Shown here: positions 1 through 64,000 of the stretch, piece after piece
Layout of the letters: the number at the start of each line of letters is the position of its first letter
How positions within the stretch are numbered: the stretch's first letter is position 1
Assembly: GCF_022808855.1 (NCBI RefSeq)
Contig: NZ_JAKZLF010000004.1
Span: 124,001-188,000 of the forward strand
Length of the DNA stretch: 64,000 nt
Origin: Anaeromyxobacter soli
Lineage (GTDB): Bacteria; Myxococcota; Myxococcia; Myxococcales; Anaeromyxobacteraceae
Direction of reading: 5' to 3'
Made by a program: the position numbers and the translations under genes
The notes under the pieces: model-generated
What the model was told of the DNA's origin: nothing
The model's input: only the letters and a program-made list of their open reading frames with translations
The model's database searches: none

Positions 1-100
1 CCCGTAGCCGGCGCTCGCCCGGCGGGGTGAGCCCCGCGATCCTGGGACCTCGTCGAGCTTGCCCCTCGCGGGGGCGAGCGTTATCCAACCGGGCGAGCGG

Positions 101-469
101 ATGAGCCCCGAGCCAGCCAGGATCCTCGTCGTCGACGACAGCGCCGCCCTGCGCGAGAACCTGCAGGAGTGCCTCGAGCTCGAGGGCTACCTCGTCACGC
201 TGGCCGAGGACGGCGCGCGCGCGCTCGAGACGCTCGCCGAAGGGCCGCCTCCCGCCATCGTGCTCCTCGATCTCGTCATGCCCGGCATGGACGGGCGCGA
301 GCTCGTCGCCCGGATCCGCGAAAACCCACGCCTCGCCGGCGTGCGCATCGTCATGTCGAGCGGCCACACCTCCTCGCGGATGCGGCAGGGGATCGAGTTC
401 GACGCGTTCCTGCCGAAGCCGTTCGGCGTGGAGGAGCTGCTCGCGGCGCTGCGCGGCCTGACCGCATGA
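101..469 (+). CDS. Stand-alone response regulator receiver domain protein
   Basis: A single CheY-like receiver domain of 122 residues with no output domain. The acidic pair is in ILVVDDSA near residue 10, the phospho-acceptor Asp is in VLLDLVMPGMDG near residue 57, the conserved Thr/Ser position is in IVMSSGH, and the switch Lys is in FLPKPF near residue 107. The ATG at 101 is preferred over an upstream TTG at 59 because the receiver fold begins directly after it. No histidine kinase is visible in the 100 bases before it, so its partner is unknown. A role in phosphorelay or protein-protein signalling is inferred from the family. Confidence 0.85.
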   Translation: MSPEPARILVVDDSAALRENLQECLELEGYLVTLAEDGARALETLAEGPPPAIVLLDLVMPGMDGRELVARIRENPRLAGVRIVMSSGHTSSRMRQGIEFDAFLPKPFGVEELLAALRGLTA

Positions 470-512
470 GGCGCGGCGCATCCCTCCCGCCCGCCGCGGC
501 TCCCACCGGCGC

Positions 513-1061
513 ATGAGCTCTCCAGACCCAGCAGCCTCGCGCCTCGCGGGCGCCTACCGGCGCCTCCGCGGGACCCGCGCTGCGAGGTGGGCCGTCGATC
601 TCGCCTTCGTGCTCGCGGCCGTGCTGCTCGTGGGAGCGTGGCAGACGCGCGGCCACCTCGAGCGCGGAACCGCGCCTTCGATCGTCCTCCCGTCGCTCAC
701 CGGGGAGCGCGTCGCGCTCGACTCCCTGCGCGGCAAGCCGGTCCTCGTGGCCTTCTGGGCGCCGTGGTGCCCGGTCTGCAAGGCCGCCTCCGGCAACCTG
801 TCCTGGGTGAGCCGCCTCGCCGGCGCTCGCGCCCGCGTCGTCACGATCGCGGCGGCCTACGAGGACCTCGCCGACGTACGGGCCTACGTGCGCGAGCAGG
901 GCGTCGAGCTCCCCGTGCTCCTCGCGGACGACGGGGCGCTGCGCGCCTTTCGCGTCGACTCGTTCCCGACGTACTACTTCCTCGACGCGCAGGGCCGCGT
1001 GAAGCGCTCCGCCGCCGGCTACACCACGACGGTCGGGATGCTGCTGCGGCTCCTCCTCTGA
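513..1061 (+). CDS. Membrane-anchored thioredoxin-like (TlpA/ResA-type) protein
   Basis: 182 residues. A hydrophobic segment at about residues 28-46 (LAFVLAAVLLVGAW) would anchor the protein in the inner membrane with the redoxin domain outside. The active site is the CPVC of FWAPWCPVCK near residue 88, followed by the cis-Pro region DSFPTYYFLD. TlpA/ResA proteins reduce disulfides in periplasmic clients, often apocytochromes c, which fits the cytochrome-rich surroundings; that link is inference. It starts 43 bases after the response regulator on the same strand, so the two may be co-transcribed. Confidence 0.85.
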   Translation: MSSPDPAASRLAGAYRRLRGTRAARWAVDLAFVLAAVLLVGAWQTRGHLERGTAPSIVLPSLTGERVALDSLRGKPVLVAFWAPWCPVCKAASGNLSWVSRLAGARARVVTIAAAYEDLADVRAYVREQGVELPVLLADDGALRAFRVDSFPTYYFLDAQGRVKRSAAGYTTTVGMLLRLLL

Positions 1062-1175
1062 CGAGACCCGCGGCTCGAGCCGCGACCGAGGCGCGTCGAA
1101 GGCGCGCGGGTCGCCCCGAGCGCGTGCGGCGCGAGGCCAGGCGGGGAAACGACGAAGCGGCGGGTCCCGCGGCCG

Positions 1176-1526
1176 TCACCCCGCGGGCGGTGCGCCGTCG
1201 TTGCGCCGCGGGAGGAACCGCGAGACCTGCAGGCCGATCGCCGCGAGCGCGACGAATGCGCCGGACAGCGCCGAGCCGAGCGCCGCCTTGTAGAAACCCA
1301 GGGTCGGTTCAGCGAGGGAGCCGGACCGTCCGAACACCACGATCCCCACGAGCGGCGCGAGGAACAGCATCACGTTCGCATAGCGGACCCAGAACCCCGC
1401 GCGCTCGGGCGTCCCGCACACGTCGGTGAGCACGGCGCGCAGCGGGCGCGTGAGCACCGCGGTGATGCCCACGCTGCAGAGCAGTGCCGTCAGCACCTCG
1501 ATCGAGAACATCGACGCAGAAGTCAT
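1176..1526 (-). CDS. Small four-helix membrane protein
   Basis: 116 residues with about three to four hydrophobic helices (VLTALLCSVGITAVL, YANVMLFLAPLVGIVVF, ALGSALSGAFVALAAIGL). I do not recognise the family. The ATG at 1526 has a very strong purine-rich ribosome site (GGAGAGG) just upstream, which decides this start over longer readings that run through the next gene. It lies 40 bases downstream of the NmrA-like gene on the same strand and probably shares its promoter and the operator-like motif at 2509. Confidence 0.75.
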   Translation of the reverse strand: MTSASMFSIEVLTALLCSVGITAVLTRPLRAVLTDVCGTPERAGFWVRYANVMLFLAPLVGIVVFGRSGSLAEPTLGFYKAALGSALSGAFVALAAIGLQVSRFLPRRNDGAPPAG

Positions 1527-1566
1527 CCTCTCCTCCCCTCTCCCTGCCGCACGCCGGTCGATTCGC

Positions 1567-2481
1567 TCACCGGTAGTGCCTGCCGAGCTCGGACGCCCAC
1601 TCGATCCCGAGCCCGTCCGCGTGCGCGGCGAGCCACTCCGTGAAGCTCGTGACGGCGGTGGGCGGCCCGCCGGAGACGAGCAGGTTCGCGGTGAGCCCCT
1701 CGACCTCGTCCTTCGTGAGCACGACGTCGCCGAGCGGCGCGCGGAGCGCGCGGGCCGCGCCGAGGAGCAGCCACCGCGGGACCGGCACGATCGCGGCCCG
1801 CGAACGTACGGCCGCGCGGACGAGCCGGACGAGCTCGTCGAACGCGAACACCTCGGGGCCGACCGCGTCGAGGACCACGTCCCCGCCGCGCTCTCCCTGC
1901 TCCACGGCGAGCCGCGCCACGTCCTCGACGTGCACCGGCTGGATGCCGTAGGCACCGCGCGCCACCCCGAACACGGGGAGCCGTCGCAGCAGCCACGCGA
2001 TGTTGTTGATGAGCACGTCCCTGCCGCCGAAGAACACCGCGGGGCGAAGGATGGCGTGGGAGAGCCCCGACTCGCGGAGCGCCCGCTCGACTTCGGCCTT
2101 GCCGCGGAAGTACGGCAGGGGCGAGCCCGACGCGGGGTTCGTGATGGAGACGTGGACGACGCGCTCGACGCCGGCCTCCGCCGCCGCGCGGAAGAGCGCG
2201 CGGCTGTTCTCGACCGCCCGCGCGAACGTCGACGCGCCGTGATCGAAGCGGACCCAGTAGGTGTTGTAGAGGACCCTCACGCCCGCGAGCGCCTCGCGCA
2301 TCCTGGACGGATCGTCGAAGCGGAAGGGCTCCACCTCGACGCGTCCGCCGAAGGGATCGGGGCGGTCCGGGTGCCCGGTGAGCGTCCTCACGCGCTCGCC
2401 GCGCGCGAGGAGGAGCCGCGCGATCTCCCTCCCGCTGTAGCCGAAGGCGCCGGTGATCGCGTGGACGTGTGGGCGGCTCAT
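1567..2481 (-). CDS. NmrA-like / atypical SDR NAD(P)-binding protein
   Basis: 304 residues. The Rossmann motif ITGAFGYSGREIA lies at residues 9-21. The protein continues with typical extended/atypical SDR features (RVLYNTYWVRFDHG, VVHVSITNPASGSPLPYFRGK, ILRPAVFFGG). The usual catalytic Tyr-x3-Lys appears as YFRGK. Proteins of this kind bind NAD(P)H and act as oxidoreductases or redox sensors. A palindromic 18-mer sits 28 bases upstream of the start and recurs upstream of the neighbouring GbsR-type regulator, so that protein probably controls this gene (inference). Confidence 0.82.
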   Translation of the reverse strand: MSRPHVHAITGAFGYSGREIARLLLARGERVRTLTGHPDRPDPFGGRVEVEPFRFDDPSRMREALAGVRVLYNTYWVRFDHGASTFARAVENSRALFRAAAEAGVERVVHVSITNPASGSPLPYFRGKAEVERALRESGLSHAILRPAVFFGGRDVLINNIAWLLRRLPVFGVARGAYGIQPVHVEDVARLAVEQGERGGDVVLDAVGPEVFAFDELVRLVRAAVRSRAAIVPVPRWLLLGAARALRAPLGDVVLTKDEVEGLTANLLVSGGPPTAVTSFTEWLAAHADGLGIEWASELGRHYR

Positions 2482-2508
2482 GGGCTTTCCTCCTCATCGA
2501 CCATCAAG

Positions 2509-2526
2509 GTTCAGAATTTTATGAAC
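2509..2526. promoter_or_regulatory. Operator-like palindrome upstream of the NmrA-like gene
   Basis: GTTCAGAATTTTATGAAC has perfect GTTCA/TGAAC arms. It is AT-rich in a very GC-rich setting and matches 15 of 18 positions of the motif at 3106-3123. It is likely a binding site for the regulator encoded at 2573-3100. Confidence 0.55.
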
Positions 2527-2572
2527 GTCGTGGGTACGCCGATTCCCTTCCGCGCCCGCGAGGCGGCCCGAG

Positions 2573-3100
2573 CTACCCCTTCCCGTTCTGCCTTCGGCCG
2601 AACGGCATCCCGGCGATGAACGCCAGGGCCGAGCGGGACGACTGCGGGTCCTGGAGGAACCGGTTCACGACGCCCTCCACGGTGGTGAGGAGGTCCGCCA
2701 TCTGCTCGAGCCGACCGCGGACCGCACCGGTCGCGCCCGGCGCGTCCACGAGCGCGTGGATCGCCTCCAGGGCCGGATCGAACTCCCGCCGCTTTCGCTC
2801 CTTCAGGATGCGGAAGAACATGAGCCAGACGTCCGGCTCGGTGACGTAGAAGTCCCTGCGTTCGCCGGCCACCTCGACCTGCCGCACCACGCCGAACGTC
2901 CGCAGCTCGCGCAGCGACATCGAGGCGTTGCCCTTGGAGATCTGGAGCCGCTCGGCGATCTCCTCGAGCGCGAGGGGCTCCTCGGTCGCCATGAGCAGCG
3001 CGTGCACGCGCGCCACCGACCGGTTGATGCCCCAGAGCGAGCCCATCGCGCCCCAGGCCTCGACGAAGCGCTGCACTGTCTCGGGAGTCGCCGCCGGCAT
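2573..3100 (-). CDS. GbsR/MarR-type winged-helix transcriptional regulator
   Basis: 175 residues. An N-terminal helix (VQRFVEAWGAMGSLWGINRSVARVHALL) is followed by a winged helix: LEEIAERLQISKGNASMSLREL is the helix-turn-helix and VEVAGERRDFY the wing. The C-terminal half is helical. This layout matches the GbsR family, MarR relatives that repress by binding operator palindromes. The ATG at 3100 lies only 6 bases from a candidate operator, so autorepression is likely. The ligand is unknown. It is not overlapped by the DUF1015 gene downstream of 3181. Confidence 0.82.
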   Translation of the reverse strand: MPAATPETVQRFVEAWGAMGSLWGINRSVARVHALLMATEEPLALEEIAERLQISKGNASMSLRELRTFGVVRQVEVAGERRDFYVTEPDVWLMFFRILKERKRREFDPALEAIHALVDAPGATGAVRGRLEQMADLLTTVEGVVNRFLQDPQSSRSALAFIAGMPFGRRQNGKG

Positions 3101-3105
3101 CGTGC

Positions 3106-3123
3106 GTTCAGAATATTGAGAAC
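3106..3123. promoter_or_regulatory. Operator-like motif upstream of the GbsR-type gene
   Basis: GTTCAGAATATTGAGAAC is a near-palindrome (GTTC/GAAC arms around AATATT), closely similar to 2509-2526. It ends 6 bases before the start codon, where bound protein would block initiation. Confidence 0.55.
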
Positions 3124-3180
3124 GATCGTCCGACGTCAACGCCCCCGCGAGGGGCGGGCTCGACGGCGAGAAGAGGACGG

Positions 3181-4395
3181 CTAGAACCGGTGCACGAACA
3201 GCCCCGACCTCAGCTTCGGCTCGAACCAGGTGCTCTTCGGCGGCATGAGCTTGCCGGCGTCGGACACCGCGATGAGCTGCTCGATGCGCGTGGGGAAGAG
3301 GTGCAGCGCGAGCGACCAGCCCTCCTCCTTCACGCGCCGCTCGAGCTCCTCGTGGCCGCGGATGCCGCCGACGAAGTCGACGTCCTTCGAGGTGCGGGGG
3401 TCGGCGATGCCGAAGATGGGCGCCAGGATCTGGTCCTGCGCGATCGCGCAGTCCAGCGAGGCGACGGGGTCCTGCGCCGGGTACGAGCCCGGCCGCACAC
3501 GGGCGAGGTACCAGCGGCCCGCCGCGTAGATGCCGAAGGCGAGCGGGCCGGGCGGCCGCGGGTCGCTCGCCGGCGAGACGTCCATCACCTTGCCGATCTC
3601 GCCGAGCAGCTCGCCCGCGGTCCGGCCGCGCGGGTCCCGCACGAGCCGGTTGTAGGCGAGGATCTGCATCTGGTCGTGGGGGAACACGACGGCGAGGAAG
3701 GCGCCGTGCTCGCCGGGCTGACCAGCGCGCTTCGCGTGGACGCGCGAGGCGGCGGCGGAGCGGTGGTGGCCGTCGGCGACGTAGAGCGCCGGCACGCCCG
3801 CGAAGAGCGCCTCGAGGCGCGCCCCGATGGCGGCGGGCACGACCCAGAGCTGGTGGCCCACGCCGTCCGGCGTCACGAGGTCCACCTCGGGCGCGGCGCG
3901 CTTCACCTCCTCGATCGCGCTGTCGATCTCCGGCGCGGCCCGGTAGGTGAGGAACACCGGCTCGTCGTGCGCGGAGAGCGTGTCGATGTGGCGGACGCGG
4001 TCGTCCTCCTTGTCCGCGCGCGTCTTCTCGTGCTTCTTGATGACGTCCCGGTCGTACTCCTCGACGGAGGCGCAGGCGACGAGGCCGGTCTGCCGGTGCG
4101 CGCCCATCCGCTGCGCGTACACGTAGAAGCGCGGCTCGGGATCGGCGCGCAGCACGCCGCGCTGGACGAGCTCCGCGAGGTTCTCGGCGCCCTTCGCGTA
4201 CACCGCGTCCGCGTGCTCGTCCGTGCCCTCGGGCAGGTCGATCTCGGGGCGCGAGACGCGCAGGTAGCTGTCGGGGTTGCCCTTCGCGAGCGCGCGCGCC
4301 TCCCGCGTCGAGACGACGTCGTAGGGGGGCGAGGCGACGCGGGCGGCGAGATCGGCGGGCGGGCGCAGCGCCCGGAACGGCTTCATGGTGGCCAT
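3181..4395 (-). CDS. DUF1015 family protein
   Basis: 404 residues, full length for DUF1015 (COG4198). Recognisable features are the N-terminal PFRALRPP, SPPYDVVS and GNPDSYLRVSRPE. Further conserved features are VYAQRMGAHRQTGLVAC, KHEKTRADKEDDRVRHI, YVADGHHRSAA near the centre and the C-terminal FPTRIEQLIAVSDAGKLMPPKST. The family is widespread and its biochemical role is not settled. A GGAGG site 6-7 bases before the ATG at 4395 supports this start over the internal Met4. Confidence 0.88.
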   Translation of the reverse strand: MATMKPFRALRPPADLAARVASPPYDVVSTREARALAKGNPDSYLRVSRPEIDLPEGTDEHADAVYAKGAENLAELVQRGVLRADPEPRFYVYAQRMGAHRQTGLVACASVEEYDRDVIKKHEKTRADKEDDRVRHIDTLSAHDEPVFLTYRAAPEIDSAIEEVKRAAPEVDLVTPDGVGHQLWVVPAAIGARLEALFAGVPALYVADGHHRSAAASRVHAKRAGQPGEHGAFLAVVFPHDQMQILAYNRLVRDPRGRTAGELLGEIGKVMDVSPASDPRPPGPLAFGIYAAGRWYLARVRPGSYPAQDPVASLDCAIAQDQILAPIFGIADPRTSKDVDFVGGIRGHEELERRVKEEGWSLALHLFPTRIEQLIAVSDAGKLMPPKSTWFEPKLRSGLFVHRF

Positions 4396-4461
4396 GCGGT
4401 CCTCCGGCGAGGCCGGTCGTTCTAGCAGAACGCCGGCCGTCGCGCTCGGGACGCCGCGGGC

Positions 4462-4683
4462 CTAGCCCCAGAGCTTGTCGTCGCGCGTCGGCAGCACGCG
4501 GCCGCAGATGGCGCAGATCTTCACCCGCGCGCCGGTCGTGGCGTGCCGGCCGTCCGCGTAGTTGTGATCGCACTCGTCGAGGAGCTTGGCCTCTTCCGCG
4601 CGCAGCGCGGCGAGCATGCCCTCGTGCTTGGCGATCTCGGCCCGCAGCTCGTCGCGGCGGGCCAGCCGTTCCGTCTGAGTCAC
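4462..4683 (-). CDS. Small coiled-coil/CxxC protein
   Basis: 73 residues starting at a GTG with a GGAGG ribosome site seven bases upstream. An N-terminal coiled coil (RDELRAEIAKHEGMLAALRA) is followed by a CDHNY segment and a CAIC pair that could bind one metal ion. I do not recognise the family. It lies 66 bases downstream of nothing on its own strand and about 70 bases before the DUF1015 gene, which reads in the same direction. Confidence 0.6.
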   Translation of the reverse strand: MTQTERLARRDELRAEIAKHEGMLAALRAEEAKLLDECDHNYADGRHATTGARVKICAICGRVLPTRDDKLWG

Positions 4684-5025
4684 GGCGTGCCTCCGATAGG
4701 GTGAAGGGCGAGTGTACGCCAGCGGGGTAGCCGGCGACATGCGGCCAAATGGACCTCGGCGCTGGACCCCGGCGCTGCACGCAAGGGTTGCGTGAGGGCT
4801 CCACCTCGCGCGGAGCCTGCGCGCGGGCGCACGCTCGCCTGGCGCACCTCGGTGGACAGCTCGCGACCAGAACGAGCGTACGTGCCCGTCACGAGGAGGG
4901 TGCGACATCTGCGACCTCCTGAGCGCCCACAACGCCTCACCCCTTCGGGGCACAACGGTTGCTAGCAGTGAAGCTCCCCGCGCGTCCGGACCGTCGTCCT
5001 GCGCGCCTCGCCGCCCGGAGAGTCG
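4684..5025. other. 342-base intergenic region
   Basis: This separates the leftward small CxxC gene from the rightward multihaem lipoprotein, so it should hold divergent promoters. I see no convincing -35/-10 pair. Reading frames here lack ribosome sites and resemble no protein. A short CCCCTTCGGGG hairpin lies near 4940. Confidence 0.4.
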
Positions 5026-6399
5026 ATGGCCCACCCGAAGCGCCTGATCCTCTGCGTCGCCCTCGCCGTTCTCGCCGCCACCGGCTGCGACGGCGCGGCC
5101 CGCCCCGTCGACGGCCAGCCCGGCTCGGGCGAGGGCTGCACGACCTGCCACGGCGACGCGACGCGCGTGACGGACTCACCGCTCGTGAAGGCCGCGCCGG
5201 CGACCGGCGCCCACCTCGCCCACCTGCAGGGCTCCACGTTCCGTGATCCCATCGCCTGCGCCGAGTGCCACCCGGTGACGACCAGCGCCGCGCACTCGAA
5301 CCAGACCGTGGACTTCGCCTGGGGACCGCTCGCCAGCGCGCGGGGCGCGACGCCGTCGTACGACCCGGCGAGCGGCACCTGCACCAACGCGTGCCACGGG
5401 GCGGCGCCCTCGCCGGCCTGGACGGCGGACGTGACGCTCGACTGCACGAGCTGCCACGGTCACCCGCCGGCCTCCGCGCCGCACGATCCCTCGAAGCAGG
5501 ACTGCTCCGTCTGCCATCCGGGCACCGTCCTCGCGACGGGCGAGCTCAACCGCGAGGCGAAGCTCCACCTCGACGGCGAGATCGAGGCGGGCGGGATGCA
5601 TCCGACCGGCTGGAGCGATCCGGCCCGGCACGGGCAGGCCGCGATGACGGGGCTCGCCGGCTGCGCCGCCTGCCACGGCGCGGACTACGCGGGCGGGACG
5701 AGCGGCATCTCCTGCACCGCGTGCCACGCCGCCGCCGGCCACGCGGGCTGGGCGACGGAGTGCACCTTCTGTCACGGCGACCGCGCGAGCGGACGCGCGT
5801 CGCCCCCCGTGGACACCCACGGGCTCTCCCTCGTCACGAACGTCTCGGTCGGCGCCCACGACGCGCACGTGGGGGCGACGCTCTCGAGCCCGGTGGCCTG
5901 CGAGGCGTGCCACCCCTCGCGGGTGGGGAGCGACGTCCGGACCGACGCGGCGCACGTGGACGGTGACGGCGTCGCCGAGGTTCAGTTCGGCGCGCTCGCG
6001 AAGACGGGCGGCAAGACGCCCGTGTACTCGCGGGCGAGCGCGACGAGCGCGAGCTGCGCGTCCACGTACTGCCACGGCAACTTCAGCGGCGGCACGGTCG
6101 CCACGACGAGCTGGACGAGCACGACGCCGATGACCTGCACCTCCTGTCACGGCAGCCCGCCCGATACCGGAAAGCACACGTTCCACGTCGGCGGCTTGGG
6201 ACTCCAGTGCGCCAACTGCCACGCGAGCGTGGTGGACGCGGCGAGGGCGATCACGGCCCCGGCGCTCCACGTGAACGGCACGAAGGAGGTCCAGTTCGGG
6301 GGAACCTGGGGCACGGTCTCGGTCAAGGGAACCTGGTCCTCCGCCTCGCGCTCCTGCTCGAGCCTCGCCACGGGATGTCACGGTCAGAAGAGCTGGTAG
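5026..6399 (+). CDS. Multihaem c-type cytochrome lipoprotein with non-canonical haem motifs
   Basis: 457 residues with a lipoprotein signal (lipobox LAATGC, Cys21). I count ten CxxCH motifs (CTTCH, CAECH, CTSCH, CSVCH, CAACH, CTACH, CTFCH, CEACH, CTSCH, CANCH). There are also one CX3CH (CTNACH), one CX4CH (CASTYCH) and one CX6CH (CSSLATGCH). This CxxxxCH/CxxCH repeat type is typical of metal-reducing delta-proteobacteria, where such proteins carry electrons at the cell surface. Its neighbour at 6610 has the same design. A strong hairpin follows the stop codon. Haem occupancy of the long motifs is uncertain. Confidence 0.88.
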   Translation: MAHPKRLILCVALAVLAATGCDGAARPVDGQPGSGEGCTTCHGDATRVTDSPLVKAAPATGAHLAHLQGSTFRDPIACAECHPVTTSAAHSNQTVDFAWGPLASARGATPSYDPASGTCTNACHGAAPSPAWTADVTLDCTSCHGHPPASAPHDPSKQDCSVCHPGTVLATGELNREAKLHLDGEIEAGGMHPTGWSDPARHGQAAMTGLAGCAACHGADYAGGTSGISCTACHAAAGHAGWATECTFCHGDRASGRASPPVDTHGLSLVTNVSVGAHDAHVGATLSSPVACEACHPSRVGSDVRTDAAHVDGDGVAEVQFGALAKTGGKTPVYSRASATSASCASTYCHGNFSGGTVATTSWTSTTPMTCTSCHGSPPDTGKHTFHVGGLGLQCANCHASVVDAARAITAPALHVNGTKEVQFGGTWGTVSVKGTWSSASRSCSSLATGCHGQKSW

Positions 6400-6415
6400 T
6401 CCTCGGCAGGTGAAC

Positions 6416-6456
6416 GGACCGCCGCGCCCCGGGGTGAATCCAGGGCGCGGCGGTCC
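6416..6456 (+). terminator. Strong hairpin after the first multihaem gene
   Basis: A perfect 14-bp stem (GGACCGCCGCGCCC with its complement at 6443-6456) and a 13-base loop, starting 16 bases after the stop. There is no T tract, so termination may be partial or factor-assisted. Confidence 0.6.
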
Positions 6457-6503
6457 CGTGAGCACGCGACACGGAAGAGCGACGCCGTCTGGGTACATCG
6501 GCG

Positions 6504-6509
6504 TATACT
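6504..6509 (+). promoter_or_regulatory. Candidate -10 box for the second multihaem gene
   Basis: TATACT stands out in GC-rich sequence about 100 bases before the start codon at 6610. The position 17 bases upstream has no good -35 match, so this may be an activator-dependent promoter. Confidence 0.4.
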
Positions 6510-6609
6510 CTTGCGCGCGGTCAACGAGGTTCGTCCGCGCCCGCGGCATCCTCCGGCAATCCGCCGGGCCAATCGCGCCCGCGACTCGCTCTCCCGAGGT
6601 TCGACACAC

Positions 6610-7638
6610 ATGGTCAACCCGCGCTTCGCCCTGCTCGCCCTCACCGCGAGCGGCATCATGCTCGCCGCTTGCGACGACGCCCGGACGCTCGAGGCCCGCG
6701 AGGAGGGCGCGACCGCCGGGACGTGTGCCGCGTGCCACGGCTTCCCGCCGCCCGCGCCGCACCCCCAGTCCCAGAGCTGCTTCGTCTGCCACCCGCAGAC
6801 GGTCGACGCGAACAGCGACATCATCCCCGGCGGCGCGCACCAGAACGGGCGGGTCGACCCGGCCGACGTGAGCTTCGGGCACCCCGCGAACTACCTCGCG
6901 GAGCACAGCAGCGACGCGATCCGCGACATCCGCCGCTGCGCCGAGTGCCACGGCGCGAGCTACGACGGCGGCTTCGCGCAGGTGTCCTGCAACGGGTGCC
7001 ACGGCGTGATCGGCTTCGCGAGGTGGCAGTCGAACTGCACGTTCTGTCACGGCACGCGTGACACGGCCTTCACGCTCGACCGCCTCGCCGAGGCCGCGCC
7101 GCCCGGAAGCGTCGCCGGCGCCACCGCCACCACCGACCCCGGCGTCGGCGCGCACCAGAAGCACCTCGGGAACGGCAGCGTCCTCTCGAACGGCTTCCAG
7201 TGCCAGACCTGCCATCCGGTGGGAGGCAGCCTCGACCACCTGACGGGCAAGGCGGAGGTGACGTTCGAGTTCCTCCCGCTCGCCTCTGCCGGCGGCGCCA
7301 CGCCCGCGTTCACGAAGGGGACGCAGACCTGCAGCGTCTACTGCCACGGCGCGACGCTCGCGGGCGGCACCGCGACGTCGCCTCGCTGGACGCAGGCGCT
7401 CACCTCCTGCGACTCCTGCCACGGCATCCCGCCGGCGTCGGGCTACCACGCGACCCACGCCGCGAAGGTGACCTGCGCGGAGTGTCACGTCGGCTACACC
7501 AACACCTCCGTGGACAAGGACACGCACGTGAACGGGGTGCGCGACGTGAACGAGGTCATCATCGGCGCCGACCTGTCGCACACGGTCGTGGCCGACGCTC
7601 GCGTGCAGGGCTGGAACTGCGCCGCCTGCCATCCTTGA
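6610..7638 (+). CDS. Multihaem c-type cytochrome lipoprotein
   Basis: 342 residues with lipobox IMLAAC (Cys20). Nine CxxCH motifs are visible (CAACH, CFVCH, CAECH, CNGCH, CTFCH, CQTCH, CDSCH, CAECH, CAACH), plus one CX3CH (CSVYCH). Spacing and filler (GGAHQNG, CTFCHG, CHGATLAGGTATSPRW) parallel the cytochrome at 5026, so the two look like paralogues, perhaps serving one outer-surface electron path. The ATG at 6610 is chosen because the signal peptide begins there; upstream in-frame codons lack one. It is followed by a good terminator. Confidence 0.87.
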   Translation: MVNPRFALLALTASGIMLAACDDARTLEAREEGATAGTCAACHGFPPPAPHPQSQSCFVCHPQTVDANSDIIPGGAHQNGRVDPADVSFGHPANYLAEHSSDAIRDIRRCAECHGASYDGGFAQVSCNGCHGVIGFARWQSNCTFCHGTRDTAFTLDRLAEAAPPGSVAGATATTDPGVGAHQKHLGNGSVLSNGFQCQTCHPVGGSLDHLTGKAEVTFEFLPLASAGGATPAFTKGTQTCSVYCHGATLAGGTATSPRWTQALTSCDSCHGIPPASGYHATHAAKVTCAECHVGYTNTSVDKDTHVNGVRDVNEVIIGADLSHTVVADARVQGWNCAACHP

Positions 7639-7662
7639 CGCGCGTCCTCGCGCGCGCCTGAC

Positions 7663-7696
7663 GAGGGCCGGGGGAGACCCCGGCCCTCTCCTTTTC
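7663..7696 (+). terminator. Rho-independent terminator
   Basis: An 11-bp perfect stem (GAGGGCCGGGG with its complement at 7678-7688), a GAGA loop and a T-rich tail (TCCTTTTCCCC). It starts 25 bases after the stop of the second multihaem gene. Confidence 0.8.
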
Positions 7697-7776
7697 CCCA
7701 AGCCGGTACGCACCCTCGCGACGGGCCGCGCCGCCGTACGCCGTCCCGCGTCGGCCGGGTCGCGCACGGACGTGCG

Positions 7777-9087
7777 ATGGCATCGGCGTCTGGGATGGCT
7801 CGCCCAGCCCCAGCCGAGACGAGATCAGCCCCCCGGCGCGGCGCTCCCCTCGGGACCCCCCGCGCGCGGCGCTGCCGCCCCCGGCTGAACGGTCCCATCT
7901 TGCGGGTCGTGCAGGCCTCGCGGCGCGACCGGCTCGCTCCCCTGACCGGGCTCCGCTTCGCCGCGGCTCTCGGCATCCTCCTCTACCACTATGGCGCCCC
8001 GCTCGTGGCGGGGCTCCCGGCGTGGGTGGAGCGCGTCCGGGTCGGCGGACACGTCTGGGTCGGGCTCTTCTACGTGCTCTCGGGATTCGTGCTCGCCTGG
8101 GCCCATCCGCTGCCGATGGCGCCCGCCGAGCGGCGGACGTTCTACGTGGCGCGCTTCGCCCGGCTCTACCCCGCCTACCTGCTCGCGTTCCTGCTCATCG
8201 CGCCGTTCGCGCTCGAGCGCTGGCAGGGGGGCGGCCCCGTGGCGCTCGCCAAGGCGGCGACGGTCGCGACGGCGTGCCTCCTGCTCGCGCAGGCCTGGGC
8301 GACCCCCATCGCCCGGCTCTGGAACCCGCCGGGCTGGTCCACCTCGGTCGTGGCGGCGTTCTACGCGGCGTTCCCGTTCGTGGCGGCGCGGCTCTCGCGC
8401 CTGTCGCGCCGCGGCCTCGCGCTCGCGGCGCTCGGCGCCTGGACGGCGAGCCTCGCCTTCCCGCTCCTCTACCTCGCGCTGCGGCCCGACGGTCAGGTCG
8501 AGCCGGCCACGCTCACCTGGGAGGAGCCGCTCTGGCTGGAGGCGCTGAAGTTCCACCCCGTCGCTCGCGCCGGCGAGTTCGGCGTCGGCGTCGCGCTCGG
8601 CCTGCTCCACCACCGCGGGGTGGGCCTCGGGCGGCTCGGGGGCGCGGCGGCCGCCGCTGCGCTCGGCGCCGTGATCGTCCTCCTCGCGTGGGGCGGCGCG
8701 CCCTACGTGCTCGTGCACAACGGGCTGGCGGTGCCGCTCTTCGCGATCGCGCTGCTGGGGCTCGCGGCCGGCGGGAGCGGCCCGGCGCGCGTCCTCGCGT
8801 CGCCCGCGGCACGCTCCCTCGGCGACGCGAGCTTCGCGCTGTACGCGCTGCAGGAGCCGCTCTGGCGGTGGGCGCGCCGGCTCGTACCGGAGGATCCGGG
8901 CGCGGCACCGAGCGCCGCGTTCGTGCTCGGGTTCGCGGGGTTCGCGATCGCCGTGTCGATCATCGTGTCGCGCTCGCTCGAGCGCCCGGCGCGGCACGCG
9001 CTGCGAGCGCTGCTCGGTGGCGAGCGCGCCGGGACGCGGGCTCCGCCCGCCGAGGTGTCGGGGCTCGCGCCGGCTGAACGGCGCTAG
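7777..9087 (+). CDS. Acyltransferase 3 family membrane protein (OafA-like)
   Basis: 436 residues at most. The family signature RLAPLTGLRFAAALGILLYHYG is at about residues 52-73, with the catalytic His in the first helix. It is followed by FYVLSGFVLAW, RFARLYPAYLLAFLL and about eight more membrane helices. These enzymes O-acylate exported or surface glycans. The first 44 residues are Arg/Pro-rich, unlike the family, so the true start may be the GTG at 7909. It stands alone between a terminator and the leftward gene at 9109. Confidence 0.82.
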   Translation: MASASGMARPAPAETRSAPRRGAPLGTPRARRCRPRLNGPILRVVQASRRDRLAPLTGLRFAAALGILLYHYGAPLVAGLPAWVERVRVGGHVWVGLFYVLSGFVLAWAHPLPMAPAERRTFYVARFARLYPAYLLAFLLIAPFALERWQGGGPVALAKAATVATACLLLAQAWATPIARLWNPPGWSTSVVAAFYAAFPFVAARLSRLSRRGLALAALGAWTASLAFPLLYLALRPDGQVEPATLTWEEPLWLEALKFHPVARAGEFGVGVALGLLHHRGVGLGRLGGAAAAAALGAVIVLLAWGGAPYVLVHNGLAVPLFAIALLGLAAGGSGPARVLASPAARSLGDASFALYALQEPLWRWARRLVPEDPGAAPSAAFVLGFAGFAIAVSIIVSRSLERPARHALRALLGGERAGTRAPPAEVSGLAPAERR

Positions 9088-9108
9088 AGTCCCCGGGGTG
9101 CCGCGCAC

Positions 9109-9360
9109 CTAGGCGGGGCCACCGGGGCCCTGCTCGCGCGCGGACGCGTCGGCCCGGTCGCTGCCTGCGCGCCGGCCGGGGAGCCCGACCACGCCGCCCG
9201 CGAAGCCGAAGAAGAGCGCGGCCGTCCAGACGCTCGAGGTGAGCGGGCACGTCCCGGTGTTGCAGCCGATGAAGTAGGCGTACGCGGCGCCTGCCGCGGC
9301 GCCCACGGCCGCGCCACCGGCGGTCCGCCAGTGGGCGCGCGCGATGGCTCGGGCGTTCAT
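9109..9360 (-). CDS. Small membrane protein, DUF6132-like
   Basis: 83 residues with two glycine-rich membrane helices (GGAAVGAAAGAAYAYF and ALFFGFAGGVVGL) joined by the diagnostic IGCNTGTCPLTSSVW, which matches my memory of DUF6132. Similar proteins often sit near rhodanese or thiol-redox genes, but here the divergent neighbour is a dihaem peroxidase. Function is unknown. The start is the ATG at 9360, and the two divergent genes share a 136-base promoter region. Confidence 0.7.
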   Translation of the reverse strand: MNARAIARAHWRTAGGAAVGAAAGAAYAYFIGCNTGTCPLTSSVWTAALFFGFAGGVVGLPGRRAGSDRADASAREQGPGGPA

Positions 9361-9496
9361 CGCTCGTGAGAGCCCCGGAGTCGAGGAGCGGTTCGCCGCG
9401 AGCGGGCGGGCGGGTGCACGGCGGGCGGCTCTGCACGGGGATGCGACGGCGTTCTGCTTGACCGCGGGGCGGGCGGGCCTTTTCGTAGGGGCTCCG

Positions 9497-10597
9497 ATGA
9501 ACCGCGCCCTCCTCGCCTCGCTCACGCTCCTCGCCCTGGCGCTCTCCGCGTGCCGCTCCGCCGACGTCCGGCCCGCCGCCGCGCCGGGATCGCCGCCCGC
9601 GTGGGAGGCCGACAACCCGGTCCGGCCGCTGCCGGCGCCTCCGCTCGGGAGCCCGGCGGACTTCTCGACGGTGCCGTGGGTCACCCCGCAGAAGGTCCGG
9701 CTCGGGCGCTGGCTCTTCTACGACCGGCGCCTCAGCGCGGACGGCACGATCTCCTGCGCCACCTGCCACCGGCCGGAGCACGCGTTCTCGGAGCCCACCG
9801 CGGTCTCGACCGGCATCCGCGGCCAGCAGGGCCGCCGCAAGTCGCCGCCGATCCTGAACGCCGCGTGGCCCGTGTACCCGCGCTACTTCTGGGACGGGCG
9901 GGCCGCGACCCTGGCGGAGCAGGCGCAGGGGCCGCTCGCGAACCCGGTCGAGATGGGCAACACGCTCGACCACGTGGTGCTCACCGTCTCGCGCGTCCCC
10001 GGCTACGCGCCGTACTTCCGCGAGGCGTTCGGCGATCCGCGCATCGACGTCGCGCGCGTGAGCGAGGCGATCGCCGCCTACGAGGCCACGCGGCTCTCGG
10101 GGAACTCCGCCTACGACCGCTTCGCCGCCGGGGACGAGGCGGCGCTCTCGCCGGAGGCGCGGCGCGGGATGGAGCTCTTCTTCGGCCGCGCGCAGTGCGC
10201 GCAGTGCCACCTCGGCCCGAACCTCTCCGACTCGCAGTTCCACAACCTCGGCGTCGGCTGGCGCCCGCCCGCGGACGCGGTCCAGCCGCTCCTCGAGGGC
10301 TTCGCGGACAAGGGCCGCTACGAGGTCACCCGCGACGTGAAGGACGTGGGTGCGTTCAAGACACCCACCCTGCGCGACTGCTCGAGGCACGCGCCCTACA
10401 TGCACGACGGGTCGATGGCGACGCTGGAGGAGGCCGTGCTGCACTACTGGCGCGGCGGGTTCGCGAACCCGTGGCTCTCGGAGCGCATCGTGCCGGTGCC
10501 GATGACGCGGGCCGAGCTCTCCGCGCTCGTCGCGTTCCTGCGGGCGCTCGACGGCGAGGGCTACGCCGACGTCGCGCCGGGGGTCTTCCCGCAGTAG
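9497..10597 (+). CDS. Dihaem cytochrome c peroxidase / MauG family lipoprotein
   Basis: 366 residues with lipobox LALSAC (Cys19). There are two haem sites: CATCH (about residue 90) in the N-terminal domain and CAQCH (about residue 235) in the C-terminal domain. Family motifs are FYDRRLSADGTISCATCHRPEHAF, SPPILNAAWPVYPRYFWDGRA, FKTPTLRDCSRHAPYMHDGS and LSALVAFLRAL (quoted as separate matches, partly overlapping). Such enzymes reduce hydrogen peroxide in the periplasm using c-type cytochrome electrons. The ATG at 9497 begins the signal peptide. Confidence 0.88.
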   Translation: MNRALLASLTLLALALSACRSADVRPAAAPGSPPAWEADNPVRPLPAPPLGSPADFSTVPWVTPQKVRLGRWLFYDRRLSADGTISCATCHRPEHAFSEPTAVSTGIRGQQGRRKSPPILNAAWPVYPRYFWDGRAATLAEQAQGPLANPVEMGNTLDHVVLTVSRVPGYAPYFREAFGDPRIDVARVSEAIAAYEATRLSGNSAYDRFAAGDEAALSPEARRGMELFFGRAQCAQCHLGPNLSDSQFHNLGVGWRPPADAVQPLLEGFADKGRYEVTRDVKDVGAFKTPTLRDCSRHAPYMHDGSMATLEEAVLHYWRGGFANPWLSERIVPVPMTRAELSALVAFLRALDGEGYADVAPGVFPQ

Positions 10598-10653
10598 CGG
10601 CGCCGCGGCAGTCCGGCGAGGCGGTGTCAGACCGGCTTGCCACACTTCGATGC

Positions 10654-11496
10654 GTGCGGCGCTTCGTGACGCTGGATCTCGAGACTGTCCCCGACGAAGC
10701 CCTCGTCGGCGCGGTGGACGGCGAGCCTTCTCGTCCGTACTCCGAGCAGCTCCGCCGCGTGGTCGCCGATCGCCGCGCCCGCACCGGCGGCAGGAGCGAC
10801 TTCCTCCCCCTGCCCTACCACCGGCCCGTGGCGGGCTGCCTGCTCGAGGCGGTGGAGGACGGCGGGATCGTGCGGGTCGTGGACGTCTCCGCGTGGACGG
10901 ATCGCCGCGGCGACGAGGCGGCCTTCCTCGCGCGCACCTGGGAGCGGCTCGAGGGCGCCGCGCTCGTCACGTTCCACGGCAAGGGGTTCGATCTCCCCGT
11001 GCTCGAGCTCCGCTCGCTCAAGCACTCCGTGCCGACGCCGGCGTGGTTCACCGGCGGGAGACGCTTCGGCGCGGCCGATCACTTCGACCTGAAGGAGCTG
11101 CTCGCGGCGCAGGGCTCGGGCGGCGCGGCGCCGCTCGACCTGTACGCGAAGCTCGTCGGCCTGCCGGGCAAGGAGGACGTGGCCGGCGCGGACGTGCAGG
11201 CGCTCTATGCGGCGGGCGCGCTCGATCGCATCGCGGCGTACTGCATGACCGACGTCGTGCAGACGTTCCTCTTGTTCCTGCGGTACCGGCTCGTCGAGGG
11301 GTCGCTCACGCCCGACGGCTACGCCGAGAGCGCCGCGCTCGCGCGCACCGCGCTCCCGCCGCTGTTCCTGCGGCGGCTGCCGCTCGGGGAGCAGTCGGCG
11401 CTCGACGGTTTCCTGGATCGCTGCGCGGGGTACTTCGGCGAGGGGCCCGATGACGCTCGCCCCCGGATCCCGGCGAGCACGGCGCGAGCGGGCTGA
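10654..11496 (+). CDS. Predicted 3'-5' exonuclease, PolB-like (DNA_pol_B_exo2)
   Basis: About 280 residues. DEDDy motifs are visible: Exo I FVTLDLETVPDE at the N-terminus, Exo II FHGKGFDLPVLELRSL near residue 110, and Exo III AYCMTDVVQTFLLFLRYR near residue 195. This matches PF10108, a family of RNase H-fold exonucleases related to the proofreading domain of family-B polymerases. The start is uncertain: GTG at 10654 gives the family N-terminus, and a GTG at 10624 adds ten residues. It is convergent with the small basic gene at 11591. Confidence 0.85.
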   Translation: MRRFVTLDLETVPDEALVGAVDGEPSRPYSEQLRRVVADRRARTGGRSDFLPLPYHRPVAGCLLEAVEDGGIVRVVDVSAWTDRRGDEAAFLARTWERLEGAALVTFHGKGFDLPVLELRSLKHSVPTPAWFTGGRRFGAADHFDLKELLAAQGSGGAAPLDLYAKLVGLPGKEDVAGADVQALYAAGALDRIAAYCMTDVVQTFLLFLRYRLVEGSLTPDGYAESAALARTALPPLFLRRLPLGEQSALDGFLDRCAGYFGEGPDDARPRIPASTARAG

Positions 11497-11590
11497 GCTC
11501 CCGCTCCACTCGACGGCCGGGAGCGAGCGGGCCAGAGCGCGATCGCGTCGTGCGCCAGGCCCTGCCCGCCGTCGTCTCCGCGGCTCGGCG

Positions 11591-11722
11591 CTACTTGGGC
11601 GAGCGCTTCGCCTTGCGCTTGCGCTTCACCGACAGCGCGCGCTTGCGGGTGGCGGTGGCGCGCTTCGTCTTCGAGCGGTTCGCGACCTTGCGCTTCGAGC
11701 GGTTCCCCTTCTGTGCGGGCAT
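11591..11722 (-). CDS. 43-residue Lys/Arg-rich basic protein
   Basis: A short frame of 43 codons beginning MPAQKGNRSKRKVANRSK and ending RKAKRSPK. More than 40% of its residues are Lys or Arg, and there are no acidic residues. The ATG is preceded at five bases by AAGGAGGG, an excellent ribosome site, which is why I accept so short a gene. Composition suggests nucleic-acid binding, like nucleoid or tiny ribosome-associated proteins. It follows the topoisomerase VI genes on the same strand after a 94-base gap. The family is not recognised. Confidence 0.65.
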   Translation of the reverse strand: MPAQKGNRSKRKVANRSKTKRATATRKRALSVKRKRKAKRSPK

Positions 11723-11816
11723 GCGTCCCTCCTTTTGAGGCGTGTGAGCGCGGGAGTGTCGCCGCGAGCGTGCGCGCCGTCAACTCCGCGCGGCGGCGCG
11801 GGGGAGCGGGCGGCGG

Positions 11817-12920
11817 CTACTCGAGCCAGTCGCGGTCGCGCAGCTTCCGCGGCAGGTACTCCTCGGTGATGAAGCTGATGCCGCGGCGGGAGAGCGCCTC
11901 GAGCTCGAACTTGAGGCCGGAGCGCACCATCTCCTGGATCTCCCGCTGCCACTGCTTCGCCTGGAACCACGGGTAGGCGAGCATCTGCTTCGCGCGGTTG
12001 TTGTCGCCGTCGTCCATCCTGATCGCGACGTTCACGGGCAGCTTGTACTTGTCCTTGTCGAACGACGACAGCCCGACGAAGCGGGCGTCCGGCACCGCCA
12101 TGCGCATCGACTCGTAGGCGAGGTTGATCGAGCCCTGCTTCATGACCGAGTAGATGTAGAAGCCCCACGGATCGTTGTCGACGAGCACGTAGACGGGGAG
12201 CTTCAGCTCGGAGTGGAGGCGCTGCACGAGGCGGCGGACGCCGCGCGGCGGCTGGCCTCCGCCCTGCAGGATGATGCACTTCTCCCGCTTCCAGAACTTG
12301 TCCTCGTTGAAGCGCGTCCAGACGGCGTCCTTCTCGATGAGGAGGATGTACTTCGCCTCGTGGCGGACGAACTCGATGACGTTCTCCTCCACGATCGAGG
12401 GGACCGCCCACCCGCCGGAGCCCATCCGGCGGAGATCGATGGTGTCCCCGGTGTCGCGGATGGTGATGGGGCCGACCATCGAGCCCTTCCGCGAGGCGAA
12501 CAGGTGCAGCTCCTCGCGGAGCGCGTCGAGCGCGACCTCGAGGTCCTCGATGATCGGGTCGGACTCGTCCTGCTCCTCGAAGGTGTTCTGCTTCGTGTCG
12601 CCGATGGTGTGCTTGGTGATGTAGTAGAGGTCGCGGATGCTCGTCGTCTTGCCGCCCTCGATGAGCTCCTTGCAGGCGTCCGACACGAGGAACGTCTGCA
12701 TGAACTTCTTCGCCATCGCGACGTTGAAGAAGTAGCGCTTCTGGCGCTGCGACCCGAGCTCGATGAGCCGCCGCTTCTCGTTGAACTTCACGTTCGCGAG
12801 CGAGCGGATGGGGATCTCGACGAAGGGGTTCTTGCCGCCCTTGACCGAGCGGACGACCGTCTCGGCGAGCTTCTCGATCTTCTGGGCGGTCTGCTTGGAG
12901 ACGGCGTCGAGCCTGGCCAT
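11817..12920 (-). CDS. top6A: DNA topoisomerase VI subunit A (Spo11 homologue)
   Basis: 367 residues, normal length for Top6A. The winged-helix cleavage domain carries TTSIRDLYYITKH, in which Tyr100 is the probable catalytic tyrosine. The Toprim domain follows, with the Glu in YILLIEKDAVW (E197) and the metal-binding aspartates in VLVDNDPWGFYIYS (D249, D251). With subunit B at 12930 it would form the A2B2 type IIB enzyme that passes duplexes through ATP-dependent double-strand breaks. The two genes are 9 bases apart, B first. Topoisomerase VI is typical of archaea and plants and patchy in bacteria. Confidence 0.93.
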   Translation of the reverse strand: MARLDAVSKQTAQKIEKLAETVVRSVKGGKNPFVEIPIRSLANVKFNEKRRLIELGSQRQKRYFFNVAMAKKFMQTFLVSDACKELIEGGKTTSIRDLYYITKHTIGDTKQNTFEEQDESDPIIEDLEVALDALREELHLFASRKGSMVGPITIRDTGDTIDLRRMGSGGWAVPSIVEENVIEFVRHEAKYILLIEKDAVWTRFNEDKFWKREKCIILQGGGQPPRGVRRLVQRLHSELKLPVYVLVDNDPWGFYIYSVMKQGSINLAYESMRMAVPDARFVGLSSFDKDKYKLPVNVAIRMDDGDNNRAKQMLAYPWFQAKQWQREIQEMVRSGLKFELEALSRRGISFITEEYLPRKLRDRDWLE

Positions 12921-12929
12921 GGTCGTTCC

Positions 12930-15059
12930 TTACTCGTCCTCGTTCTCGGCCCGGCGCGGGCGCTTCGTGAGCTTCTTCGACTGCTCCTCGAGCGCCGCGT
13001 CCACCTCCGCGAGCTCCGCCTCCGTGACCCGGTCGGCGAGCCGCAGGAACTCGCGCTTGATGGGCTCCGGGCTCTTGCCGGTGATCTTGCCGATCGCCTG
13101 CGCGACCTCCTGGATGTAGAGCTCGAAGATGCCGCGGCGCTGCGCCTGGTAGTCCGCGTGCTGCTTCTTGCGGATGTGCGCGGCGAGCTTGCGGCCGCAC
13201 TCCTGCGCCGCGAGCTGGATCTCCCGCATGATCTCCGGGTAGTGCGCGACGGCCTCCTTCGCCTCGCTCGTGAACGGCACCCACACCGACGCGATGTGGA
13301 CGAGGAGCGCCATGGGGCCGACCGGGAGCGAGCCCTTCGGCTGCGAGAGCAGGTAGTTCCGCCAGTCGGTCTTGACGATGGCCTCGGTCGTGCCGCACGC
13401 GCCGCGCTGGAAGAGCAGCGGCACGCGGTTCGCGAACCGGAAGAGCTCGATGGGCTTGTCCGCCGGCCAGGAGCCGCCGTAGGCGAGCCCGACCTCCACC
13501 TGGAACGGGTTGCCGCGGTAGACCTTGGGCGGCCGCGTCACCGTCGCGATGAAGTAGTTGTGCCCCTTGATCTTCTCGACGCCCTCCTCGGGCGGCGCGT
13601 CGGGCACCTCCGGCGCGGCGGCCTTCGCCGCCTTCTCCTTCCGGGAGGCCTTCTTCTTCGTGGCCTGGTCGAGGTCGAGCTGCTCGTCCGCCTCGGGCCC
13701 CTCCGTCTCGACCACGTTCAGGAACGAGATGAGCCCGCGCTTCATGAGCTCGTCGCCGATGGGCGACAGGCAGTTCGTCGGCGGATTCATGATCTTGGTC
13801 GCGCCGATGGCCCGGTGGAGCTTCTCCGCGAGCGTTCGGTCCTCGCCGAGGTCGCGCGGGCGCACGCGCCCCTTGAACGCCGCGCGCTTCACGATCTCGT
13901 CCGCGACCTGACCCGAGACGCGCGAGAAGCCGCTCTGCAGGAACCCGCGCACGTCGCGCGCCTTCGACTCGGCCGCCATCAGCATGAGCGCCCCCAGCTC
14001 GACGCCGTGCGGGTGCGGCTTGATCTCCACCGCCTCCTTGGGGAGCTCCTCGGTCGCGCGCGGGAACGTGAGGAGCTGCTGGCGCGGGCGCAGGTAGTGC
14101 ACGGTCGCGTGCGGGTTCGAGAGCGCGGTGTGCTCGACGTAGCGGTTCACGAACCGCTGGCCGGCCTGCCAGTTCGCGACGATCTCGAGCTCGACGCGGG
14201 TGCCGTGCTCCTGGTGCCACTCGTCGAGCTGGCGGTCCTCGGTGACGACCGGGTTGTTCTTCCGCGTGTCGATCTGGATCTCGAAGAAGTGCGCCGGCTT
14301 CCCCTTGCCGGTGCGCGACGTGACGCGGATCGGTCGGCCGGTGGTGAGCTGGCCGTACATCGCCGCGGCGCTGATGCCGATGCCCTGCTGGCCGCGAGAC
14401 TGCTTCAGCCGGTGGAACTTCGAGCCGTAGAGGAGCTTGCCGAAGATCTTCGGCGCCTGCGCCTTCACGATGCCGGGGCCGTTGTCCTCGATGACGACCA
14501 CGAAGCGGCCCTCGCCCTTCGTGAGCTCGGCCTTCGGTGCGGGGGGAACGGCACCCCCCGCGCGCTTCGGGGCGGGCTCCTCCGCTTCGGTGCTCTCGAG
14601 CCCGAGGTCGCGGACCTCGATCGTGATCTCGGGGAGGATCCCGGCCTCCTCGCAGGCGTCGAGGGAGTTGTCGACCGCCTCCTTGATCGTCGTGAGGAGC
14701 GCCTTCGAGGGGTTGTCGAAGCCGAGGAGGTGGCGGTTCTTCGTGAAGAACTCGGAGATCGAGATCTCGCGCTGCTTCGACGCCATCTGCTCGGCGGTGG
14801 CCCGCCGGCGAGGCGCCTTGGGCGCCTCGGGCGCCTCCTCCGCCTCGGCCGCAGGCTCGATCGCCGGCAGGAGCTCCGGCTCGGGCTCCGGCCGGGCTCG
14901 CGCCCTGCGCGGAGCGGCCGCGGGCGCGGCCTTCGTCGTCCTCGCGCCCCCACGCCGGGCGGGCGCCGGCTCGACCTGGACGAGCTCGAGCTGCGCCTTC
15001 TCGACCCTCGCCGCGGGCCGCCCCTTCCCCTTCGCCGCTGTCGCCTTCCGAGATGCCAT
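12930..15059 (-). CDS. top6B: DNA topoisomerase VI subunit B (GHKL ATPase)
   Basis: 709 residues, clearly longer than archaeal Top6B (about 530). The GHKL nucleotide site shows TTIKEAVDNSLDACEEAG (N-box, about residue 131), VVVIEDNGPGIVKAQ (G1) and SRGQQGIGISAAAMYG (G2). The extra length comes from an Ala/Pro/Arg-rich N-terminus of about 95 residues, a Lys/Ala-rich insert (KKKASRKEKAAKAAA) and an acidic C-terminal tail (RAENEDE). The ATG at 15059 begins the low-complexity extension, so a shorter start near the internal MASKQREISISEFF is possible. It is expressed ahead of subunit A. Confidence 0.92.
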   Translation of the reverse strand: MASRKATAAKGKGRPAARVEKAQLELVQVEPAPARRGGARTTKAAPAAAPRRARARPEPEPELLPAIEPAAEAEEAPEAPKAPRRRATAEQMASKQREISISEFFTKNRHLLGFDNPSKALLTTIKEAVDNSLDACEEAGILPEITIEVRDLGLESTEAEEPAPKRAGGAVPPAPKAELTKGEGRFVVVIEDNGPGIVKAQAPKIFGKLLYGSKFHRLKQSRGQQGIGISAAAMYGQLTTGRPIRVTSRTGKGKPAHFFEIQIDTRKNNPVVTEDRQLDEWHQEHGTRVELEIVANWQAGQRFVNRYVEHTALSNPHATVHYLRPRQQLLTFPRATEELPKEAVEIKPHPHGVELGALMLMAAESKARDVRGFLQSGFSRVSGQVADEIVKRAAFKGRVRPRDLGEDRTLAEKLHRAIGATKIMNPPTNCLSPIGDELMKRGLISFLNVVETEGPEADEQLDLDQATKKKASRKEKAAKAAAPEVPDAPPEEGVEKIKGHNYFIATVTRPPKVYRGNPFQVEVGLAYGGSWPADKPIELFRFANRVPLLFQRGACGTTEAIVKTDWRNYLLSQPKGSLPVGPMALLVHIASVWVPFTSEAKEAVAHYPEIMREIQLAAQECGRKLAAHIRKKQHADYQAQRRGIFELYIQEVAQAIGKITGKSPEPIKREFLRLADRVTEAELAEVDAALEEQSKKLTKRPRRAENEDE

Positions 15060-15197
15060 GACCGGGCTAACCTCGCGATATCGCCTGGGCCGGCTTTAGC
15101 ACGGGAGCCCCACGGGCGCGAGAAAGCATCGACGCGGCGGGCCTCCGCCCGCCCGCCGCGTTTGACGCGGCCGCCCGGGTGGTTACCTACTCTCCAT

Positions 15198-16130
15198 ATG
15201 GCCTGGAACGAAGCGACGACGCCGCGCGGAATGAACCGACCGACGGGCGGATTCGGCCGCAACTACCTGAAGACCGCCATGCTGATGGCCTTCCTCATCG
15301 CGATCCTCGCGATCGGCGGCCAGATGGTGGGCGGCACGGGCGGGATGCTCCTCTTCGGGGCGATCGGCCTGGTGTTCAACTTCCTCTCCTACTGGTTCTC
15401 CGACCGGATCGCGCTCATGGCGCACCGCGCCCGGCCGGTCACGCGAGAGCAGCTCCCGGACGTCTACGAGATCGTGGAGCGGCTCACGCGCAAGGCGGGC
15501 ATCCCGATGCCGGCCGTCTACGTGATCCCGTCGCCTACCCCGAACGCGTTCGCGACCGGGAGGAACCCGAGCCACTCTGCGGTCGCCGTGACCGAGGGCA
15601 TCCTGAGCATCCTCGACCGCCGCCAGCTCGAGGGCGTGCTCGCGCACGAGCTGTCGCACGTGCGCAACCGGGACGTGCTCATCGCCACCATCGCCGCGGC
15701 GGTGGCGGGCCTCATCGCCTCCCTCGGCCACATGATCCAGTGGGGCGCGATCCTGGGCGGCTTCGGCGGCCGCTCCGACGACGACCGCGGCGGCAACGTC
15801 TTCGCCGCGCTCGCCTGGGCGCTGCTCGCGCCGATCATCGCGATGATCGTGCAGCTCGCGGTGTCGCGCTCGCGGGAGTTCGGCGCGGACGCCTCCGGAG
15901 CGGAGCTCACCGGCGACCCCGACGCGCTCGCCGACGCCCTCCTCTCCCTGGAGCGCGGCAACGAGGTGCGGCCCTACGCCTACGGCGGCCCCGCCACCGC
16001 GCACCTGTTCATCGTGAACCCGTTCCGCGGCGCGGGCGGCAAGATGCTCCAGCTCTTCTCCACGCACCCGCCCATCGAGGCGCGCGTGGAGAGGCTGCGC
16101 CAGATGCGGCGCGGCGTCCGTTATGCCTAG
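15198..16130 (+). CDS. htpX: Membrane zinc metalloprotease HtpX
   Basis: 310 residues. Two N-terminal membrane helices (MLMAFLIAILAIGGQM and MLLFGAIGLVFNFLSYWF) precede the M48 peptidase domain. The zinc site is LAHELSHVRNRD, with the third ligand Glu in SRSREFGADASGAEL. Two further helices lie around LIASLGHMIQWGAIL and LAPIIAMIVQL. HtpX degrades misfolded inner-membrane proteins together with FtsH. The ATG at 15198 fits the usual N-terminus. A TTGACG hexamer at 15162 could be a -35 box, but the matching -10 is poor. Confidence 0.93.
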   Translation: MAWNEATTPRGMNRPTGGFGRNYLKTAMLMAFLIAILAIGGQMVGGTGGMLLFGAIGLVFNFLSYWFSDRIALMAHRARPVTREQLPDVYEIVERLTRKAGIPMPAVYVIPSPTPNAFATGRNPSHSAVAVTEGILSILDRRQLEGVLAHELSHVRNRDVLIATIAAAVAGLIASLGHMIQWGAILGGFGGRSDDDRGGNVFAALAWALLAPIIAMIVQLAVSRSREFGADASGAELTGDPDALADALLSLERGNEVRPYAYGGPATAHLFIVNPFRGAGGKMLQLFSTHPPIEARVERLRQMRRGVRYA

Positions 16131-16151
16131 CCGCCGGCCGGCAGCCCCCCG

Positions 16152-16580
16152 CTAGAAGGCACAGCTCGTCGACCCGCTCGCGACGACGTCGAGCCTCCTC
16201 GAGATGGTGGTGTTCGTCGCCGGGTTGTAGACGAGGATCTCGTAGGTCCCGACCTGCGAGGGCGCGGCGAAGGTGCAGTTGATCGCGTTGAGGTCACAGC
16301 CGGGCGGGCACGAGTTCGCGTTCTCGCAGGCCTCCACCACCGGGTCGAGCTGGATGGTCCCGCTCGAGGTCGCCTGCGACAGGTCCACGTCACAGCTCGC
16401 GGCGCTCTGATTGCACGTCGGGCAGAGCCGGAGCGGCACCGACACCGTCGAGCCGGGCGTGGCGGTGCAGCCCGCGACCGCGTCCACCCGCGGCGTCTCG
16501 GTGGGGCACTTCTCGCCGCAGGCGGAGAGCCCGACGGCGGCGGCGCAGGCGCCGATGGCGATGATGCGTCGAAGCGTCAT
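16152..16580 (-). CDS. Cysteine-rich secreted lipoprotein
   Basis: 142 residues with lipobox VGLSAC (Cys21). The mature part contains about eleven further cysteines (CPTE, CTATPG, LCPTCNQSAASC, ACENANSCPPGC, NCTF, TSCAF), suggesting several disulfides and a beta-rich extracellular domain ending YEILVYNPATNTTISRRL. I do not recognise the family. A GGGAGG ribosome site lies before the ATG at 16580. It is convergent with htpX with 21 bases between stops. Confidence 0.75.
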   Translation of the reverse strand: MTLRRIIAIGACAAAVGLSACGEKCPTETPRVDAVAGCTATPGSTVSVPLRLCPTCNQSAASCDVDLSQATSSGTIQLDPVVEACENANSCPPGCDLNAINCTFAAPSQVGTYEILVYNPATNTTISRRLDVVASGSTSCAF

Positions 16581-16606
16581 GTCCCGTTCCTCCCTGGGCT
16601 CGGCCG

Positions 16607-17635
16607 TCACGGCTCGAGCACGATCTTCCCGAACTGCGCCCGCTCGGAGAGGAGCGCGTGTCCCTTCACGGCGTCCGCGAGCGCGAGGGTCCGGTCCACC
16701 ACGGGCCGGAGCTTCCCCTCGCCCACGAAGCGAAGCACCTGCACGAGCTCGGCCGCGGTCCCCATCGTGGAGCCCAGGATGGAGAGCTGCCGGAAGAACA
16801 CGTGGCGGAGGTCGGTGAGCGGGTCGTACCCGGTCGTCGCCCCCACGGTCACGATCCTGCCCCCGATCCCGGCGGAGAGGATCGACTTTTCCCACGTCTT
16901 CTTGCCCACGTGCTCGAACACGACCTCCACGCCCCGCCTGTCGGTGAGCCGCCTCACCTCCTGGACGAAGTCCTGGGTCTCGTAATTCACCACCTCGTCC
17001 GCGCCGAGCTCCTTCGCGCGCCGCAGCTTCTCGTCCGAGCCCGCCGTCGCGATGACGCGCGCCCCGTGGAGCTTCGCGATCTGCACCGCCGCGACGCCCA
17101 CGCCCGAGCCTGCGGCGTGCACGAGCACGGTCTCCCCGAGCCTCACCTGCGCCCGCGCGACGAGCGCGTGCCAGGCGGTCATGAAGGTGAGCGGGACCGC
17201 GGCGGCCTCCACGAACGAGAGGTTCTCGGGCTTCGGGAGGACGTTCCGCGCGGGCAGGAGGAACTTCTCGGCCATCCCGCCCGACACGTGCTCGCCCAGG
17301 ATCGCGAAGCGGCGGCAGAGGTTCTCGTGGCCGGCGAGGCAGCGTTCGCAGTGCCCGCAGCCCAGGCTCGGGTTCACGACCACCGCGTCGCCTGCCTTCA
17401 CGCCCTCGACGCCGGGGCCGACCGCCTCCACGACGCCCGCCACGTCGGACCCGAGCACGTGCGGGAACGCGAGCTTCAGGCCCTGCCAGCCCTTGCGCAC
17501 CCAGATGTCGAGGTGGTTGAGCGCCGCCGCCTTCACCGCCAGCACCACCTGCCCCGGCCCCGGGGTCGGGTCCGGCAGCTCGACGAGCTTCACCACCTCC
17601 GGGCCGCCGTGCTCGCGGATCGCGATCGCCTTCAT
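16607..17635 (-). CDS. Zinc-type medium-chain alcohol dehydrogenase / quinone oxidoreductase
   Basis: 342 residues, standard for the MDR superfamily. The four structural-zinc cysteines lie in CGHCERCLAGHENLC (about residues 93-107). The catalytic-site region has HVLGSDVAGVVEAVG. The cofactor fold begins HAAGSGVGVAAVQIAKLHGA, followed by ATAGSDEKLRRAKELGADEV, favouring NADP(H) or NAD(H). The Cys normally ligating catalytic zinc is replaced in ALNHLDIW, as in QOR-like members. The substrate is unknown. It lies 26 bases upstream of the lipoprotein at 16152 on the same strand. Confidence 0.88.
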   Translation of the reverse strand: MKAIAIREHGGPEVVKLVELPDPTPGPGQVVLAVKAAALNHLDIWVRKGWQGLKLAFPHVLGSDVAGVVEAVGPGVEGVKAGDAVVVNPSLGCGHCERCLAGHENLCRRFAILGEHVSGGMAEKFLLPARNVLPKPENLSFVEAAAVPLTFMTAWHALVARAQVRLGETVLVHAAGSGVGVAAVQIAKLHGARVIATAGSDEKLRRAKELGADEVVNYETQDFVQEVRRLTDRRGVEVVFEHVGKKTWEKSILSAGIGGRIVTVGATTGYDPLTDLRHVFFRQLSILGSTMGTAAELVQVLRFVGEGKLRPVVDRTLALADAVKGHALLSERAQFGKIVLEP

Positions 17636-17654
17636 GTCGTCGTCCTCGGGGGTG

Positions 17655-18095
17655 TCAGGGTGGGGGCTGCCCGCGCAGGAAGCGGCTCGCGCAGATCTTG
17701 GCGTCGATCGCGCTGCCGCTCGACGTCCATGCCGGATCCTGCCGCATCACCCGCGCCTCGCACACGAGCCAGCACCCGAGCGGCCCGCAGAGGCCCGGGT
17801 CGTTGGGATACCAGTAGTAGAGCACCTGACACTGCGGGTCTGCGGCGCTCGAGGCGGCGCAGGTGTCGTTGCCGCCCATCGGCGCGAGCGCCGCGTTGCA
17901 GAGCGGGCCGACGACGACGGGGTAGCTGCCGCTCCGTACGTCGAAGGCCTGGTTCGAGTCGCGGAGGGTCGCCCCGGCCCCGACGAGTCCCCTGCAGTCC
18001 GCCGCGATGCGATCGAACGCGCGCTCCTCGCGGCCCGAGCCGCACGCCGCGGCGACGAGGACGAGCACGAGGGCGAGGGGCCGGCGCGGAAGCAT
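17655..18095 (-). CDS. Lipoprotein with paired cysteines
   Basis: 146 residues with signal LVLVLVAAACGSG (lipobox VAAAC, Cys18). The mature part has about nine cysteines (DCRGL, PLCNAAL, DTCAAS, QCQVLYYWYPNDPGLCGPLGCWLVC, KICASRF; fragments quoted separately), pointing to a disulfide-bonded exported domain. The family is unrecognised. The start codon is uncertain because a GTG two codons earlier is equally possible and neither has a good ribosome site. It precedes the zinc dehydrogenase by 19 bases on the same strand. Confidence 0.7.
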   Translation of the reverse strand: MLPRRPLALVLVLVAAACGSGREERAFDRIAADCRGLVGAGATLRDSNQAFDVRSGSYPVVVGPLCNAALAPMGGNDTCAASSAADPQCQVLYYWYPNDPGLCGPLGCWLVCEARVMRQDPAWTSSGSAIDAKICASRFLRGQPPP

Positions 18096-18215
18096 CTCCA
18101 CACGATTACACGGCTCACGCACGGGTGCCACGCGCCCGTGGGGGCAGGCGAGCGGCGGTGGGTCCGGGTGGGGATCCCGCCCCCTCGTGCTCCCCCCGCG
18201 CGCTACATTCGCCGC

Positions 18216-18629
18216 GTGATCGTCCGCATCGACGTCGTCCCGATCGTCCTCGAGATGCGCCGCGTGATCGTCGCCGAGATCGTCGGCGGCTACCACGGCC
18301 AGGCCCAGCTCGGCCGGTGGTGGCTCCCGTCCGGCCTGCTCGGCGAGGACGAGCAGCCCGGCGACGCCGCCCGCCGCATCGTCAAGGCGCACCTGGGCCT
18401 CGAGCTCGAGGGCGCCGTCGTGGTGGGCACGCGATCCGCGCCGGTGGGCGACGCGCGCCACCTCGCGCTCGCCGTGGCGGGCGCCGTGACGGGCGGCGAG
18501 CCCGCGCTCGGCCCGACCGTCTCCGGGTTCGCCGCGCGGACGCTGCCCGAGCTGCCCGACCAGGTGGGCTTCTGGCATCGGGACGACGTCGCCGTGCTCG
18601 TGGCGCGCTACGAGAAGCTGCGCGCCTGA
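18216..18629 (+). CDS. Nudix-like protein with degenerate Nudix box
   Basis: 137 residues from a GTG at 18216. The fold order (VLEMRRVIVAEIVGG, WWLPSGLLGEDEQPGDAARR, LALAVAGAV) resembles Nudix hydrolases. The box, normally GX5EX7REUXEEXGU, reads here GLLGEDEQPGDAARRIVKAHLGLEL, so the REVxEE glutamates are lost. Catalysis is therefore doubtful, and a ligand-sensing role is possible. It is divergent from the lipoprotein at 17655, with 120 bases between them. Confidence 0.6.
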   Translation: MIVRIDVVPIVLEMRRVIVAEIVGGYHGQAQLGRWWLPSGLLGEDEQPGDAARRIVKAHLGLELEGAVVVGTRSAPVGDARHLALAVAGAVTGGEPALGPTVSGFAARTLPELPDQVGFWHRDDVAVLVARYEKLRA

Positions 18630-18732
18630 ACGCCGGGCGGTAGCAGACCGCGCGCCGGCTCGCCCGCGCGTCGCCCTGCGAAGGGCATGGCGCCCTCGGA
18701 CCGGGAGCGGATCATCCGCCCAGGAGGTCGCG

Positions 18733-18909
18733 ATGCCCGTCTACGAGTTCTTCTGCCGCAAGTGCCAGAAGCCGTTCACCGAGGTGATGCACGTGTCGGA
18801 GCACGAGGCCGGCGTCGCCGAGTGCCCGGAGTGCCACAGCAAGGCCGACGTCGAGAAGCGGCTCTCCACGTTCACCGCGGTGACGAGCCGGAAGTCCGCC
18901 GGGCTGTGA
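18733..18909 (+). CDS. FmdB-type zinc ribbon protein
   Basis: 58 residues beginning MPVYEFFCRKCQKPF with a second knuckle AECPECHS. The two CxxC pairs would bind one zinc. This is the FmdB/putative regulatory protein family, whose role is unclear. The ribosome site CAGGAGG at seven bases before the ATG is near perfect and fixes the start. The gene stands alone, convergent with msrB. Confidence 0.85.
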   Translation: MPVYEFFCRKCQKPFTEVMHVSEHEAGVAECPECHSKADVEKRLSTFTAVTSRKSAGL

Positions 18910-18964
18910 GGGGCGCCGTGACGTCGCGGTGACCAAGCGTGAAGCTCCGCGAATCGTCCTCGCT

Positions 18965-19387
18965 TCAGCGCTCGACCAGCCGGAGCGGCTCACCCTCCGG
19001 CACGTGCCTCATCGCGGCGGAGTTCATGCAGTAGCGGAGCCCCGTCGGCGGAGGGCCATCGGGGAAGACGTGGCCGAGGTGCCCCTCGCAGCGCGCGCAG
19101 CGGACCTCGGTGCGCACCATGCCGTAAGAGCGGTCCTCGACCTCGGTGAGCGCGTCGTCGGCCACCGGCCGCGTGAACGACGGCCAGCCCGTCCCGGACT
19201 CGAACTTCTCGCCCGAGCGGAAGAGCGGATTCCCGCAGGCGGCGCACACGTACGTGCCGGGGTCCTTCGTGCCCAGGAAGCAGCCCGTGAACGGCCGCTC
19301 CGTGCCGTGGTGCCGGAGCACCTGGTACTCCTCGGGCGAGAGCCGCCTCTTCCACTCCTCGTCGCTCAGGAGAAGCTTGCCGGGCAT
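18965..19387 (-). CDS. msrB: Peptide methionine-(R)-sulfoxide reductase MsrB
   Basis: 140 residues, a complete MsrB. Zinc ligands are the two pairs CAACGNPLF and [12 protein letters not shown]. The substrate motif SGTGWPSF lies between them, and the catalytic Cys is in [11 protein letters not shown] near the C-terminus. It reduces methionine-R-sulfoxide in oxidised proteins using thioredoxin. No signal peptide is present, so it should be cytoplasmic. It is divergent from a peroxiredoxin gene 125 bases away, suggesting shared oxidative-stress duty. Confidence 0.94.
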
Positions 19388-19512
19388 GCGGTCGGACCTC
19401 CAGGGGCGCTTCCGCGCCCGGCGGTCATAACGGCGCGCCCGCGCGCCTGCCCCCGCGCGCGCATTGCCCGCCCGCCCGGGGACCGCTAGGAAAGCCGTCG
19501 GAGAACCCCCGA

Positions 19513-20004
19513 ATGAAGATCCCCCTCCTCGCGATGCTGCTCGGCTCCGCCGCCCTGAAGGTCGGCGACAAGGCCCCCGACTTCACCCTGCCCGACACCG
19601 AGGGCCTACCGGTCAGCCTGTCGAAGCTGCTCGAGAAGGGACCGGTGATCCTGGCCTTCTACCCGAAGGCCTTCACGCCCGGCTGCACGAAGCAGAACGC
19701 GAACTTCCGCGATCGCTACGGGGACGTCTCCGCGAAGGGCGCCCAGGTCGTCGGCATCTCGACCGACGACGTCGAGACGCAGCGCAGGTTCAAGGCGGAG
19801 ATGAAGCTGCCCTACCCGCTCCTCTCGGACGCGGGCGGCAAGGTGGCGAAGCAGTATGCCGGGACCATGGCGGTCATCGGCGTCGCGAACCGCGCCAACT
19901 TCGTCATCGGGCAGGACGGCACCGTGAAGGAGATCGTGGAGGGCGGCGACGCCGTCGACCCGACCGCCGCCATCGCGGCCTGTCCGCTCAGGAAGGGGAC
20001 GTGA
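19513..20004 (+). CDS. Peroxiredoxin of the Bcp/PrxQ type
   Basis: 163 residues. The core begins [15 protein letters not shown]. The peroxidatic Cys is in [19 protein letters not shown] at about residue 56, and a second Cys near the C-terminus (AACPLRKG) could resolve it. The usual PrxQ resolving Cys five residues on is absent. The N-terminal [15 protein letters not shown] is hydrophobic and may be a short export or anchor signal. The stop overlaps the next start (TGATG), so the downstream coiled-coil gene is translationally coupled. Confidence 0.88.
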
Positions 20005-20222
20005 TGAAGCTCCTCGACGTGCTGGTCCGCGACCTCCGCCGCCGCCTCCTCGGCATCTCGCCCGAGGAGATCCGCTACACCTTCGAGGACGTGCGCTCGG
20101 AGATCCGCTCCGTACGCGCGGAGCTGAAGCAGGAGATCGAGGCCGTCCGCAAGGACATCGACTCGCTGCCTTCGCGCCAGGACCGCCCGGCCGGACCCGA
20201 GATCCCCGTCGCCGAGGCGTGA
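20004..20222 (+). CDS. Small coiled-coil protein coupled to peroxiredoxin
   Basis: 72 residues. Residues 20-56 are heptad-like and charged (SEIRSVRAELKQEIEAVRK), predicting a coiled coil, followed by a short Pro-rich tail. The start overlaps the peroxiredoxin stop, which supports a real gene. The family is not recognised. Confidence 0.55.
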   Translation: MKLLDVLVRDLRRRLLGISPEEIRYTFEDVRSEIRSVRAELKQEIEAVRKDIDSLPSRQDRPAGPEIPVAEA

Positions 20223-20270
20223 CGAGCGCCGTTCGCGCAGCACCGTCGCGAGCTGCACGGGGCCCGTGGA

Positions 20271-21185
20271 CTACAGCTCCGGCTCCTCGACGAGGACCCG
20301 CCGCACCGTCGCCGGCTCGCCGCCGGCGTCCACGGCCGCACCGCACGTCCAGTGCGCGCGGCGCAGGTAGCCGAGGCCGATGCGCCCCTCGGGCGTGTCC
20401 GCGGCGCTCGTCACGACGCCGACCTCCTGGCCCGCGGCGGTGAGCCTCGTGCCGGGGCCGGCGCCCGCCGGCAAGGCGAGCTGCACGAGGCCGCGCTGGA
20501 GGTGGCCGCGGGCGGTCGCGCGGAGCACGACCTCCTGGCCGATGTAGCAGCCCTTCGTGAACGAGATCGCCGCGCGCGTGAGCCCGGCCTCCATCGGCAG
20601 GCGCGTCGAGTCCACGTCGGCGCCGAACCGGGGGACGCCGCCCAGGATGCGGAGCGCCTCGAGGTCGGAGTCCTCGAGCGCCACCGCGCCCTCCGCGACG
20701 AGCTCCGCGCGCAGCGCCTCGGCCTCCTGCGGCGGGAGGATCACGTCGACGCCGGGCGTGCCGCGCCGATCGTGCGCGAGCCGCTGCGCTCCCGGCGCGC
20801 GCCCCTCGACCCGGCGCGCCGCCTCCGGCCCGAGCACCGGCACGACGCGCAGCGCCGACGAGAGGTCCTCGAACACGACCTCGTCCATGATGACGAGCCG
20901 CTCGAGGTGGGCGAGCGCGTCGGGGAGCGCCTGCGGGGCGAGGTCGAGGAGGAGCCCCTCCTCCTGCGCGAGCACGTGCCCCTCCGCGAGGAGGTGGCCC
21001 TTCGCGTTGAGGAACGTGGAGTACGCGGACTCGCCCGGCCGTAGCCGGTTCAGGTCCTGCGTGGACATCCGGTGCAGGTAGTCCTTCGCGTCCTTGCCGG
21101 TCGCGCGCACGAGCGCGCGCGCCTCGACCGGCCCGACCGCCCACGTCTCGCGGGCCGCCCGGAGCTTCTCTGAGAGCGTCGTCAC
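20271..21185 (-). CDS. ygfZ: YgfZ/GcvT-like folate-binding protein
   Basis: 304 residues from a GTG at 21185. The diagnostic motif is FTKGCYIGQEVVLRATARG near residue 205; KGCYxGQE is the YgfZ signature. The N-terminal half (ATGKDAKDYLHRMSTQDLN) matches the GcvT fold. YgfZ/Iba57-type proteins bind tetrahydrofolate and assist assembly or repair of some Fe-S enzymes. Fe-S clients are nearby (QueG at 21886), but the link is inference. It is convergent with the coiled-coil gene. Confidence 0.88.
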   Translation of the reverse strand: MTTLSEKLRAARETWAVGPVEARALVRATGKDAKDYLHRMSTQDLNRLRPGESAYSTFLNAKGHLLAEGHVLAQEEGLLLDLAPQALPDALAHLERLVIMDEVVFEDLSSALRVVPVLGPEAARRVEGRAPGAQRLAHDRRGTPGVDVILPPQEAEALRAELVAEGAVALEDSDLEALRILGGVPRFGADVDSTRLPMEAGLTRAAISFTKGCYIGQEVVLRATARGHLQRGLVQLALPAGAGPGTRLTAAGQEVGVVTSAADTPEGRIGLGYLRRAHWTCGAAVDAGGEPATVRRVLVEEPEL

Positions 21186-21301
21186 GCCCGAACGAATAGC
21201 GTCCCGGGGGGCGGCGCTCAAGGCCGAGTCCCGTCGCGCCCGCGGAGCGGCCTTCGCGAAGCCGGGCCTCGCAACCCTCCCCGGGCGGGCGGACGCGGCG
21301 C

Positions 21302-21718
21302 TCAGCGCGAGGCGAGGGCCACCGGCGTGAAGGCGCCGACGCTCGCGACGAGCGGTCCGCCCTGCGGGCTCTCGAAGCGGATCGGCACGCTCACGCGGCG
21401 CGTGACCGGGACGCCGGCGAGGTCCGTCGCGGGGGTCCAGGTGCAGCGCGAGAGCGCGCCGCGGAACTGCGTGTCGAGCGCCTCGCGCCCGGCGCGCGCG
21501 TCCGACGTGACGCCCTCGATCTTCCCGTCGTGCGTCACGGTGAAGTCGAGCGTGGTCTGGTCCGGCAGGAAGGCCACGAGCCCCCTCGGGATGCGCACCT
21601 CGTCGGCGAGACAGCCCGGGCGCTGCTCCACGGGGCGAGACAGCGAGATCTGCGGCGCCGCGGCGGCCACTCCCGAGTACAGCAACGCCGCGAGCGCGAG
21701 CTTCGGTGAGAGCGTCAT
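21302..21718 (-). CDS. Exported protein with TonB C-terminal-like domain
   Basis: 138 residues with a cleavable signal (ALAALLYSGVAAAAPQ). The mature region HDGKIEGVTSDARAGREALDTQFRGALSRCTWTPATDLAGVPVTRRVSVPIRFES (a span of separate matches) follows the TonB_C pattern of two strands around a helix, without the N-terminal anchor or Pro-rich spacer. It may therefore be a free periplasmic TonB-like domain. Two cysteines could form a disulfide. The function is unknown. Confidence 0.65.
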   Translation of the reverse strand: MTLSPKLALAALLYSGVAAAAPQISLSRPVEQRPGCLADEVRIPRGLVAFLPDQTTLDFTVTHDGKIEGVTSDARAGREALDTQFRGALSRCTWTPATDLAGVPVTRRVSVPIRFESPQGGPLVASVGAFTPVALASR

Positions 21719-21885
21719 GTTCCTTCCCTCCTGCAGTACCCGACGCTCTGCCGCGGGCCATGTGACACGGCGACTCGGGTTCCCTCGGGGCGGTGTCGCG
21801 CGGCGGCTCGCCCGCGCACGGTCAGGAGGACGCCCGCGAGCACATCGGAGGCTCGACCATCCGGCCGCCGCGGGCCGCACGCCGC

Positions 21886-22908
21886 TCACCCGCCGAGCGC
21901 CTCGAGCGCCCAGCGCGCCGCCGCGCGGACGCCCTCGTGCGGGCTCGAGAGCCACGCCCGGACGGCCCCGAGGCGGCGCGGGTCGCCCTCACGCCCGGCG
22001 GCGAGGAGCGCGTTCCGCACGAGGCCGTCGTGGCGGGCGCGCGCGAGGGAGGTGCCGTAGAAGCGGCGACGGTACTCCTCCTCGGTGAGCGCGAGGAGGT
22101 CGTCGATCGCGAGCGCGGCCTGCTCCGGCCGCGGCGCGAGGTCCGGGTCCACCGCCGGCTGCGCGTGGCGGTTCCACGGGCACACCGTCTGGCACGCGTC
22201 GCAGCCGAACACCCAGCGCCCGAACTGCCCGGCCAGCGCGTCGGGGATCGCGCCGCGGCGCTCGATGGTCCAGAACGAGATGCAGCGGCGCGCGTCCACG
22301 AGCCCGGGCTGCGGGATCGCCTCCGTGGGACAGGCCGGGAGGCACGCCTCGCAGGTGCCGCAGCGCTCCGGGTGCGGCGGGTCGGGCGCGAGCTCACGAT
22401 CGAGGATCACCGTGGCGAGCAGCACCCAGCTCCCGTGCCGCTCGGTGATGAGGCAGCCGTTCTTGCCGACCCAGCCGATCCCGGCCCGCTCCGCCCAGGC
22501 CTTCTCCATCACGGGCGCGACGTCACTCGCGGCGAACGCGCGCACGTCGGGATCGGCCGCGCGCAGCTCCGCGACGAGGTGCTTGAGCTTCTTCTTCATG
22601 ACGGCGTGGTAGTCGCGGCCGCGCGCGTAGCGTGCCACCTCCCCCGCCCCCGGCGGCGGCTCGGCGCCTGCGCCGTCGTAGCCGAGCGCGAGCGCGACGA
22701 CGCTCCGTGCGCCGGGCAGCAGGCGCGACGGGTCGAGCCGCTCCTCCCGCTGCGTCCCGAGCCACGCCATGTCGGCCTCGCCCCCCATGGCGAGCAGCCG
22801 GTCGAGCGGCCCCGGATCGAGCCGCTCCGCGCGCGCGATCCCGCAGGCGGCGAAGCCGCAGCGGCGGGCGGCCTCCTTCACCGCGGCTGCATCGAGGGGA
22901 GCGCTCAC
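21886..22908 (-). CDS. queG: Epoxyqueuosine reductase QueG
   Basis: 340 residues from a GTG at 22908. The N-terminal cobalamin-binding part shows ERAGIGWVGKNGCLI and the conserved Asp in AASDVAPVMEKAW. Two 4Fe-4S clusters are indicated by CGTCEACLPACPTEAI and CDACQTVCPWNRHAQP, with further Cys in DARRCISFW. A HEAT-like C-terminus (LLAAGREGDPRRLGAVRAWL) ends the protein. QueG reduces epoxyqueuosine to queuosine in tRNA anticodons. It is divergent from the cytochrome-propeller gene at 23036. Confidence 0.93.
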   Translation of the reverse strand: MSAPLDAAAVKEAARRCGFAACGIARAERLDPGPLDRLLAMGGEADMAWLGTQREERLDPSRLLPGARSVVALALGYDGAGAEPPPGAGEVARYARGRDYHAVMKKKLKHLVAELRAADPDVRAFAASDVAPVMEKAWAERAGIGWVGKNGCLITERHGSWVLLATVILDRELAPDPPHPERCGTCEACLPACPTEAIPQPGLVDARRCISFWTIERRGAIPDALAGQFGRWVFGCDACQTVCPWNRHAQPAVDPDLAPRPEQAALAIDDLLALTEEEYRRRFYGTSLARARHDGLVRNALLAAGREGDPRRLGAVRAWLSSPHEGVRAAARWALEALGG

Positions 22909-23035
22909 GCGGGTCCTTCTTAGCCCGTTCACGGCGCGGATTCGACAGCCGCGCGGCCGCCTCCGCGATCGGCACCTCGACGGCGCGGCCCGCCCGAACC
23001 TGGCCGCCCCTGCTCCTCCCGTTAGTACGCTCGGC

Positions 23036-24793
23036 ATGAGCTCCGTGCGCCCGGGCCACGCCCTCCCGCTCCTCGCCGTCCTCCTCGCCGTGCCGCTCGC
23101 GGCGCGCGGCGCGCGCCCGCCCGGGGATGCTGCGCGCGGGGCGACGCTCTTCCGGGAGCGCTGCGCGCTCTGCCACGGCGAGGGCGGCGGGCGGGGACCC
23201 GACCTCGAAGGCGTCGTCGGGCGCCGCGCGGGCTCCGCGCCCGGGTTCGGGTTCTCGCACGGGCTGCGAGACGCAGGCGCGCGCGGGCTCACCTGGAGCG
23301 CGCGCACCCTGGACCGGTACCTCGCCGCGCCGGGAAAGCTCGTCGGCGGGACGACCATGTCGCTCGCGACGCCGGGCGCGCGCGACCGGCGCGACCTCGT
23401 GGCGTACCTCGCGACCCTCTCGGCTCGCCGCGAACGGGCCGCGCCCTCCGCGGAGTCCGCCTCGGGCGCGCCCGCGCCAGCGCCTCCGGACGCGGGCGCC
23501 GGTCGGACGCCGCAGGCGGCGCCGAGCGGCGACTGGCGCGGCGACGCGCCCGGCGTCCGCCATCGCCTCACGGCCGACCGCCTGCCGCGCCCGAACGCGA
23601 CCCCGTCGGCGCGCCGGCCGCCCCGCGTCGTCGATCCGCCCCGGGACGCGCGCCTGCGGGCACCGTCCGGCTTCGCCGTGGAGCGGTTCGCGGAGGGGCT
23701 CGAGGGCCCGCGCCTCCTGCGCGTCGCGCCGAACGGCGACCTGTTCGTGGCGGAGACCGCCGCGGGCCGCGTGCGGGTCATACGCGCGGCGCAGGGCGCG
23801 GCGCGGCCGGAGCGCGTCGAGGTGTTCGCGTCGGATCTCGACGGTCCCTTCGGGATCGCCTTCCACCCTCCCGGCGCGGAGCCGCGCTGGGTGTACGTCG
23901 CGACCGAGAACGCGGTCGTGCGGTTCCCGTACCGGAGCGGCGACCTCACGGCGCGCGGCCGGCCGGAGACCATCGTGCCGCGCCTCGCGGACACGGACGG
24001 TGGGCACACGACGCGCGACGTCGCGTTCTCGCCGGACGGGCGGCGCATGTTCGTGTCCGTGGGGTCGGCGTCGAACGTCGCGGAGGACCTCCCGAGGAAG
24101 ACGCCGGAGGCGCTCCGCGCGTGGGAGGCGGAGCACGGGCTCGGCGCCGCGTGGGGAGAGGAGACGTGGCGCGCCGACGTGCTCGCCTTCGACGCGGAAG
24201 GCCGGAACCGGCGGCCGTTCGCGACCGGGCTGCGCAACTGCGTCGGCCTCGCCGTCCACCCCCGCACCGGGGATCTCTGGTGCACGGTGAACGAGCGGGA
24301 CGGCCTCGGCGACGACCTCGTCCCCGACTACGTGACGCGCGTCCGCGAGGGCGCCTTCTACGGCTGGCCCTGGCTGTACCTCGGCCAGAACGAGGACCCG
24401 CGCCACCGCGGCGCGCGCCCCGACCTGGCGAGCAAGGCGACGGTGCCCGACGTCCTGCTCCAGGCGCACTCCGCGGCGCTCGGGCTCGCGTTCTACGAGG
24501 CGCCGCAGGGCGCGGCGGCGCGCTTCCCGGACGCGTGGACGGGAGACGCCTTCGTCGCGCTCCACGGTTCGTGGAACCGCCGCGAGCGCACCGGCTACAA
24601 GGTCGTGCGGGTGCCGCTCCGGGACGGCGTGCCGGCCGGCGAGTACGAGGACTTCCTCACCGGCTTCGTCGTGGACGACGCGCGCGTGTGGGGCAGGCCC
24701 GTCGGCGTGGCGGTCGCGCGGGACGGCGCGCTCCTCGTCAGCGAGGACGGGAACGGGACCATCTGGCGGATCGTCCACGTCGGGGCGCGGTGA
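23036..24793 (+). CDS. Cytochrome c fused to PQQ-type sugar dehydrogenase propeller
   Basis: 585 residues. The signal peptide is PLLAVLLAVPLAARGA. A class-I cytochrome c domain follows with CALCHGEGGGRGPDLEGV (haem at about residue 45) and the axial Met in GGTTMSLATPG. A Pro/Ala-rich linker leads to a beta-propeller of the sorbosone/aldose dehydrogenase type (VAPNGDLFVAETAAGRVRV, ATGLRNCVGLAVHP, GAFYGWPW, FVALHGSWNR). This suggests periplasmic oxidation of a sugar or alcohol with electrons passed to the built-in haem. The substrate is unknown. Confidence 0.85.
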   Translation: MSSVRPGHALPLLAVLLAVPLAARGARPPGDAARGATLFRERCALCHGEGGGRGPDLEGVVGRRAGSAPGFGFSHGLRDAGARGLTWSARTLDRYLAAPGKLVGGTTMSLATPGARDRRDLVAYLATLSARRERAAPSAESASGAPAPAPPDAGAGRTPQAAPSGDWRGDAPGVRHRLTADRLPRPNATPSARRPPRVVDPPRDARLRAPSGFAVERFAEGLEGPRLLRVAPNGDLFVAETAAGRVRVIRAAQGAARPERVEVFASDLDGPFGIAFHPPGAEPRWVYVATENAVVRFPYRSGDLTARGRPETIVPRLADTDGGHTTRDVAFSPDGRRMFVSVGSASNVAEDLPRKTPEALRAWEAEHGLGAAWGEETWRADVLAFDAEGRNRRPFATGLRNCVGLAVHPRTGDLWCTVNERDGLGDDLVPDYVTRVREGAFYGWPWLYLGQNEDPRHRGARPDLASKATVPDVLLQAHSAALGLAFYEAPQGAAARFPDAWTGDAFVALHGSWNRRERTGYKVVRVPLRDGVPAGEYEDFLTGFVVDDARVWGRPVGVAVARDGALLVSEDGNGTIWRIVHVGAR

Positions 24794-24818
24794 CGGCGCG
24801 CGCCGATCAACCCTGGGT

Positions 24819-25715
24819 GTGGCCGAAAACTGGCGATATCGATCGGCGGCCCTACGATTCGTGGATATGGCTCGACGGCTGGCGCTTCATGCGTGGGACG
24901 GTCTGCCGAACACGGCAGAGCAGGGGAAGGGGTGGGCGCTCGTGCAGGGGGACTGCATCGAGGCGCTCGAGGCGCTGCCGCCGCACTCGGTGGACGTCGT
25001 GTTCGCCGATCCGCCCTACATGCTCTCGAACGGCGGGACGACCTGCCAGAGCGGGCGGCGGACGAGCGTGAACAAGGGGGGCTGGGACGCCTCGCGCGGA
25101 GTCGTCGAGGATCACGCCTTCCAGACGCGCTGGCTCACCGCCGTGCGCCGCGTCCTCAAGCCCAGCGGCACGCTGTGGGTCTCGGGCACGCAGCACGTGA
25201 TCTTCTCGATCGGCTTCGCGATGCAGGAGATCGGCTACCACCTGCTCAACACCATCACCTGGTACAAGCCGAACGCCTCGCCGAACCTCGCCTGCCGCTT
25301 CTTCACCCACTCCACCGAGATCCTCCTCTGGGCGAGCCCGATGAAGACGCGCCCGCTCGGCCACCGCTTCAACTACAAGGCCATGAAGGCGGAGAACGGC
25401 GGCAAGCAGATGCGGGACCTCTGGCAGATGCCGCAGCCCGAGGGCGAGCAGGTCGTCTGGAGCGTCCCCACGCCGGGCCCGCGCGAGAAGGTGCACGGCC
25501 GCCACCCGACGCAGAAGCCGCTCACGCTCCTCGAGCGCGTGCTCGCCTCGAGCGCCGCGCCCGGCGATCTGGTCCTCGATCCGTTCTCGGGCTCGGGCAC
25601 CACCGGCGTCGCCGCGGTCCAGGCGGGTTGCCGCTTTCTCGGCCTGGAGCGCGACCCGACCTACATCGACCTGGCGGCCCGGCGAATGCGCGCTGCCCAG
25701 CTCGACCCGGAATGA
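24819..25715 (+). CDS. Orphan DNA methyltransferase, class beta (N6-adenine/N4-cytosine)
   Basis: 298 residues from GTG 24819; an ATG at 24867 is a likely alternative start. Motif IV is FADPPYMLSNGGTTC, and motif I, DPFSGSGTTGVAAVQ, comes at the C-terminal end, giving the beta order. The segment after DPPY (SVNKGGWD) resembles the single-strand-capable GATC-type methylases of the DpnII/MboI systems, so m6A is more likely than m4C. No restriction gene is adjacent, so it is probably a solitary methylase with an epigenetic or protective role. Base composition is like the host. Confidence 0.87.
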   Translation: MAENWRYRSAALRFVDMARRLALHAWDGLPNTAEQGKGWALVQGDCIEALEALPPHSVDVVFADPPYMLSNGGTTCQSGRRTSVNKGGWDASRGVVEDHAFQTRWLTAVRRVLKPSGTLWVSGTQHVIFSIGFAMQEIGYHLLNTITWYKPNASPNLACRFFTHSTEILLWASPMKTRPLGHRFNYKAMKAENGGKQMRDLWQMPQPEGEQVVWSVPTPGPREKVHGRHPTQKPLTLLERVLASSAAPGDLVLDPFSGSGTTGVAAVQAGCRFLGLERDPTYIDLAARRMRAAQLDPE

Positions 25716-25760
25716 GGTAGACTGCGCGCCCCTCGCGGTCTCGACGCAGGTTTCCTTCCA

Positions 25761-26621
25761 GTGGATAAATTGTCGCCCGTGACGCCTTCCGCGGTAGAGG
25801 CCCTCGCTCCGCTCCTGGGGCTCGTCGCGTTCCTGTTCTCCACGCTCGTCTACTACTCGATCAAGGCGGCGATCTTCGGGCGCAAGCGCGAGGCCTACAT
25901 CGAGAACCGCGAGCGAACGATCCTCGCGAAGCTCTTCCAGGAGTGGTGGATCTGGCTCTGGACGCCGATCGAGCGGTTCTGCCTGCGGCTGCGGATCTCC
26001 CCCGACGCGATCACCACCGCGGCCACGGTCGTCGTGGCCGTCTCCGCGGTGCTCATCGCGTTCGGCCACTTCTCCCTGGGCGGCTGGGTCTTCCTCTTCG
26101 GCTCGAGCTTCGACTTCATCGACGGGCGCGTCGCGCGGGCGACCGGCCGGGTGAGCCGGGCCGGCGCGTTCCTCGACTCCACGCTCGATCGGGTCGGAGA
26201 GCTGTTCTTCTTCGGGGGCCTCGCGGTCGCCTACCGGGACTCCTGGGTGCTCTTCGCCGCGCTGCTCGCCGCGGGCGCCTCGACCGTCGTCTCGTACGCG
26301 CGGGCGCGCGGCGAGGCGGTGAACGCCGGCGACATGGTCAAGGTGGGCGGGATGCAGCGGCCGGAGCGGATCGTGCTCACCGGCATTCCGTGCGCGCTCA
26401 CGCCGATCTTCGACCTCTCCTTCGGCGCCGGCGCCGGCCGGACGGTCGTCTCGCTGGCCCTCGCGGTGCTCGCGGTGCTCACCACGCTCACCGCCATCCG
26501 CCGGACGTGGTCCATCTACCACGCGCTGCGCGTGCAGGACCCCACCCCCGCGAAGCCGCCCTTCCGGCTGGCCGACGTGTTCGGCCTCGAGAGCGCTCGC
26601 CGCAAGAAGGCTGCGCGGTAG
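25761..26621 (+). CDS. CDP-alcohol phosphatidyltransferase family protein
   Basis: 286 residues with about six membrane helices. The CDP-OH-P signature DG-x2-AR-x8-G-x3-D-x3-D is intact: DGRVARATGRVSRAG followed by FLDSTLDR, at about residues 121-143. The C-terminus is cytoplasmic and basic. The protein transfers a phosphatidyl or phospho-alcohol group from a CDP-linked donor in the inner membrane. The acceptor (inositol phosphate, glycerol phosphate or other) cannot be told from the sequence. The GTG at 25761 has a weak ribosome site. Confidence 0.88.
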   Translation: MDKLSPVTPSAVEALAPLLGLVAFLFSTLVYYSIKAAIFGRKREAYIENRERTILAKLFQEWWIWLWTPIERFCLRLRISPDAITTAATVVVAVSAVLIAFGHFSLGGWVFLFGSSFDFIDGRVARATGRVSRAGAFLDSTLDRVGELFFFGGLAVAYRDSWVLFAALLAAGASTVVSYARARGEAVNAGDMVKVGGMQRPERIVLTGIPCALTPIFDLSFGAGAGRTVVSLALAVLAVLTTLTAIRRTWSIYHALRVQDPTPAKPPFRLADVFGLESARRKKAAR

Positions 26622-26802
26622 CCCCCCCGCCTCGCTGACGGCCGTCGCCGCGCGGCGTCGTTAAGATCGGACTGCACGAGTCGGCGCCGCCCGCAGGCGC
26701 GCCGCTCGCACGTTCGATGCGCCCGACCTCCGATTTCACACCCTTGGATGCCCGCTGCGCGGCGATTGCCGCTCCCCGGGTCGCATGGTAGGAGGGGAAG
26801 CC

Positions 26803-27915
26803 GTGAGAGGCCCGCCCCCCCGCCACCCCGACGAGCAGCGCGAGCAGCTCCCCGCCGTGGAGGGCGTGATCGCCGACGCCGCCGAGCTCCAGCCCGGCAA
26901 CCGCGTGGTCTACCCGAACCAGGGGGTCTGCGAGGTCGTGGGCGTCGAGGAGAAGGACATCGCCGGGCAGAAGCTGCAGCTCGTGCGGATGCGGCGCGAG
27001 GAGGACGGCGCCGCGGTCCTCGTCCCGAAGAACAAGGTCCCGTCCATCGGGCTTCGCCGCGTCGCCACGGGCGAGCAGATCGAGGGCGTCTTTCACTTCC
27101 TGGCCGCGCAGTTCGAGGACCCCGAGCTCGACTGGAAGGTCCGCCATCGGGACAACGCGGACCGGCTCATCGCCGGCGGCGTGCTCGGCGTGGCCGAGGT
27201 CGTGAAGGGGCTCCACTCGCTCTCGCGCATCCGCCCCCTGCCCGCCAAGGAGCGCGAGCAGTACGACAACGCGCGCCACCTGCTCGTGCACGAGGTCGCC
27301 GTCTCGCTCGGCGTCCCGCCCGCGCTCGCGGAGGACTACATCGACTACGCCCTCATGCCGCCGGCGGGGGTGAAGTTCGACCTGAAGCCGCCGCCCACGC
27401 CGGTCCTGCTGCCGTCGCGCCCGAAGCGCCGCCGCCCCGCGGCGACCGAGGAGGAAGGCATCGAGGATCTCGGGCTCGGCGATCTCGGGCTCGGGGACCT
27501 CGACCTCGGCGAGGCGCTCGCCGCCGTCCCGGAGGGCGAGGCCGCCGAGGGCGAAGGCGCCGAAGGTGCCGAGGGCGCGGAGGGCGAAGCCGAGGGCGAG
27601 GCGCCCGCGGAGGGCGCCGCTGAAGGGGCCGAGGCAACGCCGGGGGCCGAGGAGACCGAGGAGGAGGCCGCGCCGAGGAAGGCGCGCAAGGCGGCGGCGC
27701 CCAAGGTGCCCGCGCCGAAGGCCGAGAAGCGCGAGGCGAAGCGCGCCGCCGCGAAGGAGCCGCGCCGGAAGGCGGAGAAGCCGGCCAAGGCCGAGAAGCC
27801 CTCGAAGAAGCCCGCCGCCCGGAAGGCCGCCGCGCCGGCGAAGAAGGCGGAGAAGCCGGCGGCGAAGAAGACGGCCCCGAAGCCCGCGGCGAAGCGCGGA
27901 GGGAAGAAGAAGTGA
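26803..27915 (+). CDS. carD: CarD-type transcription factor with acidic linker and H1-like tail
   Basis: 370 residues from the GTG at 26803, which has GGAGGGG about six bases upstream; an ATG at 26785 lies before that site and is less likely. The N-terminal CarD_CdnL domain (PGNRVVYPNQGVCEVVGVEE, about residues 30-180) binds RNA polymerase beta. An acidic Gly/Glu stretch (about 215-290) follows, then a Lys/Ala/Pro tail (KPAAKK repeats) like histone H1. In Myxococcus xanthus the tail is HMGA-like; an H1-like version is reported for Anaeromyxobacter CarD. It overlaps the CarG-like gene by 4 bases. Confidence 0.87.
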   Translation: MRGPPPRHPDEQREQLPAVEGVIADAAELQPGNRVVYPNQGVCEVVGVEEKDIAGQKLQLVRMRREEDGAAVLVPKNKVPSIGLRRVATGEQIEGVFHFLAAQFEDPELDWKVRHRDNADRLIAGGVLGVAEVVKGLHSLSRIRPLPAKEREQYDNARHLLVHEVAVSLGVPPALAEDYIDYALMPPAGVKFDLKPPPTPVLLPSRPKRRRPAATEEEGIEDLGLGDLGLGDLDLGEALAAVPEGEAAEGEGAEGAEGAEGEAEGEAPAEGAAEGAEATPGAEETEEEAAPRKARKAAAPKVPAPKAEKREAKRAAAKEPRRKAEKPAKAEKPSKKPAARKAAAPAKKAEKPAAKKTAPKPAAKRGGKKK

Positions 27916-28457
27916 TCCGCGTCGTCACGCTCGAGAAGATCGACCCCGCCGACATGGCGTTCCTCACGGCCACGCTCTACCGGGCCTTCGGCCTCGGCAC
28001 CGAGCACGCCGGGGATCGCCCCGTGCCGCGCGACGCCGAGATGGACGACGGCCGGCTCGACGCCGTGAAGTTCCTGCAGGACGTGGCGCCGGTCAGGACC
28101 TTCGCGGACGACAAGGTGCTGTACATCACCAGCGCCCCGCTCGCGCTCCCGCCCGGTCCGCTCGGCGAGCCCCCGTGCTGGGGGTTCTCCCAGTACGGCG
28201 GTGAGCGCGCGGTGATCACCACCTCCAAGCTGCCCGAGCGCGGCGTCACCGAGGCGTCCATCGAGACGTGGCGCCGTCGGCTCGCCCGCGAGGCCATCCA
28301 CGCCATCGGGCACCTCTGGGACCTGCACCACTGCTACGACGCGAAGTGCGCGATGCACCCGTCGTGGTCGCCCGCGCTGCCGGCGAACCCCGAGATGGAT
28401 CTCGACACGTTCTGCCGCGAGAAGAGCGAGCGCCGCATCCGCCTCGCGAAGACGTAG
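27912..28457 (+). CDS. carG: CarG-like degenerate archaemetzincin, CarD partner
   Basis: 181 residues, start GTG overlapping the carD stop (GTGA). The archaemetzincin pattern HExxHxxGxxHCx4CxM is degenerate: IHAIGHLWDLHHCYDAKCAM keeps the histidines and cysteines, but Ala replaces the catalytic Glu, Asp replaces the Gly, and the final CxxC is reduced to FCREK. In M. xanthus, CarG also lacks the catalytic Glu, binds zinc and works with CarD without being a protease. Adjacency supports a CarD-CarG pair. Confidence 0.85.
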   Translation: MIRVVTLEKIDPADMAFLTATLYRAFGLGTEHAGDRPVPRDAEMDDGRLDAVKFLQDVAPVRTFADDKVLYITSAPLALPPGPLGEPPCWGFSQYGGERAVITTSKLPERGVTEASIETWRRRLAREAIHAIGHLWDLHHCYDAKCAMHPSWSPALPANPEMDLDTFCREKSERRIRLAKT

Positions 28458-28469
28458 CCCAGCGCCGGC

Positions 28470-29501
28470 GTGACCCCGGACCCGAACACGCCGGGCAGCG
28501 GCGGCGCCGGCCTCGCGCGCCGCCTCGCGCGCGCCGGCGTGCAGAGCGCCGCGCGGAGCTTCGCCGCGCTCTCCGCTCGGCTCCGCGCCTTCGGCGCCCG
28601 CGCCTGGGCGCGACGCCCCGCCCCCGCCCGCACCGGCGCGATCCTCTTCGCCGCCGGCGCCGCCGCGCTCGGCGCGCACGGCATCCTCTTCCAGGCCGGG
28701 CTCTCCGCGCGGCTGCCCGCGCGCATCGACTGGGCGGCGGCGCGCGCGCTCCTCGAACGCGACGCGCGGCCGGGCGACGCCGTCGCGCTCGCGCCCGCCT
28801 GGGCCGAGCGGGCGCGCGAGGTCATCCCGCCCGCGCTCCCGGTGCTCGCCCGCACCGGCCGCGGCGAGGACCTCCCGGGCGTCCGGCGCGTGTGGCTCCT
28901 GTCGCTGCCCGGGGCGCCCGGCTACGACTGGCAGACCGAGCTCGGCCTCATCTCGCGCGCGGCCCGCTCCACCGCGGCCCAGCGGCTCGGCGCGCTCGAG
29001 GTGACCCGACACGAGCTCGCCTCCCCCACCCTGCCGCTCGCGTTCCTGCCGGACCGCCTCGCCCAGGCCGAGGTCTCGCTGGGCAACGCCCCGTGCACCG
29101 CGGAGGGGAACGCGTTCTCCTGCGCGGCGACCCCCGCGTTAAGCGTCGAGCGCACGGTGCGCGAGGTGGACGGCGTCCCCCGTCCCTGCCTCTCGGCCAC
29201 GATCGACGCGCCCCCCGGCGCCCCGCTCGCGCTGCGGTTCCCCGGGGTCCCCATCGGCCACGCCCTCCGCGGGCACGCGGGCGCAGCCGGCGGAGGGAGC
29301 CGCGCCCTCGGGGCGCCGCTCCGGGTCGCCGTGCAGGTCGACGGCGAGGAGGTGGGCGCGGCCGAGATCTCGGGGGTGGGGTTCGCGCCCTTCGAGCTGA
29401 GCACCGGTCACCTCGCCGGCGGTCTGCACGACGTGACGCTCGTCCTCACCTCGGCGGGCGCCCCGGGCGCCCTGTGCCTCGACGCGGAGACGCTCCCGTG
29501 A
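28470..29501 (+). CDS. Membrane-anchored protein paired with a GT39-like transferase
   Basis: 343 residues from GTG. One N-terminal membrane helix (GAILFAAGAAALGAHGILF, about residues 56-74) precedes a periplasmic region. That region begins like the lumenal part of membrane glycosyltransferases (WAAARALLERDARPGDAVALAP) and ends in a beta-sandwich-like domain. The next gene starts inside its stop codon (GTGA), so the two are coupled. I infer a partner or accessory role in exported glycan or protein glycosylation. The family is unrecognised. Confidence 0.65.
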   Translation: MTPDPNTPGSGGAGLARRLARAGVQSAARSFAALSARLRAFGARAWARRPAPARTGAILFAAGAAALGAHGILFQAGLSARLPARIDWAAARALLERDARPGDAVALAPAWAERAREVIPPALPVLARTGRGEDLPGVRRVWLLSLPGAPGYDWQTELGLISRAARSTAAQRLGALEVTRHELASPTLPLAFLPDRLAQAEVSLGNAPCTAEGNAFSCAATPALSVERTVREVDGVPRPCLSATIDAPPGAPLALRFPGVPIGHALRGHAGAAGGGSRALGAPLRVAVQVDGEEVGAAEISGVGFAPFELSTGHLAGGLHDVTLVLTSAGAPGALCLDAETLP

Positions 29502-31081
29502 GCCCGGCGCGCCGCCTCGCCAGGCCCGGCCCGCGAGCGGGCGCCGTCCTCGCCGCGGTCGCGACCGCCGCCGTGCTCGGCCTGCTCGCGGGGGCCCCGG
29601 GGATCTCGCGCGACGAGGCGCGCGTGCTCGGCGCCGCCGAGCGCGTCGCCGGGGCCGCGCCGCTGCCTCGGGCCGAGGCCACGTCGCCTCCGCTCGCGCG
29701 CGAGGCGGCCGGGCTCGCCCACGGGCTCTTCTCGCGGCTCGGCGCGTCCCACCTGCGGGCGTTCCGGCTCGGGACGGTGGCCTTCGCGGCCGTGCTCTCC
29801 GCGCTCCTCGCCCTCGCCGGTCACGCCCTCGCGGGCGCGTCCGGCGCGGTGCTCGCGCCGCTCCTCTTCTGGCTCGCGCCGCGCCACCTCCACGCAGGCC
29901 TCGTCGCCACGCCCGACCTCGCGGCGGCGGCCCTCTGGCTCGCGACGGCATGGGCGTACCGGCGCGCGGACCGCGCGGCGGGCAGCGCCGAGCGGCGCGG
30001 AGCGGCGGCAGCCGCGGGGATCCTCTTCGGCGCGGCGCTCACCGCGCGCACGGACGCGTGGATCCTCCTCGCCGCGCTCGCGCTGCACGCGATCGCCGCG
30101 CCCCGGGTCACGCCGCGCCCGGGGGCGCCGGTCGCCCTCGACGCGTCCCCTCCGCGTCGAGGCGGTCCACTCGCGATCGCCGCGATGGTGCTCCTCGGCC
30201 CGGCGATCCTCGTCCTGTCCTGGCCCTGGCTGCGGGCGGACCTGCACGGGCGGCTCGCCGCCGCGTTCGCGCCGGGCGGCGGCTGGCACCTCGCCGGCGC
30301 TCCCGCCGCGGGCCTCCACGCGCTCCTCGTCACCGCGCTCACCGTGCCCGCCGCGATCCTCTGGGTCTTTGCGGGCGGGGCCCTCCATGCGACGGCGCAG
30401 GCGGTCCGCGGCGGGGTCCCGGACGCGCGCGGGGGCGGCTCTGCCGCGCGGGACGCGCTCCTGCTCGTGCTCTGCGCGGTCGCGCCGTTTGCGGCCGCCG
30501 CGGCCGGGCTCGCTCCGGGCGCGCCCGGCGTCCGCCCCTTCCTGCCGGCGATGCCGTTCCTCGCGCTGCTCGGCGCGCGCGCGCTCGTCGCGGTCGCTGC
30601 GTCGGCGTGGCCCTCGCGCCGCGCGCCGCTCCTCGCGGCGCTCTCGGTGCTCGTCCTGTGGCCGGCGCTCCGCCAGGCGGTCCACGCGTTCCCGTCGGGC
30701 GCGTCCGCCTGGAACGAGCTCGCGGGCGGCGCACCCGGCGCCGCGTCACGCGGCCTCCGCCGCCAGGACGGCGGCGAGGCGGCGGCCTCCGTGCTCGAGC
30801 CGCTCAACGCCCGGGCCCGGCCCGGCGCGCGCGTCTGGTGGCCGAGCACTGCGCCGGAGGCCGTGGAGGCGTGGGTGCGGGACGGGCGGCTACGGCCGGA
30901 TCTGCGCCGGGCCGACGGCCCCGAGGACGCAGACGTCGCCGTCGTCGCGCTCGACGGCGCGAGCCGCGACGACGAGTACCGGGCCTGGGCGGCGTTCCGG
31001 ACGGCGCGTCCGGCCGCCGGCGCCTACCTCGACGAGGTCCCGCTCGCGCTCGTGTACGCGCGCAGCGGCGCGTGGCAGTGA
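29498..31081 (+). CDS. GT-C fold (PMT/ArnT-like) membrane glycosyltransferase
   Basis: 527 residues with about ten hydrophobic helices. The first extracytoplasmic loop has ISRDEARVLGAAERV, placing an acidic pair where GT-C enzymes hold their metal or catalytic Asp. Later parts (AAALWLATAWAYRRA, LLAALALHAIAAP, LPAMPFLALLGARAL) match the GT39/GT83 layout. A soluble C-terminal domain carries WWPSTAPEAVEAWV. The probable substrate is a polyprenyl-phosphate sugar; the acceptor is unknown. It overlaps the preceding gene by 4 bases. Confidence 0.75.
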   Translation: MSPARRLARPGPRAGAVLAAVATAAVLGLLAGAPGISRDEARVLGAAERVAGAAPLPRAEATSPPLAREAAGLAHGLFSRLGASHLRAFRLGTVAFAAVLSALLALAGHALAGASGAVLAPLLFWLAPRHLHAGLVATPDLAAAALWLATAWAYRRADRAAGSAERRGAAAAAGILFGAALTARTDAWILLAALALHAIAAPRVTPRPGAPVALDASPPRRGGPLAIAAMVLLGPAILVLSWPWLRADLHGRLAAAFAPGGGWHLAGAPAAGLHALLVTALTVPAAILWVFAGGALHATAQAVRGGVPDARGGGSAARDALLLVLCAVAPFAAAAAGLAPGAPGVRPFLPAMPFLALLGARALVAVAASAWPSRRAPLLAALSVLVLWPALRQAVHAFPSGASAWNELAGGAPGAASRGLRRQDGGEAAASVLEPLNARARPGARVWWPSTAPEAVEAWVRDGRLRPDLRRADGPEDADVAVVALDGASRDDEYRAWAAFRTARPAAGAYLDEVPLALVYARSGAWQ

Positions 31082-31094
31082 CGGCTCGCGCCGC

Positions 31095-31544
31095 TCACGC
31101 GGCGTGATACGTCTCCGCCTCGTCCGGCAGCGGCACGCGGGGGCGGACGACGATGACGGGGCACGGCGCCTCGCGCGCCACGCGCGCGGCGACCGACCCG
31201 AGGCGGCGCCCGCCCGGCGCGCGCCCGCGCGCACCCAGCACGAGGAGCCCGCTGCCCCGCCGCGCGAGCCGCAGGACCTCCGTCGCAGGATCGCCCGCCA
31301 CCACCTCCGTTCGAACCGGCGCGCCGACCCTCCGCTCCGCCTCGGCGCTCCAGACCCCCATGTCGCGGTGCAGGTCCACGGAGGCCATCGCGAACGCCTC
31401 CGGCTGCACCTCCCCCTCGGGGACCGGATGAACGTGGATGAGCGTCAGCTCGGCGCCGCTCCAGCGCGCGAGCTCGGCCGCCTCGACGAGCGCGAGCAGC
31501 GAGGCCTCGGAGAAGTCGATGGCGCAGCAGATGCGAGCAGCCAT
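31095..31544 (-). CDS. Universal stress protein (UspA family)
   Basis: 149 residues. It begins with RICCAIDFSEASLLAL and ends with the ATP-binding pattern G2xG9xS as GARGRAPGGRRLGSVA followed by REAPCPVIVVRP. The ATG at 31544 is chosen because GGAGG lies seven bases before it; an in-frame GTG three codons earlier is too close to that site. Usp proteins are ATP-binding stress or dormancy factors. It lies 47 bases downstream of a paralogue at 31592, and both are divergent from the P-type ATPase operon. Confidence 0.9.
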   Translation of the reverse strand: MAARICCAIDFSEASLLALVEAAELARWSGAELTLIHVHPVPEGEVQPEAFAMASVDLHRDMGVWSAEAERRVGAPVRTEVVAGDPATEVLRLARRGSGLLVLGARGRAPGGRRLGSVAARVAREAPCPVIVVRPRVPLPDEAETYHAA

Positions 31545-31591
31545 CGTCGTCACCTCCCTCCGCCCGGGCCGCCGCGCGCCGGCGTCCGGGC

Positions 31592-32080
31592 CTACGCGTA
31601 GATCTCCGCTTCAGCGGCGATGTCCCGCGCGTCACCGGGGACTCTCGCGCGCGCGACGAGCACGGGACAGGGCGCCTCGCGAAGCACGCGCTCCGCGACG
31701 GAGCCGAGGATGAACCGGCGAATCCCGGTGCGGCCGTGCGTGCCGAGCACGAGCAGATCCGGCCCGTGCTCGCGAGCCCAGCGGACGACCTCTCCCGCCG
31801 GGTCTCCGACCAGGGCCGCCGCTCCCACCGCCCGCCCGAGGAGCTTCTCCGCGTCCACGCGCCAGCCGGCGAGGGTGCGCTCCATCTCGTCGGCCGACAT
31901 CCGCGCGATCTCGGCCGGAGAGACGATCACGTCGGCCGGGTTCGCGGGCGGCGGCACGTGCACGTGGACCAGCACGAGCTCCGCGCCGGTGCGGCGCGCC
32001 TGCTCCACGGCCTCGTCCAGCGCGAGGCGCGACGGGTCCGAAAAGTCCACCGCGCAGCCGATCTTCTTCCACTCGCTCAT
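31592..32080 (-). CDS. Universal stress protein (UspA family)
   Basis: 162 residues with N-terminal KIGCAVDFSDPSRLAL and the nucleotide motif GTHGRTGIRRFILGSVAERV, followed by REAPCPVLVARARV. It is likely ATP-binding because the GxxG(9)GS/T pattern is intact. It is a paralogue of 31095, and the two probably form one leftward transcript. The 232-base gap to the ATPase gene on the right must hold divergent promoters. Confidence 0.91.
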   Translation of the reverse strand: MSEWKKIGCAVDFSDPSRLALDEAVEQARRTGAELVLVHVHVPPPANPADVIVSPAEIARMSADEMERTLAGWRVDAEKLLGRAVGAAALVGDPAGEVVRWAREHGPDLLVLGTHGRTGIRRFILGSVAERVLREAPCPVLVARARVPGDARDIAAEAEIYA

Positions 32081-32312
32081 CGCCTGCCTCCTCCTCGCCT
32101 GCCTGGCGGGGTCGGCCACGACGACCCGATGGGATCGTACGCCTCCCGCGCGGAGCCACGCGCGCCGCGTCGGGTCGCCCCGCTGGCAGGGACGGGCTAC
32201 CCGCGGCGCGCAGCGCCGCACGCTCGCGCCGGAGCTGCGAAGCTGCGCCGCGGCCCACCCGAGCGCGCGCCGGGGCGCGCAGGTCGGAGCAGAGTTCCGC
32301 CGGGAGAGGAGC

Positions 32313-35150
32313 ATGGATGCCGGCGCAGCCGCCGCGCTCGTCGCCTCCGACGCCGCCGTCGCGCTCGGCTCCGGCGAGGACGGCCTCGCCCCGGAGGAGG
32401 CGGCGCGCCGCCTGCGCGCACACGGGCCGAACGAGCTGCCGCCGGCGCCTCGGATGCCTGCCTCGCTGCGGATGGTCGCGCAGCTCACCCACTTCATGGC
32501 GCTCCTCCTCTGGGCGGCGGGCGCGCTCTCGTTCTTCGCGGGCCTGCCGGAGCTGGGCTGGGCGATCTTCGCGGTGGTGCTCGTCAACGGCGCGTTCGGC
32601 GGCTGGCAGGAGCACCGGGCCGAGCGGGCGCTCGAGGCCCTGGAGAAGCTCGTGCCGAGGCGCGCCCGGGTGGTGCGGGCAGGGCACCGCGTCGAGATCC
32701 CGGCCGCGGCCGTGGTCCCGGGCGACGTCCTCGACCTCGAGGAGGGGGATCGCATCGCCGCCGACGCGCGCATCCTCTCGGCGACGCTCCTGCGCCTGGA
32801 CGTCTCGCTCCTCACCGGCGAGTCGCTCCCGGTGGAGCGCGACGCACGGCCCTGCTCGCCCGGAAGGTCGATCGCGGGCGCGACCTGCCTCGCACCGGCC
32901 GGCGCCACGGTCGCGACCGGCCGGGCGCGAGCGCTGGTGTTCGCGACCGGCCCCGGCACCGAGCTCGGGCGCCTCGCCCGGCTCGCCACCGCGACGCGGC
33001 GCCAGCCGTCCACCCTCGAGGTGCAGGTCGCGCGGCTCGTCCGCGTCGTGACGGTGATCGCGGTGGGGATGGGGGGCGCCGTGTTCGCGCTCCTCGCCCT
33101 CCTCGGCGCCGCGCCGGGCGAGAGCCTCCTCTTCGCCATCGGCATCCTCGTGGCGAACGTGCCGGAGGGGCTCCTGCCGACCATCACCGTGACGCTCGCG
33201 ACGAACGTCCAGCGGATGGCGCGCCGGCGCGCCCTGGTGCGGCGGCTCTCCGCGGTCGAGACGCTCGGCGCGGTGGACGTCGTGTGCACCGACAAGACCG
33301 GGACGCTCACCCGGAACGTCCTCGCCGCGCGGGAGCTCTGGACCTGGGACGGGACATGCGCGCTCCCCGAAGGCGGCGCCGGGGGCGCCGCGGCGCTCGC
33401 GCTCTCGGCGGCCGCGCTCGCGAGCGACGCGCGGGGCGGACCGGGCGCGCACCGCGGCGACCCGATCGACCGCGCGCTCCTCGAGGGCGCGCGCGCCGCC
33501 GGGCTCGACCCCGACGCGCTCGCCCGCGGTTGCCCGCGCGTCGCGGAGCTGCCGTTCGACGCCAGCCGGCGCCGCGCGACGGTCCTCGTCCGGCCCGGGC
33601 CCGGCGCTCGGCCCGGCCGCGGGCGCGGCCTGCGTCGCGATCACGAAGGGTGCGCCGCGCGCGGTGCTCGAGCGCTGCGCCGCCGTGCTCGCCGGCGGCG
33701 CGGCACGGCCGCTCGACGACGCCGCCCGGGCTCGCGCGGTCGGCGCCGAGGACGCGCTCGCCGCGCGCGGGCTCCGGGTCGTCGCGGTCGCGCTGCGGGC
33801 GGGCGGCCCCGAGCTGGCGGCGCTCCCGCTCGAGGAGGTCGAGCGGGACCTCACCCTCCTCGCCCTCTTCGCGTCGAGGATCCACCGCGTCCCGGCGTGC
33901 GTGAGGCGCTCGCCACGTGCCGCCGCGCCGGAGTCACGGTCACCGTTGTCACCGGCGACCACGCCCTCACCGCGCGCGCGATCGCCGAGGAGGTCGGGCT
34001 GTGGCGCAAGGGGGCACGCGTCGTCGAGGGGCCCGCGCTGGACGCGCTCGACGACCGCGCCGTCGAGGCGCTCCTCTCCACCGGCGACCCGCTCGTCTTC
34101 GCGCGCGCGAACCCGGAGCAGAAGCTGCGCCTCGTCCGCGCGTACCAGCGGCTCGGCCGCGTGGTCGCGGTCACGGGCGACGGCGTGAACGACGCGCCTG
34201 CGCTCCATGCGGCGCACGTCGGCGTGGCGATGGGCCAGGGCGGGACCGACGTCGCGCGCGCCGCGGCCGACGTGGTGCTGCTCGACGACGACTTCTCGAG
34301 CATCGTGGCGGCCGTCGAGGAGGGCCGCGCGACCTTCGCGAACGCCCGCAAGTTCCTCGCGTACGTGCTCACCTCCAACGTCCCCGAGATCGTGCCGTTC
34401 CTCGCCATGGCCGCGCTGCGCATCCCGCCCGCGCTCGGGATCCTCCAGATCCTCGCGATCGACCTCGGCACCGACATGCTCCCCGCGCTCGCGCTCGGCG
34501 CGGAGCCGCCCGAGCCCGGTGCCATGCGCGTCCCGCCGCGGCCGCGCGCGCGCCGGCTCCTCGACGCGGCGGTCCTCGTGCGCGCCTACGGCGTCCTTGG
34601 GCTCGCCGAGGCCGCGGCGTGCATGGGCGCGTTCGCGGCCGTCTGGCACGCCGCGGGCCTCTCGCTGGGCGAGCTCCAGGCGGCGACGCCCGCGCTCCTC
34701 GGCCACACGGCGCCCGCCGCGCTCGCGGCCACCGAGCGGACCGCGACCACCGCCGCGTTCGCCGCGATCGTCTGCTGCCAGGTCGGCAACGTCCTCGCCT
34801 GCCGATCCGAGCGGGTGCCTGCCCTGCGCGCCCACCGTCCCGGGCCGCTCCTCGTCGCCGGGATCGCCGCGGAGCTCCTCCTCCTCCTCGCGATCGTGTA
34901 TGCGCCGCCCCTCCAGGCCATGTTCGGCACCGCTCCCCTCCCCGCCCGAGCGTGGCCGTGGCTCGCCGCCTGCGCCCCCGCGATGGTCGCCGTCGACGCG
35001 CTCGCCAAGCGGGCGAGGCGGCGGACGGCGGGCACCCGCGCCCGAGGGCGCGGCCCCCAGCGGGCGAACCCAACGTCCGGCATTGCCGGCCCCCCGCCGT
35101 GGCGGGAGGCTCGAAGGCGTCAGGGCACGCGACGCGGGAGGTCGCCATGA
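32313..35150 (+). pseudogene. P2-type cation ATPase with two compensating frameshifts
   Basis: 945 codons open from ATG 32313 (ribosome site GAGAGGA). Motifs in frame are LTGESLPVE, ANVPEGLLPTITVTLATN (the P2/Na,K-ATPase-like PEGL), VVCTDKTGTLTRN (phosphorylated Asp) and VTGDGVNDAPALHAAH, with six C-terminal helices. Residues about 430-520 are in the wrong frame. The correct reading, with the nucleotide motif AITKGAPRAVLERC, is in the +1 frame from about 33600, and the original frame returns near 33875 at VEDPPRPGVREAL. As written, the nucleotide domain is lost. This is either a damaged gene or two sequence errors. Its stop overlaps the next start. Confidence 0.8.
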
Positions 35151-36253
35151 AGCTCACGCTCAGCGTCATCAAGGCGGACGTCGGATCGATCGGAGGCCAC
35201 CTCGCGCCCTCGCCCGAGCTCGTCGCCGCCGTGGAGCGCCACGTCCGCGAGGCCGGGAGAGAGCTCCTCCTCGACGTCCACGTCGGCCACACCGGCGACG
35301 ACATCGCGATCCTCATGACCCACCGGAAGGGCACGGGCGACTCCGGCATCCACCGGCTGGCCTGGGATGCGTTCGTGGCGGGCACCGAGGTCGCGCGCGC
35401 GCAGGGGCTCTACGGCGCCGGCCAGGACCTCCTCAAGGACTCGTTCAGCGGGAACGTGCGCGGGATGGGACCCGCCGTCGCCGAGCTGGAGATCGAGGAG
35501 CGCGCCTCGGAGCCGTTCCTCCTCTTCGCCGCCGACAAGACCGACCCCGGAGCGTTCGATCTCCCGCTCTACCTCGCCTTCGCCGACCCGATGAACACCC
35601 CCGGCCTCCTCCTCGCGCCGCGGATGACGAAGGGGTTCCGGTTCGTGGTGATGGACGTGCAGCACACCATGCAGGACCGCGTCATCGAGCTCGACGCCCC
35701 CGAGAACCTCTACGACCTGGCGGTGCTGCTCCGCGACCCGGAGCGGTTCGTCGTCGAGTCGATCTGGTCGCGGGCGAGCGGGGCGCAGGCGGTCGCGGTC
35801 GCGACGTCGCGGCTCCACAACATCGCCGGTAAGTACACGGGCAAGGACGACCCGGTGATGCTCGTCCGCTGCCAGATGGACTTCCCCGCCACGGGCGAGG
35901 TGCTCGCGCCCTTCCACCTCGGCCACCTCGTGGCGGGCGGGATGCGCGGCTCGCACCAGATGCCGCTCATGCCCGTGACGCTCGGATCCCCGGTGAGCTT
36001 CTTCGACGGGCCGCCGATCGTCACCTGCGCGGCGTTCTCGGTCCGCAACGGCAAGCTCGCCGGCCCGGTGGACGCGTTCGCGCATCCGTTCTGGGACGCC
36101 GTGCGCCGCGAGGTGGCGGAGGCCGCCATCCGCATCCGCCGCCAGGGGTTCGTGGGCGCGGCGATGCTGCCGATGTCCGAGCTCGAGTACACGGGGATCG
36201 TCGAGAAGCTCGGGGAGCTGGAGAAGCGCTTCCGCGTCCGGGCGGAGGCGTGA
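35147..36253 (+). CDS. Fructose-1,6-bisphosphate aldolase/phosphatase (archaeal type)
   Basis: 368 residues, near the family norm. Conserved blocks are MKLTLSVIKADVGSIGGH, GHTGDDIAILMTHRKG, LYGAGQDLLKDSFSGNVRGM, ADKTDPGAFDLPLYLAFADP and SRLHNIAGKYTGKDDPVM. These carry the metal ligands and the Lys/Tyr pair used for both reactions. The bifunctional enzyme makes gluconeogenesis one-directional and is found in archaea and some deep or thermophilic bacteria. ATGA overlap with the ATPase stop and TGATG overlap with the Lon-like gene show tight coupling. Confidence 0.93.
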   Translation: MKLTLSVIKADVGSIGGHLAPSPELVAAVERHVREAGRELLLDVHVGHTGDDIAILMTHRKGTGDSGIHRLAWDAFVAGTEVARAQGLYGAGQDLLKDSFSGNVRGMGPAVAELEIEERASEPFLLFAADKTDPGAFDLPLYLAFADPMNTPGLLLAPRMTKGFRFVVMDVQHTMQDRVIELDAPENLYDLAVLLRDPERFVVESIWSRASGAQAVAVATSRLHNIAGKYTGKDDPVMLVRCQMDFPATGEVLAPFHLGHLVAGGMRGSHQMPLMPVTLGSPVSFFDGPPIVTCAAFSVRNGKLAGPVDAFAHPFWDAVRREVAEAAIRIRRQGFVGAAMLPMSELEYTGIVEKLGELEKRFRVRAEA

Positions 36254-38682
36254 TGCCGAACGCCCCCCTGTCCGCGGCGTCCCTCCGGCCGCGCGGCCTC
36301 GCGCGCGAGATGGCGTTCGAGACCACCGCCGAGCTCGAGGATCTGGAGGGACCGCTCGGGCAGGCCCGCGCGACCGAGGCGCTGCGCCTCGCCGTCTCGG
36401 TGGGCGGCGAGGGCTACAACGCCTACGTGATGGGCCCGCCCGGCGCGGGGAAGCGCACGTTCGTGATGCGCATGCTCGGGCGCGCCGCGCTCGACGCGCC
36501 CACCCCCTCGGACTGGTGCTACCTGAACGGCTTCGCCGACCCGCGCCGGCCCCGGCGCGTCGAGCTGCCGCCCGGGCGCGGGCGCGAGCTGCGCGCCGAT
36601 CTGGATCGCCTGGTCGCGGAGCTCCGCGACGCCCTGCCCTCCGCGTTCGAGAGCCGCGACTACCACGCCCGCGTCCAGATCCTCGAGAAGGAGCGGGACG
36701 AGGCGCGAGAGGCGCCGATCGACGAGATCCGGCGGCGCGCCGAGGAGCGCGGCATCGCGCTGCTGCACGGGCCGATCGGGTTCGCGTTCGCGCCCGCGAA
36801 CAAGGGCGAGATAATCGGGCCGGACGCGTTCCAGACCTTGCCCGAGGAGGTGCAGGAGCGCCTGCGGCGCGACATCGGGGAGCTGCAGAACCAGCTCGCC
36901 GAGGTGCTCCGGACGATGCCGGACCTCGAGCGCCGGCACCGCGAGCGCGTGAAGGAGGTGAACGACGACGTGACGGTCCGCGCGGCCGGTGCGCTCCTCC
37001 ACGAGCTCCGGCGCCGCTACGCGGACGTGCCGGCGGTCCTCGAGCACCTCGACGCCGTCCAGGTGGACCTCGTCGAGCGGGTGCACGAGCTGTTCGCGGC
37101 CCTCGACGGCGCGGCCGAGCTCCCGGCCGCCCTGCGCAAGCTCCTCGCGGACACGCCCGTGCTCCGGCGGTACGTCGCGAACCTCCTCGTGGAGCACGCC
37201 GCGCACGGCGGCGCCCCCGTCGTCCACGAGGACCTTTCATCGCTCTCGAACCTCTCGGGGCACGTGGAGCACCACGTGCACATGGGCACGCTCGTCACCG
37301 ACTTCACGCTCGTGCGGGCCGGCGCGCTCCACCGCGCGAACGGCGGCTACCTCGTGCTCGACGCCCGCAAGCTCCTCGTGCAGCCGTTCGCGTGGGACGC
37401 GCTCAAGCGCGCGATCCGGGCGCGCGAGATCCGGATCGACCCGGCAGAGCGGCTGCTCGGCGTGATGGGCACCTCGACGCTCGAGCCCGAGCCGATCCCG
37501 CTGCACGTGAAGATCGTGCTCCTCGGCGATCGCGTGCTCTACCAGCTCCTCTCGCTCCTCGACCCGGAGTTCTCGCAGCTCTTCAAGGTCGAGGTGGACT
37601 TCGAGGACGAGCTCCCCCGCACGCCCGAGCTCGACCGCGACTTCGCGCGGCTCGTCGCGACGATCGGCCGGCGCGAGCGGCTGCCGCCGTTCGACCGCGG
37701 CGCGGTCGAGCGGGTCCTGCAAGAGGCGACGCGCCGCGCGGGCGACTCGACCCGGATCACCGCCGACGCCGGCGCGATCCACGACCTCGTGACCGAGGCG
37801 GCGCACGCCGCAGCCGGCGAGGGTCGCGCCACCGTGACGGCCCGCGACGTGCGCGCCGCGATAGACGCGCAGGAGCGCCGCGCCGGGCGCCTCCGCGATC
37901 GCGTGGACGAGGAGATCCGCCGCGGAACGCTCCTCGTCGAGACCGCCGGCGCGCGCGTCGGGCAGGTGAACGGCCTCTCCGTCATGATGACGGGCCGGCG
38001 CGCCTTCGGTCGCCCGAGCCGGATCACGGCGCGGATGCGCCTCGGGCGGGGCGAGGTGGTGGACATCGAGCGCGAGGTCGAGCTGGGCGGGCCGATCCAC
38101 TCGAAGGGCGTGCTCATCCTGGCGGGATTCCTGGGCGGGCGCTATTGCAGCGCGGCGCCGCTCGCGCTCGCGGCCACGCTCGTGTTCGAGCAGTCGTACG
38201 GAGGCGTCGAGGGCGACAGCGCCTCCTCGGCGGAGCTGTACGCGCTGCTCTCGGCCATCTCGGGCGTCCCGCTGCGCCAGTCGCTCGCGGTCACCGGCTC
38301 CGTGGACCAGATCGGCAACGTCCAGGCGGTCGGGGGCGTCACCGAGAAGGTCGAGGGCTTCTTCGAGGTGTGCCGTGCACGCGGGCTCCGCGGCGACGAG
38401 GGCGTCCTCGTGCCCGCCTCGAACGTGCCGCACCTCGTCCTCCGCGACGAGGTCCTCGCCGCCATCCAGGAGGGAAGCTTCCGGGTGTACCCCGTCGCCA
38501 CGATCGACCAGGGCATCGAGCTCCTCTCGGGCCTGCCGGCCGGCGCCCCGGACGCGAGCGGCGCGTTCCCGCACGATTCGTTCAACGGCCGCGTCGCCGC
38601 CCGGCTCGCCGAGCTCGCGGCCGCGGCGCGCGCATTCGCCGCGGGGGGCGATCGAGACGGCCAGGGCGGCCGCCCCCGCTGA
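36253..38682 (+). CDS. Lon-related ATP-dependent protease (LonB/AAA_32 type)
   Basis: 809 residues. Walker A is MGPPGAGKRT near residue 60. A long helical insert (RDYHARVQILEKERDEAREA) is typical of the AAA_32 Lon-like group. The sensor/arm region holds FDRGAVERVLQEATRRAGD. The C-terminal Lon peptidase has the catalytic dyad: Ser in EGDSASSAELYALLSAIS and Lys in GNVQAVGGVTEKVEGFFE. It should be cytoplasmic. The ATG at 36253 has GGAGG four bases upstream and overlaps the aldolase/phosphatase stop; a GTG one codon earlier is the alternative. Confidence 0.9.
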   Translation: MPNAPLSAASLRPRGLAREMAFETTAELEDLEGPLGQARATEALRLAVSVGGEGYNAYVMGPPGAGKRTFVMRMLGRAALDAPTPSDWCYLNGFADPRRPRRVELPPGRGRELRADLDRLVAELRDALPSAFESRDYHARVQILEKERDEAREAPIDEIRRRAEERGIALLHGPIGFAFAPANKGEIIGPDAFQTLPEEVQERLRRDIGELQNQLAEVLRTMPDLERRHRERVKEVNDDVTVRAAGALLHELRRRYADVPAVLEHLDAVQVDLVERVHELFAALDGAAELPAALRKLLADTPVLRRYVANLLVEHAAHGGAPVVHEDLSSLSNLSGHVEHHVHMGTLVTDFTLVRAGALHRANGGYLVLDARKLLVQPFAWDALKRAIRAREIRIDPAERLLGVMGTSTLEPEPIPLHVKIVLLGDRVLYQLLSLLDPEFSQLFKVEVDFEDELPRTPELDRDFARLVATIGRRERLPPFDRGAVERVLQEATRRAGDSTRITADAGAIHDLVTEAAHAAAGEGRATVTARDVRAAIDAQERRAGRLRDRVDEEIRRGTLLVETAGARVGQVNGLSVMMTGRRAFGRPSRITARMRLGRGEVVDIEREVELGGPIHSKGVLILAGFLGGRYCSAAPLALAATLVFEQSYGGVEGDSASSAELYALLSAISGVPLRQSLAVTGSVDQIGNVQAVGGVTEKVEGFFEVCRARGLRGDEGVLVPASNVPHLVLRDEVLAAIQEGSFRVYPVATIDQGIELLSGLPAGAPDASGAFPHDSFNGRVAARLAELAAAARAFAAGGDRDGQGGRPR

Positions 38683-38853
38683 GCTCCCGGAGCGGCCACG
38701 CGCCGCGCGTTCCGCGACCTGGCGCGGGCCGCCGCGCCCGCGTGTGGCTGCGACGCACCGCCCGATGGCGTGCGCGCGGCCAGACGCCCAGGCTCTTCCG
38801 GAGGTCCGGCGAACGCGCGGACCGCGCGCGGCGCGGGGCCTCGGAGGCTCGCC

Positions 38854-39642
38854 ATGTTCGACAAGGTCACCGGGCGCAGACGGTTCGCGACGCTGGTCGG
38901 CGCCGTCGCGGGTACGGCGGTCCTCGGCGGAGGCGCGAGCGCCGCCGCGGCGGTGAAGCACGCCACGGCCGACGCGCACCGCAAGCTCGCCACGGTCCCC
39001 TGGCCCTACGTCACGCTCGCCCCGGACCGCGTCGCCTCGCGCGCGTTCTCCGCGTACGCGCGGGGCCACTGCATGTTCGGCGCGTTCGACGCGCTCGTGG
39101 GCTCGGTGGCGGACGCGCTGGGCGATCCCTACGCGAGCTTCCCGTTCGACGTCATGAAGTACGGCGCCGGCGGGGTGAACGGCTGGGCGACGATCTGCGG
39201 CGCGCTGAACGGATCGGCGGCCGCGTTCGAGCTGCTCTCGAAGGAGCCGGGCCCGCTCGTGGACGCCCTGTTCGCCTGGTACGAGCGCGAGCCGCTGCCC
39301 GATCTCGTGCTCACGGCCGCTGCGCATCCGAACGTGCAGTCCATCGCGGGCTCGCCGCTCTGCCACACCTCCGTGTCCCGATGGTGCGAGGCCTCAGGGA
39401 AGAGGTCGTTCAGCGACGAGCGGAAGGAGCGTTGCGGGATCCTGACCGCGAGCGTCGCGCGCCGCGCGGCGGAGCTGCTCAACGCGCAGGCGGCGAAGCG
39501 ACCGCTGCCGGTGACCTCCGCCGCCGCGGGCGCGGGCTGCGCCAGGTGTCACGAGAAGGACGGCTCCCTCGAGGACACCCGCTCGAAGATGGACTGCGAG
39601 GGGTGTCACTTCCACCTCGGCGGGGAGCACCCGGCGCTCTGA
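38854..39642 (+). CDS. Split-Soret-type cytochrome c (C_GCAxxG_C_C-like)
   Basis: 262 residues with a Tat-like signal (GRRRFATLVGAVAG, Arg-Arg then hydrophobic core). There are two CxxCH haem motifs near the C-terminus, GCARCHEKDG and CEGCHFHLGG. Upstream Cys-rich elements (ARGHCMFGAFDAL, TICGALNGSAAAF, SPLCHTSVSRWCEASG) fit the split-Soret cytochrome/C-GCAxxG-C-C layout, which also binds a metal cluster. Periplasmic electron transfer is inferred. GGAGG precedes the ATG at eight bases. The hydrogenase-maturation-type gene follows 86 bases later. Confidence 0.75.
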   Translation: MFDKVTGRRRFATLVGAVAGTAVLGGGASAAAAVKHATADAHRKLATVPWPYVTLAPDRVASRAFSAYARGHCMFGAFDALVGSVADALGDPYASFPFDVMKYGAGGVNGWATICGALNGSAAAFELLSKEPGPLVDALFAWYEREPLPDLVLTAAAHPNVQSIAGSPLCHTSVSRWCEASGKRSFSDERKERCGILTASVARRAAELLNAQAAKRPLPVTSAAAGAGCARCHEKDGSLEDTRSKMDCEGCHFHLGGEHPAL

Positions 39643-39728
39643 CGCTCCCCCGCCTGCGCCCCCCGACCGACGGACGCGACGGGTCCGGGGGAGACGTGCT
39701 AGACCTCGTCGCTCCTGGAGAGGGTGCC

Positions 39729-40163
39729 GTGAGGATCCTGGCCTTCGCGATGGGACACGCGATCCGCGCCGACGACGGCGCCGGGCTCGCCGTTGCGCAC
39801 GGGCTCGACGCGCTCGTGCCCGGCCTCGAGGTGCTCGAGGTGCCGGAGCTCCGCCCCGAGCACGCGGAGGCCGTCGCGACGGTCGACGGCGTGCTCTTCC
39901 TCGACGCGTCCGTGGCCGGCACGCCGGGCGACGTGCGCGCCGCCCGGCTCGTCCCGCGACCCGCCCGGGAGGCGATTCTCCACTCCCTCACGCCGGAGGA
40001 GATCCTGGGCCTCGCCCGCGCGCTCTTCGGCCACGCGCCGCCCGGCGCGCTCGTCACCATCGCCGGCCGGGACTTCGCGTTCGGCGAGGCGCTGTCGCCC
40101 GAGGTGGAGGCCGCCCTGCCGCTCGCGCGCGAGAAGGCGCGCGAGATGGCCGCCGGGTTCTAG
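39729..40163 (+). CDS. Hydrogenase maturation protease-like protein (HycI/HoxM fold)
   Basis: 144 residues from GTG 39729 with GGAGAGGG upstream. The N-terminal ILAFAMGHAIRADDGAGLAVAHGL follows the GN-x-DDG pattern of the endopeptidases that trim NiFe-hydrogenase large subunits, with His for Asn at the second position. The second conserved acid lies in VLFLDASVAGTPG. No hydrogenase large subunit lies in this window, so either it acts on one elsewhere or it has another client. It is convergent with the phosphoesterase at 40168, only 4 bases away. Confidence 0.75.
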   Translation: MRILAFAMGHAIRADDGAGLAVAHGLDALVPGLEVLEVPELRPEHAEAVATVDGVLFLDASVAGTPGDVRAARLVPRPAREAILHSLTPEEILGLARALFGHAPPGALVTIAGRDFAFGEALSPEVEAALPLAREKAREMAAGF

Positions 40164-40167
40164 GCGC

Positions 40168-41031
40168 TCACGTGAGCTGCGCATCCGCTGGCGCCGGGAG
40201 CGGCGCGGGCGTCTCGATGGCGCGGCCGTCCGCGGCGCGCCAGCCGTCGTCGCGGCGCTCGAACACGCGCCGCTGGACCGAACGGAAGGCGGCGCCGTCG
40301 AAGCTCCGCACCGACAGGACGATCCGCGGGCCGTCCACCTCGAGCCAGTTGTAGGAGTTGGGCTCGTCGCGCAGGCGGACCGAGGTGGCGGTCCCGGCGT
40401 GGAACGCGAGGATGGACCGCGCGAGCCGCTCCACGGGGTGCTCGACCTCGCCGTTCGCGAGCCGGTGCAGGTGACCGGTGAGGAGGACCTCGAGGTGGCA
40501 CTCCGCGAGGGCGCGGAGCGCCCGGCCGCTCCGGCCGGCGACGCGCAGGCGCGGGCGGTCCGCCGTCGGGGCGAACGGGTGATGGGCCACGAGCACGTGC
40601 ATCCGACCTGCGCCCTCCCCGCAGAAGCGGCGGCGGAGGTCCTCGATCTGCGCGACCGAGATCCGCCCCTCCTTCCACGTGAGCGACCGCGCCGTGGAGA
40701 CCCCCGCCACGTAGAGCTCGTCGTCGGCGTACACCGGCGAGAGGTCCGGAGTGACGATGCGCGTGTACCGGCCGAGGGGCGAGAGGAAGCGGCGCGCGAC
40801 GTCGTAGAGCGGCACGTCGTGATTCCCGGGCACCACCACCCGCGGCGCGGGGATCCGGTCGAGGAAGGCGCGCGCGGCCCGGAACTGGCCGGAGCGCGCG
40901 CGCTGGGTGAGGTCGCCGCTCACCGCGACGACCGTCGGGCGGAGCTCGGCGAGATCGGCGACGAGCGCCTCTACGACGCGCGCCTCCTCGCGCCCGAAGT
41001 GGAGGTCGGAGAGGTGGGCGATCGTCTTCAC
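40168..41031 (-). CDS. Calcineurin-like metallophosphoesterase
   Basis: 287 residues from GTG 41031. Metal-site motifs are in order: IAHLSDLHFG, VAVSGDLTQRA, VVVPGNHDVPL, VLVAHHPFAP and VLLTGHLHRL. It resembles the Icc/CpdA group of phosphodiesterases. The substrate is not evident. Its start overlaps the diacylglycerol kinase stop by 4 bases (GTGA), so the two are coupled and may act in one lipid or nucleotide signalling route (inference). Confidence 0.88.
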   Translation of the reverse strand: MKTIAHLSDLHFGREEARVVEALVADLAELRPTVVAVSGDLTQRARSGQFRAARAFLDRIPAPRVVVPGNHDVPLYDVARRFLSPLGRYTRIVTPDLSPVYADDELYVAGVSTARSLTWKEGRISVAQIEDLRRRFCGEGAGRMHVLVAHHPFAPTADRPRLRVAGRSGRALRALAECHLEVLLTGHLHRLANGEVEHPVERLARSILAFHAGTATSVRLRDEPNSYNWLEVDGPRIVLSVRSFDGAAFRSVQRRVFERRDDGWRAADGRAIETPAPLPAPADAQLT

Positions 41032-42032
41032 GGAGCGAGGACAGTGAGCGCGCCGGGCCGGATGCGGTAGCGGATGGGCGGCCGCTGCGAGATCACCTCG
41101 CCGTCCACCGAGACGGCGAGCCGCCGGTGGTGCGACTCGATCGCGACGCTCGCGACCTCGAGCGCCTCGACGTCGCGCCCCGGATCGACCCGGCCCACGA
41201 GGGCGCGAGCGCCGAGCCGGAGCAGGCCGAGGCGAGTGGGCGCGGTCGCCACGTACACGCCGAGCGTCCCCCGATCGAGCGCGGCGCGCCGCTGCGTCGC
41301 GACGAGCGCCGTGTCGTAGCGGTTGTTGCCGACGAAGACGAACGTCGTGCGGCGCGGGCCCGCGCCGCCGTCCCACCGGATGCGCACGGACAGGGGGCGC
41401 AGCCTCACGAGCACGCGCAGCGCCGCCCACGCCATCGCCAGCCACTTGCCGATCCACTTCCCGAGGCGGCGCCGCGTGCGCTCGCGCTCGCGGACGGCGT
41501 GCGGGTAGATCCCGATCGACGAGTTGTTCACGAAGACCCGCCCGTTCACCTCGGCGACGTCCACGCGCCGCTGCGCGCCCGACGCGATCACCCGCGCGGC
41601 CTCCTCGAGGTCCGCCGGGAGCCCGAGATCCTTGGCGAAGTGGTTCAGGGTGCCGAGCGGCAGGACTCCGAGCGGCTTCGGCGTACCGGCGAGCCCGCCC
41701 GCCACCGCGCTCACGGTGCCGTCCCCGCCCGCGGCCACCACCGCATCCACCTCTGCGTCGCTGGCGGCGGCACGGGCGGTCGCGCCGATGTCGCCCTCCG
41801 CCGCGACGACCCGTGCGTCGACGCCCGCGGCGGCGAGGGCCGCGCGCACCCGGCCGGCCACGTCCTCCGTCCCGGCGCCTCCGGCGCGCGCGTTGAGGAT
41901 GACGAGGCAGCGACGCGCCGGCGAGCGGGCCGCCGCCAGCCCCGCGGGCGCTCGCACCCCCGCGCCGGGCACCTGTGCTCTGGACGTCACGATCAAAGCT
42001 AGCGCGTCACGCGCCGCGAGGCGGGCCGCCAC
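41028..42032 (-). CDS. Diacylglycerol/lipid kinase family protein
   Basis: 334 residues as drawn. The DAGK catalytic domain starts at CLVILNARAGGAG. The ATP-site motif is VAAGGDGTVSAVAGG, followed by LGVLPLGTLNHFAKDLGLP, as in bacterial lipid kinases such as YegS. The C-terminal lobe holds VSVDGEVI. The start is unsure: GTG 42032 is the longest, GTG 41990 would trim 14 residues, and neither has a clear ribosome site. It lies 18 bases from the TolC-type gene reading the same way. Confidence 0.85.
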   Translation of the reverse strand: MAARLAARDALALIVTSRAQVPGAGVRAPAGLAAARSPARRCLVILNARAGGAGTEDVAGRVRAALAAAGVDARVVAAEGDIGATARAAASDAEVDAVVAAGGDGTVSAVAGGLAGTPKPLGVLPLGTLNHFAKDLGLPADLEEAARVIASGAQRRVDVAEVNGRVFVNNSSIGIYPHAVRERERTRRRLGKWIGKWLAMAWAALRVLVRLRPLSVRIRWDGGAGPRRTTFVFVGNNRYDTALVATQRRAALDRGTLGVYVATAPTRLGLLRLGARALVGRVDPGRDVEALEVASVAIESHHRRLAVSVDGEVISQRPPIRYRIRPGALTVLAP

Positions 42033-42050
42033 GGGCGCCGACCCGCGCCG

Positions 42051-43433
42051 TCAGCGCACGGCGCGCCCGAGCGCGAGCAGGAGCTGCGCGCGCGCGCTGG
42101 AGACCGACTGCTCGGCCTGGACTCGCTGCGCCGCCGCGGAGGTCGCAGCCACCTGCGCGTCGCCGAGCTCGATGATGCTCCCCGCGCCGGCCTGGTAGCG
42201 TCCCTCGGCGAGCCTGAGTCGCTCGCGCGCGTTCACGAGCGCCTCGCCGGCCGCGTCGAGGGCGGCGCGCGCCGCCTGCACCGCCGCGCGCGCCTGCTCG
42301 ACCTCGACGCGGACCTGCTGGCGGAGCGCGTCGGTCTGCGCCTCGGTCGCGGCCAGGTTCGCCTCGGCCTCGCGCGTCTGCGCCCGGGTGAGGCCCCCCT
42401 GGAAGATGGACCACCCGAGCGTCACGGTGGCGTTCCAGCCCCGGTCGAGCTCGTTGACCGCGGGCCCCACGCCGGTCACGGCGGCGCCCGCGGACAGCGT
42501 GGGGAGCCAGCCGGCCCGCGCCGCATCGCGCGACAGCACGTCCGAGCGCGCCTGGCTCCCCAGGGCCGCGAGCTCCGGCCGCGCCGCGAGCGCCTCGGCG
42601 AGCAGTGGATCGACGGGCCCCTCCTCACCGGGCACGGGCGAAAGCGCGCCGTCGCCGAGGTCGAAGTCGGCGGCGCGATCGACCCCCATCGCCTGGACGA
42701 GCTGCGCTCGGGTCACGACGTAGTCGTTCCCGGCGCGGATGAGCGCCACCTGGGCGTTGGCGCGATCCGCGCGGGCCTGGGCGAGGTCGATCGCCGGGCG
42801 TGTGCCGACCTCGACGAACGCCTCCACCTGCCGGAGGTGAGCCTCCTGGTTGGCGAGCGAGTCCTGGGAGACCTGGACCAGATCGCGGGCGGCTCGCGCG
42901 GCGAACCAGGCGGTCCGGACCTGCGCCACGATCTGCTGCTCCGTCGCGCGCGCCGTCGCCCGCTGCGCCTCGGCGCTCGCCCCCGCGGATCGCCAGCGCT
43001 CGAGCTGCTGCACGTCGACGAGCGCCTGGCGAGCGGAGGCGCCGGCGCTCCAGGTCGTCGTGCTCGTCGAGAGGCCCAGCCCGCTCGTCGAGGAGGTGCC
43101 GCCGACGGCCGAGCGCGTGCTGCCGCCGCGCCGCCCGACCTGCCCCTCGAGATCGACCTGCGGCAGGAGCGGCGCGCGCGCCTGATCCGTGCGCGCGCCG
43201 GCGGCCTCCGTCGTGGCCAGCGCCTGCCGCAGCCGCGGCTGGTGCTCGAGCGCGGCGCGCACCGCTCCGTCGAGCGAGATCACGTCGCGCGGCGCCGCTG
43301 CCGCGCCGGGAGCGCCGGATGGCGCCTGGGCGGGGGCCGCCTGCGCCTCGAGGGGCGCCTCCTGAGCGCTCGCAGGAGGAGCCAGGGTGGCCGCGACGAG
43401 CGCGAGGAGCGGGGCGAGGGCGGCGGGTCTCAT
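42051..43433 (-). CDS. TolC-family outer membrane efflux protein
   Basis: 460 residues with a Sec signal ([16 protein letters not shown]). Two OEP repeats of long helices are visible ([39 protein letters not shown] and, in the second half, [30 protein letters not shown]; quoted in parts). It would form the trimeric outer-membrane duct for the adaptor and ABC parts encoded upstream. The ATG at 43433 overlaps the permease stop (ATGA). Confidence 0.9.
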
Positions 43434-44659
43434 TCGAACCTCAGCGCCTGGATGGGATCGAGCCGCGACGCGCGGAACGCCGGATAGAGCCCGAACCCGA
43501 CGCCGACGAGCCCGCTGAACGCCACCGCCACGACCACGATGTCGGCGCGGAAGAGCACCGGCCAGCCGAAGCTGACCGCGAGCCGCCACGCCACGACGAG
43601 CCCCAGCACGACGCCGATGACGCCGCCGGCGATGGACAGCGTGAGCGCCTCGGCGAGGAACTGCAGGAGGATGTCGCGGGCGCGCGCGCCGACCGCCATC
43701 CGCACGCCGATCTCGCGTGTCCGCTCGGTGACCGACACGAGCATGATGTTCATGATCCCGATCCCGCCGACGAGGAGCGACACCGCCGCGATCGCCGCGA
43801 GGAGCGTCGTGAGCGTGCGCGCCCCCTCCTGCTGCGCGCTCGCCGCCTCCGCGAGGTTGCGGATGGAGAAGTCGTCGTCCGCCCCGGGCTGCAGGCGGTG
43901 ACGGTCGCGCAGCAGCGCCCGGATCTGGGACTCCGCGCGCACCGTGTCGGCCTGGCTCGCCGCGCCGATGAACACCACCCCCGAGACGACGTTCTTGAGC
44001 CCGCCCTGGATCTTCGCCTGGTAGGTGGAGGACGGCAGGAACACCGCGTCGTCGAGGTCCTGCCCGCCCGCCGACTGCCCCTTCGCCTCGAGCACCCCGA
44101 CCACCTGGAACGGAACGTTCTTCACGCGGACCTGCTGGCCGACCGGATCGGCCCCCGGCCCGAACAGCCGGTCGGCGACGGTCTTCCCGAGCACGAGCAC
44201 CTTGGTGCCCGCGTCGACGTCCGAGGCGGTGAAGAGCTGCCCGCGCACGGCCGACCAGTTCCGGATGACGAAGTAGTCCGGGGTCGTGCCGTTCACGGCG
44301 GTGGTCCAGTTGAGGTCCTCGGAGATGACGGAGGCGACGGAGCGGAGGATGGGCGCCGCCCCGCGCACCGCCGGGACCTCGGTCTGGATCGCGCGGACGT
44401 CGTCCCAGGTGATCGTGGGCAGGCTGCCGAACCCGCCGAACGCGCCGCCGGAGGTCGAGGCGCCCGGGAGGATGATGAGCATGTTCGAGCCCATCGCCTC
44501 GAAGGTCTTCTGCACCCGCGCGTTCGCGCCGTCGCCGATGGCGACCATCGCGATGACCGCGGACACGCCGATGACCACGCCGAGCGTGGTCAGGAACGAG
44601 CGCATCTTCGAGCGCCGCAGCGCCCGCAGCGCGACCCGGATCGTCTGCAGGAGGTTCAC
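43430..44659 (-). CDS. MacB/FtsX-type ABC transporter permease
   Basis: 409 residues from GTG. The N-terminal [20 protein letters not shown] is the first helix, then a large periplasmic domain (about residues 50-290, with the MacB motif [13 protein letters not shown]). Three C-terminal helices follow, with [25 protein letters not shown], the FtsX signature (fragment quoted in part). As in MacB, it drives mechanotransmission rather than direct transport. In this operon permease and ATPase are separate proteins. The start overlaps the ATPase stop. Confidence 0.9.
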
Positions 44660-45411
44660 GGCCCCACCCTCCCCTCCACCGCCTCGTGCGGGCCCGGCGG
44701 CGGCGGCACCGCCGGGCGCGGAGTGCGCCGCTCGTCGGAGCGGACGCGCCCGTCGCGCATGACGAGCACGCGCGCGGCGTACTCCGCGATGTCGTGCTCG
44801 TGCGTGACGAGCACCACGGTGATCCCGCCGCGCCCGAGCTCCTGCAGGAGCGCCATCACCTCCACGCTCGTGCGGGAGTCGAGGTTTCCGGTGGGCTCGT
44901 CGGCGAGCAGCACGCGCGGACGGTTGACGAGCGCGCGGGCGATGGCGACGCGCTGCTGCTGCCCGCCCGAGAGCTGGTTCGGCAGGTGGTCCGCGCGGTC
45001 GGAGAGCCCCACGCGCGCGAGCGCCTCCTTCGCGCGCGCGTGCCGCTCGGCGGTCGAGATGCCGGCGTAGAGGAGCGGCAGCTCGACGTTCTCGAGCGCG
45101 CTCGTGCGCGCGAGCAGGTTGAAGTTCTGGAACACGAAGCCGAGCGTGCGGTTGCGGATGGCGGCGAGCGCGTCGTTCGGGAGACGCGAGACGTCCTGGC
45201 CCTCTAGCAGGTAGCGACCGCGCGTCGGACGATCCAGGCAGCCGAGGAGGTTCATGAGCGTCGACTTGCCCGAGCCGGAGGCCCCCATCACCGCCACGAA
45301 CTCGCCCTCCTCGACGGTGAGCGTCACGCCCTGCAGCGCGTGCACCTCGACGTCCCCCATCACGTAGGTCCGGGCGACGTCCTCGATCCGGATGAGCGAA
45401 GGTCCCGCCAC
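44656..45411 (-). CDS. ABC transporter ATP-binding protein (MacB/LolD type)
   Basis: 251 residues from GTG 45411. Walker A is [10 protein letters not shown]-loop [11 protein letters not shown], signature [15 protein letters not shown], Walker [13 protein letters not shown] and H-loop VTHEHD. The wording [12 protein letters not shown] is typical of the MacB/LolD group. A Pro-rich tail ([12 protein letters not shown]) is unusual. It lies 9 bases after the adaptor gene and is coupled to the permease. Confidence 0.93.
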
Positions 45412-45419
45412 GCGCGCTC

Positions 45420-46721
45420 CTAGAACGGCCCGCGCCGGCCGCCGCCCGGGAACCCGCCGCCCGGCGCGCCCCCGCTGCGCGCCGCCTGCGCTTCCGTCAC
45501 CACCGCGTCGCCCGGCTGGACCTCGCCCTTCACGAGCTCGGTCAGCGATCCGTCGGAGACGCCGAGCACCACCGGCACCTGCACCGGACGCCCGGCACGC
45601 ACGACCCAGACGCTCCGATCGCCGGCGCGCCCGCTGCCGCGCCCAGCGCCCGCGCCGCGGGTGCCGTTCGCGCCCTGCCCGGCCGCGCCGGCCGGGGTCG
45701 CCGCCCTGGCGTCCCCGCGCGCGGCGCCTCCGCTCGCCCCCTCGGCCTGGCCGAACCCCGGTGGCGCCCGGAAGCGGAGCGCCGCGTTGGGGATGCGGAC
45801 CACGTCGTCCTTCTCCGCGTAGACGAAGGTCACCGTCGCCGTCATGCCCGGCTTGAGCTTCAGGTCGCCGTTCGGCACGTCCACGACCGCGTCGTAGGTG
45901 ACGACGTTCTGCACCGTCTGCGGCGCGTTCCGGACCTGCCGCACCGCCCCGGAGAAGGCCTCGCCCGGATAGGCGTCCACGGTGAACGTCGCGGTCATGC
46001 CCGCTCGCAGGCGCCCCACGTCGGCCTCGGCGACGTTCGTGTCCACCTGCATCTTCGCGAGGTCCTCGGCGATGACGAAGAGCGTCGGCGCCTGGAGCGA
46101 GGCGGCGACGGTCTGGCCGACGTCCACGTTGCGCGAGATGACCACACCGTCGGTGGGCGAGGCGATCTGCGTGTAGGCGAGGTTCACCTCCGCCTGGTGG
46201 AGCGCCGCGCGCGTCTGCGCGAGCGTGCCCTGCGCGGCCTGCACGCCAGCGCGGGCGCCGTCGGCGTTGGCGCGGGCGGTGTCGAGGTCCGCCCCCGCGA
46301 TGAGGTTCTTCGCGGCGAGCGCCTCCGACCGCCGGAGCTGGCGCTCCGCGTCCGCGGCCTGCGCCCGCGCCTTCGCGAGGTTCCCCTCCGCCGCGACGGT
46401 GTTCGCGCGCGCCTGCTCGACCGCCGCCTGGAAGAGCTGCGGGTCGATGCGCGCGATGACCTGGCCCTTCTTCACCGGCGTGTTGAAGTCGGCGAACAGC
46501 GCCGCGACGCGGCCCGAGACCTGGCTCCCGACCTGGACGGTGACGAGCGCCGAAAGCGTTCCGGTGGCGGTGACCTTGGCCACGATGCGGCCGCGGTCCA
46601 CCCGCGCCGTCTCGAGCTTGGGCTCGGCGTCCGCGGCCCCCGCTCTCCAGCGCCAGATCCCGCCCGCGGCGACGAGGACCGCGAGCGCGGCGGCGATGAG
46701 GATGAGGGTCTTGCGGCTCAT
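45420..46721 (-). CDS. Periplasmic adaptor (MacA/HlyD family)
   Basis: 433 residues. One N-terminal helix (LILIAAALAVLVAAGGIW) is followed by a split lipoyl domain (VGSQVSGRVAALFADFNTPV ... TQIASPTDGVVISRNVDVG). A coiled-coil hairpin of about 100 residues (AAEGNLAKARAQAADAERQL) lies between, then the beta-barrel and membrane-proximal domains. The C-terminal 100 residues contain a long Gly/Ala-rich insert and a GGGFPGGGRRG tail, as in many MacA-like proteins. It is the first gene of the four-gene export operon. Confidence 0.9.
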   Translation of the reverse strand: MSRKTLILIAAALAVLVAAGGIWRWRAGAADAEPKLETARVDRGRIVAKVTATGTLSALVTVQVGSQVSGRVAALFADFNTPVKKGQVIARIDPQLFQAAVEQARANTVAAEGNLAKARAQAADAERQLRRSEALAAKNLIAGADLDTARANADGARAGVQAAQGTLAQTRAALHQAEVNLAYTQIASPTDGVVISRNVDVGQTVAASLQAPTLFVIAEDLAKMQVDTNVAEADVGRLRAGMTATFTVDAYPGEAFSGAVRQVRNAPQTVQNVVTYDAVVDVPNGDLKLKPGMTATVTFVYAEKDDVVRIPNAALRFRAPPGFGQAEGASGGAARGDARAATPAGAAGQGANGTRGAGAGRGSGRAGDRSVWVVRAGRPVQVPVVLGVSDGSLTELVKGEVQPGDAVVTEAQAARSGGAPGGGFPGGGRRGPF

Positions 46722-46859
46722 TTCTGCTCCCTGGAGCCGGCCCCCGACGCCGCCCCGGAACGTGAACCCGCGACGCCCCGGAACGTTACGCCGCTCGTGC
46801 GCGAGGCACGCGGGCGCGGCCTCGGCCGCTTGGGGCCGCGGCGCGGCGACGCCACCCCT

Positions 46860-46879
46860 GCGGCCGTCCGGACGGCCGC
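46860..46879. terminator. 20-bp perfect palindrome between operons
   Basis: GCGGCCGTCCGGACGGCCGC lies 44 bases past the stop of the leftward PT-repeat lipoprotein gene and 139 bases before the adaptor start. It could be a terminator without T tract or a regulator site. Confidence 0.4.
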
Positions 46880-46905
46880 CCGGCCTTCGAGTACAGGTGA
46901 GAGAC

Positions 46906-46937
46906 GCTAGTCACCCGCGAGGCTAGTCACCTGCGAG
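46906..46937. repeat. 16-bp tandem duplication over a gene 3' end
   Basis: Two adjacent copies of GCTAGTCACC[C/T]GCGAG at 46906-46921 and 46922-46937, differing at one base. The right copy contains the last codons and stop of the lipoprotein gene; the left copy repeats them just after the stop. Confidence 0.8.
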
Positions 46938-48194
46938 CAGGCGCGGCCACCAGCGGAAGGCGCACCCGTCCGCCGCGGACTGCTGCACCACCGTGCCGTC
47001 CCAGCCCTGGTCCACGCTGCCGGTGACGCAACTCGAGCCGTCCTCGTGGAGCGTGACCCGCCCGCACAGGCGCCCGGTGGGCGACACGAGATCGATGCGC
47101 TGCGTGCAGTCCGGAGCGCTCCGACCGGCGGGCTCGAGCGCCGCGTAGCCGCGGTTCCCGCGCGTGAACCGGAACGTCCAGCCGGTGCGAGAGGCGAGCC
47201 ACGCGGGCGGGTCCTCGCGTGCGAAGGAGAGGTGCGCGAGGCGCAGGGTGTACGCGCCGTTCTCGACGAGCACGAGCGAGCCGTCGAGGAGCGGCCGGAA
47301 ATATCGAGGCTCCTCCCGGCCCGACAGCCAGCGCATGGCCTCGATGCCGTCGTCGGACACGGAGGTGGTCCCGTCGGGCGCGACCCACTGCAAGAAGGCT
47401 CCGGCGTTGTACGACCAGGTGAGCGCCTCGCCGCGGTTCGACACGCCGCCGGCGATGAGGTTCATGCGCCCGTCGCCTCCGCGCGACACCCAGTCGCCCG
47501 AGGCGGAGACGCGCGTCAGGTTGGTCCAGAAGCTCGGGTTGCTCCAGAACTCCCGCCACTCGACGAAGAGGGCTCCTCCGCCGGCGGGGTCCTGCTGCAG
47601 GTCCCACCGGGCGGCCGCGACCCATTCGTCGTGGTACGTGACCTCGACGGTCCGGAGCAGGAGACCCGAGGGTGAGAACGTCAGCACGGCGAGGCCCTCG
47701 ATCCCGCTCTGCTGCCTCGGGATCGTCACCGCCCCCTGCCAGCCTGAAGGCTGGGTGTAGAGCGGCCACGCGCTGAACGCCGAGCGCGGCGTGCCGTCGG
47801 CGGTGAACGCCCGCCACGCGCCGTTGCCGGCGCCGTCGCGCGCGCCGAGCGCGACCGCGCCGGTGCCGTCGGAGGTGCCTGTGAAGCAGGCGAAGCCGGC
47901 GGGCGGCACGAGCGTCGCGCGAACCGGCTCCGGCGCGGACGCGGGCACGAGGCCCTCGCATTCGGCGGCCGAGTCGAGCCGCTCGAACGTGACGGTGGGG
48001 GTTGGCGTCGGCGTCGGCGTCGGCGTGGGGGTGGGCTCCGGCGTGGGCGTCGGAGTCGGCTCCGGGGTCGGCGTCGGAGTCGGGGTGGGCTCCGGGGTCG
48101 GCGTCGGCTCGGGGGTCGTCGTGGGGCTCTTGTCGCCCCCGGACCCGCACGCCGCGCACAGCACGAGCAGGACGGCGAAGACGCGCAGCAGCAT
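46923..48194 (-). CDS. Lipoprotein with Pro-Thr/Glu repeat stalk
   Basis: 423 residues. The signal peptide is [16 protein letters not shown] with lipobox LCAAC. A stalk of PTPTPEPTP-type repeats fills about residues 23-66, then a beta-rich domain with WxxxxPDG-like blades ([36 protein letters not shown]) that may be a propeller. The stalk would lift the domain off the outer membrane. The family is not recognised. The repeat tract is a likely site of slippage. The ATG at 48194 has GGAGG upstream. Confidence 0.75.
47998..48124. repeat. Hexamer-rich repeat tract encoding the Pro-Thr stalk
   Basis: About 127 bases of GGCGTC / GGGGTC / GGCTCC units, in frame with Pro-Thr and Pro-Glu dipeptides of the lipoprotein on the minus strand. 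Unit number could vary between strains. Confidence 0.75.
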
Positions 48195-48578
48195 GTGCCA
48201 CCTCCTCGCTGCGCAGAAGTCTCGCGCGTTCGCGTGAAGCCGTCACGCGGCGAGCGCTCGCAACGGCTACGTCCTCTCGACGGCGCTGCGCCGGCCGGGT
48301 TCACCCCGAGGCGAGTCGCATGTTGCACGCTGCGTGCACCCCTTCGGCGGCCTCCGACGAGGACGACGCCGCCGTGACCGCCGCAGTCGTGCGTGCCGCG
48401 CGCGCCGGGAGCGGGCGCACCCCGACCCCGGAGCGCCCGCGCCTGCGCTCGTCCGGGCGCTCGAGCGAGCTCGCCCGCCGGGCGCCAGCCGCGTCGCCGC
48501 GCCTCGCCGGGATGGCGTGACTAGCCTCTGGCGAAGGCGCGGCCCTCTCCTCCACCCGCGCCCGCAAAGGAGGCACTC
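48195..48578. other. 384-base intergenic region
   Basis: This divides the leftward lipoprotein from the rightward DUF1540 gene. It contains a 15-base dyad, TGCACGCTGCGTGCA, at 48324-48338 and an AAAGGAGG ribosome site just before 48579. Frames here look like GC-driven noise, and I see no clear promoter pair. Confidence 0.4.
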
Positions 48579-48869
48579 ATGGCATCGGCGATGCCGGTGA
48601 TCTCGAGCTGCGAGGTGTCGAGCTGCTTCTACAACGCAGGCAAGATGTGCCACGCGCCCGCCATCAACGTCGGGAGCGACCACGCTGCCTGCGATGCGTT
48701 CATGGCGGACGGAAAGGGGCGCCACAGCGCCCGCAAGGACGTCGGGACCGTGGGCGCCTGCCACATCGAGGAGTGCCGCTTCAACGACGCGATGACGTGC
48801 GCCGCGTCGGCGATCGTGGTGCTGGGCCACAGCGGACACGCGGACTGCGGCACCTACCAGCACCGCTGA
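48579..48869 (+). CDS. DUF1540 tandem-repeat cysteine-rich protein
   Basis: 96 residues with two DUF1540 units. In the first, SSCEVSSCFYNAGKMCHAPA is followed by DHAACDAF; in the second, GACHIEECRFNDAMTCAASA is followed by HADCGTY. Each has four cysteines suited to one metal ion. The function of the family is unknown. AAAGGAGG about six bases before the ATG fixes the start. It is followed after 88 bases by the ssrA promoter hairpin. Confidence 0.82.
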   Translation: MASAMPVISSCEVSSCFYNAGKMCHAPAINVGSDHAACDAFMADGKGRHSARKDVGTVGACHIEECRFNDAMTCAASAIVVLGHSGHADCGTYQHR

Positions 48870-48947
48870 GCGGCGCCCGGCCGGGTCCTCCCGGACGCAA
48901 GCGCCCGGACGTGCCACCGAGCCGCCGTCCGCTTCCGTGCTAGGATG

Positions 48948-48976
48948 CCGCCGCCGCTTGACTAAAGCGGCGGCGG
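48948..48976 (+). terminator. 12-bp stem hairpin overlapping the ssrA -35 region
   Basis: CCGCCGCCGCTT and AAGCGGCGGCGG pair perfectly across the loop GACTA, followed by TCTT. It could terminate the DUF1540 transcript. The -35 box of ssrA lies in its apex. Confidence 0.6.
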
Positions 48977-48985
48977 TCTTATGAA
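48958..48985 (+). promoter_or_regulatory. ssrA promoter
   Basis: TTGACT at 48958-48963 and TATGAA at 48980-48985, 16 bases apart. Transcription would begin near 48992, just before the mature tmRNA 5' end at 49009. Confidence 0.65.
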
Positions 48986-49008
48986 AAGGACTGTCAGTTC
49001 GCAGATTT

Positions 49009-49360
<352 letters not shown>

Positions 49361-49363
49361 GCA

Positions 49364-49391
49364 AGCCCGCGGGAACGCGGGCTTTTGTTTT
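49364..49391 (+). terminator. Terminator of the reconstituted ssrA, island-borne
   Basis: An 8-bp stem AGCCCGCG/CGCGGGCT with a GGAA loop and the tail TTTGTTTT, directly after attL. It was presumably carried in by the island to replace the host terminator now past attR. Confidence 0.85.
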
Positions 49392-49403
49392 CTGGGCGTG
49401 AGC

Positions 49404-49426
49404 AGGTCCCTACGTAGGTCCCTACG
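49404..49426 (+). repeat. Two candidate integrase arm sites near attL
   Basis: AGGTCCCTACG occurs at 49404-49414 and 49416-49426, 12 bases apart. A third copy lies at 60900-60910 near attR, in the same orientation. The placement just inside both att sites fits arm-type binding sites of a lambda-like integrase. Confidence 0.55.
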
Positions 49427-49826
49427 GTGATCGCCCGTCCCCCAGGAAGATGTACCGGTCGTCCGCCTTGTCCTCGCGCGCGAGGCCACGTGCTTCGAGC
49501 CGCTTCCAGACCTTGTTCGCGCTTCCGGTCCGGTATCCATGCTCGTCGTCCGTCCGCGACGACCGGAGGCGCAAGCCGGAGTCCGCGACGACACGCGCGA
49601 ACAGTGCCTCGGGAATCCCCTTGGCCGAGTGCTCCTCCCCGCAGTTGTACTTGAGCATGACGACCTGGATCCAACCGCCTCCGACCTCAAGGAACACGGC
49701 CTCGAACCAGTCGAGCTTTTTCGAGCACGGGACGCGGTAGATCCATCGCGGCCCTTCGCGCTCAAGGTCGACGGTGTAGCCGCGTTGGATCCCGTCTCGG
49801 CCCACCGCGTGAACTCTGAAGGACAC
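49422..49826 (-). CDS. Hypothetical island protein
   Basis: 134 residues from GTG. The N-terminal part looks like a beta-rich domain (VHAVGRDGIQRGYTVDLERE). The C-terminal part resembles a small winged helix (SANKVWKRLEARGLAREDKADDRYIFL). I do not recognise the family. It follows the membrane protein at 49830 with a 3-base gap, so the two form one leftward unit ending against the arm sites. Its stop codon lies within the second arm-site copy. Confidence 0.6.
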   Translation of the reverse strand: MSFRVHAVGRDGIQRGYTVDLEREGPRWIYRVPCSKKLDWFEAVFLEVGGGWIQVVMLKYNCGEEHSAKGIPEALFARVVADSGLRLRSSRTDDEHGYRTGSANKVWKRLEARGLAREDKADDRYIFLGDGRSP

Positions 49827-49829
49827 GCC

Positions 49830-50195
49830 TCACTCGGACTTCTGGCGGCCGAAGATGTACCCGGTCACGAGCGACAGCAGCCCGATGATTGCGGAGTCCA
49901 GCTTGCCCCGAAGCTGCAGCAGGATAGCCGCGCCAAGAATCCCAGCGAGCAGAGCGTATCGCGCCAGCGCGTTCAGAACTTCGAGACGATGCTGATTTAC
50001 CTGCCCCGCGCGAAAGCCGCCAAGAAGTTCTCCGACCTTCTCTGAAGCGGCCTTGCCATTCGGGCCGTTCAGGAATCGGAAAATGTAGTAGCCGAGGCCC
50101 GCGTTAGGCGGCATCGGCTCCGGGTCCGTCTGGACCTCGACCGATGGTGGCGCATCTGGCTCTTGCTTCACGGTAGCAAGCTTGGTGTCGGACAC
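49830..50195 (-). CDS. Small island protein with two C-terminal membrane helices
   Basis: 121 residues from GTG 50195, with AGGAGGAG before it. The N-terminal half is polar and acidic (VKQEPDAPPSVEVQTDPEP). The C-terminal half has two hydrophobic helices (YALLAGILGAAILLQL and LDSAIIGLLSLVTGYIFG). The family is unknown; phage or plasmid accessory membrane proteins look alike. It is divergent from the restriction gene at 50383, and the 187-base gap contains TTGACA at 50348, a possible -35 box for that gene. Confidence 0.6.
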   Translation of the reverse strand: MSDTKLATVKQEPDAPPSVEVQTDPEPMPPNAGLGYYIFRFLNGPNGKAASEKVGELLGGFRAGQVNQHRLEVLNALARYALLAGILGAAILLQLRGKLDSAIIGLLSLVTGYIFGRQKSE

Positions 50196-50382
50196 GGCTC
50201 CTCCTGAGGTTCGATACAACGCGCCTCTGACGAGGAGTGTGTGTTGCCAACCAAGTGCAGACAGCGGACGGGCCAAACACAGCCTCCTCGCCCCGCCCCT
50301 GCTCCCGAACGCTCCACACTGGGGGAGGGGGCGGGGGGAGCGTGCGGTTGACAGCCCGCCTGGGGCCTGCTCACCTGCCGGC

Positions 50383-51267
50383 ATGCCTTCCGCTCATTAC
50401 CGCGGCGCCCCCGGTCCGACGTGGCTCGCGATCACGCGGGCGCTCGTCCAGGAACACCCCCTCTTCAGCGACCCAAGCACTCTGCTATCCCGCGTTACCG
50501 AGGCCTGGGATGCGGTTTGGGGAACGCAGGTTGGGGTTGCCCCGCTCGCCATTCCGTTTGCGGAGTTGGACCCCCGGGCTGCGATCGTAGGCGACTTCTT
50601 CGAAACCCTGCTCTCGTATCGCTTGGCGCAGTCGGGCGAGTGGCGTCGCGGCACCTCCGCCGAGAAGGACCTGATCTACCTCGGGAAGGCTGAGGGTGAC
50701 CTTGACACCGAGATAAAGACGTCCGGACAGGCCGGCGGGTACATCTACGGTAACCGGAGCTACGCTCAGCCAGACAAAGAAGGCAAGCTCGAGTCAGCCG
50801 CCCGCAAGAAGCGCGCCGGGTACTACCTGTGCGTCAACTTCCATGGCAGCGCCATTTTCCGCGTGCGAGTCGGCTGGATTGATGCGGAGGACTGGGAGCC
50901 GCAGAAGGCGCCGACCGGCCAAATGGCAGGCCTCAAGAAGCATGTCTACGAGTACAAGCTGCTCGAAGTTCCGGGTGACCATTATCTCGGCGCACCGCTC
51001 CGGGTGGTGGATGGAGTGGGCTCGAAGCGGCTCGGTACTCTTGCGGACGCCGGGTTTCAAAGCGTCGGTGACGTCGCCCTCCGCCTTCAGGCTGCCGCCC
51101 TCGACCCGAAGCGCTGGGCTTCACTTCCGCAGGCCGAGCGAGCCCGGGTCCTTGATGTCACCCCCGAGGTCGGTGACATACTGAGGGTCGTGGTCGGAAC
51201 GGATTACTTTGATGCCGCTTGGCCGTTCACCGTCCGCCGCAAGTCACAACAGCGAAGTCTGCGCTGA
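50383..51267 (+). CDS. Type II restriction endonuclease, ScaI-like
   Basis: 294 residues. The catalytic PD-(D/E)xK core is visible as SAEKDLIYLGKAEGDLDTEIKTSG (in parts: the Asp of EKDLIYL and the ExK of TEIKTSG), followed by GGYIYGNRSYAQ. Later motifs AGYYLCVNFHG, RVGWIDAEDW and QKAPTGQMAGLKKHVYEYKL match what I recall of the ScaI family (AGTACT cutters). A helix-hairpin-helix-like region (GSKRLGTLADAGFQSVGDVA) ends the protein. Its 3' end overlaps the convergent methyltransferase by 24 bases. Confidence 0.72.
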   Translation: MPSAHYRGAPGPTWLAITRALVQEHPLFSDPSTLLSRVTEAWDAVWGTQVGVAPLAIPFAELDPRAAIVGDFFETLLSYRLAQSGEWRRGTSAEKDLIYLGKAEGDLDTEIKTSGQAGGYIYGNRSYAQPDKEGKLESAARKKRAGYYLCVNFHGSAIFRVRVGWIDAEDWEPQKAPTGQMAGLKKHVYEYKLLEVPGDHYLGAPLRVVDGVGSKRLGTLADAGFQSVGDVALRLQAAALDPKRWASLPQAERARVLDVTPEVGDILRVVVGTDYFDAAWPFTVRRKSQQRSLR

Positions 51268-52251
51268 TCCAGCCGCGCGCTCGCGCTGATACTGTCGGAA
51301 CCGCTCGACGGCGAGGGCGCAGTAGCGTTCGCTGATCTCCACGCCTAGGAACACCCTCGCGTTCCCAACAGCGGCAATGCCGGCCGACCCGGAGCCCGAG
51401 AACGGATCAATAACAACATCGCCCGGCTCCGAGGACACCTTCACTATACGGTCAACAACTGCCAGCGGGAACTGAGCAGGGTGTGGCGTTCGCTCCCGCG
51501 ATGACCTGTTGCGTCCGGTGGTGACCTTGGGGATGGACCAAACGTCGGACGGATTCTTCCCGAGCGGGTTGCACCGGAGTTTCCCATTCTTCTTCTGGTT
51601 CGGGTACTTCACGTTGGGGTCTCGAACCAGGTCCAAGTTGAAAACGTAGTTGCGCTCGTCCTTTACGTAGTAAAGCCACTTCTCGTTTCTTGGGCAAAAT
51701 GTCTGCTTAGTCGATACCCCGGCGCCGTACGTCCAGACAATTTCCTGATTGAAGAAGAACGGGGAGCGGTCCCACAGCATGTACGGCAGCGGCACCGCCT
51801 TGGCCTTCCCGGGAACCGATACGTACCCGAGGTTGAGCCACAACGCGCCATCTGGTGTTGCGATGTTGTGGATGGCTCCCATCCACTCCGAGCACCACTG
51901 CAAGTACTCAGGCAGGGGGCGCGGCTTCTCGTACTCCTTCCCGATGTTGTACGGCGGCGACGTTAGGCAAAGCCGTGCCGTGACGCCCGCTTGGTGAAGT
52001 CGACGCAGCAGCGGTAGCGAGTCTCCGCAGTACAGGATGTATCCGTCCGCCGCGAAGTAGGGTTCGCCCACATCGCTCCGAAGCTGGGCAACCAACCGCT
52101 CGAACTCTACCGACGCCAAGCTGGCGTGGTCTCCTTGGACTCGCGTGAGCAGATGACGAGGAGCAACGGTGGTTGGCTGATGGCGCGGTGGCGCGAGTTT
52201 GCTGGCCGGCTGCACTCTGTCTCCGTAGCATGGCGGTCCGACACGGGTCAT
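51244..52251 (-). CDS. Restriction-modification DNA methyltransferase (SPPY type, probably m4C)
   Basis: 335 residues from ATG 52251; a GTG at 52215 with GGAG five bases upstream may be the real start. Motif IV is CLTSPPYNIGKEYE, where SPPY favours N4-cytosine methylation. Motif I, DPFSGSGSAGIAAVGNA, comes late, giving beta order. The S-P-P-Y enzyme next to a ScaI-like nuclease forms a complete type II system. The tail-to-tail layout may let antisense transcription balance the two enzymes. Confidence 0.85.
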   Translation of the reverse strand: MTRVGPPCYGDRVQPASKLAPPRHQPTTVAPRHLLTRVQGDHASLASVEFERLVAQLRSDVGEPYFAADGYILYCGDSLPLLRRLHQAGVTARLCLTSPPYNIGKEYEKPRPLPEYLQWCSEWMGAIHNIATPDGALWLNLGYVSVPGKAKAVPLPYMLWDRSPFFFNQEIVWTYGAGVSTKQTFCPRNEKWLYYVKDERNYVFNLDLVRDPNVKYPNQKKNGKLRCNPLGKNPSDVWSIPKVTTGRNRSSRERTPHPAQFPLAVVDRIVKVSSEPGDVVIDPFSGSGSAGIAAVGNARVFLGVEISERYCALAVERFRQYQRERAAGSAQTSLL

Positions 52252-52265
52252 CGCCGCGAGGGCTT

Positions 52266-53453
52266 TCAGCGCCCATCACCGGTGAGGAGGGCCCATCTGT
52301 GCTCGACGAGTGGCACCGTCGCCTCGACTTGCATGTGTGTGTACCGCTCCGTCGCCTTCGTGTCGGCGTGCCCTAGCATCAAGGCGATGGCCTTCTGGCT
52401 GGCGCCGAGGACAGCGTAGCTCGACCCGGAGGTGTGGCGTGCGCCGTGAGACGTGATCTCGCGGACGCCCGCCTCGCGGGACAGTTCCCGGTACCACCGG
52501 TTGAGGCTGTTGTTGGCGAGCGGCCCGCCATCGGGGCCCGGGAAGAGCAACTGGCCCTCCACCTTGAACATCCAGACCTTGAGCTCGTCGGCGACGCCGC
52601 GCGGTATCACATGGAAGCGTGCGCGCCGGTTCTTGGGCGTCGTGATCGCCTTCCGTGCCATCGACCGCCGCACCCACGGCCCTGGGGCGCTCAGGTCAAG
52701 GTCCTGCTTCTCGAGCGCCCTCAATTCACCGAAGCGGATTCCGACAACGAGCTGGACCAGGAGCGGCATGTAGCGCTCCGGGTGCCGGGCGCGCCAGCTC
52801 TCCCGAAGGAGCGCCATCGCCTTCGCCTCTTCCGCTGGCGTCCACCATGCCCGCGACTCCTCCGGTGTGGTCTCCGCCTTGAGCCAGGCGGACGGTGTGA
52901 TCGGGTTCGTCGGCACGTGCTTGTACTCGACGGCCTTCTGGAAGATGCGCCGGAGGACCGACACGTGGTTGTTGATCGTGTGCGCACCGTAGCCGACGCC
53001 GTACTGGTGCTCTTGCTGTCGCTTGAGCGCCTTGTACTGGTCGATCAGGCGCGCGTCGATGTCGCGTAGCTGCCGTGCCCCGAAGAACGGCACGAGGTGG
53101 TTGTCGAGAATCGAGCGGTCCGTCTCCACGCCGCTCTCGCGCTTGTCGGGGGCCACGCATGTCTTGAACCACTCCTCGGCGAAGGCGGCGAAGCTGAGCC
53201 CCGGCCCCCGCTGGGAGCGTTCACGCGATTCGAGCGCATCAAGGAATTGTGCGACCTCCCCGCGAGTGACGGCCTCGCGCGCCGCGTTGTGAAGGTCGCG
53301 AAAGACTCGCACCGCCTCCGCCTTGCTCTTCGCGGGGAAGGGAACGCCGCGCGCCTTGAGCTGCGCGTCATCCGCAGGAGCCTCGTCCACGAAGTTGATC
53401 CATCTGTCGATGCCACCGCGAACCTGAAGACGCTTCCTCCACACGATGCTCAT
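52266..53453 (-). CDS. int: Tyrosine-type site-specific integrase
   Basis: 395 residues. An N-terminal arm domain (residues 1-95) is followed by a SAM-like core-binding domain (LSFAAFAEEWFKTCVAP to YGAHTINNHVSVLRRIFQ) and the catalytic domain. Catalytic residues appear as Arg in VGIRFGELRAL, the His-x-x-Arg box SHGARHTSGSSYA, His in MLGHADTKATERYTHMQ and Tyr in ERYTH. It should integrate and excise the island at ssrA. GGAGG precedes the ATG at 53453. The excisionase-like gene overlaps its start by 86 bases. Confidence 0.92.
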   Translation of the reverse strand: MSIVWRKRLQVRGGIDRWINFVDEAPADDAQLKARGVPFPAKSKAEAVRVFRDLHNAAREAVTRGEVAQFLDALESRERSQRGPGLSFAAFAEEWFKTCVAPDKRESGVETDRSILDNHLVPFFGARQLRDIDARLIDQYKALKRQQEHQYGVGYGAHTINNHVSVLRRIFQKAVEYKHVPTNPITPSAWLKAETTPEESRAWWTPAEEAKAMALLRESWRARHPERYMPLLVQLVVGIRFGELRALEKQDLDLSAPGPWVRRSMARKAITTPKNRRARFHVIPRGVADELKVWMFKVEGQLLFPGPDGGPLANNSLNRWYRELSREAGVREITSHGARHTSGSSYAVLGASQKAIALMLGHADTKATERYTHMQVEATVPLVEHRWALLTGDGR

Positions 53454-53910
53454 GAGAACCTCCCTGACCGGGCTGGAGGCCGAGGACGTCGGCCTTGAAG
53501 ATTCGTCGCGTTGTTCCGACCAAGCGCGCCGGCACCTTCCCTGGTGGCAGCGGCGGAACCGGGCCGGCCGGGATGATCGCGAGGTGTCGCGCCAGCGTTC
53601 GGTGATCGACACCGAGCCAGGCCGCGGCTTCCTTGATGGTCATCCCTTCGGGTTGAAGTGGCGGCCCCGCGTGCAGGAGCGACCCGAGCACGGGCGCCGC
53701 TTCTGCCTCCAAGCGCGAGGCTGCCGAGATTGCGCGGACGAGCACGCGAACGTCGCCCCCTGCACCGGCGCCAGGGGACCCGTGCGCAGCTGCTCCCGCA
53801 GCAAGCGAAGGCGGTCCGACGGTGTGCTTGCGCCGCACCGGAGTTCCGTAGTGAAGAGGGAGCGCGGCCGGGGTCGCGCCGACAACAGACATCGCCGAAC
53901 TCGTCGTCAT
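53368..53910 (-). CDS. Excisionase-like helix-turn-helix protein
   Basis: 180 residues. A Pro/Ala-rich N-terminal half precedes a MerR/Xis-like helix-turn-helix (MTIKEAAAWLGVDHRTLARH) and a wing ending RLVGTTRRIFKADVLGL. The C-terminal 28 residues overlap the integrase start in another frame. Position and fold suggest a directionality factor that also couples translation to int. The ATG at 53910 has GGGAG nearby; a shorter start at the internal Met before TIKEAAAWLG is possible. Confidence 0.65.
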   Translation of the reverse strand: MTTSSAMSVVGATPAALPLHYGTPVRRKHTVGPPSLAAGAAAHGSPGAGAGGDVRVLVRAISAASRLEAEAAPVLGSLLHAGPPLQPEGMTIKEAAAWLGVDHRTLARHLAIIPAGPVPPLPPGKVPARLVGTTRRIFKADVLGLQPGQGGSHEHRVEEASSGSRWHRQMDQLRGRGSCG

Positions 53911-53924
53911 GAACGTCTCCCTCG

Positions 53925-54941
53925 TTACGTCCGCTCGGCCGCTCGGGTGGCGGTACGAATCCGACCCAGGTACTCGGCGGCAGCGGGGTCGAGCGCGCGG
54001 CCCGAGGTCACCCCCTGCGCCTCGTCGAGCACATCCCGCGCGCAGTCGGGCCAGCAGCCCAGCCAGAGTTCCCGAAGGTGGCCGGCGAGGTTGTCGCGAT
54101 ACCGGAGCCGCGTCATCAGCCGCGCCAGAGCCGCGTCTGCGCACTGCGCACGCACGAGGAACGGCTGCGACCATTCGTTCGTGATGCCGTTTCCACTCTG
54201 AGCCATGTAGTCGAAGACCTCCTCAGGAGAGGCACGTTCCACCGCGCTACGGAGGGCCGCGGTGGTGAGTTGAGCCCACTCCCAGTCAAGGCTGGTGAAC
54301 GCGAGCGAACCGGGGCCGAGCACGAGGGCGCCAACGGTCTCCAACTTCCCCGCCTGGAACAGCCTTGCGTTCCATGACGCCCGGAACTCGCGTATCGGGT
54401 TTGGAGTGCGCGCCTGATGACGCCTCTCCACATGGAGATCGTGCAGAGCGTCGTGCAGCGCGAGTACAGCCTTGCGCCGCCGATCTCGCGGAATGCGGGC
54501 GAGCACCCGGAGCGCGCCCGTTGGAGGTTCCTCGACGGTCAGCCTCGTCTGCCGGTGCGCCGGATGGAGCACCCATCTCCGCGCGGTTCTCCAGACATGG
54601 CCCTTGCTGCGTCCTTCCTCGACTCCCCTCACAGCGTCGTGGGGTTCGCGATCACCAGACAGCCTGAACGTTGGGCCTTGCCGCTGACCAGACACGAGGT
54701 TCTTGGCTTCTCTCGGTGACCAGACACGTCGTTCCTGGGAGACGCGCGCCACTCCTTCGACGTGGGGGCGCCCGCCAGAGGCGGAGACGAACCCGAACAA
54801 ACCTCGGGAGACCGCGACCACAACCGCAAGGAACGGGCCGATGCTCTCAACCGCCGCACCGTCGGCGCCGAGGAACTCCGGCGTGACCAGCAGCCCGCCC
54901 CGCTCTTGGGCCGCGCGCGCGATGTCCGCCCACCAACTCAC
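53925..54941 (-). CDS. Hypothetical island protein coupled to the Rep-like gene
   Basis: 338 residues from GTG 54941, which overlaps the Rep-like stop (GTGA) and has GGAGGCGCG before it. The N-terminal WWADIARAAQERGGLLVTPEF and C-terminal helices (FLVRAQCADAALARLMTRLR) look ordered. The centre is Arg-rich and holds three spaced copies of a TGTCTGGT-type repeat (54654-54730), which may mark a degenerate or repetitive zone. The family is not recognised. The link to the Rep-like gene suggests a replication or maintenance role (inference). Confidence 0.55.
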   Translation of the reverse strand: MSWWADIARAAQERGGLLVTPEFLGADGAAVESIGPFLAVVVAVSRGLFGFVSASGGRPHVEGVARVSQERRVWSPREAKNLVSGQRQGPTFRLSGDREPHDAVRGVEEGRSKGHVWRTARRWVLHPAHRQTRLTVEEPPTGALRVLARIPRDRRRKAVLALHDALHDLHVERRHQARTPNPIREFRASWNARLFQAGKLETVGALVLGPGSLAFTSLDWEWAQLTTAALRSAVERASPEEVFDYMAQSGNGITNEWSQPFLVRAQCADAALARLMTRLRYRDNLAGHLRELWLGCWPDCARDVLDEAQGVTSGRALDPAAAEYLGRIRTATRAAERT

Positions 54942-56140
54942 CGCGCCTCCGCTGAGTGACGAGCGAAGTACTGCGCTATGTGGAGCGTGCGTGCGAGGGC
55001 CGGGCCCGGTCCCCACTGCCCTCCCCCGAGGTGTCGCACGAGGCTCGCCTTTTCCAGCCTTCGCAGTTCCACGGAGTGGCGTTCGTCTCGGTTATGGAAC
55101 GACGCGCCTCCCCAGAGCGCCTCGATGATAGGCCCGACCTTGTGCGGTCTGCCGGCCTCCATGAACCGCTCGATCAGCCGCGGGAGGTCAATGACCTGCC
55201 TGGATGTGAGCAACTCCTGCGCAGCGAGGAGCCGCGCGTACCTCTCGTGGGCAAGGCGTTCCAGATCACCCCGGAGCGCCGCCAAGCTGTCGAGCAGCAG
55301 CGGCCGACCAAGTACGTGCGCCATCCGACGGCGCGTGAGCTCCGCTTCGTAGCGCAGGAGCTTGTAGTGCTTGGCGTACAGCTTCGCGCCGTCGCCCTTT
55401 ACGTCTTGGGCGTGCAGCACGGCCGGCCCGCGAGCCGCGAAGACCTCGCGATGCTCGGTCGTCCCCTTCAACCATGCCGTGGAAGGTCCGCCGTCCGGTC
55501 CGACGGGCCCGATGCCCGCGCCCGCGAAGGCATCTCGCCAGGCGGGCCACCACAACGTCGGTGCCGCCTGAGCGATGGCGCAGGGGCGGTCCCAAGTTAG
55601 CTCGATCTGCGTGATCGTGATCGAGACGTCGCCGGGGGAGACGCCGAAGACGTCCTCGAACACGGTGGCGAAGACGCTCCGGACCTCTCCGAACACACCC
55701 CAAAGATCCAACAGGCACTCGTGGTGCGGGTCGACAGGACCGATGAAGCCGCTCGGGTCGAGGAAGTTGTCCGGGCGGGCCTCCACCGCGGCGGTGCGGT
55801 CGTGGTAACGGCCGGACCTTGTCAGCCGGTCGCGGGTCCTTCGGAGGATGTTCGTCTTGAACGTGCACGCGAGCTTTCCTCCGTACCCCAACGCCTGATG
55901 GACCATGGAGAAGCCGGACACCTCGAACGAGGCGACGGGGTCGCGTCCCCGGTGGACCAGCCGGCGCTCCTCCTTGAGGCGCGCCATCGCGCGATGCGTT
56001 GGGCGGGGGCGAGTCGGCAAGCCGGAGGGAAGCGCCTTGGGCTTCGCGGTGATCTGGACCGCATCAACGGCGAAGGCGAGGGCACCATCGTCCGGAAAGA
56101 CAGCCACCAACGAACGAGGATTGACCATGAGGGAGTTCAC
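54938..56140 (-). CDS. Rep-like replication initiation protein candidate
   Basis: 400 residues. The block GAKLYAKHYKLLRYEAELTRRRM (residues about 255-277, in parts) resembles the KxYxK...LRxE motif of rolling-circle initiators of filamentous-phage and plasmid type. An earlier segment (GDVSITITQIELTWDRP) could supply the metal-binding strand. This is a weak, motif-level assignment. The start is GTG 56140 or ATG 56128, neither with a clear ribosome site. It is transcribed with the gene at 53925. Confidence 0.45.
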   Translation of the reverse strand: MNSLMVNPRSLVAVFPDDGALAFAVDAVQITAKPKALPSGLPTRPRPTHRAMARLKEERRLVHRGRDPVASFEVSGFSMVHQALGYGGKLACTFKTNILRRTRDRLTRSGRYHDRTAAVEARPDNFLDPSGFIGPVDPHHECLLDLWGVFGEVRSVFATVFEDVFGVSPGDVSITITQIELTWDRPCAIAQAAPTLWWPAWRDAFAGAGIGPVGPDGGPSTAWLKGTTEHREVFAARGPAVLHAQDVKGDGAKLYAKHYKLLRYEAELTRRRMAHVLGRPLLLDSLAALRGDLERLAHERYARLLAAQELLTSRQVIDLPRLIERFMEAGRPHKVGPIIEALWGGASFHNRDERHSVELRRLEKASLVRHLGGGQWGPGPALARTLHIAQYFARHSAEAR

Positions 56141-56298
56141 GATGAGACGAGGGGAGACGGGACTACTCCGCGAGTTCTGAGGGGGGTGTGTTCCCCTAGA
56201 GATAGGCGGCAGGGACGCGGGGCCTGCGTCGCCCCTCGAATTTCGCCCCCAACAGCCGCATCCCTGCGGTCGCGATTAGGCGGCCCTCCCCCGCACGG

Positions 56299-56976
56299 CT
56301 ACGAGCCAGCGTTTCCACCGCCAACTCCGTCGGTTGGGTTTGAAAAGGAGGATTTTCCGCCCCATTCCTTCGCGAGGGCGTCCACCGCTTCCACCTTCCG
56401 GCCGAACGCCGAGTGGAGGTAGCGCGCGGTGGTCGCGATGGCCGCGTGGCCCAGGAGGTCCCGAACCGTGGCGAGGTCGGCGCCGGCCCGGAGCAGTCCC
56501 GTCGCGCACGTGTGCCGGAGGGAGTGCGGCGTGATCCGCTTGGTGATGCCTGCCTCACGGACCGCTCGTGCGACGAGGCCATCGACCGCCTTGGGCGTCA
56601 GCGGGCCAGGTCGGTAGGGCCCCCGCTGCCCAAGCGTCAGGAACATCGGCGCGTCGGGGGATGGCGATTCCGCTCCGTACGCGTGAGCCAAGTAGGACCG
56701 GATGGCCTTCTCAGTCGCATCGGGCAGCGGCACCTGCCGCTTGAGCTTCTTACCCGTGCGCTTCTTGAGCGTCTCGAAATGAAGGCACGTGCGCCCTTGG
56801 TACTCCTTCAGGTCGCCGACGGTCAGGGCGCAGAGCTCACCCTCCCGAAGTCCGCCATGACTGAGCACGCTCAGAACGGCGGCGTCCCGCTTCCCTTGGA
56901 GCGTTCGGCGGTCGGGCACATCGAGGAGGCGCTTCACCTCGGCTTCGTCCAAGAATTCAGTTGGTCGTTCGTTCAT
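56299..56976 (-). CDS. Minimal tyrosine recombinase (XerC/D-like catalytic domain)
   Basis: 225 residues, essentially the catalytic domain only. Active-site elements are [13 protein letters not shown] (Arg), [18 protein letters not shown] (HxxR), [15 protein letters not shown] (His/Trp position and Tyr). The usual N-terminal SAM-like domain is missing apart from a 30-residue lead-in. It may resolve dimers, assist integration or be a captured Xer gene. The ATG at 56976 has no clear ribosome site; an upstream in-frame start at 57066 is possible but Gly-rich and unconvincing. Confidence 0.8.
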
Positions 56977-57333
56977 GGCTGCGATTTCGTTAGCCCCGCC
57001 CCATCCAGCCCGTCTAGTACCGAGGGCATAAGTGCCATCGCCGCTGGGGCTCTCTCCGCGCTGCACACGGATCTATGGCAACGCGGGAATGACCCGCGTA
57101 TGGCGATGTGGGATGACCGGGCGCTCTCGCGCGCGTCACTGTGTGTGCATGGCATGCGCGGCGAGCGGGACCGGCGCGGCGGCCACCTCCGCGATACCAG
57201 CCGGGCTCCAACCTTCAATGGCGCGGATCACTCGCGCTCAAGGCCGGTGCGGCCGAGCACGCGCGCAGAAGACGGCCTGGCCGCGCCCGTTAGAGCCGGG
57301 GGCTATCGGCCAGCTCGCGACCAGCTGCGGGGT
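56977..57333. other. 357-base intergenic region in the island
   Basis: This lies between the small recombinase and the lipoprotein gene, both read leftward. It has a 7-bp stem hairpin (ACGCGGG/CCCGCGT, 57081-57099) and an 11-base dyad GCATGGCATGC at 57147-57157. No convincing gene is seen in it. It may hold the recombinase promoter. Confidence 0.4.
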
Positions 57334-57846
57334 CTAGCGGGGGCCGCAGTCCTCATCGACGAGGACGACGCTTCCGGGCTGCCTGTTGCGCTGCGACTCG
57401 GCCACCTTCTCGCAGCGCTCGACTCGGCACTGCCGGCGAATCGCGGAGAGCGGCTCGCCGGCCACACGAGCGATGGCCGCGACGTCCGCCGCGATGTCGG
57501 CGGTGACGCTGGGCCCGTAACCCTTCCACTTCCGTCCGAGCCGTTCGTTTCCCTGCCGCACCTCGGTGACGAAGCTCTGAGGCGTGTACCCGTCGTACAC
57601 AGCGTTGAGGAAGCAGGTGATGTCCTTGGACCAGTGGAACCGCAGCTCTCGCTGGAGGTCATCCAGCTGCGACTCCTCCCACTGCGATGCGTCCTCCCAC
57701 CGGCGCCGCTCCTGCTCCTGTTCTTGGGCCTGCCTGGAGCGGACTTCCTCCTGCTTGTTGGCGTAGTCGTAGACCGGACCGACACCGGGAATGACGGCGC
57801 ACCCAGCCAGCAGCAGAGCGATGACGGCGACTTGGGCTGTCCTCAT
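57334..57846 (-). CDS. Small island lipoprotein
   Basis: 170 residues starting MRTAQVAVIALLLAGC (lipobox LLAGC, Cys16). A Gln/Glu-rich coiled coil (KQEEVRSRQAQEQEQERRRW) is followed by a mixed domain with Cys in DITCFLNAVYDGY and a CRVERCEK pair. GGAGG lies seven bases before the ATG at 57846. The family is not recognised; surface lipoproteins on mobile elements often give exclusion or immunity, but that is speculation. It is divergent from the XRE repressor. Confidence 0.65.
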   Translation of the reverse strand: MRTAQVAVIALLLAGCAVIPGVGPVYDYANKQEEVRSRQAQEQEQERRRWEDASQWEESQLDDLQRELRFHWSKDITCFLNAVYDGYTPQSFVTEVRQGNERLGRKWKGYGPSVTADIAADVAAIARVAGEPLSAIRRQCRVERCEKVAESQRNRQPGSVVLVDEDCGPR

Positions 57847-57908
57847 GTCCACCTCCGGTCGAAACACTGTCCTCGCCAGCCAGGCTGGGATGGAGGTCTT
57901 ACCCGACT

Positions 57909-57960
57909 CAACATGTTGCGTCTAGCTTTGCCTTCTCGCTGGACTTGTTACGTCCTGTTA
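57909..57960. promoter_or_regulatory. Candidate repressor operators in the divergent control region
   Basis: A perfect palindrome CAACATGTTG at 57909-57918, and a direct repeat TGTTAC at 57945-57950 and 57955-57960 spaced one helical turn. Both lie between the leftward lipoprotein and rightward XRE gene, where a cI/cro-type switch would be expected. Confidence 0.45.
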
Positions 57961-57982
57961 CAGCCTCCAACCTGCCGCCAGG

Positions 57983-58336
57983 ATGGCGCCCGTGGGCCAC
58001 ATGGGCGCTGTCGAGAAGAGACTCGGCCGTAGGGTCGCCGAGCGGCGAAAGGCCGCAGGGCTCACGCAGGCCCAACTCGCAGAACGGCTTGGGGTTACGA
58101 CAGAAACCGTGAGCCGGTTGGAGCGCGGAGCCGTGGTTCCGTCGCTCGCCCGCCTCGAAGCGTTCGCATCTGCCCTGGGAGTGGACCTGTCCGACCTGTT
58201 CCGGGTCGCGGACCGCGACGCTCACAGGGACCGCGCCCTTCACCGTCTCCTGGCGGCTGTCCGTCGCGCCCCGGCCGATGACATCGAGCTCATCGCGGAT
58301 TTAGCCGAACGCGTCCTCGGGCACTTTGACAAGTAG
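57983..58336 (+). CDS. XRE-family (Cro/CI-type) repressor
   Basis: 117 residues. The helix-turn-helix is clear: RRVAERRKAAGLTQAQLAERLGV followed by TTETVSRLERGAVVPSLARL (in parts). The C-terminal part is short and helical (RALHRLLAAVRRAPADDIEL), enough for dimerisation but without a peptidase domain. It probably controls the divergent promoters beside it. The start could be ATG 57983 or the internal ATG 58001. Confidence 0.85.
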   Translation: MAPVGHMGAVEKRLGRRVAERRKAAGLTQAQLAERLGVTTETVSRLERGAVVPSLARLEAFASALGVDLSDLFRVADRDAHRDRALHRLLAAVRRAPADDIELIADLAERVLGHFDK

Positions 58337-58420
58337 TCCCGATACGCCCCCGCGCGCTTGACTCCACTCCCAGTGGTCGTACCCTACCTGTAACGGTGGC
58401 GCCTTGGCCGTGGAGGCACC

Positions 58421-58666
58421 ATGACGTGCACACACTGCGGGAAGCCGCTCAGGCGAAGTCAGACGCGCGACAACGGAAGGCTCAAGTCCTGCCCGAACTG
58501 CTCGAAGCAGAGCCCGGCGAGAGAACACGTCTTCCATCCCGCCGACAGCTTCGGAGCGAGCGACAAACGCGTCACGGACGAGCACCCTGACGGCGTTCAG
58601 AGTTGGTGCGCGGCTTGCCGTACAAAGCAGGGGCCGGTGACGGGCGTCTCCTGTTCCGCGCTGTAG
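58421..58666 (+). CDS. Small zinc-ribbon protein
   Basis: 81 residues with three CxxC pairs: MTCTHCGKPL, KSCPNCSKQS and SWCAACRTKQ. GGAGG six bases before the ATG supports it as a real gene. The middle part (HVFHPADSFGASDKRVTDEH) resembles small phage or plasmid zinc-finger proteins. Function is unknown. It lies 84 bases after the XRE gene and 46 before the next gene, in one rightward unit. Confidence 0.65.
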   Translation: MTCTHCGKPLRRSQTRDNGRLKSCPNCSKQSPAREHVFHPADSFGASDKRVTDEHPDGVQSWCAACRTKQGPVTGVSCSAL

Positions 58667-58712
58667 AGGCGGGTTGGCTTCGACTCATGGCGAACAACGA
58701 GGAGGCGCACCG

Positions 58713-59333
58713 ATGTCGCAGGAGGCGAAGGGCAAGTCGGAATTCGAAGTCGCCCATGAGATCAAGACTCTCCTTGAGGCACTCCCGCCCGAGAAGCGCG
58801 AGATGGCGTTACGATGGGCACGGGAGGCCGCTGGCCTGCCACCGCACGCCGCTCCCTCTCACCCCACAACAGCCGTCGTCGAACCCCGGAAGCCTGCGGC
58901 CCCTGACGCAGGGCCAGTAGGGGCGGCGCCGCGTCAGAAGACGTTGAAGGACTTCGTCGCGGAGAAGCAGCCGAAGAGCGACGTGCAGTTTGCCGCGACG
59001 GTCGCGTACTTCCACCGATTCGAAGCCACCGAGGACGCGCGTAAAGAAGAGATCACCGCGGACGACCTCCAAGACGGGGCCCGACTGGCCGGCAGATCCA
59101 GGTTCAAGCTGCCATCTGCCACGCTCAACAACAGCGTTGGCCTGGGTTACCTCGACCGTGGCAGCGAACGCGGAAAGTATCGGCTCAATGCAGTCGGTGA
59201 GAATCTCGTCGCGATGGCGCTTCCGGGGAATGGATCCAGCCGCGCGCCCGCGACAGGGAGGGCGCGGCGAAAGCCGCGCGAAGCCGCCAAGCCATCCGGG
59301 AAGTCGCCAAGGAAGCGCGCTTCCAAGAAGTAG
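58713..59333 (+). CDS. Winged-helix-like protein with basic tail (first of a two-gene unit)
   Basis: 206 residues. Residues 1-40 are helical (FEVAHEIKTLLEALPPEKRE). Then comes a conserved-looking domain: KTLKDFVAEKQPKSDVQFAA, VAYFHRFEATED, ITADDLQDGARL, LNNSVGLGYLDRGSERGKYRL. This reads like a winged helix I associate with conflict-system proteins, but I cannot name it. The tail is Lys/Arg-rich (RRKPREAAKPSGKSPRKRAS). GGAGG seven bases upstream fixes ATG 58713. The next gene starts 3 bases after the stop. Confidence 0.6.
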   Translation: MSQEAKGKSEFEVAHEIKTLLEALPPEKREMALRWAREAAGLPPHAAPSHPTTAVVEPRKPAAPDAGPVGAAPRQKTLKDFVAEKQPKSDVQFAATVAYFHRFEATEDARKEEITADDLQDGARLAGRSRFKLPSATLNNSVGLGYLDRGSERGKYRLNAVGENLVAMALPGNGSSRAPATGRARRKPREAAKPSGKSPRKRASKK

Positions 59334-59336
59334 GCA

Positions 59337-60167
59337 ATGGCCGGGGCACTCTCCGCCGTCGAGGCTGCGTTGGATGCCGTGGAACGGCAGTCGCGCAGCC
59401 TCGCACGTGCCAAGCATCGACAGGTTCGGTCCGGGGACGAGATAGCAGCCCTGAAAGCTCTTGCGTACTCGTGGTTCGAGACGTTCAAGCCGCAGCTTCT
59501 TGGACCGTTTACCGCTGGGGACCTGGCATCCGCCGATCGCGCCCTCCGAGAGGTATTGAACGCGACGGCACGCCTTTCAAGTCGAGCCAAGTACGCTGGC
59601 CACTTGAAGCAGGCCAAGGAGGCCCTCGTGGGCCTTCGTGCGCGGGCGGCCGACTTAGGCGCCCAAGCCGTTCCGAGCCCGGGGAACGGGAACGAACCAC
59701 CTCCTTCGTTCACGGCACTCGCCCCTGATGTCCGGATGCAGGAGATCTTGGCGCGCCGCTGGGAGGAGATCGAGCGGTGCCTCGCCGGTGACGCTGCTCT
59801 CGCAGCCACCGTGATGATGGGTGGTCTCCTTGAGAGTTTGTTCCTGGCCCGCATCAATCGAACCTCCAACCGCAAGGCTATCTTCACGGCCAAGGGCTCG
59901 CCGAAAGACAAGAAGACGGGAAACCCGCTCCCGCTGAGCGACTGGTCTCTGATGCACTACATCGAGGTGAGCCACGAACTTCGATGGATCACCAAGTCGG
60001 CCAAGGAGGTCGGCGGAGTTCTGCGTGAGTTCAGAAACTACATCCACCCGCACAAAGAATTCACGGATAGCGTAGCCGTTACCATCTCGGATGCCGAGAT
60101 GTTCTGGTCTTTGACCAAGAGCATGACGAAGCAGGTACTGGCCTCAACGGCGCTGCCGCCCCTCTAG
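59337..60167 (+). CDS. HEPN-like domain protein (second of a two-gene unit)
   Basis: 276 residues. The N-terminal half is helical (GDEIAALKALAYSWFETFKP). The C-terminal half has the layout of HEPN-like domains: MMGGLLESLFLARIN, WSLMHYIEVSHELRWI and LREFRNYIHPHKEF, where Arg-Asn-x-x-His matches the RNase motif of many HEPN proteins. HEPN nucleases act in toxin-antitoxin and abortive-infection systems. With the partner at 58713 it may form a defence or addiction unit (inference). It is convergent with the gene at 60168, sharing no bases. Confidence 0.6.
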   Translation: MAGALSAVEAALDAVERQSRSLARAKHRQVRSGDEIAALKALAYSWFETFKPQLLGPFTAGDLASADRALREVLNATARLSSRAKYAGHLKQAKEALVGLRARAADLGAQAVPSPGNGNEPPPSFTALAPDVRMQEILARRWEEIERCLAGDAALAATVMMGGLLESLFLARINRTSNRKAIFTAKGSPKDKKTGNPLPLSDWSLMHYIEVSHELRWITKSAKEVGGVLREFRNYIHPHKEFTDSVAVTISDAEMFWSLTKSMTKQVLASTALPPL

Positions 60168-60743
60168 CTAGCAGCGCCGCGTCCGTGGTGGACATGGACC
60201 ACGTAGGCCCTCTGTGACCCGCGCCCGCCCAGGAGGCGGACATCCGGCGGAGGAGCCTTCGCGGAGCGGCGCGTTCATCCGCCCGTCAAGCGCCCACTTC
60301 CCGATGCTGAGGAGGGCATCCCTCACTGCAGGCGGGATCGAGGTCCTCTTGTTCCGGTGCATCCGGCCAATCCGATCCACCCAAGGACCGAGCACCGGCC
60401 ATTGAAGTCGCCAGTCCAACGGACCTTTCTCGCCGAAGAAGACTCCCCGGCAGATAACCAGTGGACGACCGTCGGGCGCGGCGCCTGGAACTACTTGTTC
60501 CACGATGCCGACCCAGACGAGCCGATCCCTCAGCACCTGACTCGGCGGGTGGAGCCTGCCCGCGGTGCGGCCTCCGATGGCCACAATCAGTTGGCCGGAC
60601 CTCGCCGTCGCACGGAGCCCCTTCATGCACGCCTCGCCCCCGAGGACAATCCGGCCACGGATAACCTTTGGGTCACCGAAGTGGTCGAACTTGTAGAAAA
60701 TGACGTCCTCGGGCTGGAACTCAGGGGTAGAGGCAAGGGGCAT
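60168..60743 (-). CDS. Hypothetical island protein
   Basis: 191 residues from ATG 60743, or three more from a GTG at 60752. The N-terminal part is beta-rich (VIFYKFDHFGDPKVIRGRIV, LIVAIGGRTAGRL, RLVWVGIVEQVV). A C-terminal basic region (MHRNKRTSIPPAVRDALLSI) follows. I do not recognise the family; a distant likeness to nucleotide-modification-associated domains is possible but not supported by a clear motif. It is the last gene before attR and is read toward the HEPN-like gene. Confidence 0.5.
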   Translation of the reverse strand: MPLASTPEFQPEDVIFYKFDHFGDPKVIRGRIVLGGEACMKGLRATARSGQLIVAIGGRTAGRLHPPSQVLRDRLVWVGIVEQVVPGAAPDGRPLVICRGVFFGEKGPLDWRLQWPVLGPWVDRIGRMHRNKRTSIPPAVRDALLSIGKWALDGRMNAPLREGSSAGCPPPGRARVTEGLRGPCPPRTRRC

Positions 60744-60899
60744 GACCCACACTGCTCGCGTATCGCGTGCACCCTGTCAACGCGTCCATTGCGTCAGGTG
60801 ACCCGGGCAGGGGAGTTTGGTGCGGTGACGATCACAAACCTACCCAGCCACGCTGTGACGCCGGCGACAGTCGAGTGCTCACAGGCATGACGCGTAGTG

Positions 60900-60910
60900 A
60901 GGTCCCTACG
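60900..60910 (+). repeat. Third candidate integrase arm site
   Basis: AGGTCCCTACG, identical to the two copies near attL and in the same orientation, 106 bases inside attR. Confidence 0.5.
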
Positions 60911-61016
60911 GGTTGTGCTCCCGGCCCGCATCTGGCCGAACTGGACCGAACCCGCGTTCCGACATAAGCTCCACGGTCGCCAACGCCTTTGGCCCTCGTC
61001 CAGCCGTCAGGCCGTC

Positions 61017-61040
61017 TTCGATTCCCGGCGCCTCCACTTC
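61017..61040 (+). repeat. attR, right attachment repeat
   Basis: The 24 bases are identical to attL (49337-49360): a fragment of the tmRNA T-loop and acceptor end with no tmRNA body upstream. It marks the original host 3' end of ssrA. Confidence 0.9.
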
Positions 61041-61042
61041 AG

Positions 61043-61068
61043 AACCCCGCGATGCCGCGGGGTTTTTC
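61043..61068 (+). terminator. Original host ssrA terminator, displaced
   Basis: Stem AACCCCGC/GCGGGGTT, a six-base loop and TTTC tail, 2 bases after attR. It now lies 11.7 kb from the gene it served. Confidence 0.8.
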
Positions 61069-61206
61069 ATTTCCGCTCCACACCTGCTCCACACTGCGGC
61101 ACCGCGAGCCACGCAACGCGTTCACCTGCGCAGCTCACGTCAGGGGGATCGTTTGACCTCGGAATCCATGGAGAACTTGCGCGAGGTGTTCCGCGCGCGA
61201 ACCTAC

Positions 61207-61274
61207 TGCGCGTACCGGCCATGCCGATCGCCCGTTCCGGGCGATGCCGATCACCTGTTCCGGCCAAGGCGATC
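61207..61274. repeat. Left terminal repeats of the IS
   Basis: CCGATC occurs at 61224 and 61247, with a degenerate third copy at 61269, a period of 22-23 bases. These are probable IstA binding sites. Confidence 0.75.
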
Positions 61275-61302
61275 ACCCGGGGCGTGACGCCGCTGGGTAG
61301 GT

Positions 61303-62061
61303 CTACTTCGCCGTCTTCTGCGCCTTCGTCAAGTCGCCCTTCACCTTCCTGATCGACTCGCCGCCGAGCTTCACGCGGTGGGCGTTGTGGACGAGCCGGT
61401 CGCAGACGGCGTCGGCGATCGTTTCGTCGCCGATGACGGAGTGCCACTCCTTGGGCTCGAGCTGGCTGGTGACGATCGTGGAGGTCGTGCCGTAGCGGTC
61501 CTCGAGCACCTCGAGCAGATCCTTCCGCTGGGCGGCGTTCAGCACCTCGAGCCCGAAGTCGTCGAGGATGAGCACATCGGTCTTGGCAAGGCGGCGGAGC
61601 AGGAGGAAGTGCGAGCCGTCGGCCCTGGCCTGGGCGACCTCGTCGAGCAGCCGCGACGCCCGGCGGTACACGACGGTGTAGCCGTCGCGGCACGCCTTCT
61701 GGCCGAGGGCGCACGCGAGGTAGCTCTTCCCCACGCCGGTGAGCCCCGTGAAGATCACGTTCTGGTGCGCCGTCACCCAGCGACACGCGGCGAGGTCGAG
61801 CATCACCGACTTCGCGAGGCCGCGCGCGTGCTGGTAGTCGATGTCCTCGACACTGGCGTCCTGCCGGAAGCGAGCGTTGCGCAGTCGCGCGGTGAGCCGT
61901 TTCTGCTCGCGGTCGTTCCACTCGGCATCAGCGAGCAGGCCGATGAGATCGAGCGGGGACATGTCCTTCTCCTTGGGCCGCTCGAGCCAGCGGCGCAGCG
62001 CCTCCGCCATCCCTGGAAGCTTCATCGATACGAGCTTCTGCATCGTCTGCTCGACGAGCAT
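61303..62061 (-). CDS. istB: IS21-family helper ATPase IstB
   Basis: 252 residues, normal for IstB. The N-terminal helical domain (VSMKLPGMAEALRRWLERP) precedes a DnaC-like AAA+ core with Walker A FTGLTGVGKSYLACALG and Walker B VLILDDFGLE. The Arg-finger region is near EWHSVIGDETIADAVCDRL. IstB assembles on target DNA and stimulates the IstA transposase. It starts 93 bases after the istA stop. Confidence 0.95.
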   Translation of the reverse strand: MLVEQTMQKLVSMKLPGMAEALRRWLERPKEKDMSPLDLIGLLADAEWNDREQKRLTARLRNARFRQDASVEDIDYQHARGLAKSVMLDLAACRWVTAHQNVIFTGLTGVGKSYLACALGQKACRDGYTVVYRRASRLLDEVAQARADGSHFLLLRRLAKTDVLILDDFGLEVLNAAQRKDLLEVLEDRYGTTSTIVTSQLEPKEWHSVIGDETIADAVCDRLVHNAHRVKLGGESIRKVKGDLTKAQKTAK

Positions 62062-62154
62062 GCGTCTCTCCGTTGGCCTCGATGATCACGACCGCGGGCG
62101 TGATCGCCCAGCGCCCGCTGCGCCGCGAGGCCGCTCCGGCGCGGTCTCGTTGCG

Positions 62155-63699
62155 TCAGTTGAGGTAGTACCGGCTGCCGCGGATGTTCTCGTGGAGCGGC
62201 AGCGAGCCCTGCGGCTCGTCGCCGGGCAGCGGCTCCTGGTCGAGGTTGTTCTTCAGGATCGCGGCGATGCTTGTGTACGTGAGCGTCCGGTACCGCAGCG
62301 CCCGGGCGCTGGCGCGCTCGAGCCGCTCGGGCGTGTACTCCTTGCCGAGCCGGAGGATCCCGAGGCATCGCTTGAAGCCCTGCTGCGGGTGGACCTTCGA
62401 GGCCATGATCGCCTCGACGAGCGCGACGGTCTGCGGCCCAGACTTCTTCGCCCAGCCGGCGATCCGCTCGGGCGTCCACTCGACGTGATCGCGATGGTCA
62501 CGCGGCATGTGCTCCTTCCGCGTGGTGTACTTTCCCTTCGCGTAGCTGCGCGGGTAGCTCTCGAGCCGCCTCCCACTCTTGAAGATCTCGATCGTGGCCT
62601 CGGTGGCGCGCAGGTCGAGCTGCTGACCGATGAGCCCGAAGTGGACGCTGTAGAAGTGGTCGTCGTGCGCGACGTGGTAGTCGGGCGCAACCTTCGGCCT
62701 CGACCACTCGGCAAGCTCGTACGGGCGCACCGGCAGAGGCTTCAGCGCAGCCCGCTCGATCTCGTCGAAGAGCTGCCGTCGCGACTTCTTCAGCAGCCGC
62801 ATCGGCCGGGCGTTCAGCTTCTCGAGCAGCTCCGCCACCGCCGTCCTCAGCTCCTCCATCGAGTAGAACGTCCGGTTCCGCAGCACGGCAAGGATCCACC
62901 GCTCGGCGATGAGCACCGCCGCCTCGACCTTCGCCTTGTCGCGCGGCCGGTGCGGGCGCGCTGGGATCACGGCCGCCTCGTAGTGACGCGCGAGGTCGGC
63001 GTACGTCGGGTTGAGATCGGGGTCGTACTTGCTCGCGCGCGTGACGCCGACCTTCGGATTGTCGGGTACCCAGATCGGCGTCACGCCGCCGAAGTACTCG
63101 AAAGCCCGCACGTGGCAGCCGATCCACGTCGGCAGGTCCTGGTGAAGCACGGGCTCGACGTAGGTCAGGTTCGACGCGCCGAGCACGGCGACGAAGAGCA
63201 CCGCCTTCTGGCATTCGCCGGTGAAGGCGTTCACGACGTCGAGGCCGTCGCCGCTGAAGTCGATGAAGGTCTTCTCGCCGGCGCGGTGCGCCTGGCGCAT
63301 CGTCGCCGACAGCGGCCGCGCCCAGCGCAGGTACCGATCGCAGAATTGGCTGTACTGGAGGCCGCCCGGCTGCGCCTCCTTGTACTCGTGCCAGAGCAGC
63401 ATCTTCGTGACGTGCCGCCGCTGCAGCTCGGTGTGGATCCACGCCCAGTCTGGCTCGGGGCGGTTCGACACCGGCCGGTGCTCGTCGGGGAAGAGGAGCC
63501 GCTCGAGCGCGGTGTCGTCGTCGAGCTCCGGCGGCAGCGGCCAGGAGAGCCCTGCGAGCGCGATGCGCCCCGCGTACTCGGCCACCGTGCTCGGCGACAG
63601 CCCGCAGCTTCGCGCGATCGCACGGCCCGACTGGCCGGCCTGGAGCTTCAGCCTGATGATCTCTCGCAGCTTCCGCATCGGTAGCCTCTCGGCCGCCAT
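62155..63699 (-). CDS. istA: IS21-family transposase IstA
   Basis: 514 residues. The ATG at 63699 has AAGGAGG five bases upstream and is preferred over 63750. The N-terminal helix-turn-helix (RKLREIIRLKLQAGQSGRAI) is followed by an RNase H-fold DDE core. Asp is in TFIDFSGDGLDV, Asp in WVPDNPKVGV and Glu in RDKAKVEAAVL. A C-terminal domain contains DYHVAHDDHFYSVHFGLIGQ. It catalyses cut and strand transfer at the 23-bp-period ends. Confidence 0.95.
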   Translation of the reverse strand: MAAERLPMRKLREIIRLKLQAGQSGRAIARSCGLSPSTVAEYAGRIALAGLSWPLPPELDDDTALERLLFPDEHRPVSNRPEPDWAWIHTELQRRHVTKMLLWHEYKEAQPGGLQYSQFCDRYLRWARPLSATMRQAHRAGEKTFIDFSGDGLDVVNAFTGECQKAVLFVAVLGASNLTYVEPVLHQDLPTWIGCHVRAFEYFGGVTPIWVPDNPKVGVTRASKYDPDLNPTYADLARHYEAAVIPARPHRPRDKAKVEAAVLIAERWILAVLRNRTFYSMEELRTAVAELLEKLNARPMRLLKKSRRQLFDEIERAALKPLPVRPYELAEWSRPKVAPDYHVAHDDHFYSVHFGLIGQQLDLRATEATIEIFKSGRRLESYPRSYAKGKYTTRKEHMPRDHRDHVEWTPERIAGWAKKSGPQTVALVEAIMASKVHPQQGFKRCLGILRLGKEYTPERLERASARALRYRTLTYTSIAAILKNNLDQEPLPGDEPQGSLPLHENIRGSRYYLN

Positions 63700-63798
63700 C
63701 CCGCCTCCTTGTGGAGGCGGCATCAGCGGCGGACTACCCAGCGGCGTCAACGCTCCCGAGCGCCCGGCCGAGGCCGGTCACCTGGCTATGCGTTCAGC

Positions 63799-63891
63799 GA
63801 TCGGCTTGCTCCGGAATCGGTGATCGGCTTCGACCGGAATCACTGATCGGCTTCCGCCGGAATCGGTGATCGGCATGGACCGGTGCACGCA
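63799..63891. repeat. Right terminal repeats of the IS
   Basis: GATCGG(C) occurs at 63799, 63822, 63845 and 63868, an exact 23-base period, each followed by a CCGG core. They mirror the left end and are likely transposase binding sites. Confidence 0.8.
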
Positions 63892-64000
63892 CCTACCCCG
63901 GGTAGCCACCTGCTCCGAACGATGGCCTCGTGCATCTCTGGTTCTACGTGGAGAACTGGAACGCCCGAATGAAGTACGCCCGAATGAAGTTCACCGTACG
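63892..64000. other. Window end after the IS
   Basis: Starts with the CCTAC duplication. A 15-base direct repeat containing CGCCCGAATGAAGT occurs twice near 63962-63991. No gene can be called in so short a stretch. Confidence 0.4.

Follow-up and report, generated by a model that had tools for sequence, protein, structure and literature searches.

Genomic Context of the Gene Pair

The window analyzed here is a stretch of 64,000 nucleotides from the 5.3 Mb genome of Anaeromyxobacter soli, and all coordinates given below are positions within it. Two open reading frames on its + strand, each with an ATG start, lie at 58713–59333 (gene 1, 206 aa) and 59337–60167 (gene 2, 276 aa), and the spacing of 3 bases that an earlier note had read from the letters alone was recovered in the ORF check.

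The pair is cargo of an island that is integrated at a tmRNA gene (49009–49357, + strand), and it sits near the right end of that island; this placement rests on the att repeats, the integrases, the lower GC content, and the absence from eight other members of the genus. The 3′ end of the tmRNA gene forms one att site (49332–49386), and a second copy of this repeat (61012–61066, + strand), which matches it at 82% over 55 nt and includes a 24-nt identical core, TTCGATTCCCGGCGCCTCCACTTC, marks the right end of the island, with 11.7 kb lying between the two. Besides genes 1 and 2 and an HTH protein, the island carries a ScaI-type restriction endonuclease (50182–51267, + strand; PF09569, E 7e-36), the N6/N4 DNA methyltransferase of the same restriction-modification (R-M) pair (51244–52251, − strand; PF01555, E 1e-48), a phage-type integrase that is probably the island's own (52266–53612, − strand; PF00589, E 1e-19), and a second tyrosine recombinase (56299–57066, − strand; PF00589, E 6e-34). 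Its GC content is 66%, as against 74% in the left flank, and gene 2 was absent from all eight of the other genus members that were searched. The earlier note had placed the pair beside restriction genes, at an integrated island's right edge, and the att repeats together with the ScaI-like R-M genes at 50182–52251 bear this out.

Two further features adjoin this arrangement. A small Cys-rich, zinc-ribbon-like protein is encoded at 58421–58666, 46 bases upstream of gene 1, and is not conserved with the pair elsewhere; an IS21-type istB and istA (61303–63750) lie immediately beyond the right att site.

Structural Organization of the Two Proteins

The gene 1 product is predicted to consist of an N-terminal helical hairpin, a variable linker, a winged helix, and a basic tail. 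The hairpin (residues 10–40; 58740–58832, + strand) is formed in the AlphaFold model by helices at residues 10–22 and 26–40, and its consensus in the homologue alignment reads ...eRIlRWv.EkLG, with R31, R34, W35, and E38 near-invariant. Beyond a linker that is predicted to be disordered, the winged helix (residues ~78–168; 58944–59216, + strand; residues ~80–174 in the model) is supported both by AlphaFold, with pLDDT values of 82–98 at residues 71–160 and 85 at residues 161–170, and by structural matches, the best of which are to RosR, PadR, and the MarR family (Z 8.7–7.6). The segment that had first suggested a winged-helix-like domain, KTLKDFVAEKQPKSDVQFAA, corresponds to residues 76–95 and runs into the predicted winged helix. 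Prediction and alignment together define a low-confidence Lys/Arg-rich tail (residues 172–206; 59226–59330, + strand), in which lysine and arginine account for a mean of 40% of the last 28 residues among 25 homologues; the basic tail described in the earlier note is present, and its winged helix is supported by the prediction. On the predicted model, gene 1 looks like a DNA-binding adaptor.

The AlphaFold model of gene 2 has a mean pLDDT of 92.9 and resolves into two helical domains. The N-terminal four-helix domain (residues 2–111; 59340–59669, + strand) matches generic four-helix bundles in structure comparison, and it also occurs on a protein of another locus (L156), where it is joined to a different nuclease domain. 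The C-terminal domain (residues ~126–270; 59712–60146, + strand) is assigned to the HEPN superfamily on the basis of AlphaFold, structure matches, and a sub-threshold match to DUF4145. Among the 50 PDB matches listed by VIA-align, all 12 that align to the C-terminal domain alone are HEPN proteins, with Z 9.3–11.6 and rmsd 2.6–4.2, and the structures matched among those listed include AF0298, MntA-HepT, MNT-HEPN, AbiA, Csm6′, and P95883_SULSO. Z values below ~13 are not decisive for helical bundles, and the assignment therefore draws on the HEPN-specific character of the match list together with the active-site motif, not on Z alone. Foldseek E-values are weak (≥0.45), and sequence profiles compared with the PDB gave chance-level matches only. 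The DUF4145 (PF13643) match spans residues 144–243 at 13.9 bits, below the Pfam gathering cut-off of 23.1; similar matches at E ≤ 0.1 were found in 40 of 90 relatives, all of them likewise sub-threshold, with a best E of 1.3e-4. The HEPN fold of the second protein had been named beforehand as one of two points on which the original proposal would stand or fall, the other being the joint occurrence of homologues of the two genes, and it is the fold that is predicted. Judged from this model, gene 2 looks like an RNA-cutting toxin.

The RNxxHP Motif

The predicted active site is the RNYIHP motif at residues 233–238 (60033–60050, + strand), located where HEPN helix 3 ends. In the AlphaFold model a helix spanning residues 220–236 carries the motif at its end and breaks at residue 237. 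HEPN helix 2 contributes Glu166 (59832–59834, + strand), which is invariant in 25/25 sequences and falls within a predicted helix at residues 154–175, so that the acidic helix-2 residue of the HEPN superfamily is present as well. The same complete invariance extends to R233, N234, H237, and P238 in the 25 gene 2 sequences, with the proviso that RNxxH formed part of the search pattern used to collect gene 2 loci, which means that its invariance in those loci arises partly by selection; independent support for the motif comes from P238, from E166, and from the presence of RN..HP in relatives recovered by tblastn without the pattern. The stretches FRNYIHPHKE and LLESLFLARIN rank among the best conserved of gene 2.

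The R-N-x-x-H signature expected from the earlier note accordingly holds as far as the invariant R, N, and H are concerned, but its conserved form is R-N-x-x-H-P, and its spacing departs from the standard one. HEPN domains carry an Rx4-6H active site at the end of helix 3 (PMC3710099). In gene 2 the position of the motif and its R-N element, with a polar residue after R, fit this pattern, but the histidine stands at R+4, and the R-x3-H that results is shorter by one residue than the canonical spacing. The next histidine, H239, which would give R-x5-H, is kept in only 7/25 sequences, the position being otherwise E, Q, Y, or F. Families with altered motifs are still classed as HEPN (PMC3710099), and the short spacing therefore concerns activity more than membership of the fold. 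A distant relative of gene 1 (L160) has a partner with an otherwise similar motif at canonical spacing, LRNSSGHPN, and alignment by eye with this sequence suggests that H237 is the equivalent of the canonical HEPN histidine.

Distribution and Pairing of the Two Genes

Single-sequence scans of the viral and genome collections returned no match because the peptides chosen were poorly conserved, an obstacle that was overcome by aligning the C-terminal domain of gene 2 around RNxxHP and searching the genome collection with the result. This search yielded 229 relatives, of which 80 were kept, comprising a close subfamily (L059–L086) and a sister clade of 52 loci (L087–L138). Gene 1 lies directly upstream of gene 2 in 26/26 subfamily loci with enough upstream DNA, the two outside this count being L063, truncated where its contig ends, and the single-gene locus L082. 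The intergenic gaps are usually 0–27 nt and range from about −4 nt, with one value of −35 that probably reflects a mis-called start; in one locus (L084) gene 2 is apparently frameshifted. The 24 gene 2 homologues at 35–50% full-length identity have gene 1 adjoining in every case that could be assessed, an association far above chance. The neighborhood survey proposed in the earlier note thus finds homologues of the two genes together wherever the subfamily can be assessed, and in none of the 52 sister-clade loci was a gene 1 homologue detected.

Two further lines of evidence tie the genes to each other. Exactly one copy of gene 1, the paired one, is present in 17 of the 18 subfamily genomes searched, the exception being the L082 genome, and the distances between gene 1 sequences co-vary with those between gene 2 sequences (Mantel r 0.67, p 0.0001, n 23). 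According to record titles, the subfamily spans at least 11 phyla, namely Verrucomicrobiota, Chloroflexota, Pseudomonadota, Myxococcota, Acidobacteriota, Planctomycetota, Gemmatimonadota, Bacteroidota, Patescibacteria, Bdellovibrionota, and Elusimicrobiota. A search of the phylum recovered a relative from the same order, a Myxococcaceae MAG, and in a single myxobacterial relative (G111) gene 1 is followed by gene 2 as in the window, at ~50% identity.

A search of the subfamily neighborhoods for a third conserved gene found none; what they have in common is limited to integrases, transposases, and a small number of two-locus matches. Pfam and PADLOC annotation of 138 neighbors identified integrases (4), YhcG nucleases (2), type IIG R-M proteins (2), and a Bpu10I endonuclease, counts that stand without a background control and are consistent with, not proof of, a location in defense islands. 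Neither gene had a match among phage records, and gene 1 had none among plasmids.

Individual loci show additional features. In Niastella caeni a second, more distant gene 1-like winged-helix protein is encoded just upstream of the pair (L080:3461-3940). In G111 (L009:6127-11190) the pair adjoins an integrase that neighbors a histidyl-tRNA-synthetase-like gene, and the C-terminus of a protein kinase beside the pair contains RNAAVHG, a possible further HEPN motif. The single-gene locus (L082:4386-5447) encodes a close HEPN relative that occurs without gene 1 and has, by eye, its own wHTH-like region at the N-terminus, which by HMM is not a gene 1 homologue. Relatives of the gene 2 HEPN domain are also found on viral contigs and, in Streptomyces, downstream of large AAA/helicase-like proteins. 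In Prevotella a caspase-domain protein is encoded directly downstream of a sister-clade HEPN protein (L005:6381-7877).

Distant Relatives of Gene 1 and Their Partners

More distant relatives of gene 1, recovered in genome surveys, stand beside putative effectors other than gene 2. In G382 (L156:707-2076) such a relative is followed by a protein that joins the gene 2 N-terminal domain (48 bits) to a pPIWI-associated nuclease domain (PF18165, 44.7 bits, over the cut-off); PF18166 was not found in G382, and the unit is flanked, as judged by eye, by HsdS-like and DUF262-like genes. Four further genomes, G516, G539, G1003, and G1224 (L157, L158, L164, and L163, respectively), encode a gene 1-like winged-helix protein, a ParA-like ATPase recognized by eye, and an extra RelA/SpoT protein that scores over the PF04607 cut-off, a conserved three-gene unit that looks like an undescribed alarmone-synthetase conflict system. 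The remaining partners, assigned by eye, are HEPN-like (L160, L165, and L013), PLD-like (L166), and possibly nucleotide-hydrolase-like (L162).

Comparison with Known Systems

Searches of Pfam, PHROGs, NCBIfam, and PADLOC gave no significant match for either gene, PADLOC-DB 2.0.0 has none for gene 1, gene 2, or a close homologue, and the pair is not named in the open-licence papers searched. Since none of these libraries names the pair, the description of it as undescribed, already used in the earlier note, holds with respect to Pfam, PHROGs, NCBIfam, and PADLOC.

The nearest relatives of gene 2 are AbiJ-type/DUF4145-like HEPN proteins, with which it shares the C-terminal domain, the RN..HP motif, and a similar length (~280 aa). 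The HEPN domain of the sister clade is the same domain as that of gene 2 (hhalign probability 100%, E 7e-43) and keeps the same motif, and the difference between the two groups lies in what precedes it: the sister clade lacks gene 1 and has an AbiJ_NTD3/Stk2-like N-terminal part, recognized through weak matches to Stk2 (29/90 members) and to AbiJ_NTD3, whereas the four-helix domain of the pair is unrelated to that part, hhalign returning no match (probability 0.2%). Membership of AbiJ sensu stricto was rejected, as gene 2 has no Pfam AbiJ_NTD match and the characteristic AbiJ-NTD1-5 fusion is absent.

Other two-component arrangements were compared in the same way. HepT/MntA (HEPN-MNT) resembles the pair in its HEPN fold (Z 10.7 with 6m6w), in its two-gene organization, and in having the HEPN protein as presumed toxin, but its partner is a nucleotidyltransferase where ours is a winged helix, so that neutralization by AMPylation is not expected, and the motif of gene 2 is one residue shorter. 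With a winged-helix partner and no third conserved gene, the pair was not assigned to the HEPN-MNT toxin-antitoxin systems. CoCoNuT CnuE (PMC11090510) likewise combines wHTH with HEPN RNases, and motif-length variants are reported in that work; here, however, there are no McrBC/helicase genes, and the wHTH and HEPN domains reside on separate proteins, and membership was rejected on these defining features. Panacea (PanA/PanT, PMC8832971) recalls the gene 1 family in that one partner is found beside several unrelated toxin-like proteins, RelA/SpoT types included, but gene 1 has no Panacea/DUF4065 domain, as judged by the lack of a Pfam match. The conserved two-gene operon typical of type II toxin-antitoxin systems is present, in 26/26 loci.

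Functional Models

The pair is real, conserved, and mobile, it belongs with HEPN-effector conflict modules, and it is probably an undescribed kind of phage-defense or toxin-antitoxin cassette. The reading that we favor, with moderate confidence, is a mobile adaptor-plus-HEPN-RNase cassette of the abortive-infection or toxin-antitoxin type, which largely upholds the interpretation given in the earlier note. In such a cassette gene 2 would be the effector, with a HEPN domain that is probably dimeric and would cleave RNA through R233-N234/H237 with E166 nearby, and its four-helix domain would couple it to gene 1. The winged helix and basic tail of gene 1 may bind nucleic acid, whether invader DNA, the gene's own promoter, or both. 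Its hairpin and winged helix would restrain the effector until a cue from a phage or from foreign DNA appears, whereupon the released gene 2 product would shut down translation. Judged from sequence, gene 1 may be either a classical antitoxin or an activating sensor. The analysis shows the ORFs, their co-conservation, the predicted folds, the invariant motif, and the mobile-island setting, and it is from these that we infer that gene 2 is toxic and acts as an RNase, that gene 1 silences it, that a cue releases it, and that the pair defends against phages. The main caution on an RNase model is the precedent of AbiA, whose HEPN motif is perfect but for which RNase activity was not seen, R581A/H588A mutants having kept defense (PMC11077055).

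This precedent also bears on the rather unlikely reading of gene 2 as a non-catalytic HEPN scaffold that serves dimerization or RNA binding, with gene 1 as a transcription regulator of mobile-element or host genes. The short R-x3-H spacing would fit it, and inactive or dispensable HEPN domains are known in MtlR and AbiA (PMC3710099, PMC11077055), but all 25 of the diverse homologues keep R, N, H, and E, RN..HP recurs in relatives found without the pattern, and the sister clade pairs the same motif with AbiJ/Stk2-like N-terminal domains. A plain type II toxin-antitoxin system, in which gene 1 would be a DNA-binding antitoxin with both neutralizing and autoregulating roles, gene 2 a HEPN toxin, and stabilization of the island, more than phage sensing, the main role of the pair, is of similarly low probability. 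It would account for two genes with the regulator first, the short gap, the mobile island, and the horizontal spread over phyla, and the occurrence of gene 1 relatives beside unrelated toxin-like partners recalls promiscuous antitoxins such as Panacea (PMC8832971, PMC10440598); both proteins, however, exceed the size of typical type II partners, gene 2 carries an additional N-terminal domain that is conserved, and a ParA ATPase is interposed between the gene 1 relative and the RelA/SpoT gene in L157, L158, L163, and L164. HEPN proteins have been proposed as back-ups of R-M systems (PMC3710099), and the R-M genes share the island with the pair; even so, dependence of the pair on the ScaI-like system, as an accessory regulator or back-up suicide unit, is very improbable, as 6.5 kb separates the pair from the R-M genes, and at the other loci these genes do not adjoin it.

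Around the adaptor-plus-RNase cassette a wider reading can be drawn, which we put forward tentatively, as plausible but somewhat short of probable: gene 1 may represent an undescribed, widespread adaptor family, built of a helical hairpin and a winged helix, that serves a polymorphic conflict system with interchangeable effectors, and the HEPN branch of this system would work through an R-x3-H site of reduced length. On this reading, and with the same reserve, the effectors would comprise RNxxHP HEPN RNases, a pPIWI-associated nuclease on the four-helix platform of gene 2, ParA with RelA/SpoT synthetases, and the HEPN-, PLD-, and nucleotidase-like proteins. This sharing of an adaptor is the most novel part of the proposal and is unproved; if it is correct, the family would add to the cases in which a single sensing or neutralizing partner governs many toxins, and gene 1 would offer a handle for finding further defense systems. 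More immediately, two unannotated ORFs become a testable system, a compact winged-helix and HEPN cassette spread over many phyla on mobile DNA, and the variant active site raises the question of the minimum length of the HEPN motif.

Distant gene 1 matches at E 0.002–0.1 were for the most part unconvincing, many of them falling in long unrelated frames or containing internal stops, and were set aside with the exception of L013. At that locus (L013:274-2016), in a genome of the same family (G047), a gene 1-like protein is encoded upstream of a protein with IRNNRNVGHVGG, a HEPN- or Abi_C-like motif.
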